From Nitrospirota bacterium (GTDB taxonomy: Bacteria > Nitrospirota > Nitrospiria > Nitrospirales > UBA8639), in assembly GCA_029865515.1 (NCBI GenBank), contig JAOUGQ010000002.1, forward strand, positions 1 through 50,832: a DNA stretch of 50,832 bases, read 5' to 3'. The notes under the pieces were generated by a model that was given only the letters and a program-made list of their open reading frames with translations, searched no databases and was not told the origin of the DNA. Shown in pieces: positions 1 through 50,832 of this stretch. How positions within the stretch are numbered: the first letter of the stretch is position 1; every line of letters starts with the position of its first letter. Position numbers and translations under genes: made by a program.

Positions 1-72
1 CTCTTAAATCTTGAATTCGGCTTGTCTTGTCTGCCCTTTCCCACTGGCTCATATCCCTTTACAATACAAACC

Positions 73-798
73 ATGATCAATCGCATTATCCGACAGATCC
101 AACGCTATAAAGGGTGGTTTGGAGGAGGGGCTGCTCTCTGCATCTTTTTAGGCCTGTACACCGGCTTACTCGCCTCGCCGCCTGATTACTACCAAGGCGA
201 GCTGGTCAGAATTATGTATGTCCATGTCCCGCTGGCGCACACGAGCACCTTGGCCTATTCCGTCTTATTTGGCGGCAGCATCTGGTATTTGTGGAAACGG
301 GATCCCCTGGTGGATAACATGTGCCAGGCCTCGGCCAGTATTTGTGCACTCTTTACGACACTGGCTCTTATCACAGGATCGATTTGGGCGAAACCCACGT
401 GGAATACCTGGTGGACCTGGGATCCCCGACTCGTCTCGTTTACCGTGCTCCTCCTGATTTTAGGGGGATACCTCATGCTTCGACGACTGGTAGATGACCC
501 TATGCGAGGCGGGCGCTACGCCGCCATTCTGGCTATCGTTGGAGGCATCGACCTGCCGATTATTAAATTTTCGGTAGAATGGTGGAGAACACTCCACCAA
601 CCCATGTCCTTCTCCACCAGAGGGGTGAGTATTTCAGATGACATCCTGATCCCCTTGACGTTGATGAGCCTCGGATGTTGGTTGTTGTTTGCGTATATGG
701 TAATGGTCCGGACCCAAATTTTGTACTTAACTGATTTATTGCACGCCAAAAAAGGCCGCTTGCTCAGTCAAACCCATTTTTCCCAGACGACTCCATGA
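73..798 (+). CDS. ccmC: Cytochrome c maturation heme exporter protein CcmC
   Basis: Multi-TM protein with the WD-rich heme-handling motif (TWNTWWTWDPRLVS) and an RIMYVHVP segment; first gene of a ccm operon. The ORF track starts at 22; ATG at 73 (MINRIIRQ) is a more likely start. Confidence 0.9.
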   Translation: MINRIIRQIQRYKGWFGGGAALCIFLGLYTGLLASPPDYYQGELVRIMYVHVPLAHTSTLAYSVLFGGSIWYLWKRDPLVDNMCQASASICALFTTLALITGSIWAKPTWNTWWTWDPRLVSFTVLLLILGGYLMLRRLVDDPMRGGRYAAILAIVGGIDLPIIKFSVEWWRTLHQPMSFSTRGVSISDDILIPLTLMSLGCWLLFAYMVMVRTQILYLTDLLHAKKGRLLSQTHFSQTTP

Positions 799-1307
799 CC
801 GGACTCTATACACGTTGGGCTCTGATTCTTGGGGCAACCCTTCTTCTCGGCTTCCTGACCTATCAGCACTACCAACAACACTTATCCACAATTTCGGTGG
901 GAACGCTACTCGGCAGTTCTCCGGCCACTCAACCGGTCCGGATACAAGGGATGGTCAAAAGTGGTACGTTGAAAGGAGATATGGAACAAGGGCAGGCCAC
1001 ATTTGAATTCGTCGACGGGGCATCCAGCCTCGCTGTGGTGTACCAGGGTCCCCCGCTGGAAAATATTCGTGAACTGAAAACGCTGGTCCTCATCGGACGC
1101 TGGGACAGCCAGGCACAGGTTTTCAGGGCACAGGAGACGGCATTAATCAATAATTTTGGATTTGTGGCTGCGGCCTATCTGATTTCCGTCCTGGCCTTGG
1201 GGTGGATGGTATTTGCCATGAGCCAAAGAGTCATGGTTTTATTTAAAGAGATCAAAGAATCGAAACTTTACGAACCAGAGGCCGACTCTCTTGGGAACAA
1301 AGAATAA
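795..1307 (+). CDS. CcmE-like OB-fold membrane protein with C-terminal CcmD-like TM helix; lacks the heme-binding HxxxY
   Basis: N-terminal TM plus OB-fold (VRIQGMVKSGTLKGDMEQGQATFEFVDGASSLAVVYQGPPLENIRELKTLVLIGRW) parallels the downstream CcmE. C-terminal TM helix followed by basic residues resembles CcmD. Overlaps the ccmC stop. Confidence 0.6.
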   Translation: MTGLYTRWALILGATLLLGFLTYQHYQQHLSTISVGTLLGSSPATQPVRIQGMVKSGTLKGDMEQGQATFEFVDGASSLAVVYQGPPLENIRELKTLVLIGRWDSQAQVFRAQETALINNFGFVAAAYLISVLALGWMVFAMSQRVMVLFKEIKESKLYEPEADSLGNKE

Positions 1308-1746
1308 AAAGATCGCGATCGTCGTCAGCATCTTGTTGATTGCCGGTTCGCTCGGATATCTTGCATTCGGGAATTTCGGGGAAAATATTGTGTATTTCGT
1401 CACCCCATCCGAGGTCAAAGCCTTCACGGCAGAAGCCTATACCAAAAAAGTTCGGGTGGGCGGCATGGTCGTAAAAGGCAGCCTGAAAACCCAAGCCGAG
1501 CCTGTGGGTCTCACTTTTGAACTCACAGACGGCGCTGTCACCATTCCCGTGGCGTTCCAGGGCATTCCTCCAGACCTCTTCAAAGAAGGACAAGGGGCTG
1601 TGGTAGAAGGCCAATGGCGAGACGGCAAGACCTTTCATTCCACGATGATCATGGCCAAGCACTCCGAAGACTACATGCCCATGGAACTCAAGCGAGCTGG
1701 CGTAGAACTGCCCAAAAAAGATTTCATGAAAACCCTCTCCCCTTAA
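1291..1746 (+). CDS. ccmE: Cytochrome c-type biogenesis heme chaperone CcmE
   Basis: N-terminal TM, OB-fold, and AKHSEDYMP motif matching the conserved HxxxY heme-binding segment. TTG start. Confidence 0.88.
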   Translation: MGTKNKKIAIVVSILLIAGSLGYLAFGNFGENIVYFVTPSEVKAFTAEAYTKKVRVGGMVVKGSLKTQAEPVGLTFELTDGAVTIPVAFQGIPPDLFKEGQGAVVEGQWRDGKTFHSTMIMAKHSEDYMPMELKRAGVELPKKDFMKTLSP

Positions 1747-1764
1747 GCCGGCTCGCTCTTCTAC

Positions 1765-3714
1765 ATGATTATTGAAATTGGACATTTTTCAGTTATTGTC
1801 GCCCTCGTATTGTCTGTCTTTGGCATGGCCAGTGCCGTCTTAGCCCTCAAAACCCGCAACCCCGATTGGGCCAGGTCGGGACGCATGGCCGTCACGCTCA
1901 TTTTTTTTCTGCTCAGCGTGGGCATGCTCTCATTGGTCTATGCATTTATCACGCGGGACTTCTCCGTCCTCTACGTCGCCAATAATTCAAACTCAAAACT
2001 CCCGTTTTTCTATACCGTCGCTGCCGTGTGGGGGGGGCATGAAGGCTCCCTGCTGCTCTGGGTCTTCATTCTTTCCCTCTTCAGCACCCTGGCCGTCTGG
2101 CTGCATTGGCGCACCCAACCTGCGATCATGCCCTATTTGATCGCTGTAGAATCGGCGGTCATGTTCGGATTTTTATGTTTAATTGTTTTTCTCTCGAGTC
2201 CGTTTGAACGGCTCCTGCCCGTTCCCCTTGATGGCAAAGATTTGAATCCGTTGCTGCAAGACCCGGCGATGGTCATGCACCCCCCCATGCTCTACATGGG
2301 CTATGTGGGATTTTCCATTCCCTTTTCCTTTGCCATGGCCGCGTTATTTTCCGGGCGATTAGGCGAAGAGTGGATCAAGGTCACCCAGCGATGGACCACG
2401 TTTGCCTGGATGTGCCTGACGACCGGTATCCTGCTTGGCGGCTATTGGGCGTATTATGAACTGGGCTGGGGCGGCTATTGGGGCTGGGATCCTGTCGAAA
2501 ATGCGTCGTTTATGCCCTGGCTGGTGGGCACCGCGTACCTCCATTCGGTGCTGGTGCAGGAAAAGCGGAAGATGTTCAAAGTCTGGAATCTCTTCCTCAT
2601 CATCGTCACATTTTCCTTGTCCCTGATTGGCACCTTTCTCGTACGAAGCGGCGTGCTCACTTCCGTTCATTCCTTTGCCACGGATCCTGAGCGCGGCCTC
2701 TACATTCTTCTGTTCGTCGGCACCGTCATCGGAATTGCTTTCGGCGCGTTGATCCTGAGATCCAATAAATTGAAATCACAAGTCGAGATGGATTCGCTGA
2801 TATCCCGTGAATCGATCTTCCTCTTTAATAATTTATTCTTTCTGGTAGCTGCGGCCACAGTCTTCCTGGGAACCTTGTATCCGTTAATCCTTGAAACGCT
2901 GCAGGACGCCAAAGTCACCGTCGGCCCGCCGTATTACAATGCCGTGTTTATGCCTATTGCCCTTGGACTGTTATTTCTCATGGGCATCGGACCCTATATC
3001 CCGTGGCGGAAAGCGTCGATCGCGAGCCTGAAAAAAAGTTTTTCTCTACCTCTCTTAGCGGGCGCGGTTATGGTCATCCTGCTCCTTGTGACAGGGATTC
3101 AGAACCTTTATGCCCTGGCAGGAAGTTATGTCGTGGCATTCGCGGGTATGGCAATTGTCTTAGACTTCGGCAAAATCTCACAACTGTATGCCCAGCGAAA
3201 CGGAAGCAATATCTTCCAGGGAGGTCTGGCGGCCTTTACCGCCAACCAACGGCGCTATTCCAGCATGATTACCCATATCGGCGTTCTCGTGTTGGTGGTG
3301 GGCATCATTGCCTCGACCATTTATCAAACGGAAAAAGTGGTATCGATGCGCGTGGGGGATGAATTCGCCATCGGGGACTATCGTATGAAACTGACAAACA
3401 TCCACGAAGTGGCCGGCGGGAATTGGAACGCCCAGGAAGGCGTCTTCCAGGTGTTTAAGGGAGAAAATCTGATCACGGAACTTCGGCCACAAAAGCGGAT
3501 ATACGCAGCCACCCAAACGCCCACCACGGAATCGGCCATTTATGCCATCAACATGGGGCACATTTTTCTGACCATGCCGGAAGTCTCCGAAGACGGCGTG
3601 GCCGTCGCCCGCGGAGTGCTCAATCCGCTGATTCTTTGGGTGTGGGGCGGAGGAGTCATTATGGGTCTCGGCGTCATTCTGAATATTCTCCGCCCGCGAA
3701 AGAAGGAAGAATGA
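1765..3714 (+). CDS. ccmF: Heme lyase CcmF
   Basis: 649 aa multi-TM protein with the WGGHEGSLLLW and WGGYWGWDPVENASFMPWL signatures. Confidence 0.95.
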   Translation: MIIEIGHFSVIVALVLSVFGMASAVLALKTRNPDWARSGRMAVTLIFFLLSVGMLSLVYAFITRDFSVLYVANNSNSKLPFFYTVAAVWGGHEGSLLLWVFILSLFSTLAVWLHWRTQPAIMPYLIAVESAVMFGFLCLIVFLSSPFERLLPVPLDGKDLNPLLQDPAMVMHPPMLYMGYVGFSIPFSFAMAALFSGRLGEEWIKVTQRWTTFAWMCLTTGILLGGYWAYYELGWGGYWGWDPVENASFMPWLVGTAYLHSVLVQEKRKMFKVWNLFLIIVTFSLSLIGTFLVRSGVLTSVHSFATDPERGLYILLFVGTVIGIAFGALILRSNKLKSQVEMDSLISRESIFLFNNLFFLVAAATVFLGTLYPLILETLQDAKVTVGPPYYNAVFMPIALGLLFLMGIGPYIPWRKASIASLKKSFSLPLLAGAVMVILLLVTGIQNLYALAGSYVVAFAGMAIVLDFGKISQLYAQRNGSNIFQGGLAAFTANQRRYSSMITHIGVLVLVVGIIASTIYQTEKVVSMRVGDEFAIGDYRMKLTNIHEVAGGNWNAQEGVFQVFKGENLITELRPQKRIYAATQTPTTESAIYAINMGHIFLTMPEVSEDGVAVARGVLNPLILWVWGGGVIMGLGVILNILRPRKKEE

Positions 3715-4271
3715 ACAAAGGCTGGCAACTGACTCTGGTCCTCATCCTGCTGGGACTGTTCGCCTTGTTTTACAAGGGGCTCTGGGGGGACCCACGGCAC
3801 ATTCCTACGGTCCTGATCGGGACCGAGGCTCCCAACTTTGAAGGACCGGATGTCGAAACAGGACAAACGATCTCTCTGGCTCAATTCAAGGGGAAAGTGG
3901 TTCTGCTCAATTTTTGGGCGTCTTGGTGCTATGAATGCAAGGTAGAGCACGAAAGCATCTTACAGCTTCATCAACTCTTCAAAGATCATCCTGACTTCGT
4001 CATGCTGGGCGTGAACTATCAAGACAAATTGCCTGATGCCCAACACTATTTACAGCAATACGGCACAACCTTCTCCCATGTCCGTGACCTCAAAGGGCAA
4101 CTAGCCATTGATTATGGGGTCTATGGGGTGCCTGAAACATTTGTCATCGATCAACAGGGGAAAATCCGGCATAAATGGGTCGGTCCGATCACCGGCGAGG
4201 TGTACACCAACATTACGCAAAAAGTCATTGCCCCGCTGCTCACGTCTCAACCCGCTACCAGGACATCCTGA
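3711..4271 (+). CDS. ccmG: Thiol:disulfide interchange protein CcmG/DsbE (TlpA-like thioredoxin)
   Basis: NFWASWCYECKVEH thioredoxin-like CxxC motif, N-terminal TM; ATGA overlap with ccmF. The ORF track start at 3636 is upstream of the likely ATG at 3711. Confidence 0.88.
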   Translation: MNKGWQLTLVLILLGLFALFYKGLWGDPRHIPTVLIGTEAPNFEGPDVETGQTISLAQFKGKVVLLNFWASWCYECKVEHESILQLHQLFKDHPDFVMLGVNYQDKLPDAQHYLQQYGTTFSHVRDLKGQLAIDYGVYGVPETFVIDQQGKIRHKWVGPITGEVYTNITQKVIAPLLTSQPATRTS

Positions 4272-4735
4272 TGCGTATGCGATTAACATTATGGCTCGTG
4301 GTTCTGTTGGCCGTTCCGGTCTCTCTTTTCGCTGCCGTGCAGGATGAGACGAATTTAGATATTCAGGTCCGGGAAATCGCCAAAACGCTCCGCTGTACGG
4401 TCTGCCAAACGGAGAATATTTGGGAATCGGGCGCACCGCTCGCCCAACAGATGCGGGGAGTCATTCGTGAACGCCTGGCACTTGGGCACAGCGAGGCTGA
4501 GATTCGTGCGTATTTCTTAAGCCGCTATGGCGACTATATTCTTATGGAACCACCCAAACATGGCGTCAATTGGCTTATCTGGGTGGCTCCGTTTCTCCTC
4601 CTGCTCATCGGAGGGTTTTTTCTTTACAAGGAAGTTACCCATTGGGTCCGGGATACACCAACTCCGCCCAGCCAACCTCTACCGCCACTGGACGACCAGG
4701 CTCGAAAACGTATCGAGCATGAACTCGAGTCCTGA
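4271..4735 (+). CDS. ccmH: Cytochrome c biogenesis protein CcmH/CcmL
   Basis: Signal peptide, LRCTVCQTENIWESGAPLAQQMR motif, C-terminal TM. Likely ATG at 4271 rather than the track start at 4175. Confidence 0.92.
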   Translation: MRMRLTLWLVVLLAVPVSLFAAVQDETNLDIQVREIAKTLRCTVCQTENIWESGAPLAQQMRGVIRERLALGHSEAEIRAYFLSRYGDYILMEPPKHGVNWLIWVAPFLLLLIGGFFLYKEVTHWVRDTPTPPSQPLPPLDDQARKRIEHELES

Positions 4736-4751
4736 ATAATCTTCATCCTGT

Positions 4752-5675
4752 ATGTCGACTGTCGCTTTCTTCATCATTCCTTTTGTGGTCATTCTTGGAA
4801 TTGTGCTCTTTTCCCTCACTCTGCCCTTTTGGCGCCGTGATCCTTCACCCGTCTCCTTCGGCCTGGATGATGACCGAGCCCAGGAACTTGCGGATCTTCA
4901 AGTCGAACGGGAAACCATTATCCGGTCCTTGCAGGAACTTGAGATGGAGCTCTCGCAAGGGCGTATGGAGAAAACCGACTACGAACGATTGAAAGCCACG
5001 GATGAACGCCGCCTGCTCCACCTGTTAGACCGCCTGGACACCTTCAAGGACACGGCTCAACACGAAACGAGCGATCAACAAAAGATTGCCTCGAAACGAA
5101 AAAGCTGGGTTCCGGCCGTTGCATCGGGGTTGGTGGTCTTACTCGCCTCCATCGGCATTTACGGTGCGCTACAATTCAAGGCCGCACAAAAGCTCATGGC
5201 CGTCGAAGCCCAAATGGGCGGCGGCCCGAATCCGATGGAGATGGTCGAGAAACTGGAGAAACGCCTCAAAGACAATCCCGATGACCTTCAAGGACAAATC
5301 ATGGCCGGACGATCCTATATGGCCTTAAATCGTATGCCTGAAGCCAAAAAGGCCTGGGGAAAAGTCTTAGAGCTGGATCCGAAGCAGCATGAAGCCCACT
5401 TCAATTTAGGTGTCATCCAGATCGAAACGCGTCAAATTGACGATCTGGAAATATTCAAACAGGCTCTCGCACATTTTGACATTGTCCTGGCCGACCTACC
5501 CAATCAACCCGCCGTCAATTGGTATCGGGGTTTAGCCTTGTGGTATTTAAATCGCCGCCAGGAAACCGATGCCGCCTGGACACTCGCCGCACAAAACATG
5601 GAGCCAGGCACCAAGGACATCGAGTTCGTGAAAGACGCCCTCGTCAAACTCCGCGCCGGCCAGGAACCGTTTTAA
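4752..5675 (+). CDS. ccmI: CcmI-like TPR protein
   Basis: N-terminal TM, coiled-coil segment, second TM, then TPR repeats (GRSYMALNRMPEAKKAWGKVLELDPKQHEAHFNLGV); last gene of the ccm operon. Confidence 0.8.
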   Translation: MSTVAFFIIPFVVILGIVLFSLTLPFWRRDPSPVSFGLDDDRAQELADLQVERETIIRSLQELEMELSQGRMEKTDYERLKATDERRLLHLLDRLDTFKDTAQHETSDQQKIASKRKSWVPAVASGLVVLLASIGIYGALQFKAAQKLMAVEAQMGGGPNPMEMVEKLEKRLKDNPDDLQGQIMAGRSYMALNRMPEAKKAWGKVLELDPKQHEAHFNLGVIQIETRQIDDLEIFKQALAHFDIVLADLPNQPAVNWYRGLALWYLNRRQETDAAWTLAAQNMEPGTKDIEFVKDALVKLRAGQEPF

Positions 5676-5824
5676 CCTTCAAATCAAATAGCAGTAAGGT
5701 AAGTTGTGATTAATAGAATCAAAAGGCGAAGGCCCATTGTGACTTGTTGAACTAAGACCACTTTCCCAAGATCCACGATTGTCACTACATTGACTTAGTT
5801 TAATTATTAGTTTATATAGAGGTT

Positions 5825-6070
5825 ATGATTAAGCTCAATATTCACGAAGCGAAAACCCATCTATCTCGCTATTTGGACAAACTCAAAAAGGGAGAAACGA
5901 TTATTTTGTGCAAACATAATGAACCGGTGGCCGAAATCAGAGGGTTACCGGCGCCTCTCTCACGCAAACGCCCCATTGGCTTAGCTAAGGGCCAATTCAC
6001 CATTCCCGATAGCTTTTTTGAGCCACTCCCTGAGGACCTTATCAAGGCGTTTTCGGGGCAATCAGAGTGA
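5825..6070 (+). CDS. Phd/YefM-type antitoxin
   Basis: MIKLNIHEAKTHLSRYLDKLKKGETIILCKHNEPVAEI is a typical Phd/YefM N-terminus; overlaps a PIN-domain gene. Confidence 0.88.
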   Translation: MIKLNIHEAKTHLSRYLDKLKKGETIILCKHNEPVAEIRGLPAPLSRKRPIGLAKGQFTIPDSFFEPLPEDLIKAFSGQSE

Positions 6071-6453
6071 AAGTTCTCCTCGATACCTGCACATTTCTGT
6101 GGATCATTTCTGACAACAAGGCGCTTTCGTCGATGAGTCGGGAGACATTTTCCGACCCCTCAAATGAAATCGTGCTGAGTGCGATTTCTGTTTGGGAAAT
6201 TTTCGTGAAATACTCTCTGGGCAAGATTCTCCTCCCCACACCGGTAGATCAATTTATCCCCCAACAGCGGGAGCGTCATGGCATTAGCACACTCGCGTTG
6301 GAAGAAGCCGCAACCGGACACCTGCCCAAACTCCCTGCTCTTCATAAAGACCCTTTTGACCGCATGCTCATTTGCCAGGCTATCCAACATGAACTGACCA
6401 TCCTCACGCCCGATCCACTCATTACCCAGTATGCCGTCCGCACCACTTGGTAG
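6067..6453 (+). CDS. PIN-domain (VapC-type) toxin
   Basis: MKVLLDTCTFLWIISDNKALS start with PIN acidic residues and a HKDPFDRMLICQA motif; GTG start overlapping the antitoxin stop. Confidence 0.88.
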   Translation: MKVLLDTCTFLWIISDNKALSSMSRETFSDPSNEIVLSAISVWEIFVKYSLGKILLPTPVDQFIPQQRERHGISTLALEEAATGHLPKLPALHKDPFDRMLICQAIQHELTILTPDPLITQYAVRTTW

Positions 6454-6505
6454 GGTCTTTCCCAAAAGATAGTTTCCTGCTACCAAGTCAGGAATGACTC
6501 AAAAA

Positions 6506-6539
6506 TCAGGCGGCTCAGGCTCATCCCTGAGCCGCCTGA
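6506..6539. terminator. Probable bidirectional rho-independent terminator
   Basis: Perfect 14-bp inverted repeat TCAGGCGGCTCAGG-CTCATC-CCTGAGCCGCCTGA between convergent genes (PIN toxin + and VIT-VWA gene -). Confidence 0.8.
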
Positions 6540-6555
6540 AAGCTAACACACAAAT

Positions 6556-9048
6556 TTACGCTGCGGCCCGTTGCAACGTGAGATATCGCACTACGGACAA
6601 TTTCGAGAAGGTATCTAAGTGTTCAACGGACAGCCTCCCGATCACAAGATGGCCCGTCTTGGGCTGAGCCACCACTTCAAAGCCGAATTCTTTCAACTTC
6701 TCCAAGGTCTCAGGCTTGGTATCGGTCAACCAGACTTGAAGCAACACCTTCCCATGGTTCACATGTTGTGCAACGTCCTGGGGCAACAACGTGGTCTTCT
6801 TCTCTACATGTTCCACCAACGATTCGAGTGTAGAATCCAATTTGCTAGCCGAATCCTTGCGCCAGGGAAAGTCTCTTTCAGGTTCTACACGATCAACCAT
6901 TGCGGATGCGCTTGGAGCTACGGATTCTTGAGCGACGACTCCTCCCAGAAAACTTCGGCTCATTTTCGCAGTCGGTTGCATCATGCTTTGCCTAAAACTC
7001 CTCCCTTGTTCGTCCCCGCTACCAAATATGCCTTCGTAACTTACGCCTTCCGGCAGTTCCACCGGCACTTCGATCCGGCGTGGTTGTCCCCCTTCCGTGA
7101 TGATCAACTCTTCTACCGCCACAAATGAGGTGAACTGGGTCATCAGCCGATAATCCAAGCCCAATTGCGTAATGGCTTCCCGCACCTTCTTCTGGGGGCT
7201 TCCTTGCTGGATACCTTCGTAATCTTCAGCCATCAACTCCGCAATTTTTGTCCGAGCCCATAAGGTGGCCAACACATCATGCTCCGGAGCAAAGCTGGAA
7301 AGGTCAACAACAATGCTCCGCACCACTGGACGTCCTGCCACTTTGCCCCGCAACCGTATCGTGCCCTTGCCTGGGGTCGCATACCGACCGGTCAGAATCA
7401 ACGGCTTCGCACTAAACAGATCGGGCAGTTGTTTTGGATACACCTCGGACACATCCAATCCATCCCAATCCACCGATAGATCAGTGAGAAGGGGATGTTG
7501 GACACGCTCATGAAAACGCCGGGCAGCCGCCGATCCGTCATCATTCAAACCCACATATTCCACCTCCCCGCGACCGTGCTCAGCCATCTTGTCCAACAAA
7601 AACCGATTCACGCTGCTGCCGATTCCAAAAGAAAAGACGCGGGCGTTGGGATGCTTCTGCACTTCGCCCAGAATGGCCATGTCGTTGCCGATATATCCAT
7701 CCGTCATAAAACACACGATCCGGACATGTTCCTGCGAATCGGACGGCTCCAGAGCCGCACGGATAGCCTTCATCATTTCTGTCCCGCCCCCACCCGAACG
7801 GGACGCCAGAAACGCTTGAGCCTTCCGGACATTCGCCGGAGTCGCCGGAACAGGTTCGGGAAAGAGAATATGGGTGTCGCCCGCAAAGGTGATGAGATTG
7901 AAAGTATCGCGCGGATTCAGCCCGTCGATGGCCAGGCGCATCGTTTCCTTCGCCTTTTCAATCGGAAAACCCGACATCGATCCGGAGGTATCCAAGACAA
8001 AGACCAGTTCCTTCGGCGTCACCTTATCGGTCTTCATCCGATCCGGCGGCTGAAGCAGCAAGGTAAAGAAGCCATCCTTGCCGTTTCGATGCGCGAGTAC
8101 GGCATCATGAATGTCCTCCCCCGCCACCCTATAGGTCAAAATAAAGTCTTTATTCGGAATGGTGGAAGATTCTTTCAGATGAATGTCGGCCTGAGATGAG
8201 GTTGACTGAGTCGCCTCGATGTCATGTGAAGGAGACTGAATGTGTTGAATGGGTACTCCGGCATCAATCTTGACGGCCAAGGACAGATCATGTCCTGAGC
8301 GAATGCCTGGTTTCAGGACTGGTGGGGTAATGCGTGAGGCATCAGGCACCTGGTCGGTGTCATAGGCCCATCCCCCACCCAAAGATGGCGCTTGGACAAT
8401 GGGTTGCCCTGGGATATACCGGGGGCCGACCACCATTGGGAACACCACGGAATAAACTCCGCCATCATACGGTAGCGTCTCCACATAACTGATGCTCACC
8501 GTAATCTGCTCTCCAGGCAGAATATTGGCCACCGACTGGGTGAAAATATTCGGCCGCTCCTGATCCAATAATCCTGCCACGTTGCCTCGCCGTTTCGCCG
8601 CTTCATAAATGGCTCGGGCCTCTTCCCTCTTCTTGATCTTGCCCCTGACAACTCGATCTCCCACGGTAATCGTCATCGCATCCACCGCCGCATGCTGCGG
8701 AAGCGGAAACGTGTAGACCGCTTCGATTTTGTCGGAATAAGGATTTTCGAACTGCTGGGTCACCTGAGCCCGTGCGAGCGGCCCGCTGACTTGAATGAAC
8801 ACATCGGTATGTTTAAGGGGAAAGGCCTGCGTGGGGTTTCCCTCCGGGTCTAGCCCTACCAGGGCTCCGGCTTCATCTCCATTCACCCATCCTTCATGGG
8901 GATGGGCGCCGGCATGGGCAACCGGCCCAGGATGTGTTCCCGTTCCGAGAAACTCCGTTCCTACTAGTCCTACTAGAGCCAGCAGCCCGGCCAGCCCTCC
9001 TCCAATCACCAAGCCCCACCATCGTTTTCTGCCATGCACACGCTTCAT
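6556..9048 (-). CDS. VIT and von Willebrand factor A domain protein, membrane-anchored
   Basis: N-terminal TM; VIT-domain-like region (ARAQVTQQFENPYSDKIEAVYTFPLPQHAAVDAMTITVGDRVVRGKIKKREEARAIYEAAKRRGNVAGLLDQERPNIFTQSVANILPGEQI); VWA MIDAS (LVFVLDTSGSMSG). Confidence 0.88.
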   Translation of the reverse strand: MKRVHGRKRWWGLVIGGGLAGLLALVGLVGTEFLGTGTHPGPVAHAGAHPHEGWVNGDEAGALVGLDPEGNPTQAFPLKHTDVFIQVSGPLARAQVTQQFENPYSDKIEAVYTFPLPQHAAVDAMTITVGDRVVRGKIKKREEARAIYEAAKRRGNVAGLLDQERPNIFTQSVANILPGEQITVSISYVETLPYDGGVYSVVFPMVVGPRYIPGQPIVQAPSLGGGWAYDTDQVPDASRITPPVLKPGIRSGHDLSLAVKIDAGVPIQHIQSPSHDIEATQSTSSQADIHLKESSTIPNKDFILTYRVAGEDIHDAVLAHRNGKDGFFTLLLQPPDRMKTDKVTPKELVFVLDTSGSMSGFPIEKAKETMRLAIDGLNPRDTFNLITFAGDTHILFPEPVPATPANVRKAQAFLASRSGGGGTEMMKAIRAALEPSDSQEHVRIVCFMTDGYIGNDMAILGEVQKHPNARVFSFGIGSSVNRFLLDKMAEHGRGEVEYVGLNDDGSAAARRFHERVQHPLLTDLSVDWDGLDVSEVYPKQLPDLFSAKPLILTGRYATPGKGTIRLRGKVAGRPVVRSIVVDLSSFAPEHDVLATLWARTKIAELMAEDYEGIQQGSPQKKVREAITQLGLDYRLMTQFTSFVAVEELIITEGGQPRRIEVPVELPEGVSYEGIFGSGDEQGRSFRQSMMQPTAKMSRSFLGGVVAQESVAPSASAMVDRVEPERDFPWRKDSASKLDSTLESLVEHVEKKTTLLPQDVAQHVNHGKVLLQVWLTDTKPETLEKLKEFGFEVVAQPKTGHLVIGRLSVEHLDTFSKLSVVRYLTLQRAAA

Positions 9049-9266
9049 GTTTTCCCTCCTTATGTACAGCGGCCCTATGCCGCTTCACAGGAGGGTATGG
9101 CAGCACTTCAAAAATCCTTTCAGGAGGTTTTAGAAAATAAAAAAAAGGAATAAAAACGATCCGGAAGGCTATGGCTTGGGTTTTTTTGCTAAAAACTATC
9201 GCTCTATAATTTTGAGATTCTTGTTTCCGTTATTAATTCCATAAAAACATCTTTCTATGTTTCTCC

Positions 9267-10745
9267 TCAATCTTTCAAGGAAATATCCAACAGCAAAGGA
9301 ACTTCCTTCCCCGGTTCAATTTGTACAACAAACACCACGCCATCCGTATGTTCAATCAACAGCCCGTCCTTGGCCACATCGCTCCCAAGCCATTGGCCCA
9401 GATCATTGAGCCGCTCGGGTGAAAGCAACACTGTTAAAGAAGACACAACGGGCTTTCCTATCGCATTGGTCAACTGCCCGAGTGGAAATTCCACACGTTG
9501 AAATGGTTTCACGTTAATCCACACTTCAGTTTTTACCCTCTCGGCGGTGTCACGGGTGGACAGTTTCTGCCATTTGCCATTGCCCAACGATGCCAGCACA
9601 TAGAGATAACCGGAAACATTCGATTCCACGGCCAATCGTATTTCGGACCAATTTCCGGTGATCTGCCGGCTGTCCACCTCCTCATCTTTGTCCGCTTTCG
9701 TATGCTGGACGAAGCTATATCGAAGCCCTCTGGCAGTGGGAACACCTCCACCTTTTTCAACATCCCCCTCCAACGGGAAGGAAAAGGCCTTCTTCTTGGA
9801 AGGGGGTTTCCTGGCTTTTGAGAGGGCTCCGCGAAAAGGTTGAGCAGATCCCTGATCCAAGCTATCGGTATCTTTTTTTTCTCCAATGACTTCATCAGCC
9901 AAGGATCCACTCGATGCATAAAACAGTTCCTGGGCACTTGGAGATGATCGAGGGGCTTCCTCCGCGGCTTGGTCCGCAAATCTACCAGGGGCTGTGGTGT
10001 GTGGAACCATATCTGGCATCGCCACTTCAGGGGTCGCAGGAACTGCTAAGGGCTGAACCGCCCTTCCGACCTTGGGCTGATCTGATGCAGAAGGTGATGA
10101 CGGTGCTTGTGCAACTTGTTCATTTGCTCTTTGGCGCCGGATTGCTTGACCTTTTTCTCTTGCCTCGCTCTCCTTTTCAGCCATCGCTGAAATGTGCTTA
10201 CGTCGATCAACATTATTGGCATCTACTCGTGTGGCCGGATCAGGGGTTAATTGACGTCCCGCCTCAATCCCCTCTGTCTGAGCGGGTGTTCTCTGCATTG
10301 CTTCCTTCCGGACCAATGGCGTACTTTCATCAGAAGGTTTCTGTTGCCGAAATGCAACTTCGTCTTTTGAGGAAGATCTCTCCGCTTCTCGCTCCCGACT
10401 GACCACCGATCCCCATTCTTTTTCCATTTGCCAGCCAAAGATGAGCACGAGACCCAGAGCAGCTAGACTCCCCGCCCACGCAAGGGAGGAGGGTTGCCGG
10501 AACCAGCCCAACCATCCACCCCGGCTCTCGTTAACACGACCGGGATGTTCTGTAGCCTCTAGACTGGCCAGAATTCGCTGTCTGGCCTCAGGATCGGCAA
10601 GCATGGCCTTCAAGGCTTCTTCATCGGCCAAGGCATTAAAGAGGGTTTGATCGTGAAGGGCAGCCTCAAATAACCGCCGCTTTTCCTCATCAGTCAGCGT
10701 ATCGGTGGCATACCCACCCAGCAAATGTTCCCACGACCTGCCCAT
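9267..10745 (-). CDS. Anti-sigma-factor-like membrane protein with C-terminal DUF4384-like domain
   Basis: Likely ATG at 10745 (MGRSWEHLLGGYATDTLTDEEKRRLFEAALHDQTLFNALADEEALKAML), single TM, low-complexity linker and C-terminal domain (IRLAVESNVSGYLYVLASLGNGKWQKL). TAATG overlap with the sigma factor gene. Confidence 0.65.
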   Translation of the reverse strand: MGRSWEHLLGGYATDTLTDEEKRRLFEAALHDQTLFNALADEEALKAMLADPEARQRILASLEATEHPGRVNESRGGWLGWFRQPSSLAWAGSLAALGLVLIFGWQMEKEWGSVVSREREAERSSSKDEVAFRQQKPSDESTPLVRKEAMQRTPAQTEGIEAGRQLTPDPATRVDANNVDRRKHISAMAEKESEAREKGQAIRRQRANEQVAQAPSSPSASDQPKVGRAVQPLAVPATPEVAMPDMVPHTTAPGRFADQAAEEAPRSSPSAQELFYASSGSLADEVIGEKKDTDSLDQGSAQPFRGALSKARKPPSKKKAFSFPLEGDVEKGGGVPTARGLRYSFVQHTKADKDEEVDSRQITGNWSEIRLAVESNVSGYLYVLASLGNGKWQKLSTRDTAERVKTEVWINVKPFQRVEFPLGQLTNAIGKPVVSSLTVLLSPERLNDLGQWLGSDVAKDGLLIEHTDGVVFVVQIEPGKEVPLLLDISLKD

Positions 10746-11293
10746 TATTGAACTCCCTTCCCAGTGCTCTTTTTGGCTTCCCCAGTCAGGGGGATCGTCT
10801 CCCAGCGTCCTCCCATCAGCGCCAGAAGCTGTTTTCGACAGCGGGAATCCCATGTATAAATGGTGTTGATGGAACGTTCCCCGAATAGCTGCTGAATCTC
10901 CGGAAAGGTGTGGCCTTGAAGTTTCAACCGGAACAATTCCCGGCAGCGCTCGCCCAATCGGTGAAGCGCGTCGATCAATTGACCCACCCGCTCTTTCTGT
11001 TCAACTTGGATCGACGGATCGCCTTCACAATCGGCCACAGGCCGCTCATCAATCGATTCCTGATCATATTCCCCTCGCCGCAGCATTTTTCGATGGAGAT
11101 CCAGCATTTTGAACCGGAGAATTTGAAACGACAGAGGAACCAGTTCTGTCAGTTCCGTGACCTGAGAATATTTCTCATGCAAAACCATGAACACGTCCTG
11201 AGCCAAATCCTCGGCAACCTCCCTTGAACCACGAGATGTCGCAAAGGCCACAATCCTTTCACGGAGGTGATTCATGATCTGATCACGCGTCAT
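10745..11293 (-). CDS. RNA polymerase sigma factor, ECF/sigma-70 family
   Basis: Region 2-like AEDLAQDVFMVLHEKY and region 4-like ERCRELFRLKLQGHTFPEIQQLFGERSINTIYTWDSRCRKQL. Confidence 0.85.
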   Translation of the reverse strand: MTRDQIMNHLRERIVAFATSRGSREVAEDLAQDVFMVLHEKYSQVTELTELVPLSFQILRFKMLDLHRKMLRRGEYDQESIDERPVADCEGDPSIQVEQKERVGQLIDALHRLGERCRELFRLKLQGHTFPEIQQLFGERSINTIYTWDSRCRKQLLALMGGRWETIPLTGEAKKSTGKGVQ

Positions 11294-11560
11294 GGCCGGC
11301 TATGAGCTTTTCCCGGTGTTCATGAACAGACGATCCCACGTCTGTATCCAATCTGCGCTAAGATTCCCGCCCGATTGAGCAGATCCTGAGAAACCGCACC
11401 ATAGTTCATTGGGCATGGCGCTCTCGTGACTCCTGAAGATTTTGCGTATTGTACCCGTCGCCCGGGATGAGAATGACAAAACCCTCAAGAGAGCGCAACG
11501 CCGCTATCAGGAACACATAAAACCGACGGAAGATGCTAGGAATAGCACAAGTAGAAAGCT

Positions 11561-12400
11561 CTACACTTTCTGTACTTCGAAGTATAAGAGCGCGTGGTCG
11601 GAATATTTCCTGGTCCAGGCATCCCGCTTTTCGGGAGTCGTTTCCTGTGGCCAGCCGCGAATATCAATGTGGGCCGACCCGAATGCCTTAAACTGTAAAT
11701 GATCCGCCGCCACGACGTGATCGAGATTGCCAGGTGCGTAGGAGGACTTTGAACCCGGCCAGAACGTCTCCGAATAGGATTTGGCGAGCACCTGCATCTT
11801 CCGGCTTCTCACCCGTTTTTGCAGACGTTGAACTTCCTCATCGGCACTGACATCCTTGGTACTAAACGTCAGATTCATTCCCATCGTGTTGAGATCCCCC
11901 AGAAAGATGTAATTGGCTTGACCTCCGCCGGCCGGTGTCGCATCCAGGGCATTACGCAATTTGAGCGCACGTTCGGTCTGATCGTCCCGCAAGCCGAACC
12001 CCCGCGGTTCCGTCAGACTTTTTAAATGTAAAAACAAGAGAGGATAGGCTTTTCCGTCCACTTGAACCGTGAGCAAAGCACCGGGGCGCAGAACGGACAC
12101 ACCCGATTTAAAATCCAGCCGTTGGGTGAAAAAGCTGGAGAAGGTCCTCTTCACCCCTACCAGAATTTCCTGTGTTTGAGGCCCTTCGGTAATATGAAAC
12201 TGGTAGCCCGGCATCACGCTCACAATGGTGTCGTACACGATGGAGCCTACGACTTCGTACACCGCAACCACATCGGCGTTTTGTTGAGCCAGATATTGTA
12301 TGATCGGAGCAACCGCTTTTTTCGGCTTCGTTTTGCTTTTGTTCATCGCCCCGAAATGTTCCACATTCCAGGACGCAACGGAAAAGGCTTTCGCCATCAT
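11561..12400 (-). CDS. Endonuclease/exonuclease/phosphatase family protein
   Basis: SVASWNVEHFG, FLGDLNTMGM, NLDHVVAADHL and SDHALLYFEV motifs of the EEP superfamily. Confidence 0.82.
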   Translation of the reverse strand: MMAKAFSVASWNVEHFGAMNKSKTKPKKAVAPIIQYLAQQNADVVAVYEVVGSIVYDTIVSVMPGYQFHITEGPQTQEILVGVKRTFSSFFTQRLDFKSGVSVLRPGALLTVQVDGKAYPLLFLHLKSLTEPRGFGLRDDQTERALKLRNALDATPAGGGQANYIFLGDLNTMGMNLTFSTKDVSADEEVQRLQKRVRSRKMQVLAKSYSETFWPGSKSSYAPGNLDHVVAADHLQFKAFGSAHIDIRGWPQETTPEKRDAWTRKYSDHALLYFEVQKV

Positions 12401-12596
12401 CCCCTCCTTAGGTTACGCGTGACAGGTCAGAAATTCTCCACGTATCGGCAGGTTGTACCACAGGTTTGGAAGAAGAGAAAGATCGCGTCAGAGCGCCTCA
12501 TGTCCTCTCAGGATCCTCCAGGATAGATGTTGGAGTTTTCCAGCAGAGAGGCGTATTGGTAGAAACCGGCCGGCACCAGAGCAAAAGTTGCTCGGG

Positions 12597-13076
12597 TCAA
12601 AGAGAGGTCAAATACGCGGCAATAAACAAGACAACCAGGCTCAGACCTAATATGGTTCGTTGGACCCATATCACTTTACCGGAAAACATGAGTGGCTCCG
12701 CCTCCTCCTTTTTGCCTTTTGCGGGAACACCATAGGGATCGAGGATGAGATCGTGGACGAAAATCAATCCTCCCACAATCGCGAACACAAAGAGCTTGAG
12801 CATCATCATCAAGCCCCAACTGGTTTCAATGCGGGCCGATCCACTTTCATCTAATAACTGCGATGCTCCGGTAAAGACCAGCGCCATAAGACTCACCCAC
12901 CCCACCATTTTAAACCGTTGTCCGACTTTTTTGACCATGGCAATCGCTTCCATCGACGGTGGCTTGGCTTTGCCTTCAGCCAAACTCGGCCTGACCACAA
13001 GCTGAACAAACATCCATCCCCCGATGAAGGTAATGGCAGCTAATAAATGAATCCATGTGATGACATAGGCCGGCAT
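12597..13076 (-). CDS. CopD-like/DUF4149-like four-TM integral membrane protein
   Basis: MPAYVITWIHLLAAITFIGGWMFVQLVVRPSL; four hydrophobic segments. The likely start at 13076 is internal to the longer track ORF. Confidence 0.6.
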   Translation of the reverse strand: MPAYVITWIHLLAAITFIGGWMFVQLVVRPSLAEGKAKPPSMEAIAMVKKVGQRFKMVGWVSLMALVFTGASQLLDESGSARIETSWGLMMMLKLFVFAIVGGLIFVHDLILDPYGVPAKGKKEEAEPLMFSGKVIWVQRTILGLSLVVLFIAAYLTSL

Positions 13077-13225
13077 ATGTTCTCTCCTACAATTTTTATT
13101 CTTCTCCCAAGCCCTGCAATGATACCCACTGGACAGGGGAAAGACTACTGAAGAAATTGCCTCAATCTTCCGTCCAATGACAGAATTAGGATATGGTGGA
13201 ATTAACAGCCTTGGGAGGTTATGCC

Positions 13226-13906
13226 ATGAAAATTTTATTTCCCCTATTCCCAAACCTTTCCAGAACAATTGCCCTGGGGGTTCTTAGTCTCTTAGGCCTT
13301 GTTGGATTTCTAGCCATTGATTCCTCATGGGCGGCGGAAGAAGACAAGGAGCGGTGGAATAAGAAATATGAGACCGGGACTTATTTGTTCGGTCGCGATC
13401 CTATTCCGTTCTTAAAAGAGCATGTCGACCTTCTCCCCAAAGGGTCTGTCCTGGATCTGGCCATGGGTGAAGGGCGCAATGGCGTCTTTTTGGCCACACA
13501 AGGCTTTCAGGTCACCGGGGTCGATATTTCTGAGGTGGGCTTTAAAAAAGCCAAAGCCCTCGCCGCCGAGAAAGGCATGACGTTGACCACCGTGGTCGCA
13601 GATCTGGAACAATACACTATTGCTCCCGATACCTATGATGTCATTATCTGCACCTATTATTTACAGCGGGATCTGTTCCCCCACATAGCTGCGGCTCTGA
13701 AACCAGGCGGGATGGTCTTAATCGAAACCTATACGGTGGATCATTTGCAATATCGCCCAACATTCAACAAAGCCTTCCTCTTGGAGCGGAATGAATTATT
13801 GACGTTGCTCCCAGGCCTGCGGGTGTTGCGCTACCAAGAAGTCGATACCGGAGTTGCGGCCTTTGCCAGTATTCTGGCACAAAAACCTACACAGACCACA
13901 AAATAG
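13226..13906 (+). CDS. SAM-dependent methyltransferase (TehB-like) with N-terminal signal peptide or anchor
   Basis: VLDLAMGEGRNGVFLATQGFQVTGVDIS is SAM motif I; N-terminal hydrophobic stretch MKILFPLFPNLSRTIALGVLSLLGLVGFLAIDSSWAAEED. Confidence 0.8.
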   Translation: MKILFPLFPNLSRTIALGVLSLLGLVGFLAIDSSWAAEEDKERWNKKYETGTYLFGRDPIPFLKEHVDLLPKGSVLDLAMGEGRNGVFLATQGFQVTGVDISEVGFKKAKALAAEKGMTLTTVVADLEQYTIAPDTYDVIICTYYLQRDLFPHIAAALKPGGMVLIETYTVDHLQYRPTFNKAFLLERNELLTLLPGLRVLRYQEVDTGVAAFASILAQKPTQTTK

Positions 13907-14042
13907 TTCCTGGGATTTTGATTTTTTCTCTCTCCCTTTGGAAGGGTAGAAAAGGTGGGGTAGAGACCTTTAAATAGGACAACATTGAGAATTATCTGGG
14001 GAAAGCCCCCTTAGACATTTCTGAGACCTTTACCTTCCTTAG

Positions 14043-14063
14043 TCCCTCCTGACAAAGGAGGGA
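14043..14063. repeat. Inverted repeat, possible terminator or regulatory hairpin
   Basis: TCCCTCC-TGACAAA-GGAGGGA, perfect 7-bp stem in the intergenic region. Confidence 0.5.
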
Positions 14064-14197
14064 AATTCCACGTACTTCTCAATCCCCTCACACTTTACTC
14101 CTAGCTATTTTCCAATAGGTTGCGGCCTTTTGGATCATTGGGGTACCCTTGCAGCTTCGTTTTGACGTTTTGACTTCCATATAACGAAAAGAAACCC

Positions 14198-15715
14198 ATG
14201 ACTGAAACCACCGCATCTCAACCGACGGCCGATACCTGGGCAGGAGTCATCCCTCAGGTCCTCGAGGGAGACATCCTCAATCAACGGGCCTGGCGTATGC
14301 CGGATATCGTGATTTATCAGCATGCCCCTGAGGAATGGTGGGTGGCCCCGCTTGATGAAGAACTGCCACTGGTTCGCCTGAACCGCATGGGGGCTGCCTT
14401 GCTCGGCGCGATGGACGGCCGCATGACCATTGGCGCGCTCCTCAATCAGTATGGGAAATGGGTCTGCAGCCCGACCCAACACAACGGCCGCTGGCATTTA
14501 GAACGATGGGCCCAACCACGGTTTTCGTTAGCCTATTATGGAACTGAACCACCCAGCGGACACACTGCCGAAGCAAAATGGGATTTGTTACTCCAAAAAG
14601 TGCGTGAAGGCTGGCATCAAAACGTCAAATCCGAAACGGAAGATCATCTTTCAAAATTCCACGTCCAGGGCATCCAAGGGCCCCACGGCCATTTTGAAAT
14701 CATCGAAACTACCGTCTCGCATTTATTCCGCGAACCCTGCGAAGCCATGAACGGCCTGACCTATGGCCGTTTACTGGGCAGAACGCTTCGTCAAATGGGA
14801 TGGCTCACACCAAAACCCAGACACATCGTGGAAGTGGGCGCCGGGTTGGGGTATGTCTCCCAAGAATTCGCTGGAGAGCTTTCGCCAGGCGAACGGAAGG
14901 GTATCGACTATACCTTCCTAGATCTCACCGGCCCATTTTTGAATTCACAAACGTCCTTAGCCCGCAAAGCGGGCTGGACGGCGAATGCGATTCAAGCCAA
15001 TGCGGAGAATATGCCATTGGCCAACCAATCAGTTGATTTGTTGATTGACAACGAAAATCTGGCCGATATGACTCCGGTCCAATTTTCGAGTGAGGAACTC
15101 CTCACCTTCAAAGGAGCCAATCCGCTGCATGAGGACGCATTAAATTTAATCAGACGCATGCGTTTGCCGCTGCGCCCCCCATTCCCAGACGAAGTGATAT
15201 TCAACTACGGCGCCATTCAATTTCTTCAAGAAGTCTGGCGGGTCTTGAAACCGGGGGGACGCGCCATCCTGATCGAATTCGGCATCGAACATGATTGGCC
15301 TTCGCCTGTCAGATTACCCGGCCATACCGAATATGAAGTGCAATTCAGTCATCTTCGCCATGCCGCCAAGTGGCTGGGCTTCCGCGAGCAGTATTGCACC
15401 CTGCCCCAATTACTGGACATGAAGCGGGATACCCAAGTGCTCTGTACGGGGGCCGCCTATACCTTGCGCCGATTTTGCCGGGAACTGCACAAACCCTTTT
15501 CCGTCCGAGCCTACACCGAAAAAGAATTGGGCAAGGCGCTCGCCGAGCTGCTCCCAAAACTCACAGGCCTGCATTACCACAACGTCTTAGACCCGGCCTG
15601 GTTTGGCCTGTGGGACTTCAAGGTTCTTCTGTTGGAAAAACCCGGCAGCATGAGCATCGGCCAGCAACCGGCCTTCAAAGAATCCGGCGGCTTCCGCTGG
15701 TACACCCAGCGGTAA
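14198..15715 (+). CDS. SAM-dependent methyltransferase with N-terminal PqqD-like segment
   Basis: HIVEVGAGLGYVSQEFAGEL motif I; LKPGGRAILIEFGIEHDW; N-terminal PLVRLNRMGAALLGAMDGRMTIGALL resembles the PqqD/RRE pattern. Confidence 0.7.
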   Translation: MTETTASQPTADTWAGVIPQVLEGDILNQRAWRMPDIVIYQHAPEEWWVAPLDEELPLVRLNRMGAALLGAMDGRMTIGALLNQYGKWVCSPTQHNGRWHLERWAQPRFSLAYYGTEPPSGHTAEAKWDLLLQKVREGWHQNVKSETEDHLSKFHVQGIQGPHGHFEIIETTVSHLFREPCEAMNGLTYGRLLGRTLRQMGWLTPKPRHIVEVGAGLGYVSQEFAGELSPGERKGIDYTFLDLTGPFLNSQTSLARKAGWTANAIQANAENMPLANQSVDLLIDNENLADMTPVQFSSEELLTFKGANPLHEDALNLIRRMRLPLRPPFPDEVIFNYGAIQFLQEVWRVLKPGGRAILIEFGIEHDWPSPVRLPGHTEYEVQFSHLRHAAKWLGFREQYCTLPQLLDMKRDTQVLCTGAAYTLRRFCRELHKPFSVRAYTEKELGKALAELLPKLTGLHYHNVLDPAWFGLWDFKVLLLEKPGSMSIGQQPAFKESGGFRWYTQR

Positions 15716-15744
15716 GCTCTGAGCTCATTTCGTTACCACCCTTC

Positions 15745-16680
15745 TTAAGCCAGGTTTTTCATTTTTCTGGCTTTGTCGACCAGGACCCCTTCGCGGAGGC
15801 CAAAGTCGCTGACCAAGCAGATGTCAACGCCGAAGGTTTCCATCACTCTTCGTAGAATTATGGTGCCTGCCACAATGACATATTCCCGCCCGGGCTCGAG
15901 GCCCGGCATGGCCAAGCGCTGGGGACCGGTTTTGGTGATGAAATCCTGCTCCAGATTCTTGATGATCGACAACCTTAATTCATAATTGTGGACCCGTGCC
16001 GACTCATATCGGGGAAGCCCTTGGGCCATGGCGGCGAGGGTGGTCACGGTGCCTGCCGTGCCAACCAGCGGGATACGTGGCATGGGCCCGAAAACCTTCG
16101 ACACGTTGGCCAGTTCCTGATCAATAACGGCTTCCGCTTTGTGAATCTCCGGGGCTGTGGGGGGATCCTGGCGAAACACCCGCTCCAATAACCGCACAAC
16201 CCCCAGATCCAACGAAATGACGGCCGGAGGCTTGCCTTCTTGAGCCAGGATACACTCGGTACTTCCGCCGCCAATATCCAACCCCAAAAAGTCCTTGATG
16301 GTAGGCGGCAGCCCAAAGCGAATGCCCAATAAGGTTCGCCTGGCTTCTTCATCTCCCGTTAAGACCTCCACTTCCCAACCGGTTTCTTGTGCAATTCGAG
16401 CAAGAAATTCTCGTCGATTTTCCGATTCACGCACGGCGCTGGTCGCCACAACTACCGCCGCGTTGAGCGGATATTTTTTGGTTTTTTCTTTCCAGTCTTT
16501 GAGCGTGGCCACGACGCGATCCATCGCGGCCTGTGATAACCGTTTGTGCTGGTCCACACCTTCCCCGAGGCGGAGGATCTTCCGGTCGGCATCCACCACC
16601 TTGAATTCACCGGGTGGGTTTACTTCGGCAACCAATAAACGACAGGTCAATGTGCCAATGTCAATTCCTGCGAGTAACAT
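15745..16680 (-). CDS. Ppx/GppA family phosphatase (exopolyphosphatase)
   Basis: MLLAGIDIGTLTCRLLVAEV, ATSAVRESENRREFL, GLDIGGGSTECIL, LVGTAGTVTTLAAM and SDFGLREGVL motifs. Confidence 0.92.
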   Translation of the reverse strand: MLLAGIDIGTLTCRLLVAEVNPPGEFKVVDADRKILRLGEGVDQHKRLSQAAMDRVVATLKDWKEKTKKYPLNAAVVVATSAVRESENRREFLARIAQETGWEVEVLTGDEEARRTLLGIRFGLPPTIKDFLGLDIGGGSTECILAQEGKPPAVISLDLGVVRLLERVFRQDPPTAPEIHKAEAVIDQELANVSKVFGPMPRIPLVGTAGTVTTLAAMAQGLPRYESARVHNYELRLSIIKNLEQDFITKTGPQRLAMPGLEPGREYVIVAGTIILRRVMETFGVDICLVSDFGLREGVLVDKARKMKNLA

Positions 16681-16922
16681 GGTTTCTCTGCTCCGATTGT
16701 TGACGTGTTTCCGACAAATGCCCTCTCATCTCATATTTCGCCCTCGCGTAGAGAGTACTCAGAGGCATGTTGACAGCCATACCTGAAAATTCGCCAACCT
16801 CCCGGGCATTGAAATCTTTCTGACTTCTTTTCCCACCAAAGATTTCTGTGTTAGGATTTTAACCGGTTTTCCAATTCGTTACGAATGGGCTGTGGGCCTG
16901 TAACTTACAAAAGGAGAGAAGG

Positions 16923-17195
16923 ATGGCGCAAATTCATTGCCGCAAATGCGATAAAGACGGGGACGCAATCACGGATAATCTGTTTATGGGGAAACTGGAA
17001 GAAGAGATCAAACAAAAAGTCTGTCAGACCTGCTGGAATGAATGGGCTGGTCCCGGTGGGACGAAGACCATGGTGATTAACGAGTATCAGTTGAATTTAG
17101 GGGATGAAAATGCCCGGCAAACGTTGAAAACTCAGATGCGGGCCTTTTTGAAACTGGATGACACCACCGGCGAATTTAAAGATTACCGCCATTAA
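16923..17195 (+). CDS. YggX-like (Fe(II)-trafficking family) protein with two CxxC motifs
   Basis: GKLEEEIKQKVCQTCWNEWAGPGGTKTMVINEYQLNLGDENARQTLKTQMRAFL aligns by eye with YggX (GxLGxxIxxxxxxxxWxxWxxxQTMLINExxLNxxxxxxRxxLxxxMxxFL). Confidence 0.75.
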   Translation: MAQIHCRKCDKDGDAITDNLFMGKLEEEIKQKVCQTCWNEWAGPGGTKTMVINEYQLNLGDENARQTLKTQMRAFLKLDDTTGEFKDYRH

Positions 17196-17435
17196 TCCAC
17201 AATCCATTGATGCCATCTTCACGGATTCTTCAAAATTTTGATTGCCTCTCGTTCCTTACGGTTGAGTGCCTCGCAATTCTTTGGTTAAGCGTGAGGTGAC
17301 TCATATCAGTCATTGAAAAATGGGAGGAATTTTATTTATACGCTCTCTTGTTATTTTTTTCCGGAGAGGGAATTTCTGCATTTCCTCAGGGGATTCCCCC
17401 TTGAAGGATCGGCCGTTGCGCGGTAGGATCAAATT

Positions 17436-17996
17436 ATGAATACACCACTCGGCAAAGGGGTCTTCCTGATTGCTACCCCGGCTTTGCGCGATCCCAACTT
17501 CCGTCAAACGGTGGTATTGCTCTGTGAACATGGGCCTGACGGAGCACTCGGTGTGGTCGTCAATCGTCCCACGGAGATGAATATTGCCGAAGTCCTTCCC
17601 CAGGTTCCAGTGCTAGAGGGCCAGGGACATCGTGTCTATGCAGGAGGTCCTGTCCAAAAAAACAGCTTACTCGTGTTGTATCGTCTGAATGAAGAGATCG
17701 AAGATGCGCACGCCGTGCTCGATGGGGTCTATCTCGGCGGGAATATGGATACGCTCGAACGCATCCTTGAGGTTCCCGGGGAAGAAGAATCGTTTCGGGC
17801 GTATATGGGTTACTCAGGGTGGGGGCCAGGCCAACTGGAAACTGAAATGGAAAGTGGATCCTGGTTAACAATGCCTGCCAGATCCCACCTCGTCTTCGAA
17901 GAAGATTCCTCCCACTTATGGGGCGAGGTCATTCGAACCTTTGGAGACGAATATAAGGTGTATGCCCACATGCCCTTAGATCCCAATTTAAATTAA
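17436..17996 (+). CDS. YqgE/AlgH family protein
   Basis: GVFLIATPALRDPNFRQTVVLLCEHGPDGALGVVVNRPT and GYSGWGPGQLETEMESGSWL signatures. Confidence 0.95.
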   Translation: MNTPLGKGVFLIATPALRDPNFRQTVVLLCEHGPDGALGVVVNRPTEMNIAEVLPQVPVLEGQGHRVYAGGPVQKNSLLVLYRLNEEIEDAHAVLDGVYLGGNMDTLERILEVPGEEESFRAYMGYSGWGPGQLETEMESGSWLTMPARSHLVFEEDSSHLWGEVIRTFGDEYKVYAHMPLDPNLN

Positions 17997-18175
17997 TTGA
18001 TGCATTAGAATTCTCCCTCTCCTATCCTTTCCTCCACCGACTTCCCCTATCGTTCAACAGGTGGTTAAGCACCACCCTCCCTGCAAGATCTCACAATCCA
18101 GTAGGACTGAGAACACCCTGAACTCACCTCTTTCCCCACAAGACCTAAGCACATTTGTTTGATAAAGTCTGATAT

Positions 18176-19459
18176 ATGACCACACAGACCAGGCCAGGTC
18201 ATTGGCTCAGCAATTTCTTCATTCTCCTCGTCAGTCCCAAAATGCTGGTCATGCTGCTGACCGGGTTTTCTTCCGGCCTTCCCCTGCTGCTGACCGGTTC
18301 CACCCTCAAATTTTGGATGCGGGAAGAAGGTCTCGATTTAACGACAATCGGGTTTTTCGGATTAGTCGGTCTCCCCTACACCCTGAAATTTCTTTGGGCT
18401 CCAGTCATGGATCGCTTCGTTCCTTCTTTTTTGGGAAGACGCCGTGGGTGGATGCTCGGCACTCAGATTTCATTGATGCTCGCCATTGCATCCCTCGCCT
18501 TCACGCAACCGGCCGTCCATTTACCAACCATCGCCGCGCTGTGCCTGCTGGTTGCCTTTTTTAGTGCCAGCCAGGACATCGTGCTGGACGCGTATCGCCG
18601 GGAATCTCTCTCGGACGAGGAACTGGGCATTGGCTCCTCCATGTTTATTTATGGCTATCGCATGGGAATGCTGGCCGCTGGCGCTTTGGCCCTGTTCCTT
18701 GCTGATCAGGAAAGCCTTTCCTGGAATGCGGTCTATTTCATCATGGGCAGCATGATGGTTATTGGCATTCTTACGACCTGGTTTGCACCGGAACCGACGA
18801 TTCCAGCGCCACCCCCTGCTTCCTGGCAGGAAGCCATTACGGGTCCCTTTATGGACTTTTTTACCCGGCCGGGCTCTCTCATGATTCTGCTGTTTATTCT
18901 GCTGTATAAGGTCGGCGATAGCATGGCATCAGAAATGCTCTCCCCCTTCATGGTGGATCTTGGCGTCTCGAAAACCGACTACGCGGTAATCGTCAAAGTC
19001 TTTGGAATGATTGCATTGATTGCCGGGGGACTGATTGGGGGTCTGGTGGTCTATCGCCTGGGTATCGTGCCATCCCTGTTGATTTTGGGATTCTTGCAAA
19101 TGCTTTCAACAGCGGGATTTGTGATTCTCGCCTTTACCGGCAATCACCTCCCGACTCTCACGGCCGTCATCGCCTTTGAAACCATTTCGAGCGGGCTCGG
19201 ACAAACCGCGTTCGTCGCATTTATGGCCAGCCTCACCAACAAGCGATTTACCGCGACACAATATGCCTTGTTGACCAGCTTCATGGGAATTCCACGCGTC
19301 TTTGCCGGTTCCACTACCGGATTTCTGGCCACCTGGTTGGGGTGGGAGGGGTTTTTTATCCTCTGCACTCTGCTGGCCCTTCCCGGGCTACTGCTGATCG
19401 GGCGACTTCGACAATTATCACACAACCCCGCGACTCAAGCCGTCCCAACAAGCGCCTGA
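18176..19459 (+). CDS. AmpG-like MFS transporter
   Basis: About 12 TM; MLLTGFSSGLPLLLTGSTLKFWMREEGLDLTTIGFFGLVGLPYTLKFLWAPVMDR is AmpG-like. Confidence 0.88.
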   Translation: MTTQTRPGHWLSNFFILLVSPKMLVMLLTGFSSGLPLLLTGSTLKFWMREEGLDLTTIGFFGLVGLPYTLKFLWAPVMDRFVPSFLGRRRGWMLGTQISLMLAIASLAFTQPAVHLPTIAALCLLVAFFSASQDIVLDAYRRESLSDEELGIGSSMFIYGYRMGMLAAGALALFLADQESLSWNAVYFIMGSMMVIGILTTWFAPEPTIPAPPPASWQEAITGPFMDFFTRPGSLMILLFILLYKVGDSMASEMLSPFMVDLGVSKTDYAVIVKVFGMIALIAGGLIGGLVVYRLGIVPSLLILGFLQMLSTAGFVILAFTGNHLPTLTAVIAFETISSGLGQTAFVAFMASLTNKRFTATQYALLTSFMGIPRVFAGSTTGFLATWLGWEGFFILCTLLALPGLLLIGRLRQLSHNPATQAVPTSA

Positions 19460-19549
19460 AGTTTTCGGGATGCCCACACCAGGAAGTTTCCCTTATCTTG
19501 GGTTCATCGCCAGGAATGTAAAAAAATGAACCATCTACCTGCGGTAGAC

Positions 19550-19966
19550 TTAAAAAGGCCAGAACCAGAACCGAGGAGGGGCTGGGGGATCTTGAACAAA
19601 ATAATGGTCGAAGGTGCCATCCCCATTCATGGCAATGTGAAGCACATGCGTGACGCCTTCCCCCCGCCCTAAATGCATGGAGGGTACAACGGGAAGAAAA
19701 ATTCGAAAAATCCACCCAAAGTTCACGCGCATTGTTTTGGAATCGCCGTACCGGTATCGAAGAACCATTCCCTTGGTCATCTCATCAATTTCATCTGGAG
19801 CACCCAATGTCTGCACGATATCGTTGAGCAAGTCTTCTCCAGGATTGAGCCTCTGGAGGGTTTCGGAAGAGATTGGGGCATTGACGACAACCCTGCGAAA
19901 ATCACACCCGGCTCCCCATAGTGCGATCAATACCATCCCGATACAACAGTGCCAGATCTTTCCCAT
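19550..19966 (-). CDS. BamE/SmpA-like lipoprotein
   Basis: Lipobox-like ALWGAGC; LLNDIVQTLGAPDEIDEMTKGMVLRYRYGDSKT resembles the BamE/SmpA fold pattern. Confidence 0.6.
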   Translation of the reverse strand: MGKIWHCCIGMVLIALWGAGCDFRRVVVNAPISSETLQRLNPGEDLLNDIVQTLGAPDEIDEMTKGMVLRYRYGDSKTMRVNFGWIFRIFLPVVPSMHLGRGEGVTHVLHIAMNGDGTFDHYFVQDPPAPPRFWFWPF

Positions 19967-19976
19967 CAGTATAGGC

Positions 19977-20396
19977 TTATTCCCCAAACGGCCAGACTTG
20001 GAATTCCAAATTGCCGGTACGATTGCCAAACACCACTTCCTGAACAATTCCCTGGGAATTAAAAAAAACCCATAGGTTGTCACTCCCCACATTAAAACGG
20101 GAAAAAAATAACACCCAACCGAGTTTGCTATCGAAGCGACGGTAATGAAAAATGTCATAGCCGTTCGCTTCAACAACCTCATCGGGTGCTCCGAAGTGAA
20201 GGGCGACTTCCTGGCGTGTCGTTTTTCCTTTTTCCAGCGCCTTGATGCGTTCCTCTGAAAATGGTTCACCCACTTCTCCTCTCACAAAGGCACATCCCAT
20301 GAGTAGACCGGCTATCCCCAGCACCCCGATCCATCTGACTAAGGCACTCCCCCTCACAGCATAGGAGATCAAAAATGCCAAGTTGTTGTTTTTCAT
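19977..20396 (-). CDS. BamE/SmpA-like lipoprotein
   Basis: Lipobox IAGLLMGC; IKALEKGKTTRQEVALHFGAPDEVVEANGYDIFHYRRFDSK. Confidence 0.65.
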   Translation of the reverse strand: MKNNNLAFLISYAVRGSALVRWIGVLGIAGLLMGCAFVRGEVGEPFSEERIKALEKGKTTRQEVALHFGAPDEVVEANGYDIFHYRRFDSKLGWVLFFSRFNVGSDNLWVFFNSQGIVQEVVFGNRTGNLEFQVWPFGE

Positions 20397-20412
20397 ATCT
20401 TTCCTCCGCTGA

Positions 20413-21213
20413 TTACAGAGTTTTTGCTGGAAACCAAGGGATAAACGCACTTGTCTGGCGTTGGTAATGTCGATAATCATCCCCTCGATTGGCTAAAGCT
20501 TGCGCCTCCGCCCAAGGAACACCCGTAATCCATAATAATGAAACAATCATCAATCCTGGCCATATGACTGCCACCCACGAAAATGGTAACCCTATGGTCA
20601 TGGGAACATAGGCACACCAATGTACACTTTCAAAAAAGTAATTCGGGTGCCGGGAATATTGCCAGAGGCCGGTCCGTAATGTCTTTCCTTTATTGCTAGC
20701 CTTGGACCGGAATACTTCCAACTGACGATCTGCAAGGGCTTCCCCGCTTACCGCCAGTATAAAAATAGCTACTCCGACTCCATCCCACCATCGAAGACCC
20801 ACGTGAGGATGACTCATAATCCAGCATAACAACCCGGCAAAAAACACACAGGCAGGAACTTGCAAATGAAAATAGAGAAACATGCCGACCTGCTCCCGGC
20901 TTCCCAGAAGCTGCCGGAATTTTCGATAGCGAGCATCCTCGGCATGTCTCCAGATTCGATGAGACAATAGATGGCCGCCAAGTCGAAAGGCGTATATGCT
21001 CCCCATTCCCATGACGACCATCCGTCGGGTGATGTCGCCGTCGCTCGTTAGGCCGCATGCAAGGACCAGGATGAAGAATCCTCCACAGAATCCTACATCA
21101 GCCAGAGATGCGTTTTCGAATCGAAGATGTAGGAGCCACAACACCCCAAGCAGGCCCATCAACACAGAAACCCAAATCCAGAAGTTCAGCAGAGAAAGAA
21201 TTTCCCAGGGCAT
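20413..21213 (-). CDS. DUF1295 / steroid 5-alpha-reductase-like membrane protein
   Basis: Multi-TM; LRTGLWQYSRHPNYFFESVHWCAY motif typical of DUF1295. Confidence 0.85.
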   Translation of the reverse strand: MPWEILSLLNFWIWVSVLMGLLGVLWLLHLRFENASLADVGFCGGFFILVLACGLTSDGDITRRMVVMGMGSIYAFRLGGHLLSHRIWRHAEDARYRKFRQLLGSREQVGMFLYFHLQVPACVFFAGLLCWIMSHPHVGLRWWDGVGVAIFILAVSGEALADRQLEVFRSKASNKGKTLRTGLWQYSRHPNYFFESVHWCAYVPMTIGLPFSWVAVIWPGLMIVSLLWITGVPWAEAQALANRGDDYRHYQRQTSAFIPWFPAKTL

Positions 21214-21272
21214 ACGTTCTCCCGAAGGAGGCTGAGGTCCCACTGCAATGACAGTTACATAAATGAGTAAGG

Positions 21273-24233
21273 TTAATTGGCCGTCAAGGATAATGGGCTC
21301 CGAACCGTTCCCTCTCCCGTGACCGGGCTGAGATTGGTCTCGGTTAAAAAGACTCTGTCCCCTGGCACCCTCCCCTCTTGAATTAAAAACTCTCGAATGC
21401 CTTGGGCCCGTTGTTGAGCCAGGAGACGAAGCTGCTCGTCTTCCACCTGGAGCCCTTCAAGTAACTTGGCTTGCATCTGTTCCAGGGTGGGAAGACCGAG
21501 AGCCTTCCCTTCGGAGGATGGAGCAGGGGTTTGGGGTTGAGTTCCAAACTTTTCGACATACAACTCTGAAAGCAACCGTCCTTCCTCCTCTGGATTTAGT
21601 TCAATCTGTTCTACAGGCACTCCCTGCATCGTAGAAGAGGAGCTCTGGACAAATTTTCGCTTTTGAAGTTGTTTCCGCAGTTGTCCTGCAGCCAACGCTT
21701 GACGATCCACCAGGGGATGGGCGGCTCCGGTAATTTCCAGTCGCAATGCAGGCCTATCCTCTAGAGCTTTAGCAAGCGCACGAAGTTTTTCCTGTTCAGC
21801 CGAAGGCAATTGGGCATTCCCTGCCGGAAAGGCAATGTACTGCAAATCTTCTCCGCTGCCACCAACCAATCCTCCGACTATGGCAAAAGGAGAGGTCACA
21901 ATTTTCGTCAGGAGATTCCCCAAGGCGTTCCAGATAACCCCTCCATAACTGAAATCCGGATCGTCCAAATTGCCTCGAACCGGTAAATCAATGTCAATTC
22001 GCCCATTTCGATCCTTCATCAAGGCCAGGGCAAGGGGTATCGGCAACGACGTGGCATCCGGACTTTCCACCTTTTCGCCCATCGTGAGTTGGTCGATCAA
22101 CACTTTATTTTCCCCGACCAACGTCTTTTCGGAAATTTTATACGCCAGATCCAAGGAGAGCTTCCCTTTATTGATCGTATACCCCGCATATTTTCCCGAA
22201 TAAGGAGACACCGTCGTGAGATCAAGATTTTTAAAGATAAAGGTCAAATCCGTATAGGCATCTTCACTCAGCGGATTGATTTGCCCTGCAATCTTAAATG
22301 GTGCGTATTGATCCACCGTACCTTCTAAGGCAACATCGGCTTTTGCCAGTTGGTCTGAAGATAGCCCTTTTATCGTGCCAGTCAGCCTCTCAATTTGGGT
22401 GACCACATGGGGAGTAATCGATACGTCCGCAAAACGAGCCAGGAGATTGGTGATGTTGACGGAACCTATTTTGACCGGAGTGATTGGCTTTCCAGAGGTA
22501 TCCGCCTCTGAGGATTTCCCGCCTGGTGAAGCCTCTTCTTGAGACAAGGATCCGGGTGGTGAAAACAACCTCTTGAGATTTGTTCCTCCATCAGCATCAA
22601 TCGAAAACACGACAGCCGGATTCACCAGTTCAATTTCCTGCAGATTCACTGCCGTGGGTTCAACCTGAAGATCCATCTGCTTCAGTCCCAACGTATCCCA
22701 CGTAAGAAAAGGGTTGGTCTGCGTAGGATCTTCAAGTGCTAAGCGTGATACTCCTAATCCTCCCTGAAAAGTCACCATAGGTTGAGCCTTGGCTCCCCTT
22801 AGAAATTTCGTCTTTCCTTGAAGGGTGAGCGCGCCGCTTCCGACATTAAATTGCACATACGGGAAGACGTAGGGTTGAAAGGGCTTGAGGGCAATATCGG
22901 TCAGCGACAAATCCAGCTCAACGATCAGAGGGTCAATCTCGAGAGTCCCCTTTAATTGGGCCTTCCCGGTTTGGTTAATCTGAAACGAGAGATCGACAGG
23001 AAGCGGCTTATCCATAGCCAAGGACAGATTAGAGGTATGGAAATGAAGCATTTCCAATAGCAGTTTCACGGGGTCTTCGGGTTGGCGATCCTCAAAATCA
23101 ATGGTGAAGTTGTCCAGTAAAATATCCTTCATGACCACGTTCCAAGAATCGGTTGGCGTGGAAGAAGGTTCGGAATCTTTATCAGCGTGACTTTCGGTAT
23201 TCACTGGTGAAAACAGCGTTTGATAATTCACCACGCCATCTTTCCCGACCCATCCGGTGAAACGGGCATCGCGAGACTGTATCGAAGGGATGCGAACGTC
23301 CTGTTTGGCCACATCAACCGAGACATCATGGACTTCAAACAGCGGAATCGTGATTACCGGTTCCGCCGCCCCTTTTTCCTGAATCTGTAAATCGTGAACC
23401 GTCAGAGTACCTCCATCGACCAGCACAGCCACCCCCTGATCGGTTGCGCCTAATCGATAATGCCCTTTCACGTTCAACCGTCCTTGAGGAATCTGAAATC
23501 GAACCCGATCCTGTACATAGGTCCACAGTCTGGGCAATTGGTAATCTTTAAAAACCAAGCTGCCCTCGGACTGAAACGGCTCCAGGGTCACCGTTCCTTG
23601 CCAGGTAATGTTCTCACCTGACCTTCGCTCAGCCGTGAGAGTATAGGAATTTGCCTGACCTTTTTGCGTACTAAAATGTTCCAGCGTGATATTAATGGGG
23701 ACGATGTCCGCGACAAACGGAGTCGGATGAGAGGTGTCCCGAAACTCCACCATCCCTTGTTGAATCGAGATCTGTTCGATCAGAACCGGCAGCAAGCCCT
23801 CCGAATCTTTAGAAGGACCTTCAGGAAAAGCGGGTACCGTTTCTTCGGCTTGAGGGTCAGGGGCCGGTTGCAACTCCGCCAAATTCAACGATCCGTCGGG
23901 ACGAACAATTACCAATCCATACGGAAGCCCCAACCGAATTTCGGCAAAGGTGTAGGCTCGTTTCACCAAGGAGGCGCCCAGTTCGAAATCGATGAACAGT
24001 TCACCAAACCCGAGTAACGGAGAGCCATCCTGCTCCTGAATATCAAACCCTTCCACCTGTAGCTTGAACAGAAAGGGATTAAAACTGGCACCTTTGATCA
24101 AAACGGGCTGACCCAGTTGCTCGGAAAGCGCAGGAGGGAGTTGGGTGGTAATGGCCCACGGCACTACCCAAAATCCTACCAGGGTATACAGGACTAACAG
24201 CCCCAGAACAGTGAAGAGAAAAATTTTGACCAT
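21273..24233 (-). CDS. DUF748/AsmA-like large periplasmic protein
   Basis: N-terminal TM, 986 aa; repeated segments such as VEGFDIQEQDGSPLLGFGELFIDFE and LTFIFKNLDLTTVSPYSGKYAGYTINKGKLSLDLAYKI; C-terminal OmpA-like pattern. Confidence 0.8.
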   Translation of the reverse strand: MVKIFLFTVLGLLVLYTLVGFWVVPWAITTQLPPALSEQLGQPVLIKGASFNPFLFKLQVEGFDIQEQDGSPLLGFGELFIDFELGASLVKRAYTFAEIRLGLPYGLVIVRPDGSLNLAELQPAPDPQAEETVPAFPEGPSKDSEGLLPVLIEQISIQQGMVEFRDTSHPTPFVADIVPINITLEHFSTQKGQANSYTLTAERRSGENITWQGTVTLEPFQSEGSLVFKDYQLPRLWTYVQDRVRFQIPQGRLNVKGHYRLGATDQGVAVLVDGGTLTVHDLQIQEKGAAEPVITIPLFEVHDVSVDVAKQDVRIPSIQSRDARFTGWVGKDGVVNYQTLFSPVNTESHADKDSEPSSTPTDSWNVVMKDILLDNFTIDFEDRQPEDPVKLLLEMLHFHTSNLSLAMDKPLPVDLSFQINQTGKAQLKGTLEIDPLIVELDLSLTDIALKPFQPYVFPYVQFNVGSGALTLQGKTKFLRGAKAQPMVTFQGGLGVSRLALEDPTQTNPFLTWDTLGLKQMDLQVEPTAVNLQEIELVNPAVVFSIDADGGTNLKRLFSPPGSLSQEEASPGGKSSEADTSGKPITPVKIGSVNITNLLARFADVSITPHVVTQIERLTGTIKGLSSDQLAKADVALEGTVDQYAPFKIAGQINPLSEDAYTDLTFIFKNLDLTTVSPYSGKYAGYTINKGKLSLDLAYKISEKTLVGENKVLIDQLTMGEKVESPDATSLPIPLALALMKDRNGRIDIDLPVRGNLDDPDFSYGGVIWNALGNLLTKIVTSPFAIVGGLVGGSGEDLQYIAFPAGNAQLPSAEQEKLRALAKALEDRPALRLEITGAAHPLVDRQALAAGQLRKQLQKRKFVQSSSSTMQGVPVEQIELNPEEEGRLLSELYVEKFGTQPQTPAPSSEGKALGLPTLEQMQAKLLEGLQVEDEQLRLLAQQRAQGIREFLIQEGRVPGDRVFLTETNLSPVTGEGTVRSPLSLTAN

Positions 24234-24586
24234 TTTTATCCTGCACAGGGAACGCAGAAGGGAATTTCCTAAAGTTAGTCCATGCCAAATAAATCAAATT
24301 TACCAGCTAGATGGTTGCTCCATGATAATAGTCTGATTCAATCAGAGCTAGTCTCATACGACGATTCGTCGGCGCCCACTTCCACCTGATATGACCTGAC
24401 TTAAAAAGCGCTGGGCTTTATGCTGGATAGCCTAATTGCAAAGGTCCTGAAAATACTGACTTTCAGCGTGATTGCCCCCACGGCTTTGACACCCGGAAGG
24501 GTTTTTCTGTCTTGACAGGCCTGTAGCCTGTTCACTATTGTCTTGAGTTTGTTTAAAATGGTGTAAATTCCATTGGACCGCTTTTC

Positions 24587-25972
24587 ATGTTTACCACGCT
24601 GACAGAGAAAATCGAAAAAGTTTTCAAGCAGTTACGCGGCCAGGCCGTTCTAACTGAAGAGAACATTACCGACGCCTTGAAAGAGGTGCGTCTGGCTCTG
24701 CTGGAAGCCGACGTTAATTTTAAGATTGTTAAGGATTTTATTGATAAAGTTCGGGTGAAAGCCGTTGGGCAGGAAGTCCTGAAAAGTCTGACCCCCGCCC
24801 ATCAGGTCGTAAAAATCGTCTGGGAGGAGTTGCGAGACCTTCTAGGCCATGAACAAAGCTCCCTTCATCTCTCCTCCCAACCTCCCACCGTCATCATGAT
24901 GGTCGGATTGCAAGGTTCTGGAAAAACCACCACCACCGGCAAACTCGCCAATTATTTTAAATCTGAAGGCAAACGAGTCCTGCTAGTCGCTGCCGACCCT
25001 CGTCGCCCTGCCGCAGGAGATCAATTGGCGTCGTTAGGGACCGACCTGGATATTCAGGTTCATCGTGGAACAAACGAGGGACAACCCGGAGCCCAGGCCG
25101 TCCAAACCTGTCGGGATGGTGTAGCCCGTGGACGAGAACACGGGTATGACGTGGTGCTGCTTGATACCGGCGGACGATTGCATATCGACGAAGAATTGAT
25201 GCAGGAATTGGTCGATATCCAAACAGGAGTCCAGCCACAGGAAGTCTTATTGATCGCTGATTCTATGACCGGCCAGGAAGCCGTGGCTGTCGCTGAACGT
25301 TTTAATCAGACACTCGGTCTCACCGGCATCATTTTGACAAAAGTCGAGGGTGATGCCCGCGGTGGAGCAGTGTTGTCGATCCGGGCGGCGACAGGCAAAC
25401 CTATTAAATTCTTGGGCATCGGGGAAAAGCTGGATGCCTTAGAACCCTTTTATCCTGACCGGATGGCCTCCCGCATTTTGGGCATGGGCGATGTGCTGAC
25501 CCTGATTGAGAAAGCTCAGGAGAACTTTTCGCAAGAACAAGCCTTGGAATTGCAAAAAAAGGTTTCCAGTAATACCCTAACGTTGGAAGATTTTCGTGAT
25601 CAGATCAAACAGGTGAATAAATTGGGGTCGTTTGATCAGATTTTAGACATGCTCCCAGGAGGACAAAAAATTAAAACCATGATGGGCTCGGCTAGCGCTG
25701 GCAATGCCGCTGTGCCCGAAAAAGAAATGAAACGAGTTGTCGCCATTATCGATTCGATGACCCCGCGCGAAAGACGGGATCATACGATTCTCAACGGGAA
25801 TCGAAAAAAAAGGGTGGCAAAAGGAAGCGGAACTTCTGTTCCAGAGGTTAACCGGTTGATTAAGCAATTTTTGGATGCCCGACGGATGATGAAATCACTC
25901 GTCGGAGGGCAAATGGGAATGGGAAAAGGGAAAAAGCGACGAAAGCTGATCCGGGCGATTCATGCCCGGTAA
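24587..25972 (+). CDS. ffh: Signal recognition particle protein Ffh
   Basis: GLQGSGKTTTTGKLANYFK, DTGGRLHIDEELMQEL, LTKVEGDARGGAVLSI and a C-terminal M domain. Confidence 0.97.
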   Translation: MFTTLTEKIEKVFKQLRGQAVLTEENITDALKEVRLALLEADVNFKIVKDFIDKVRVKAVGQEVLKSLTPAHQVVKIVWEELRDLLGHEQSSLHLSSQPPTVIMMVGLQGSGKTTTTGKLANYFKSEGKRVLLVAADPRRPAAGDQLASLGTDLDIQVHRGTNEGQPGAQAVQTCRDGVARGREHGYDVVLLDTGGRLHIDEELMQELVDIQTGVQPQEVLLIADSMTGQEAVAVAERFNQTLGLTGIILTKVEGDARGGAVLSIRAATGKPIKFLGIGEKLDALEPFYPDRMASRILGMGDVLTLIEKAQENFSQEQALELQKKVSSNTLTLEDFRDQIKQVNKLGSFDQILDMLPGGQKIKTMMGSASAGNAAVPEKEMKRVVAIIDSMTPRERRDHTILNGNRKKRVAKGSGTSVPEVNRLIKQFLDARRMMKSLVGGQMGMGKGKKRRKLIRAIHAR

Positions 25973-26028
25973 CAGTGAAACCCTCCTTTCATTCGTTCAT
26001 TCATGTTTAACTATAGAGGAGATTGCCA

Positions 26029-26307
26029 GTGGCAGTACATTTGAGACTCACACGAATGGGCCGGCATAAACGGCCGTTTTATCGAGTAGTGGCGACCGAT
26101 GCCCGTATGCCGAGGGATGGTCGGTTTCTTGAGGTGATCGGGACCTACGACCCTCTCAAGGAAAGTGACAAGGCTTCGTTTAAAGAAGATCGGGTGTTGG
26201 ATTGGCTTCAGAGAGGGGCTCAACCCACTGATTCGGTCCGTGGATTATTACGAAAAACCGGCATTCTTAAAGCCTTTCGCGAATCCAAGCAATCCGCAGG
26301 AAAATAA
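26029..26307 (+). CDS. rpsP: 30S ribosomal protein S16
   Basis: VAVHLRLTRMGRHKRPFYRVVATDARMPRDGRFLEVIGTYDP; GTG at 26029 likely. Confidence 0.95.
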   Translation: MAVHLRLTRMGRHKRPFYRVVATDARMPRDGRFLEVIGTYDPLKESDKASFKEDRVLDWLQRGAQPTDSVRGLLRKTGILKAFRESKQSAGK

Positions 26308-26367
26308 TCTCCTGTTGCTGCTGTAAGGGAACGTGAGAGATTTTGCTCTGCCTCATCCTGCAAGAAG

Positions 26368-26940
26368 GTGTGGGGGATGCCGGGCATATTGGCCAACATG
26401 GGGATTCCTGAGCAAACGTGTTCGTCCATGGTGATTATTGGCCGAATTCTCAAACCATTCGGAGTTCGCGGTGAAGTCCGGGTTGAGTCGCTGACGGATG
26501 TTCCTGGACGGTTTGAAGGACTCCAGACCGTTTCCCTTGTTCTTCCAGATGGAGAGAAGGTGGAAACGATGGTGACTTCGGTTCGACAGATCAATCAGGG
26601 GGTTATTCTGGGATTTTCAGCGTTTTCGACGCCGGAAGCTGCTGCCCCGTACCGGGGAGCATGGATCCAGATTCCGGTGAGCCACAATCTTCCACGCGAC
26701 AAAGATACGTTTTATCAATTTGAACTCATCGGCCTCCAGGTGGAAGACTCAGATGGTCAAGTCATAGGAAATGTGGAAGAAGTGTTGGAATATCCCCAAC
26801 ATCATGTTCTTGTCATTCGAAACAAGGAACGGGAAGTAATGATCCCTGCAAGCAGGCGGACTATTGAAATAGTGGATTTAGACCGTAAGATCTTGCGGTT
26901 AACTTCGCGTGAATGGTGGGATATCACGTATGCGATGTGA
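26368..26940 (+). CDS. rimM: 16S rRNA processing protein RimM
   Basis: IIGRILKPFGVRGEVRVESLTD; PRC-barrel-like C-terminus; located between rpsP and trmD. True start may be internal. Confidence 0.92.
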   Translation: MWGMPGILANMGIPEQTCSSMVIIGRILKPFGVRGEVRVESLTDVPGRFEGLQTVSLVLPDGEKVETMVTSVRQINQGVILGFSAFSTPEAAAPYRGAWIQIPVSHNLPRDKDTFYQFELIGLQVEDSDGQVIGNVEEVLEYPQHHVLVIRNKEREVMIPASRRTIEIVDLDRKILRLTSREWWDITYAM

Positions 26941-27694
26941 CGTCCTGACACTGTTCCCTGAACTGATTCACTCTGTGGGCTCACAGAGCATAATGAAGCG
27001 CGCCCAGGATAAAGGCCTCCTGACGCTTCACGTCCATAACCTTCGAGACCACACAGATGATCCTCATCGAACCGCCGACGACACGCCCTATGGAGGCGGC
27101 GGGGGAATGGTCATGAAGGCCGGGCCGATTTTTCGAGCCATTGATAGCCTCGAACAAGACCTGGGTGAAATACGGATGATCATCCCCTCTCCACAGGGCA
27201 TTAGATTTTCTCATGGCCTGGCTCGTGACCTCAGCCAGGAGACTCGCCCTGTCGTGTTCATTTGTGGACACTATGAAGGGATCGACGAACGCGTCAGAAC
27301 CCATTTGCCGGTTGAAGAAATTTCCCTTGGGGATTATGTGCTGACAGGCGGTGAATTGCCGGCACTCGTGATGATTGATGCGGCCATGCGTCTCATTCCT
27401 GGAGTGTTGGGTGACCCACATTCCGCTCAACAGGAATCGTTTGTGGAATCCTTATTGGATTTTCCTCATTTCACCAAACCCTTTGAAATTCGAGGAATGT
27501 CCGTTCCCGACATTCTCATATCCGGGAACCATGAGGCGGTTCGCCGTTGGCGTCGAAAAGAATCGTTACGCCAGACTCTGCTGAAACGCCCGGACCTGTT
27601 AGATCGCCATACCTGGAGCAGTGAAGATCGTCAGTTATTGGAAGAAATTGAACAAAACTATACCTCGACGTCCGGTAGTACGACGAGACCTTGA
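26933..27694 (+). CDS. trmD: tRNA (guanine-N1)-methyltransferase TrmD
   Basis: MRCDVLTLFPELI, DDTPYGGGGGMVMKAGPI, YVLTGGELPALVMIDA. Confidence 0.96.
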   Translation, partial: RCDVLTLFPELIHSVGSQSIMKRAQDKGLLTLHVHNLRDHTDDPHRTADDTPYGGGGGMVMKAGPIFRAIDSLEQDLGEIRMIIPSPQGIRFSHGLARDLSQETRPVVFICGHYEGIDERVRTHLPVEEISLGDYVLTGGELPALVMIDAAMRLIPGVLGDPHSAQQESFVESLLDFPHFTKPFEIRGMSVPDILISGNHEAVRRWRRKESLRQTLLKRPDLLDRHTWSSEDRQLLEEIEQNYTSTSGSTTRP

Positions 27695-27709
27695 AGGAGG
27701 GAGACTCTC

Positions 27710-28171
27710 ATGAATCAGTTGGAGCGTTTAGAACAATCGTTGGCACAAGGAACCGTGCCGTTTTTTGAAATTGGTGACACCGTGAGAGTCAAAGTGCGCG
27801 TCGTCGAAGAACGACAATACGGGAAAAAGAAAGAAGAAGCGAAGGAACGGATTCAGGTATTTGAAGGCCTGGTCATCGCACGCAAAGGCCGCAAAGTTGC
27901 CGAAAATTTTACCGTTCGTAAAATTTCCTTTGGCGTGGGGGTCGAACGGATTTTTCCGCTTCATTCACCAAATCTTGCAGGCATCGAAGTCGTGAGAAAA
28001 GGGCAAGTACGACGCGCAAAGCTGTATTACCTTCGAGACAAAAAAGGCAAAGCCGCTAAAATTTCAGAACGAGAGTTTTCGCGAGTGGCCAAAACCGGCA
28101 AAAAGGCAGGGGCTACGGCTATTGAAGTTCCCTCTTCCGGTGAATCAGAAAACCCAGAAGAATCCGAATAA
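27710..28171 (+). CDS. rplS: 50S ribosomal protein L19 with extended C-terminus
   Basis: [64 protein letters not shown]. Confidence 0.95.
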
Positions 28172-28244
28172 GGCAGGCAGAAGGCACGAGAAAGGTCTCA
28201 CCTTCCCCTGCATTCAGACTCTCCCTCATTTTCAAGCAAAGGGT

Positions 28245-28856
28245 ATGGGTCCTACAGACTTTTTTGAACAAGCGGCCCGAGCCCGTGGATTTCAGCGAAT
28301 TGGCGGGCTGGATGAAGCTGGCCGCGGCCCGTTGGCCGGGCCGGTGGTCGCAGCAATTGTGATCCTTCCCCGCCATTGGTCACCCGACCTTCTCGACGAT
28401 TCCAAGCTCCTGTCCGAACAACAACGCCAAACGTTGTATGAGGCTATTACCACCAGGGCTTTTGCGTGGGCCATTGGGGAGGCCTCAGAGCAGGAAATTG
28501 ACGAACTGAATATCCTGGGTGCCACACGATTAGCCGGTTGCCGCGCCATTGCACAGCTTCCCATCCCACCGGATTATCTCCTTCTTGATGCCCTAGACCT
28601 CCCTACCGTTTCCGTCCCTCAACGACCGATCATCAAAGGCGACCAACTCTCCCTGTCTATTGCTGCCGCATCCATCCTGGCCAAGGTGTCACGAGATCGT
28701 ATAATGAACACCTATCACGAGCGCTTTCCTCAGTATCAGTTTCATCTCCATAAGGGCTATCCCACACAGGAGCACCTCAGACGGTTACACCAGTTCGGGC
28801 CTTGTCCTGGCCATCGACGAAGTTTTCGGCCTGTGCAGGCCTGCCTGGATGCATGA
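28245..28856 (+). CDS. rnhB: Ribonuclease HII
   Basis: GGLDEAGRGPLAGPVVAA, DDSKLLSEQQR, SIAAASILAKVSRDRIM. Confidence 0.94.
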   Translation: MGPTDFFEQAARARGFQRIGGLDEAGRGPLAGPVVAAIVILPRHWSPDLLDDSKLLSEQQRQTLYEAITTRAFAWAIGEASEQEIDELNILGATRLAGCRAIAQLPIPPDYLLLDALDLPTVSVPQRPIIKGDQLSLSIAAASILAKVSRDRIMNTYHERFPQYQFHLHKGYPTQEHLRRLHQFGPCPGHRRSFRPVQACLDA

Positions 28857-28865
28857 TCGTTTGTA

Positions 28866-29251
28866 TGACCTCTCCTTCTCAACATTTTGGTCGATCGGCA
28901 GAAATATTGGCTGAACAATGGCTCCAGAAAAAAGGTTATCGGATTCTCGAGCGAAACCTGCACATAGCTGGCGGAGAATTAGATCTCATTGCGCAACACC
29001 ACGACACGTTGGTGTTTATCGAAGTCAAAGGCCGACGAACCAATCAATTCGGCGGTGCCCCTTATGCCATCGATGACCGTAAAAAACGCCAAATCATTAA
29101 ATTAGCGTCGTATTATCTTTCCCAACACGGCCTCAGCAACCAACTTTGCCGGTTTGATGTCATTCTGATCACCGGAACTGATCAGGACTCTCCAAAATTA
29201 ACTCACCTGGAACAGGCTTTTGAGGTTTCCAGCTCCGACTGGCAATGGTAG
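28866..29251 (+). CDS. YraN/UPF0102 family endonuclease-like protein
   Basis: GRSAEILAEQWLQKKGYRILERNLHIAGGELDLIAQHHDTLVFIEVKGR; located after rnhB. Confidence 0.92.
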
Positions 29252-29395
29252 ATTAAACAGATATGCCTCAGCATGAGGTCAAATTTCTAATTTTTGACGA
29301 TCGCCGTCTCTTCACTGTAAACAGCACCAAGAGAAAAGGCAGGATACTTCCCTTTCCCGAGAGTAGGGATTTCAGGGCCCGAGCAATCAGATAAC

Positions 29396-30064
29396 ATGAT
29401 TCAATTATTTCACGTCACGAAATACTATGATGGCTGCCTTGCGCTCTCAGATATTTCCCTGCGAATTGAAAAAGGCGAATGCGTCTTACTCACAGGCCCA
29501 AGCGGGGCCGGCAAGACCACCTTGCTCAAACTTATTTTTGGAGCAGAACACCCCGACGAGGGTCAAATTCTCGTCCAAAACCGTAACATCGCCCGTCTCA
29601 GTCGATCCGATATCCCGTATCATCGTCGAACCATGGGATACGTTCTTCAGGATTTCAAGCTGCTTCCACAGCGGACTGTCTTCGAAAATGTCGCCCTTCC
29701 ACTGATTATCCGGGGTCTATCATCATTCGAATCACGGCGAAAAGTCACGGAAGCCCTTCGGGCGGTCGGAATGGAACATAAACTCAGCACCATCGCCTCT
29801 GTGCTGTCCGCCGGTGAACAGCAACGGGTCTGTATCGCCCGTGCCATTGTCAACAATCCGATCATCCTTCTGGCAGACGAACCAACAGGAAATTTAGACC
29901 CACAGCTCACCACCGAAATCGCGGCATTATTTAAAGCTATCAATACCCGTGGGACCACTGTCATGATGGCAACACACAACCAACAAGTGGTCGAGCAATT
30001 GAATGGGAGAATTCTTCGCCTGGATTGTGGGCATCTTTTGTCCGATCAGGGAGCCTATACATGA
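29396..30064 (+). CDS. ftsE: Cell division ATP-binding protein FtsE
   Basis: Walker A GPSGAGKTTLLK, signature LSAGEQQRV, Walker [13 protein letters not shown]; overlaps ftsX. Confidence 0.94.
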   Translation: MIQLFHVTKYYDGCLALSDISLRIEKGECVLLTGPSGAGKTTLLKLIFGAEHPDEGQILVQNRNIARLSRSDIPYHRRTMGYVLQDFKLLPQRTVFENVALPLIIRGLSSFESRRKVTEALRAVGMEHKLSTIASVLSAGEQQRVCIARAIVNNPIILLADEPTGNLDPQLTTEIAALFKAINTRGTTVMMATHNQQVVEQLNGRILRLDCGHLLSDQGAYT

Positions 30065-30960
30065 AACGGGTCTGGTATTTTATCCGGGAAGCCTATACCA
30101 GCCTCCGGACCCATCAAGCCAGCACGCTGATTGGCATTGTCACGACCGCGTTCACCCTGACGAGTTTTGGAATCTTTCTCCTCCTGTACCATAATGTGCA
30201 TAATATTCTTGGACGGGTACAACACAACATACAAATCATCGTGTACCCGAAGGATAATCTCGAATCTGGCAAGCTTCAAGATCTGCAACAAGCCATCAAA
30301 GCCGATCCCACAGTGGATTCTTTGACCTTTATCTCCAAGCAGGACGCATTAACGGAATTCAAACGTCAATTTCCCGAGGAAGTGTACCTCTTGGAAGGCC
30401 TTGGCGAGAGCCCCTTTCCCGCATCACTCGTGTTAACCATGGCCGCGAAGACTCCGACCACGGACATGATTTCCAAGCTGGTCAATCGCCTGCAGCAAAA
30501 CCCAGATATCGAGCGAGTCCGGTATAATAGGGATTGGATTGAGCGCCTGACCCTCCTCATCGCCTATATGGAGTTAGGCGCCCTGATGGTAGGAAGCATT
30601 TTGGCCTTAGCATCCGTCACCATTATTGCGAATACCGTGCAACTCGCGTTTCATACCAGACAACAAGAAATTGAAATCTTACGGTTAATCGGGGCGACCA
30701 GTCTGTTCATCAGTATTCCCTATCTCATTGAAGGGGCCATACTTGGAGCCGCGGGAGGGGGCGTAGCCTTGGGGTTCTTACGCGGCGGATTTGAACTCTT
30801 CACACACAAAACCCAAGGATTGAATGTGTTTGGAGGATTTTCCTCTGTTTTTGAGTTTTTCCCTCTTCCCCTTTCACTCCTTCTGATAGCAGGAGGCATT
30901 CTGTTGGGGTGCCTGGGGACACTGACCACCATCTATAGTTCCATGCGATTTCGCCTATGA
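30061..30960 (+). CDS. ftsX: Cell division protein FtsX
   Basis: Four-TM permease, ATGA overlap with ftsE; VDSLTFISKQDALTEFKRQFPEE extracellular domain. Confidence 0.93.
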   Translation: MKRVWYFIREAYTSLRTHQASTLIGIVTTAFTLTSFGIFLLLYHNVHNILGRVQHNIQIIVYPKDNLESGKLQDLQQAIKADPTVDSLTFISKQDALTEFKRQFPEEVYLLEGLGESPFPASLVLTMAAKTPTTDMISKLVNRLQQNPDIERVRYNRDWIERLTLLIAYMELGALMVGSILALASVTIIANTVQLAFHTRQQEIEILRLIGATSLFISIPYLIEGAILGAAGGGVALGFLRGGFELFTHKTQGLNVFGGFSSVFEFFPLPLSLLLIAGGILLGCLGTLTTIYSSMRFRL

Positions 30961-32153
30961 CCCTCTTCAACCCATCATTGAAGGCAGGAGTGGTCGTATC
31001 CGGGCTGCTCGTTCTCTTGATCCCACCTGGTTGGGGTGCTGATCCCTCAACCATCAAAGAGGAAATCTCTCAGGAACGCCTTCGGCTAAAGCAACTCAAT
31101 CAAGAAATCGCGGAAACCCAAAAAAAGGCGAAGCGGATCGAAAAGAAACACGGATCAGTATTGAAAACGATCGATAAATTAGACAGGCAGCTCTACGACC
31201 AGAAGAAAGAACGCAACCGCATTAATCAACAGATTAAAGAGAAAGATCAGGAATTGGCCAACTTGAGCACGAAGATTGACGAAGTAGGGAAAGACGTTCA
31301 GACCCGTCAATCCTCCATTTCCGCCCGACTTCGGTTATTATATATGGAAGGCCGCACAGGATATTTGAAAACCCTCTTCGCGGCCGAATCCTTTACCGAT
31401 GCCGCCCAGCGAATGGATTACATTTCCTGGGTGGCTCAACGTGAGCATCAACTGATCCGGCAATTTCAAGAAGACCTCTCAAATCTCCAACTGCTCAATG
31501 AACAACAGACCAAAGCTCGGGAGGAACTCCTCCGCCTCCAGGGGGAAACCCAACAAGCCATACAGAAAGTCTCCGGTCTCAAACGTCAAAAACGTTCCGT
31601 ACTGGTCAGTCTTTCCAAGGAAAAAGATTCCCATGAACGCATGGTTGAAGATCTCCAGCGATCGGCTGAACAAGTGGATAGTCTCCTCAAAGAATTGGAC
31701 CAACGTTTTCAGTTGGCCCAATCCCGGATGCGCCAACCGCCGGGGCGCCTCCCATCTCTTGGATCCTTCCTCTGGCCGGTGGAAGGAAAAGTAGTCTCAT
31801 ATTTTGGTCGGCAAAAACATCCCACATTTGATACATTTGTGAATAAAAAAGGCATAGAAATCCAAGCCCGGGAAGGCAGCCCAATTCAATCCGTTTCATC
31901 GGGAAAAGTGGTCTATGCCGATTGGCTCAAAGGATACGGCCTCGTGGTCATCGTCGACCATACCAATGGTTTTTATTCCCTGTACGCCCATGCCTCCAAA
32001 CTGTTAGTGGCCGAAGGAAACTCGGTGACCATGGGACAAGTCATTGGCGAAACAGGCGAAACAGGGGTGACGGAAGAAGATACCCTCTATTTTGAATTAC
32101 GAAAAGGCACCACGCCTATCGATCCTCTAAAATGGCTGGCCAAACGGCCCTAA
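30957..32153 (+). CDS. envC: EnvC-like murein hydrolase activator (coiled coil plus LytM/M23)
   Basis: Coiled-coil N-terminal half and C-terminal LytM-type domain; overlaps ftsX. Confidence 0.88.
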   Translation: MTLFNPSLKAGVVVSGLLVLLIPPGWGADPSTIKEEISQERLRLKQLNQEIAETQKKAKRIEKKHGSVLKTIDKLDRQLYDQKKERNRINQQIKEKDQELANLSTKIDEVGKDVQTRQSSISARLRLLYMEGRTGYLKTLFAAESFTDAAQRMDYISWVAQREHQLIRQFQEDLSNLQLLNEQQTKAREELLRLQGETQQAIQKVSGLKRQKRSVLVSLSKEKDSHERMVEDLQRSAEQVDSLLKELDQRFQLAQSRMRQPPGRLPSLGSFLWPVEGKVVSYFGRQKHPTFDTFVNKKGIEIQAREGSPIQSVSSGKVVYADWLKGYGLVVIVDHTNGFYSLYAHASKLLVAEGNSVTMGQVIGETGETGVTEEDTLYFELRKGTTPIDPLKWLAKRP

Positions 32154-32180
32154 TCGATTAACTGAAAGAAGGAACGCCAC

Positions 32181-33509
32181 ATGTCACATGAACGATTGTC
32201 GACGGTAGTGATTTCTGGTCTGACCTTGACCGCTATCCTCTTTGTGGGCATTTTAATCGGAAAAGGAGGCGATCGGGCGGGTTATGCCAGCGAACCATAC
32301 GAAGAGTTGCAAGTGTTCGCCGAAGTGCTTTCGCAAGTCAAAAAACATTATGTGGAAGAAACCAATACCAAAGATCTCATACAGGGCGCCCTACGAGGCA
32401 TGTTGGCCGGACTGGATCCTCATTCGTCCTTCATGACTCCCGACATGTTTAAAGAAATGCAAGTCGAAACCAAGGGAGAATTTGGCGGACTCGGCATTCA
32501 AATCGGCATAAAGAACAATCGGCTGACTGTAATTTCCCCCATTGAAGATACCCCGGCCTTCGAGGCTGGCATCCAACCTGGCGATACCATCGTCAAAGTT
32601 GACGACAAGCCGACTAAAGATCTCACGCTGATGGAAGCCGTTCAGCAAATGCGGGGGCCACGCGGGACAACTGTTCAATTGACCATCGAGCGTGAGGGAC
32701 TAGAAAACCCGCTGGTTTTCACCATCAAACGCGATATCATTAAAATCCAAAGTGTTCGCTCCAAACTCCTGGAAGGCAATGTCGGATACGTTCGATTGAG
32801 CCAATTCCAAGAAGCCACAGCCGAGGATCTGACCACGGAATTGGAAAAATTGGTATCCAAGGACATTCAGGGCTTAATCATCGATCTCCGGAATAATCCC
32901 GGGGGCCTCTTGACCGCTGCGGTCGGAGTCTCAGAACAATTCTTAGATTCCGGCCGCCTGGTCGTTTCCATACAAGGACGAAACGGCAAGAAGGATGAAT
33001 ACCGAGCCAGGGCCAATAGTAAAAATTATCAATATCCGATGATTGTTTTAGTGAATCATGGTTCTGCCAGTGCCTCAGAAATTGTGGCTGCTGCAATGCA
33101 GGATTGGGGAAAAGCCGTTGTCATCGGCACGACAACCTTTGGAAAAGGATCCGTCCAAACGATTCTCCCTCTCTCCGATGGTTCAGGCCTTCGGCTCACC
33201 ACGGCGAAATACTATACACCGAAAGGGAAGTCTATTCATTCCATCGGCGTACAACCAGACATTGTCATCGACCCGAAGCCCGCCCAGGTAGCGAAACAGG
33301 AAACTCCTGAAGGGAAAAAAGACGGGAACTCCGAGAACCAACAAGCACCCTCTGCGGCTAAATCATCAGCCAGTCCACCCCCGGCCAACTCGACGCCTAA
33401 GGACAAGGATCAACCTCAGCCCGTTCCACCCGAAGATGTTCAATTGTTGAAAGCGGTAGAAATGTTGAAATCCTGGAAAGTCTTCAAGCAGCTCCGACCC
33501 GCCGCATAA
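32181..33509 (+). CDS. ctpA: C-terminal processing peptidase (S41, PDZ)
   Basis: PDZ domain; GLIIDLRNNPGGLLTAAV; NHGSASASEIVAAAMQDWGKAVVIGTTTFGKGSVQ catalytic motifs. Confidence 0.93.
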   Translation: MSHERLSTVVISGLTLTAILFVGILIGKGGDRAGYASEPYEELQVFAEVLSQVKKHYVEETNTKDLIQGALRGMLAGLDPHSSFMTPDMFKEMQVETKGEFGGLGIQIGIKNNRLTVISPIEDTPAFEAGIQPGDTIVKVDDKPTKDLTLMEAVQQMRGPRGTTVQLTIEREGLENPLVFTIKRDIIKIQSVRSKLLEGNVGYVRLSQFQEATAEDLTTELEKLVSKDIQGLIIDLRNNPGGLLTAAVGVSEQFLDSGRLVVSIQGRNGKKDEYRARANSKNYQYPMIVLVNHGSASASEIVAAAMQDWGKAVVIGTTTFGKGSVQTILPLSDGSGLRLTTAKYYTPKGKSIHSIGVQPDIVIDPKPAQVAKQETPEGKKDGNSENQQAPSAAKSSASPPPANSTPKDKDQPQPVPPEDVQLLKAVEMLKSWKVFKQLRPAA

Positions 33510-33552
33510 CGCGGCCGGTCGGATGCGTTGAAAGGGTTAGAGGCTAAGAGGG

Positions 33553-33789
33553 TTACAGGTTGAGAACAATTGCGGTATTCGTCTTAGTAACACCATCAAC
33601 ACCTCGAAGGCGAGCCATCACCAGGTCGTTCAATTCTTCTAAGGTTTCGGCTTCCACATGTGCAATTAAATCAAAAGGACCCGTCACCGGATAGACAGCC
33701 TTCACACCCTGAATACGCGTAATAGTTTTACACGCACTTTTCGTGTGATTCCCTGTCGTGTCAATCAAAACAAATGCAGAAATTGCCAT
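33553..33789 (-). CDS. Standalone Lrp/AsnC ligand-binding (RAM) domain protein
   Basis: AISAFVLIDTTGNHTKSACKTITRIQGVKAVYPVTGPFDLIAHVEAETLEELNDLVMARLRGVDGVTKTNTAIVL. Confidence 0.85.
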   Translation of the reverse strand: MAISAFVLIDTTGNHTKSACKTITRIQGVKAVYPVTGPFDLIAHVEAETLEELNDLVMARLRGVDGVTKTNTAIVLNL

Positions 33790-33911
33790 TACATAACCAT
33801 CCTGCTGAGGTGAATGCCTGATATGTTTCCATATCCCTTCTTCTACTGACCCTAATTGAACCTATCTGAAAGCACGAGGGTACATTTTCATCTCGCCTTT
33901 CATCCTGATGC

Positions 33912-34385
33912 CTACTGACAAGCGATTCGCTTACTCCGGATCGCATTCAAGATCTCTTCTCCTCGAGTCCCCAACCCTGGAAGCGTTTGCAGTAAATGCG
34001 ATTGGGCCAGGGCTTCCAGATCTTCCCACGTCGTGATCCCCAATCGAAAAAACAGATCGTGCACAATCGGTTCTGAAAATCCCGGGAGATTGACCCACTC
34101 CCGGACAGATTCCGGAAGGGGAATCTTCAATTCTTCATAGGCACGGATTCGCCCCGTAGAAAGAAACTCCTGGATTTTAGCCGATAACTCCTTCCCAATT
34201 CCCGGAATGGTCTGGAGTTCGCCACGTTCCGCCAACGCCGTAACCTTTTCTGGGAGGCTCTTCAGCGAATCAGCAGCTCGACGATAGGCTTTTACTTTGT
34301 ATGGATTTTCTCCTCTTGATGCCAACAGTCCGGCCATCGACAGGAAAATGGCCATTAAATCCTGATTCACGTTTTCATTCATCAC
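33912..34385 (-). CDS. Helix-hairpin-helix protein resembling the N-terminal (8-kDa-like) region of PolX
   Basis: LLASRGENPYKVKAYRRAADSLKSLPEKVTALAERGELQTIPGIGKELSAKIQEFLSTG. Confidence 0.75.
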   Translation of the reverse strand: MMNENVNQDLMAIFLSMAGLLASRGENPYKVKAYRRAADSLKSLPEKVTALAERGELQTIPGIGKELSAKIQEFLSTGRIRAYEELKIPLPESVREWVNLPGFSEPIVHDLFFRLGITTWEDLEALAQSHLLQTLPGLGTRGEEILNAIRSKRIACQ

Positions 34386-34620
34386 GAACGACTCATTCCT
34401 AATGGGAGTTCCCTGCCAACACGAACTATGTTCAGAGTTGAAATATTTATTTTATGTCAGATTCAGCCCACAAAACCAGTTCATGTAGAAAAGCCCCATT
34501 CCCCGCACGGACCAACCCCCGCCATCACAAGCGGCCTTCATTTCATTGACAAGAATTTCTAAAGTCCCGTAGGATGAGATGCTGGCATATCGTGGTTTAC
34601 AGGAAATTTTGTGTCAGTAG

Positions 34621-34836
34621 ATGTTTATGAAAATCGTCGTGAATGGAGAGCATCAGGAGGCGGAAGAACCTTTCACGGTTACCCAACTTCTTCAAAAGCT
34701 CAATCTCCGTTCAGACCAAGTCGCAGTAGAGATCAACCTCAAAATAGTGGACCGCGGCGACTTCCCCACTTGGAATCTTCATGACGGGGACACGGTTGAA
34801 ATTTTAAGTTTCATCGGAGGCGGTTCTCCCGCCTGA
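34621..34836 (+). CDS. thiS: Sulfur carrier protein ThiS
   Basis: [28 protein letters not shown]-terminal [13 protein letters not shown] with GG. Probable start is the second Met (34627). Confidence 0.88.
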
Positions 34837-34855
34837 GTCGCCTGAAGGGGCAAAG

Positions 34856-35627
<772 letters not shown>

Positions 35628-35633
35628 TCATCT

Positions 35634-36266
35634 TTGGGAATGACCTCCCAAACTCTTCCCCGACTCTACCTCCTAACCGACCGCCACCATACCCTTCAGC
35701 GTTCTCTGCCTTCCATCGTAACCCAAGCGGTAGAAGCCGGGGTCCGGATGGTTCAAATACGGGAAAAAGACCTTGAGACCCCTGACCTGATTGCCCTCTC
35801 TCGCCTTCTCATGCCTCTTGTCAAGCAACATCAAGGCACAGTCTTGTTGAATGATCGCATCGATCTGGTCATCGCCCTGGGAGCCGATGGAGTTCATCTT
35901 CGGTCAGATAGCCTCCCCGTTTCCGTAGCTCGTCGTCTGTTGGGACCCGAACGTCTCATCGGCATCTCGACTCACTCTATTCAAGAAGCCCAGATCGCAG
36001 AAGAGGAAGGGGCTGACTTCATCGTACTTGGTCCTATTTTTGATACTCCCTCGAAAAGACCGTATGGACCACCCTTGGGAGTCCAAGTCCTTCATGAAGC
36101 CTGTCGAACCATTCGCCTGCCCATCTTTGCCATCGGCGGAATCTCCCCAACCCGGATCCCTCGCGTTCTCTCATCGGGTGCTTACGGAGTCGCTGTCATT
36201 TCCTCCATTCTGCAAGCGTCCTCAATACCAGACACCACCAGGGAATTGCTTGCACGGTTATCCTGA
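35634..36266 (+). CDS. thiE: Thiamine-phosphate synthase ThiE
   Basis: LYLLTDRHH, VRMVQIREKDL, LLNDRIDLVIALGADGVHLRSD, FIVLGPIFDTPSK, IFAIGGI motifs. Confidence 0.93.
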   Translation: MGMTSQTLPRLYLLTDRHHTLQRSLPSIVTQAVEAGVRMVQIREKDLETPDLIALSRLLMPLVKQHQGTVLLNDRIDLVIALGADGVHLRSDSLPVSVARRLLGPERLIGISTHSIQEAQIAEEEGADFIVLGPIFDTPSKRPYGPPLGVQVLHEACRTIRLPIFAIGGISPTRIPRVLSSGAYGVAVISSILQASSIPDTTRELLARLS

Positions 36267-36461
36267 ATTGTCAACTTTTTTGGTCGCTCACATCCCATGT
36301 GTTTGGTTGACCCTAATTTTTTTTGGGTGGTAAGATCTTCCCATAGAATGAATTTCATGATTTCCCAATTACCATCCAACCCACAGCCAAGACAGAGCCT
36401 TCTTCAAAGGAGGAAAGGTCTCTCGGTATCTTCGAAATGTAGAACCAGGTAGGATACACCA

Positions 36462-38144
36462 ATGGGAATTCGTAAATCAGACGAACATATCCGTGAGATT
36501 GAGAAATTACGGACCGAGATTGAATCCATGGAACTCGAAATGCGGCAACTCCATGAATCCCGGCATAAGTTACACCTTTCTCAGCGCCAAAATGAGCAGT
36601 TGGTTACCACCCTTCAGGAAGCCAAAGCCCAAATCGAAGCCCTTCGAAAAGAAGTCGATAAACTCACAGCCCCTCCCTCGACCTTTGCCGTCTTTTATAA
36701 CACCAATGAGGACGGAACCGTGAATGTCTCCCTCGGCGGAAGAAAATTGCGGGTCAACCTTCATCCGTCCATTCAGCCGGAATCACTCAGAAAAGGCCAA
36801 GAGGTCATCGTGAACGAAGGCCTCAACGTCATTGAAGCTCGCGGGTATGATCCGCAAGGCGAAATCGTGCACCTCAAGCAACTCTTAGAGGATGGGCGCG
36901 CCGTCGTCAGCCTCCATTTAGATGATGAGCGAGTGGTCGAAGTCTCCGATGCCCTCAAACAGCAGGACTTGAGTGTAGGTGACCACCTGCTCTTTGAACC
37001 CCGTTCCGGGTACCTCATCGAAAAACTTCCAAAAGGTGAAATGGAAGAACTCGTGATCGAGGAAGTTCCAGATATTAACTATGACCAAATTGGCGGGTTA
37101 GCAAAAGAGCTGGAACAGGTGAAAGACGCCGTCGAATTACCATTTCTTTATCCTGACCTTTTTGCAGAACACCGTTTATCTCCACCAAAGGGCCTTCTCC
37201 TCTACGGTCCACCGGGCTGCGGGAAAACCCTGATCGCCAAAGCTGTGGCAAACTCCATCGCCAAAAAACTCGGACACCTCAAAGGCAAAGACGTTCGAAG
37301 TTACTTCCTTCATATCAAGGGGCCCGAGTTACTCAACAAATACGTCGGTGAGTCCGAGCGTCAAATTCGCGAAGTGTTTGCGAAAGCGAAAGAGAAGGCT
37401 TCTCACGGCAATCCTGTCATCGTATTCTTTGATGAGATGGATGCGTTGTTCCGGACAAGAGGGACGGGAATTTCTTCCGACATTGAATCCACCATCGTTC
37501 CCCAATTTTTATCCGAAATCGATGGAGTGGAGAGCCTTCGAGACGTCATCGTCATCGGTGCCAGTAACCGACAAGATCTGATTGATCCAGCGGTCTTGAG
37601 ACCCGGACGCCTGGATATCAAAATCAAGATCCCAAGGCCAGACAAGCAGAGTGCCAAGGATATCCTAGGAAAATATCTTCTCTCAGACCTTCCTCTTGCC
37701 GAAGCCGAGATGGCCCAGCATAGTCATGATCGGGAAGCGTTCGTCCGGCACCTCATCGAGACCACAATAGAAGCGATGTATGCCCTGACGGAAGAAAATC
37801 AATTTCTAGAAGTCACCTATGCCAATGGTGAAAAAGAAACCGTGTATTTCAAAGATTTTGCCAGTGGCGCCTTGATCGAAAGTGTCGTCTCACGGGCTAA
37901 AAAACTGGCCATCAAGCGCGCAATTTCCGGTGGGGACAAAGGCCTCAAAAGCGATGACTTTTTGCGTGGCATCCGGGAAGAATTCAAGGAACAGGAAGAT
38001 TTACCCAATACCACCCATCCGGATGATTGGGCTAAAATTGCAGGCAAAAAAGGCGAAAAAATCGTGCATGTGCGCACCTTAACCACAGATGAAGATTCAG
38101 AGCCCAGAGAAATAGAAACCATCAGCGTCGGGCATTACTTTTAA
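36462..38144 (+). CDS. arc: Proteasome-associated AAA ATPase ARC/Mpa
   Basis: N-terminal coiled coil, OB domains, Walker A GPPGCGKT, Walker B VIVFFDEMD, C-terminus GHYF with penultimate Tyr. Confidence 0.95.
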   Translation: MGIRKSDEHIREIEKLRTEIESMELEMRQLHESRHKLHLSQRQNEQLVTTLQEAKAQIEALRKEVDKLTAPPSTFAVFYNTNEDGTVNVSLGGRKLRVNLHPSIQPESLRKGQEVIVNEGLNVIEARGYDPQGEIVHLKQLLEDGRAVVSLHLDDERVVEVSDALKQQDLSVGDHLLFEPRSGYLIEKLPKGEMEELVIEEVPDINYDQIGGLAKELEQVKDAVELPFLYPDLFAEHRLSPPKGLLLYGPPGCGKTLIAKAVANSIAKKLGHLKGKDVRSYFLHIKGPELLNKYVGESERQIREVFAKAKEKASHGNPVIVFFDEMDALFRTRGTGISSDIESTIVPQFLSEIDGVESLRDVIVIGASNRQDLIDPAVLRPGRLDIKIKIPRPDKQSAKDILGKYLLSDLPLAEAEMAQHSHDREAFVRHLIETTIEAMYALTEENQFLEVTYANGEKETVYFKDFASGALIESVVSRAKKLAIKRAISGGDKGLKSDDFLRGIREEFKEQEDLPNTTHPDDWAKIAGKKGEKIVHVRTLTTDEDSEPREIETISVGHYF

Positions 38145-38174
38145 CCATGTTCTGCTGCTCTCCATGAGGTCTCC

Positions 38175-39650
38175 TTGCTGCGAATCCTTGGAACTGAAAC
38201 TGAATTCGGGATTATTGCCCGCTCCCCCGGCAACCCTGATCCCGTGGCGAACTCTCTTCGTTTAATCAGTCACTGTCCCCATCTTCCCGCTCCAACCGCC
38301 CTGTGGGATTACGAAAACGAAAATCCGTTCCTGGATGCCCGCGGTTTTCTGGTCGAAGGCGAACCCGAGCGGCCGGGCTCCAGCTATAATCGTCAACTCA
38401 ACAAAATCCTACCAAATGCCGGGCGCCTCTACGTCGATGGGGCCCACCCGGAATATTCTACCCCCGAATGCAGCAATCCTCGTGAAGTCGTCGCCTATGA
38501 GCGAGCCGGCGACCACATCGTAGCCGAGTGTTTGGCCAACCTGAACGGCAGCTTGGGAGACGAGGAATTTCTGGTCTACCGCAACAACTCTGATGGAAAA
38601 GGCAACAGCTTCGGATACCATGAAAATTATATTTTGTCCCGCCAGATTCCATTTGAGCATGTGGCAGCGGTCCTCCTCCCTTTCTTTGTCTCACGGCCAA
38701 TCTTTTGTGGCGCGGGGAAAGTCGGAGCGGAAAACGGCACAGATCCCATTGCCTATCAAATCTCTCAGCGTGCCGATTTCTTTGAATGTCTGCTGGATCT
38801 CAATACGATGGTGAATCGTCCACTGATCAACACCCGTGACGAACCCCATGCCCATCAATCCCATTACAGGCGCCTCCACGTCATCGTGGGAGACGCCAAT
38901 ATGTCGGAAGTATCGACCTTTTTAAAAGTCGGCACCACCGCCATCATTATGGACATGCTGGAACATCGAGGGCCTCTTCCTCATATTGAATTGGCCGATC
39001 CCGTCAAGGCAATCAAGGAGGTATCACGGGATCTTGCCGTAAAATCCTCGCTACCCCTTCACAATGGGCAACACACCTCTGCCATTGCCATTCAGCGGGC
39101 ATTTCTTCAATCAGCCCATGACTTCTATCGGACCAGAGAATTATCCCCTATGACCAAAGAAGTCCTGATCCGCTGGGAATCAGTATTAGATACCTTAGAA
39201 CGCGATCCCTTCGAACTTCGACGCGAAGTGGATTGGGTCGCGAAACATGCATTGATTCGGTCCTATATGGATCGGAAGCAATGCTCCTGGAAAGATCCAC
39301 GGGTTGCGATGATGGACTTGCAATATCATGATGTGCGTCAAAACAAAGGGTTGTACTACACATTGGAACGGACCGGCCAAATGGAACGCCTGACGCTCGA
39401 TCAGGAAATCGAACGGGCTCGACAGGCCGCCCCGACCCTTACCCGTGCTTTTTTCCGTGGCGAATGCTTAAAATGGCTCCCACGCCAGGTGTACGGCATG
39501 AGCTGGACTTCCGTCCTCCTTGATTCAGGAAACTCCACCATCAAGCGTATTCCCCTGATGGATCCATATCGTGGCACCCAACAGCTCACGCAAGAATTGT
39601 TTCAGGACATTACGTCGGTGGATCAGTTATTATCCCGACTCGGGAATTAA
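38175..39650 (+). CDS. dop: Dop-like depupylase/deamidase, Pup-ligase superfamily
   Basis: MLRILGTETEFGIIARSPG, HPEYSTPECSNPREVVAYERAGD, NNSDGKGNSFGYHENY, NTRDEPHA; TTG start. Confidence 0.93.
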   Translation: MLRILGTETEFGIIARSPGNPDPVANSLRLISHCPHLPAPTALWDYENENPFLDARGFLVEGEPERPGSSYNRQLNKILPNAGRLYVDGAHPEYSTPECSNPREVVAYERAGDHIVAECLANLNGSLGDEEFLVYRNNSDGKGNSFGYHENYILSRQIPFEHVAAVLLPFFVSRPIFCGAGKVGAENGTDPIAYQISQRADFFECLLDLNTMVNRPLINTRDEPHAHQSHYRRLHVIVGDANMSEVSTFLKVGTTAIIMDMLEHRGPLPHIELADPVKAIKEVSRDLAVKSSLPLHNGQHTSAIAIQRAFLQSAHDFYRTRELSPMTKEVLIRWESVLDTLERDPFELRREVDWVAKHALIRSYMDRKQCSWKDPRVAMMDLQYHDVRQNKGLYYTLERTGQMERLTLDQEIERARQAAPTLTRAFFRGECLKWLPRQVYGMSWTSVLLDSGNSTIKRIPLMDPYRGTQQLTQELFQDITSVDQLLSRLGN

Positions 39651-39696
39651 CGAATGAGGCCAGGAATACTTTCTATAGGGCATCTTTGAGGTCGGC

Positions 39697-40536
39697 ATGC
39701 ATTCTGACAACATCTCGTTCCCACATTTTTCCGCTGACCCCTGTTCCAGTTTTTATCAATACCTCGCATCGCAACGACCCGAATTGCTCCCCATGGCGCG
39801 GTGGGGAACTCTCCTTCCCCAACAAGGGTTGGCGGATTCTCCATTGACTTCCAAGCACCTCCCCTGGCCCCACGGCACGACCGTTCTGGCCTTCACCTTT
39901 CAAAATGGCGTAGCAATCGCCGGGGACCGCCGCGCCACCGAAGGGTATCAAATTGCGGCCAACCGAATGGAAAAGGTGTTTCAAACCGATGACTATTCGG
40001 CCATGGCTATTGCCGGAGCTGCCGGCCCCTGCGTGGAAATGGCTAAACTTTTTCGGATCGAGCTGGAACACTATGAAAAACTTGACGGACAACCCTTAAC
40101 CTGCGAAGGGAAAGCCAACAGGTTGGGACATATGGTTAAGGCTAATTTTCCCATGGTTTTGCAGGGACTCGTGGTTATTCCGCTATTTGTGGGCTATGAC
40201 CATAAGCGAGAAATCGGACGGCTCTTCAAATATGACATTACGGGGGGACGGTACGAGGACACCGAATTTCATGCCGTCGGTTCCGGCGGAAAAGATGCTC
40301 GATCGACTTTAAAAGAGTATTGGAAAAAAAATTTGTCGGAGGACGAAGCCGTCAGTATGGCGCTTCGAGCCTTACTCAATGCCGCAGAAGAAGATGTCGG
40401 CACCGGGGGACCAGATCTGCTTAGACGGATATTCCCGACCGTTAAATTGGTTGATCGCCAGGGAGTTCGGGATGTGGAGGAACCACAGTTAGCTGCGGTG
40501 TGCGAAGCATTATTAAACCAGCAACAGGAGACTTAA
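39697..40536 (+). CDS. prcB: 20S proteasome beta subunit PrcB with propeptide
   Basis: FYQYLASQRPELLP propeptide; HG-TTVLAF processing site with Thr61; GDRRATEGYQI; GTGGPDLLRRIFPTV. Confidence 0.95.
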   Translation: MHSDNISFPHFSADPCSSFYQYLASQRPELLPMARWGTLLPQQGLADSPLTSKHLPWPHGTTVLAFTFQNGVAIAGDRRATEGYQIAANRMEKVFQTDDYSAMAIAGAAGPCVEMAKLFRIELEHYEKLDGQPLTCEGKANRLGHMVKANFPMVLQGLVVIPLFVGYDHKREIGRLFKYDITGGRYEDTEFHAVGSGGKDARSTLKEYWKKNLSEDEAVSMALRALLNAAEEDVGTGGPDLLRRIFPTVKLVDRQGVRDVEEPQLAAVCEALLNQQQET

Positions 40537-40539
40537 ACA

Positions 40540-41223
40540 GTGGCCCTGCCCTATTACGTTTCACCCGAACAAATGATGCAAGACCGGGCGGAGTATGCCA
40601 AAAAAGGCATTGCTAAAGGCCGCTCAATCATCGCCATGGAATATTCGGATGGAGTGTTGTTTGTGGCCGATAACCCTAGCGCTTCTCTGTTTAAAATCTC
40701 TGAGATCTATGACAGCATCGCCTTTTCCGGCGCTGGGCGATACAGCGAATTTGAAAATCTCCGGAAAGCCGGCATTCAACATGCCGACGTCAAAGGCATG
40801 ATGTATAGCCGAGAGGATGTGACTGCACGATCACTAGCTAATGGCTATTCGCAAATTCTTGGCACCCTCTTTAGCCAGGAAATGAAACCCTACGAAGTGG
40901 AACTGCTCTTGGCTCAGGTCGGGGAGACACCCGAACGCAATGAGTTATACCGAATTTCGTTTGATGGCAGTATTGTAGATGAACGAAAATTTACCGCCAT
41001 CGGGGGACGATCCGAAGCCATATTGACCTTACTTCGAAAAGAAACTTCTGAAACGTGTCCGTCTCTAAAAGAGGCCTTAACACTATGCCAACACGCCTTT
41101 GAGCGTGGCGCTGATCCCAAATCCAGCCTGGAAGGCCTGGAAGTCGCCCTCCTTGACCGCACACGAAAAGGTAGAAAGTTCCGCCGGGTTCCGACTCCCG
41201 AAGCCTCCCAAATTCTGGCTTAA
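40540..41223 (+). CDS. prcA: 20S proteasome alpha subunit PrcA
   Basis: YYVSPEQMMQDRAEYAKKGIAKGRSIIAMEYSDGVLFVADNPS; immediately follows prcB; GTG start. Confidence 0.94.
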   Translation: MALPYYVSPEQMMQDRAEYAKKGIAKGRSIIAMEYSDGVLFVADNPSASLFKISEIYDSIAFSGAGRYSEFENLRKAGIQHADVKGMMYSREDVTARSLANGYSQILGTLFSQEMKPYEVELLLAQVGETPERNELYRISFDGSIVDERKFTAIGGRSEAILTLLRKETSETCPSLKEALTLCQHAFERGADPKSSLEGLEVALLDRTRKGRKFRRVPTPEASQILA

Positions 41224-41510
41224 TCCTCCCCGTCCCTGCTCTGTCCCTCAGTTGAACATTAATTGATGGCGGTGTATTCTGATTAGAGGGATTGTGAAAA
41301 ATTCCCAATGGTTTTAAGAGCAATCCATTCCAAGAGTCCCCATAAAATAAACAAGGAATTTCTTAAGAAGACGGTTGAGAAAGACTGCGCAAAACAAAGA
41401 GGATGAGATAAACAGATTGGTAGGGTGAGGCCTTCGAGCGAGGAGGAGAACGCCGGTGATGGATTTTCCATCATTTCCTTGAGGGCCTTGGAGGAAGGAA
41501 ACCTCCGGGT

Positions 41511-42887
41511 ATGATGAAACGAATCGTTGGCCTTGAAAGTGAATACGGCCTGACATTTTCGCCAAATGGGCGAGTCTATCTTCCCATTGAAAAAATCCTC
41601 GGTTACATTTTTGAGGGACTCATCCCCAATAGCTGGCCCTCGAATGCCTTTCTGACCAATGGGGCACGATTCTACCAGGACACCGGCTGCCATCCTGAAT
41701 ATTCCACTCCCGAATGCGATGACCTGATTGATCTCATCATCCACGACAAAGCGGGAGAGCGTATTTTAGAAAGTTGTCTCCCCATCGCCGAGGAACGCTT
41801 ACGTGAAGAAGGGCTTTCCGGCGAAATTTTTATATTCAAGAACAATACGGATTCCCTCGGCAACACCTACGGTTGTCATGAAAATTTCCTCATGCGCCGG
41901 GATGTGGACTTTTGGAAAGTCAGTGAACAGCTCATCCCTTTTTTCGTAACCCGCCAAATTTTTTCGGGAGCCGGAAAAATTCTTAAAGTGTCGGGGAAGT
42001 CCCAATTTTTCATCTCCCAACGCGCTCAGCATATCCACGAAAAAACATCATCCTCCACCACGTCCTCCCGCAGCATCATCAACACACGGGACGAACCGCA
42101 TGCCGACGCGGAAAAATTCCGTCGGCTTCATATCATTCTCGGCGATTCCAATATGTCTGAATTTTCCACCTATTTGAAGGTGGGAACGGCAATGATCGTA
42201 CTCTCAATGATCGAAGAAGGATTCACCATCCCTCATATTGAGTTAGAAGAACCTGTCAAAGCCATTCGAGACATCTCCCGCGATCCTACCCTGAAGAGGA
42301 CGATCAAACTGGAAGATGGGCGAAACCTGAGCGCATTAGAAATTCAACGAATTTTCTGGGAGCGGGCTGGTGAGTATTTAGAATCGCAACCTCCGAATAA
42401 AGTGATGTCAGAGATCCATTATGAATGGGGTCGAGTTCTGAACCTGCTTGAAGTTTCGCCAATGAAACTGGTTCGGGAAATCGACTGGATCACCAAACAA
42501 TGGCTCTTAGAAAACTACATGGCCAATAAATCCTGTGGATGGGATGACCCCCGATTGGGCATGATGGACCTGCAATACCATGACATTAATCGACAGCGAA
42601 GCCTCTTTCATCTGTTAGCTGAACGAAATCACATCAGGAAAATGGTTGATGAGGAGGCAATTGAGCAAGCAAAAACGATTCCTCCTCAAACCACACGGGC
42701 AAAGGTGCGGGGGGATTTCATCAGATTTGCCCGTGCAAAAAATCGGTCGTATACTGTGGATTGGACCTATCTCAAACTAAACGGATACTGGGAAGAAACC
42801 ATTCTCTGCATGGATCCTTTCTGTCCTTTTAACCGACGGGTGGAAGAATTGCTCAGCCAAGTTCCCCACAGCCGGCTCTATCCATGA
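41511..42887 (+). CDS. pafA: PafA-like Pup/UBact ligase
   Basis: MMKRIVGLESEYGLTFSPNG, NGARFYQDTGCHPEYSTPECDDL, FKNNTDSLGNTYGCHENFL, NTRDEPHADAEKFRRLHIILGDSNMSEFSTYLKVGT. Confidence 0.95.
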   Translation: MMKRIVGLESEYGLTFSPNGRVYLPIEKILGYIFEGLIPNSWPSNAFLTNGARFYQDTGCHPEYSTPECDDLIDLIIHDKAGERILESCLPIAEERLREEGLSGEIFIFKNNTDSLGNTYGCHENFLMRRDVDFWKVSEQLIPFFVTRQIFSGAGKILKVSGKSQFFISQRAQHIHEKTSSSTTSSRSIINTRDEPHADAEKFRRLHIILGDSNMSEFSTYLKVGTAMIVLSMIEEGFTIPHIELEEPVKAIRDISRDPTLKRTIKLEDGRNLSALEIQRIFWERAGEYLESQPPNKVMSEIHYEWGRVLNLLEVSPMKLVREIDWITKQWLLENYMANKSCGWDDPRLGMMDLQYHDINRQRSLFHLLAERNHIRKMVDEEAIEQAKTIPPQTTRAKVRGDFIRFARAKNRSYTVDWTYLKLNGYWEETILCMDPFCPFNRRVEELLSQVPHSRLYP

Positions 42888-43804
42888 ATCGCGTGTTGCC
42901 TCCATCCCCACCACCTCATCCTGCATTCTCCTGGAAAGTGCTGTTTGTCGTCTGCTTGCTGATCGCCAGTATTTTCCCTATTCAGATTGTCCCCAGCGCA
43001 GAACGCCACCGACCAGGAGCTGACGGCCAATTCAGTGGAAAGCAGGGGCAAGTCCTCTGGATCGAAGTTCCGGTAGCCGATCCAGAGGCAAAAGTAAGTG
43101 GCATGTTTTTAAAACGGAAGATCCCATTTTTTCAGAATTCCGATGGCCGTTTTGCAGGAATCGTGGGAATTGATATGGAAGATCCACCGGGCTTGCAGGA
43201 GTTAAGTGTCAATGTCCATACCAACAGCGGGACGGATCATCTCAGCTACTCCGTCTTAATCATCAAAGAACACTATGCCGTCCAACACCTGACCCTCCCG
43301 AAAGACAAAGTCGATCTTGACCCCAAAACCTTAAAGCGGGTCCAACAAGAACAGAAAGAACTGGCAGAAGCCTTTCACCATATCAGCGCTCTTCCCTTAT
43401 GGGATGGTCCTTTTCTTGAGCCCGTCAATGGGAAAGTGACAGGCGTGTTTGGCAGTCGTCGAGTCATTAACGGACAACCCCGCCGGCCTCATTCCGGAGA
43501 AGATATTGCGGCGCCAAATGGAACTCCGGTCCAGGCCATCAACAAGGGCACGGTCGTGAAAACGATGAACCACTTCTTCTCGGGAAAGGGTGTCGTCCTG
43601 GATCATGGAGTGGGACTGTTTTCCATGTACTTTCATCTCTCGGAGATTGACGTCAAGTCTGGCCAAGCCATTCAAAAAGGAGAAGCCCTGGGAAAAGTAG
43701 GAGCCAGTGGAAGAGCCACCGGCCCACACCTCCATTGGGGCATTCACTTAAATGGCTCACGAATCAACCCCTATGCCTTGACCGCTCTTCCCATACCCAA
43801 CTAA
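42884..43804 (+). CDS. M23/LytM-family peptidase, membrane-anchored or exported
   Basis: N-terminal hydrophobic segment; VTGVFGSRRVINGQPRRPHSGEDIAAPNGTPVQAI and ASGRATGPHLHWGIHLNG catalytic motifs; ATGA overlap with pafA. Confidence 0.92.
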   Translation: MNRVLPPSPPPHPAFSWKVLFVVCLLIASIFPIQIVPSAERHRPGADGQFSGKQGQVLWIEVPVADPEAKVSGMFLKRKIPFFQNSDGRFAGIVGIDMEDPPGLQELSVNVHTNSGTDHLSYSVLIIKEHYAVQHLTLPKDKVDLDPKTLKRVQQEQKELAEAFHHISALPLWDGPFLEPVNGKVTGVFGSRRVINGQPRRPHSGEDIAAPNGTPVQAINKGTVVKTMNHFFSGKGVVLDHGVGLFSMYFHLSEIDVKSGQAIQKGEALGKVGASGRATGPHLHWGIHLNGSRINPYALTALPIPN

Positions 43805-43918
43805 CTTGAGGGCGCATGGCGTTTTGTCTTTCCCTCACTGCACCTGACTCAGATTGAACACGCCATTCTTCTGGAAAGTGTACCCGTCTCGATAGCCAAT
43901 GAAAGAGGCCCCTGTATC

Positions 43919-44476
43919 ATGCGTTATCTCTGTGTCTTCTGCGGTTCAAGTCTAGGGCACCATCCCGGCTTTACCAACATGGCTGAGCGATTGGGCCACG
44001 CACTTGTCCAAAAGGGCATAGGATTGGTCTACGGTGGGGGGAATATTGGCCTGATGGGCGTGCTGGCTTCAACCGTACTGCACGAGGGAGGAACGGTCAT
44101 CGGAGTCATTCCAAGCCATCTGGCAGAGAAAGAACTCTTACACCCCAATCTCACCACCACCCATATCGTGAACACCATGCATGAACGGAAAGCCCTCATG
44201 GCCGATCTGTCAGCCGGTTTCATCACGTTACCAGGCGGGTTTGGGACACTTGAAGAATGTTGCGAAATGGTGACTTGGGCCCAGTTGAAACTTCACCACA
44301 AGCCCTGCGGGCTGTTGAATTGCTTTGGATTTTTTGATGGCCTATTGGGATTTTTGGATCATCAAGTCCAAGAGGGTTTCGTCACCACGGCCAACCGGGC
44401 GTTAATTCTTGAAGCAACAAGCCCCGAAGCCTTGTTAACCCTTATCTTAGGCAAACTGGAGCCTGACGTCCGATAG
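43919..44476 (+). CDS. LOG family protein (TIGR00730-like)
   Basis: LCVFCGSSLGHHPGF, LVYGGGNIGLMG, MHERKALM, LPGGFGTLEE. Confidence 0.95.
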   Translation: MRYLCVFCGSSLGHHPGFTNMAERLGHALVQKGIGLVYGGGNIGLMGVLASTVLHEGGTVIGVIPSHLAEKELLHPNLTTTHIVNTMHERKALMADLSAGFITLPGGFGTLEECCEMVTWAQLKLHHKPCGLLNCFGFFDGLLGFLDHQVQEGFVTTANRALILEATSPEALLTLILGKLEPDVR

Positions 44477-44487
44477 AATCATTCAGC

Positions 44488-45330
44488 CTAATAGGCCGAA
44501 GGCCTGGAAAGGGGGCGGTTTGTCATCATTTCCATTGCACGAAGATTATCAAAGGAAAACCCTCCATCCCCCATCGCCACCAAGCCCAACTTGCCCTTTC
44601 TGAAGGATTGATCGTACACGTCAATCATGAGGTGATGATCGAAAAAGATTTCGGTAAATTCCTTACTGATAATGGTATTTCGTTGAATCCGAAGAAAATG
44701 CCAGTCTGATGGTGAAGGAATGAGGACCTCCCTCGCTAATTCAGTTGGTTGACCATCCTTCACTACATAGGCCACAACCTCGTTAGTTTTGGGTTCAACG
44801 ACGACCGCATAGAAATTGTTGTCATCCTGAATCCCATAGGCCAATCCGGCTTTGCCAGACGAAGTTCCTAACTCGAGTTTAATCCGGACCGAGAGATCCA
44901 CATATTCAGCCACCACGCCTTCAGCCACAAGTAACTGATAGCACCAACCCTCACGACAGTGTAACCGCTGTTCCACCAGGCGAGGGCGACTGGGAGCGGT
45001 GGCGTCTTCTTTCACTGACCACTCCCCTTCTCCTGAAGTCCCGCCAACAGCCTGCGTAAAGCCCTCCGGCAACCCGTTTGAAGAAGATTGGTCAAAATTC
45101 CATTCTTGGAAAAGCGGGGGGGTGGTTTTATGGAAAGGCTTCGGAAGCTCCTGAGGGTGATCCTCAGCAAACCCCTCTGAGACACCGATCAAAAAAAGGC
45201 TCATGGCCATCACGACTATCCGTCCAAAACCGGTAAAATGATTTCGTGTGCCCCCCACCCCCTGACCAGAAAATACCCTATAAATGAAATGTCTCACAGA
45301 CCGGCTCAATCGCTCTTGTTTCATGACCAT
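44488..45330 (-). CDS. Exported protein with DUF1080/concanavalin-like fold
   Basis: Signal/TM segment near the N-terminus; YVDLSVRIKLELGTSSGKAGLAYGIQDDNNFYAVVVEP...KGKLGLVAMGDGGFSFDNL pattern. Confidence 0.6.
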   Translation of the reverse strand: MVMKQERLSRSVRHFIYRVFSGQGVGGTRNHFTGFGRIVVMAMSLFLIGVSEGFAEDHPQELPKPFHKTTPPLFQEWNFDQSSSNGLPEGFTQAVGGTSGEGEWSVKEDATAPSRPRLVEQRLHCREGWCYQLLVAEGVVAEYVDLSVRIKLELGTSSGKAGLAYGIQDDNNFYAVVVEPKTNEVVAYVVKDGQPTELAREVLIPSPSDWHFLRIQRNTIISKEFTEIFFDHHLMIDVYDQSFRKGKLGLVAMGDGGFSFDNLRAMEMMTNRPLSRPSAY

Positions 45331-45708
45331 CCCTACTCTTAAAAATAAATGAAATTAATAAACGGCTCAACCCATAACGCCTACGATGATACGCATTCTC
45401 GCCGGAAGTCCACAACCCCTTGGTTACAACTCAACCAAGCCCCATTCCTATCATCCAAACCAGTCGGTCCAGTTCAGTTTTTGCTTGTTTATTACATAGA
45501 AGAGCCAACTTCGTAAACATACGTGAGTGCTTATCATAATAAGTGCTCCACCTCACGCCCGACATTTTCACGGGTAATCGCCAGCAGAAAGAGGCAAGGC
45601 GTACGTGCTGGACTCTGTCTAGACATTCCAATAAAAAAATTGCGGAAACCGGCAGGCTTTGATAGGTTGAACAAGGGTCATCTCATTGATTCTCCCTAAA
45701 GATCCCGT

Positions 45709-47304
45709 ATGAGCCGGATCATGATAATCCGTTTTATGCCTCGATTGGTTTTTCTTGCATGCCTGACCCTGGTATTACTAGGTGGGGCACCCGTAAGTGG
45801 AAGCAGTTCCTCAAGCATCTCTAGCAATGAGGACCTGACTTTCACAGAACTCCTGCCTTCTGATTCCGTCATCACGCTGACGTTACAGGAAGCCGTCATG
45901 CAGGCCCTGGAACATAATCTCGACATTCAGGTGAGTCGACAGAGCAGAGATGTTCGACTCACCGATATTATCTTCCAACAAGCACAATTCGACCCCACGG
46001 TCCAGTTAAGCGGACGGTACGACCGGAATGTCTCCCCACTCAATAGACCCATTTTCGGCTTCGGTGGCGCCACCGTGGGATCAGAGCCTGACAAGATTGA
46101 TCAAAATGATACAAATTTAGGGTTGGGAATAAAGCAAAAGCTGCTCACCGGAGGATCGTACGATCTGAAGTTTGATACCAACCGGAACTCCGTGGCAGGA
46201 GAAACCAGTTTTCTGTTTAACCCATCCTATACAAGCAACCTCCGCTTCGATCTGACGCAACCGCTTCTTCGCAACTTCGGGCCGACCATTACCAAAGTCC
46301 AAATCACCCTCGCACGAAATGCGGCAGACCTGGAACAACTCACGCTCGTCAACCAGGTTCTGTCAGTGATCGCTCAAGTTGAACAGGCATACTGGGAACT
46401 GGTCTTTGCCCGCGAAAATTTAAAAGTGACCCGTGCGACCCTACAAGCCGCAGAAGAACTACTGGCCAGCAATCGCGCGAAGGTCAAGGCCGGGGTGATG
46501 GCCGACGTCGAAGCCCTCCAGGCTCAAGCCGGAGTGGCCAACCAGGTCGAACAAATTTTACTGGCCCAAAAAACAGTACTGGACCAGGAAGACCAACTTC
46601 GGCGTCTCCTCAACAATTCGGAATACAATCTGACCCAAACCACACCCCTCGTCCCGCTCGACCCACCCGTTCAACAACGTCAGGAGACGCCGCTCAAGGA
46701 AAGCCTTCAATCGGCATTCGAACATCGCCCGGAAATCCTGCAAGCCCAAAAAAACATTGAAACCTCCACCGTCAACACCCGCTTTGCCAAAAACCAGCTT
46801 CTGCCCGATATCGCCTTTCAGGGGAGTCTTGGTCTCAGCGGTCTGGGCAAAAATCCAGGAGATAATCTGGACCGTTTAGGCAGCACTGATTTCTACAACA
46901 TGGGGGGAGGGCTCGTACTCAGCTACCCATTAGGAAACCGCTCGGCCCAAAGCCAATATCAACGGCGGGTGTTGGAGACACAACAAAGCCAGGTCTCCCT
47001 CCTGCGTGTTCGCCAACAAATCATCCTTGACGTCAAAGAAGCCATTCGTCAGGTTCAGACCAGCTTCAAACGCACCCGGACCAATCAAACCGCTCGCCAA
47101 CTCTCCGAAAGACAACTCAAGGCTGAAGAGGAACGCCTGAACCTCGGACTCAGCACCACCCGGTTGGTTTTAGAATTTCAAAGGGACCTGAGAATAGCCA
47201 GGGGAAGGGAATTACGAGCCATTCTCGATTACAACCAATCATTATCCCGTCTCCGACTCGTCACCGCTTCGACTCTCGAGCACTACCACATTGAAGTCCA
47301 GTAA
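45709..47304 (+). CDS. TolC-family outer membrane efflux protein
   Basis: Signal peptide; ITLTLQEAVMQALEHNLDIQVSRQS; paired OEP repeats; followed by MacA/MacB-like genes. Confidence 0.9.
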   Translation: MSRIMIIRFMPRLVFLACLTLVLLGGAPVSGSSSSSISSNEDLTFTELLPSDSVITLTLQEAVMQALEHNLDIQVSRQSRDVRLTDIIFQQAQFDPTVQLSGRYDRNVSPLNRPIFGFGGATVGSEPDKIDQNDTNLGLGIKQKLLTGGSYDLKFDTNRNSVAGETSFLFNPSYTSNLRFDLTQPLLRNFGPTITKVQITLARNAADLEQLTLVNQVLSVIAQVEQAYWELVFARENLKVTRATLQAAEELLASNRAKVKAGVMADVEALQAQAGVANQVEQILLAQKTVLDQEDQLRRLLNNSEYNLTQTTPLVPLDPPVQQRQETPLKESLQSAFEHRPEILQAQKNIETSTVNTRFAKNQLLPDIAFQGSLGLSGLGKNPGDNLDRLGSTDFYNMGGGLVLSYPLGNRSAQSQYQRRVLETQQSQVSLLRVRQQIILDVKEAIRQVQTSFKRTRTNQTARQLSERQLKAEEERLNLGLSTTRLVLEFQRDLRIARGRELRAILDYNQSLSRLRLVTASTLEHYHIEVQ

Positions 47305-47593
47305 TTGAAATGTGGGGAAAGCAGGCCTTGAGCCCTGCCGAAGGATCCGGATGTCGCGTTTTCCTCGCTCATAGAATTCTCTGCCCGAGTCGTGCGGCTC
47401 ATCCTTCTCGCTTCGTGCGGCCTTGCCACTGTCAACACGCAAGTCTTCGCACATTGGGGCGAGAGAGCTTCCAGGGGGTGGCCATTTTCGAATACCCCCG
47501 TCTTTTAAGTTCACAGTCCTTCTCCAGACTTGTTACCATGTGAATGGATCTACCCACGTCTGGTGAAGAAAAAAGCATGGGCTCATTTTTGAT

Positions 47594-48733
47594 ATGAACA
47601 AAACATCCTGGGTACTCACCATCTTGGTGCTCGTAGGAGCCTCCCTTGCGGTGTTGCAATATTTACGGTCAACAGACCAACGTCCTTCCGACACCACACC
47701 TCGCAAACTAGTCGAAGTCGTCCGTACCTCGCTACAGACGAAGGTATCTGAAACAGGAACGATCCTGCCCTCACAGACCATTGAAATAAAATCTCAATTT
47801 TCCGGGGAAGTCGCCCAATTATTTGTGACGGCGGGGCAGGAAGTGCAAAAAGATCAAATTTTAGGGATTATTCGACAGGAATCCAGCCAAGCCCGCACGG
47901 TGGCCCAGCTTCGGGCCGGCATCCAAGAAGAACGGTTAAACGTGGACACCGCTCATCGAGCATGGGTCCGTGCAGAATCCTTGTTTCAAAAAGGGTTTAT
48001 TCCTCAAAAAGAATTGGAACTCTCTCAACGGGACTATCAACAATCCCTGGTTCGTCTGGAATTGGCGGAGCGGCAACTCTTACTGGCATTAGGCGGGAAT
48101 CAGGAATTGTTTGAACGGTACCGCGAAGGCTCCGTTTCAAAAACCCGGCCTGAAGAATTTCAGGTCCGGTCGCCCTCCCAAGGGACTGTCCTGGAAATTC
48201 TCGTCCATACCGGTGAAATCATCACCTCAGGAACAGCCACATTCGGCGGAGGAACAGTCCTCATGCGAATTGCCGATCTCTCGCACATGGTGGTCAAAGC
48301 GAAAATCAACGAAGTCAATATACCAAGGGTTTCGGTCGGACAACCCGTCGACATTCGATTAGATGCCTTACCGGGACAACTCTTTAAGGGCCGGGTCAGG
48401 GCTATAGCCACTCAAGGGGTGAAGGAAAACAATCTTGTCACTTATGAAATCTCTATTGATATTGAAAATTCTCATCCCGCCCTGAAGCCTATGCTTACCG
48501 CAAACATTGATATCGAAACGAAACGGCTGGAAGATGTGCTCACCATTCCGCTGGAGGTGTTGCGAGTTGAAAATGGAGATGACGTGGTCGAAGTGATGTC
48601 AGAAGGCCAACCTCAAACCCGCAAGGTTCGTGTGGCATTCCGGACCGACACGCAGGCCATCATCACCAAAGGGCTTCAAGAGCACGACCAGGTTTTCATC
48701 CCTTCATTTAAAAAGGAAGAGGCTCGTCGATAG
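47594..48733 (+). CDS. MacA/HlyD-type periplasmic adaptor subunit
   Basis: N-terminal TM; VSETGTILPSQTIEIKSQFSGEVAQLFVTAGQEVQKDQIL biotinyl-lipoyl-like domain; coiled coil. Confidence 0.92.
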   Translation: MNKTSWVLTILVLVGASLAVLQYLRSTDQRPSDTTPRKLVEVVRTSLQTKVSETGTILPSQTIEIKSQFSGEVAQLFVTAGQEVQKDQILGIIRQESSQARTVAQLRAGIQEERLNVDTAHRAWVRAESLFQKGFIPQKELELSQRDYQQSLVRLELAERQLLLALGGNQELFERYREGSVSKTRPEEFQVRSPSQGTVLEILVHTGEIITSGTATFGGGTVLMRIADLSHMVVKAKINEVNIPRVSVGQPVDIRLDALPGQLFKGRVRAIATQGVKENNLVTYEISIDIENSHPALKPMLTANIDIETKRLEDVLTIPLEVLRVENGDDVVEVMSEGQPQTRKVRVAFRTDTQAIITKGLQEHDQVFIPSFKKEEARR

Positions 48734-48747
48734 GGCAGCAAGAAACT

Positions 48748-49455
48748 TTGAACATGCTGATCCAGCTCAAGCACATTGACAAAATCTACAAAGCCGGGCA
48801 AGTCGACGTGCCGGCATTGATCGACATCAACCTCCAGGTTGAGCGGGGAGAATTTGTCGCCATTATCGGTCAGTCCGGAAGCGGGAAAACGACACTCCTG
48901 GATATTGTCGGCTGTTTAAGCCGTCCCACAAGTGGGGAATACTGGCTGGATGGAGACCATGTCAACTCCCTTCCCGACGCCAGCCTGACCGGCATCCGCA
49001 ACCGAAAAATCGGGTTCATCTTTCAAACATTTCATTTACTCGCACGGAAAACGGCATTGGAAAATGTGCAACTTCCTCTGATGTATGCCGGTGTCTCACG
49101 GAAGGCCCAACAGGATAAAGCGCGGGAATTATTAACCAGGGTCGGGCTGCAAGACCGTCTACTTCATTACAGCAATCAGTTATCGGGAGGCCAGCAGCAA
49201 CGGGTGGCAATCGCTCGTGCGTTGGCCAACAGCCCTCCCCTCCTACTGGCTGACGAGCCAACGGGAAACCTGGACAGTCAATCAGGCAAGGATATCCTTG
49301 CCCTCTTTGAGCAACTTCACCATCAAGGGCAAACGATTGTCATGATTACACATGATCCACTCATCGCAGAGCGGGCAGAACGCCGCATCACCTTGTCTGA
49401 TGGCAGAATCGTGGCAGATGAGCCGGCGTATCAGGCTGCACCGGTGCTGGGGTAA
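48748..49455 (+). CDS. MacB-type ABC transporter ATP-binding protein
   Basis: Walker [40 protein letters not shown]. Confidence 0.94.
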
Positions 49456-49460
49456 CATCT

Positions 49461-50681
<1,221 letters not shown>

Positions 50682-50832
50682 AATTGGAGAGTTCAGCAGG
50701 TTTTCACCAAGAACCAATTTTGCTTTCCATGCCCATCGAACGCATGTGACACCCCATAAAGAAAGAGCCGCAGGATTAGCCCTCCTTCCCGTCTTTGCCA
50801 CAATCGGGTTTTACCTCCTACCCGCAGACTGG

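Follow-up and report, generated by a model that had tools for sequence, protein, structure and literature searches.

A Nitrospirota proteasome cluster and its displaced pup gene

The bacterial proteasome and its protein modifier Pup have been described as tightly linked in the genome: Pup was stated to be invariably adjacent to a gene of the PafA family (Iyer et al. 2008, PMC2588565), and the gene order of the locus to be rigidly conserved (Barandun et al. 2012, PMC3511204). The latter study also reported that Leptospirillum ferrooxidans has two full systems (L1 and L2), the second with a tag that lacks the GGE terminus. The Pup-proteasome system of Actinobacteria (Mycobacterium, Corynebacterium) shares with the locus described here the order ARC/Mpa, Dop, PrcB, PrcA and PafA, and in both the Pup protein carries a GG[EQ] C-terminus.

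A proteasome locus without a tag gene

We analysed a stretch of 50,832 nucleotides (contig JAOUGQ010000002.1 of assembly GCA_029865515.1, hereafter the window) from a Nitrospirota bacterium of the order Nitrospirales. A complete bacterial proteasome locus (system 1) occupies positions 36462-42887 of the forward strand in the order ARC-Dop-PrcB-PrcA-PafA, and all five genes score above the curated NCBIfam cut-offs: the ARC/Mpa proteasomal AAA ATPase (36462-38144; TIGR03689, 733 bits), the Dop depupylase/deamidase (38175-39650; TIGR03688, 508.5 bits), the 20S beta subunit PrcB (39697-40536; TIGR03690, 293 bits), the 20S alpha subunit PrcA (40540-41223; TIGR03691, 297.5 bits) and the Pup ligase PafA (41511-42887; TIGR03686, 554.7 bits). 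An alignment with 4b0t, a Pup ligase of solved structure, spans the length of PafA (450 residues, E=7e-113). The gaps between ARC and Dop (30 nt), Dop and PrcB (46 nt, 39651-39696), PrcB and PrcA (3 nt) and PrcA and PafA (287 nt, 41224-41510) are identical in size to those of a preliminary description of the locus, which had seen no modifier gene in any of them. The empty 46-nt gap is the site of pup in relatives of the phylum outside the order.

That reading of the cluster holds. At E<=10, neither the Pup (PF05639) nor the UBact (NF033388) profile matched anywhere in the window, so that the match inside the cluster that could have overturned it was looked for and is absent. The window contains 1004 stop-to-stop frames with lengths of 30-200 aa; 5 of them end in G[EQ], approximately as expected by chance, and no such frame lies inside the cluster, the 287-nt gap included, which rules out an overlooked overlapping ORF.

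Upstream of the cluster, two thi genes lie on the same strand. The ThiS product (34621-34836) ends in GGGSPA, with residues beyond the usual GG terminus, and the ThiS proteins of relatives end in GGGSPT and GGGTSPYL. A frameshift near 35241-35260 interrupts the thiG gene (34856-35627); a sequencing or assembly error is likely, because two relatives have thiG intact in one frame.

The pup gene and its displacement across the order

A six-frame search of the whole genome with the Pup and UBact profiles, as the preliminary description had proposed, returned matches (E<=10) on two contigs only, Pup on C3 and UBact on C225. Exactly one Pup is encoded, on the minus strand of C3 (G000:C3:17501-17704). 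Its product, MDKQDRKYDSRKTSSPKESENVQADPKVAETGQRLKEEMDDLVDEIDKVLEENAAEFVKNYVQKGGE, is 67 aa long and has the C-terminus QKGGE; it matches PF05639 with 75 bits (E=2.6e-20, cut-off 27), passes the Pup C-terminal model TIGR03687 with 60.9 bits and matches Pup chains in solved structures. The genome thus holds a Pup with the GGE/GGQ terminus of a Pup-proteasome system; adjacency of pup to dop or prcB, which is usual and inessential to the mechanism, is absent here and throughout the order. A rel/spoT gene follows pup after 353 nt, a tRNA-Val and a gene for a TPR lipoprotein occupy the opposite flank, and a strong Shine-Dalgarno sequence (AAGGAGG) precedes the ATG of pup; a search for operon signals at pup found no sigma-70 or terminator pattern exceeding chance. 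The preliminary description had left three options: a tag encoded elsewhere, a highly diverged tag, or another modifier. A well-conserved and unlinked Pup bears out the first, and neither of the other two is needed for the cluster of the window.

Since the assembly consists of 513 contigs with an estimated contamination of 4.8%, the placement of pup on C3 rests on relatives. The draft state of the assembly could suggest that the Pup contig is a contaminant and that the organism itself has lost Pup, but pup is present, one copy each, in 47 of the 50 genomes of the family, and two single-contig genomes of the same genus (G029 and G030) show the same pup-rel order, their rel genes sharing 94-95% identity with the one on C3. 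Given these relatives, we regard contamination as a negligible prospect.

The displacement is a property of the whole order. In a phylum-wide sample of 148 genomes, pup lies within 1.5 kb of the window-type beta-subunit gene (prcB1) in 27 of the 28 genomes outside the order, the sole exception being a fragmented assembly with the two genes on separate contigs; the neighbourhoods outside the order read dop-pup-prcB-prcA, one Leptospirillum genome included. Inside the order, pup is displaced in all 37 genomes that have both genes: the two are either 45 kb to 1.4 Mb apart or on different contigs. Where the contigs are long enough, most of the displaced genes precede rel by about 2 kb, and recJ stands between the two in both loci that were examined closely. 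In the genus of the window the gap is short and pup directly precedes rel; the other genera read carry pup-recJ-rel. The simplest reading is a single move, in the ancestor of the order, to a spot beside recJ-rel. Alternatively, pup may have been lost and then re-acquired elsewhere, and 67 residues are too few to separate the two histories. Our searches of the open-access literature turned up no account of a pup gene displaced in this way.

Two further observations concern the distribution of pup. At three Methylomirabilota loci (L136, L143 and L150), pup occurs without proteasome genes in the available flank; a beta subunit is on a separate contig in two of these three genomes, and at the one Methylomirabilota pup locus read, pup stands beside mogA. 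This separation may be an independent move. The Nitrospirota genomes G117 and G153 each gave two pup matches, located on separate contigs.

The second system and the tag of the cluster

The UBact gene belongs to a second cluster and not to that of the window. On C225 (NF033388, E=7.7e-20), it lies between the end of a Dop-like gene and a second prcB-prcA pair; contig C181 carries ARC2-Dop2, and the single-contig genome G029 has the full arrangement ARC2-Dop2-UBact-PrcB2-PrcA2-PafA2. All 30 UBacts of the family that were read end in [RK]QRTGE. Among complete one-contig genomes, G029 carries both Pup and UBact, and G013 Pup alone. The ARC and the beta subunit of the second system (G000:C181 and C225; L063, L069) do not reach the cut-offs of TIGR03689 and TIGR03690, respectively.

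In the phylum sample, the two tags follow the two beta subunits strictly. Pup accompanies the beta type of the window (beta1) in 65 of 65 genomes, and UBact the second type (beta2) in 53 of 53; the 19 genomes with Pup and no UBact all lack beta2, and the 6 with UBact and no Pup all lack beta1. In the ligase tree, Dop1 and PafA1 nest among the Dop and PafA proteins of Pup-linked clusters, with the enzymes of the second system apart; the PafA clade is fully supported and the root weakly. Because of this co-occurrence and this branching, an ordinary Pup-proteasome system accounts for the locus, and a lost or novel modifier is needless. We therefore hold with high confidence that the cluster belongs to a standard Pup-proteasome system, that its pup gene has moved out of the dop-prcB gap, on the simplest account in a single event in the ancestor of the order, and that UBact serves the separate cluster. 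The identity and the place of both modifiers, the displacement throughout the order and the strict co-occurrence are direct observations; the biochemistry and the specificity of tag for enzyme are what we infer from these patterns.

Other explanations have to meet the same data. A novel or highly diverged modifier hidden in or near the cluster has the empty gaps in its favour and nothing else: the window yields no profile match, the cluster holds no frame with a suitable end, and a textbook Pup in the genome makes a diverged tag unnecessary, so that we give this idea almost no credence. It is slightly less improbable, and still very unlikely, that the systems share their tags, UBact from the second cluster also being a substrate of PafA and Dop of the window. 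The presence of both modifiers in one genome and the homology of PafA1/Dop1 with PafA2/Dop2 (about 33-43% identity) speak for such sharing. However, UBact sits within its own complete cluster, system 1 persists with Pup in genomes that lack UBact, only system 2 persists in those that lack Pup, and the enzymes of system 1 group with Pup-linked ones. On the strength of the co-occurrence, we reject UBact as the tag of the cluster in the window.

Judging by the families of its components, the standard Pup-proteasome system would work as follows. PafA of the window would ligate the 67-aa Pup to lysines of target proteins, with direct ATP-dependent activation of Pup, because it already ends in Glu; Dop would remove Pup from targets; and ARC would bind the tag and feed the substrate into PrcAB for degradation. 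With pup separate from prcBA, the supply of the tag could be controlled on its own, although no regulatory signal was found at the gene. A more daring reading, which we consider unlikely, is that one cell runs two tagging-proteasome systems with crosstalk between their tags, ligases or 20S subunits, and that relocation placed pup under rel-linked (stringent response) control.

Comparison with described systems

An unknown modifier is no longer needed to explain the cluster, and those genomes of the order that encode both a Pup and a UBact system allow a direct test of tag specificity. A UBact system as described by Lehmann et al. (2017, cited in PMC12751074) makes up the second cluster of this genome, with a UBact ending in RQRTGE between dop2 and prcB2; the cluster of the window is a different one. 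Compared with Actinobacteria, pup is unlinked and near rel instead of between dop and prcB, and Pup already ends in GGE, so that deamidation by Dop before ligation should be needless. The order is thus an exception to both the adjacency stated in PMC2588565 and the rigid order stated in PMC3511204. It parallels the two-system L. ferrooxidans of the latter study, with two whole clusters in one Nitrospirota genome and a second tag without GGE; however, both tags of L. ferrooxidans lie inside their clusters, whereas the Pup gene of our organism lies outside. Two parallel systems were already reported in 2012, and what is new here is only the relocation of pup across the order.
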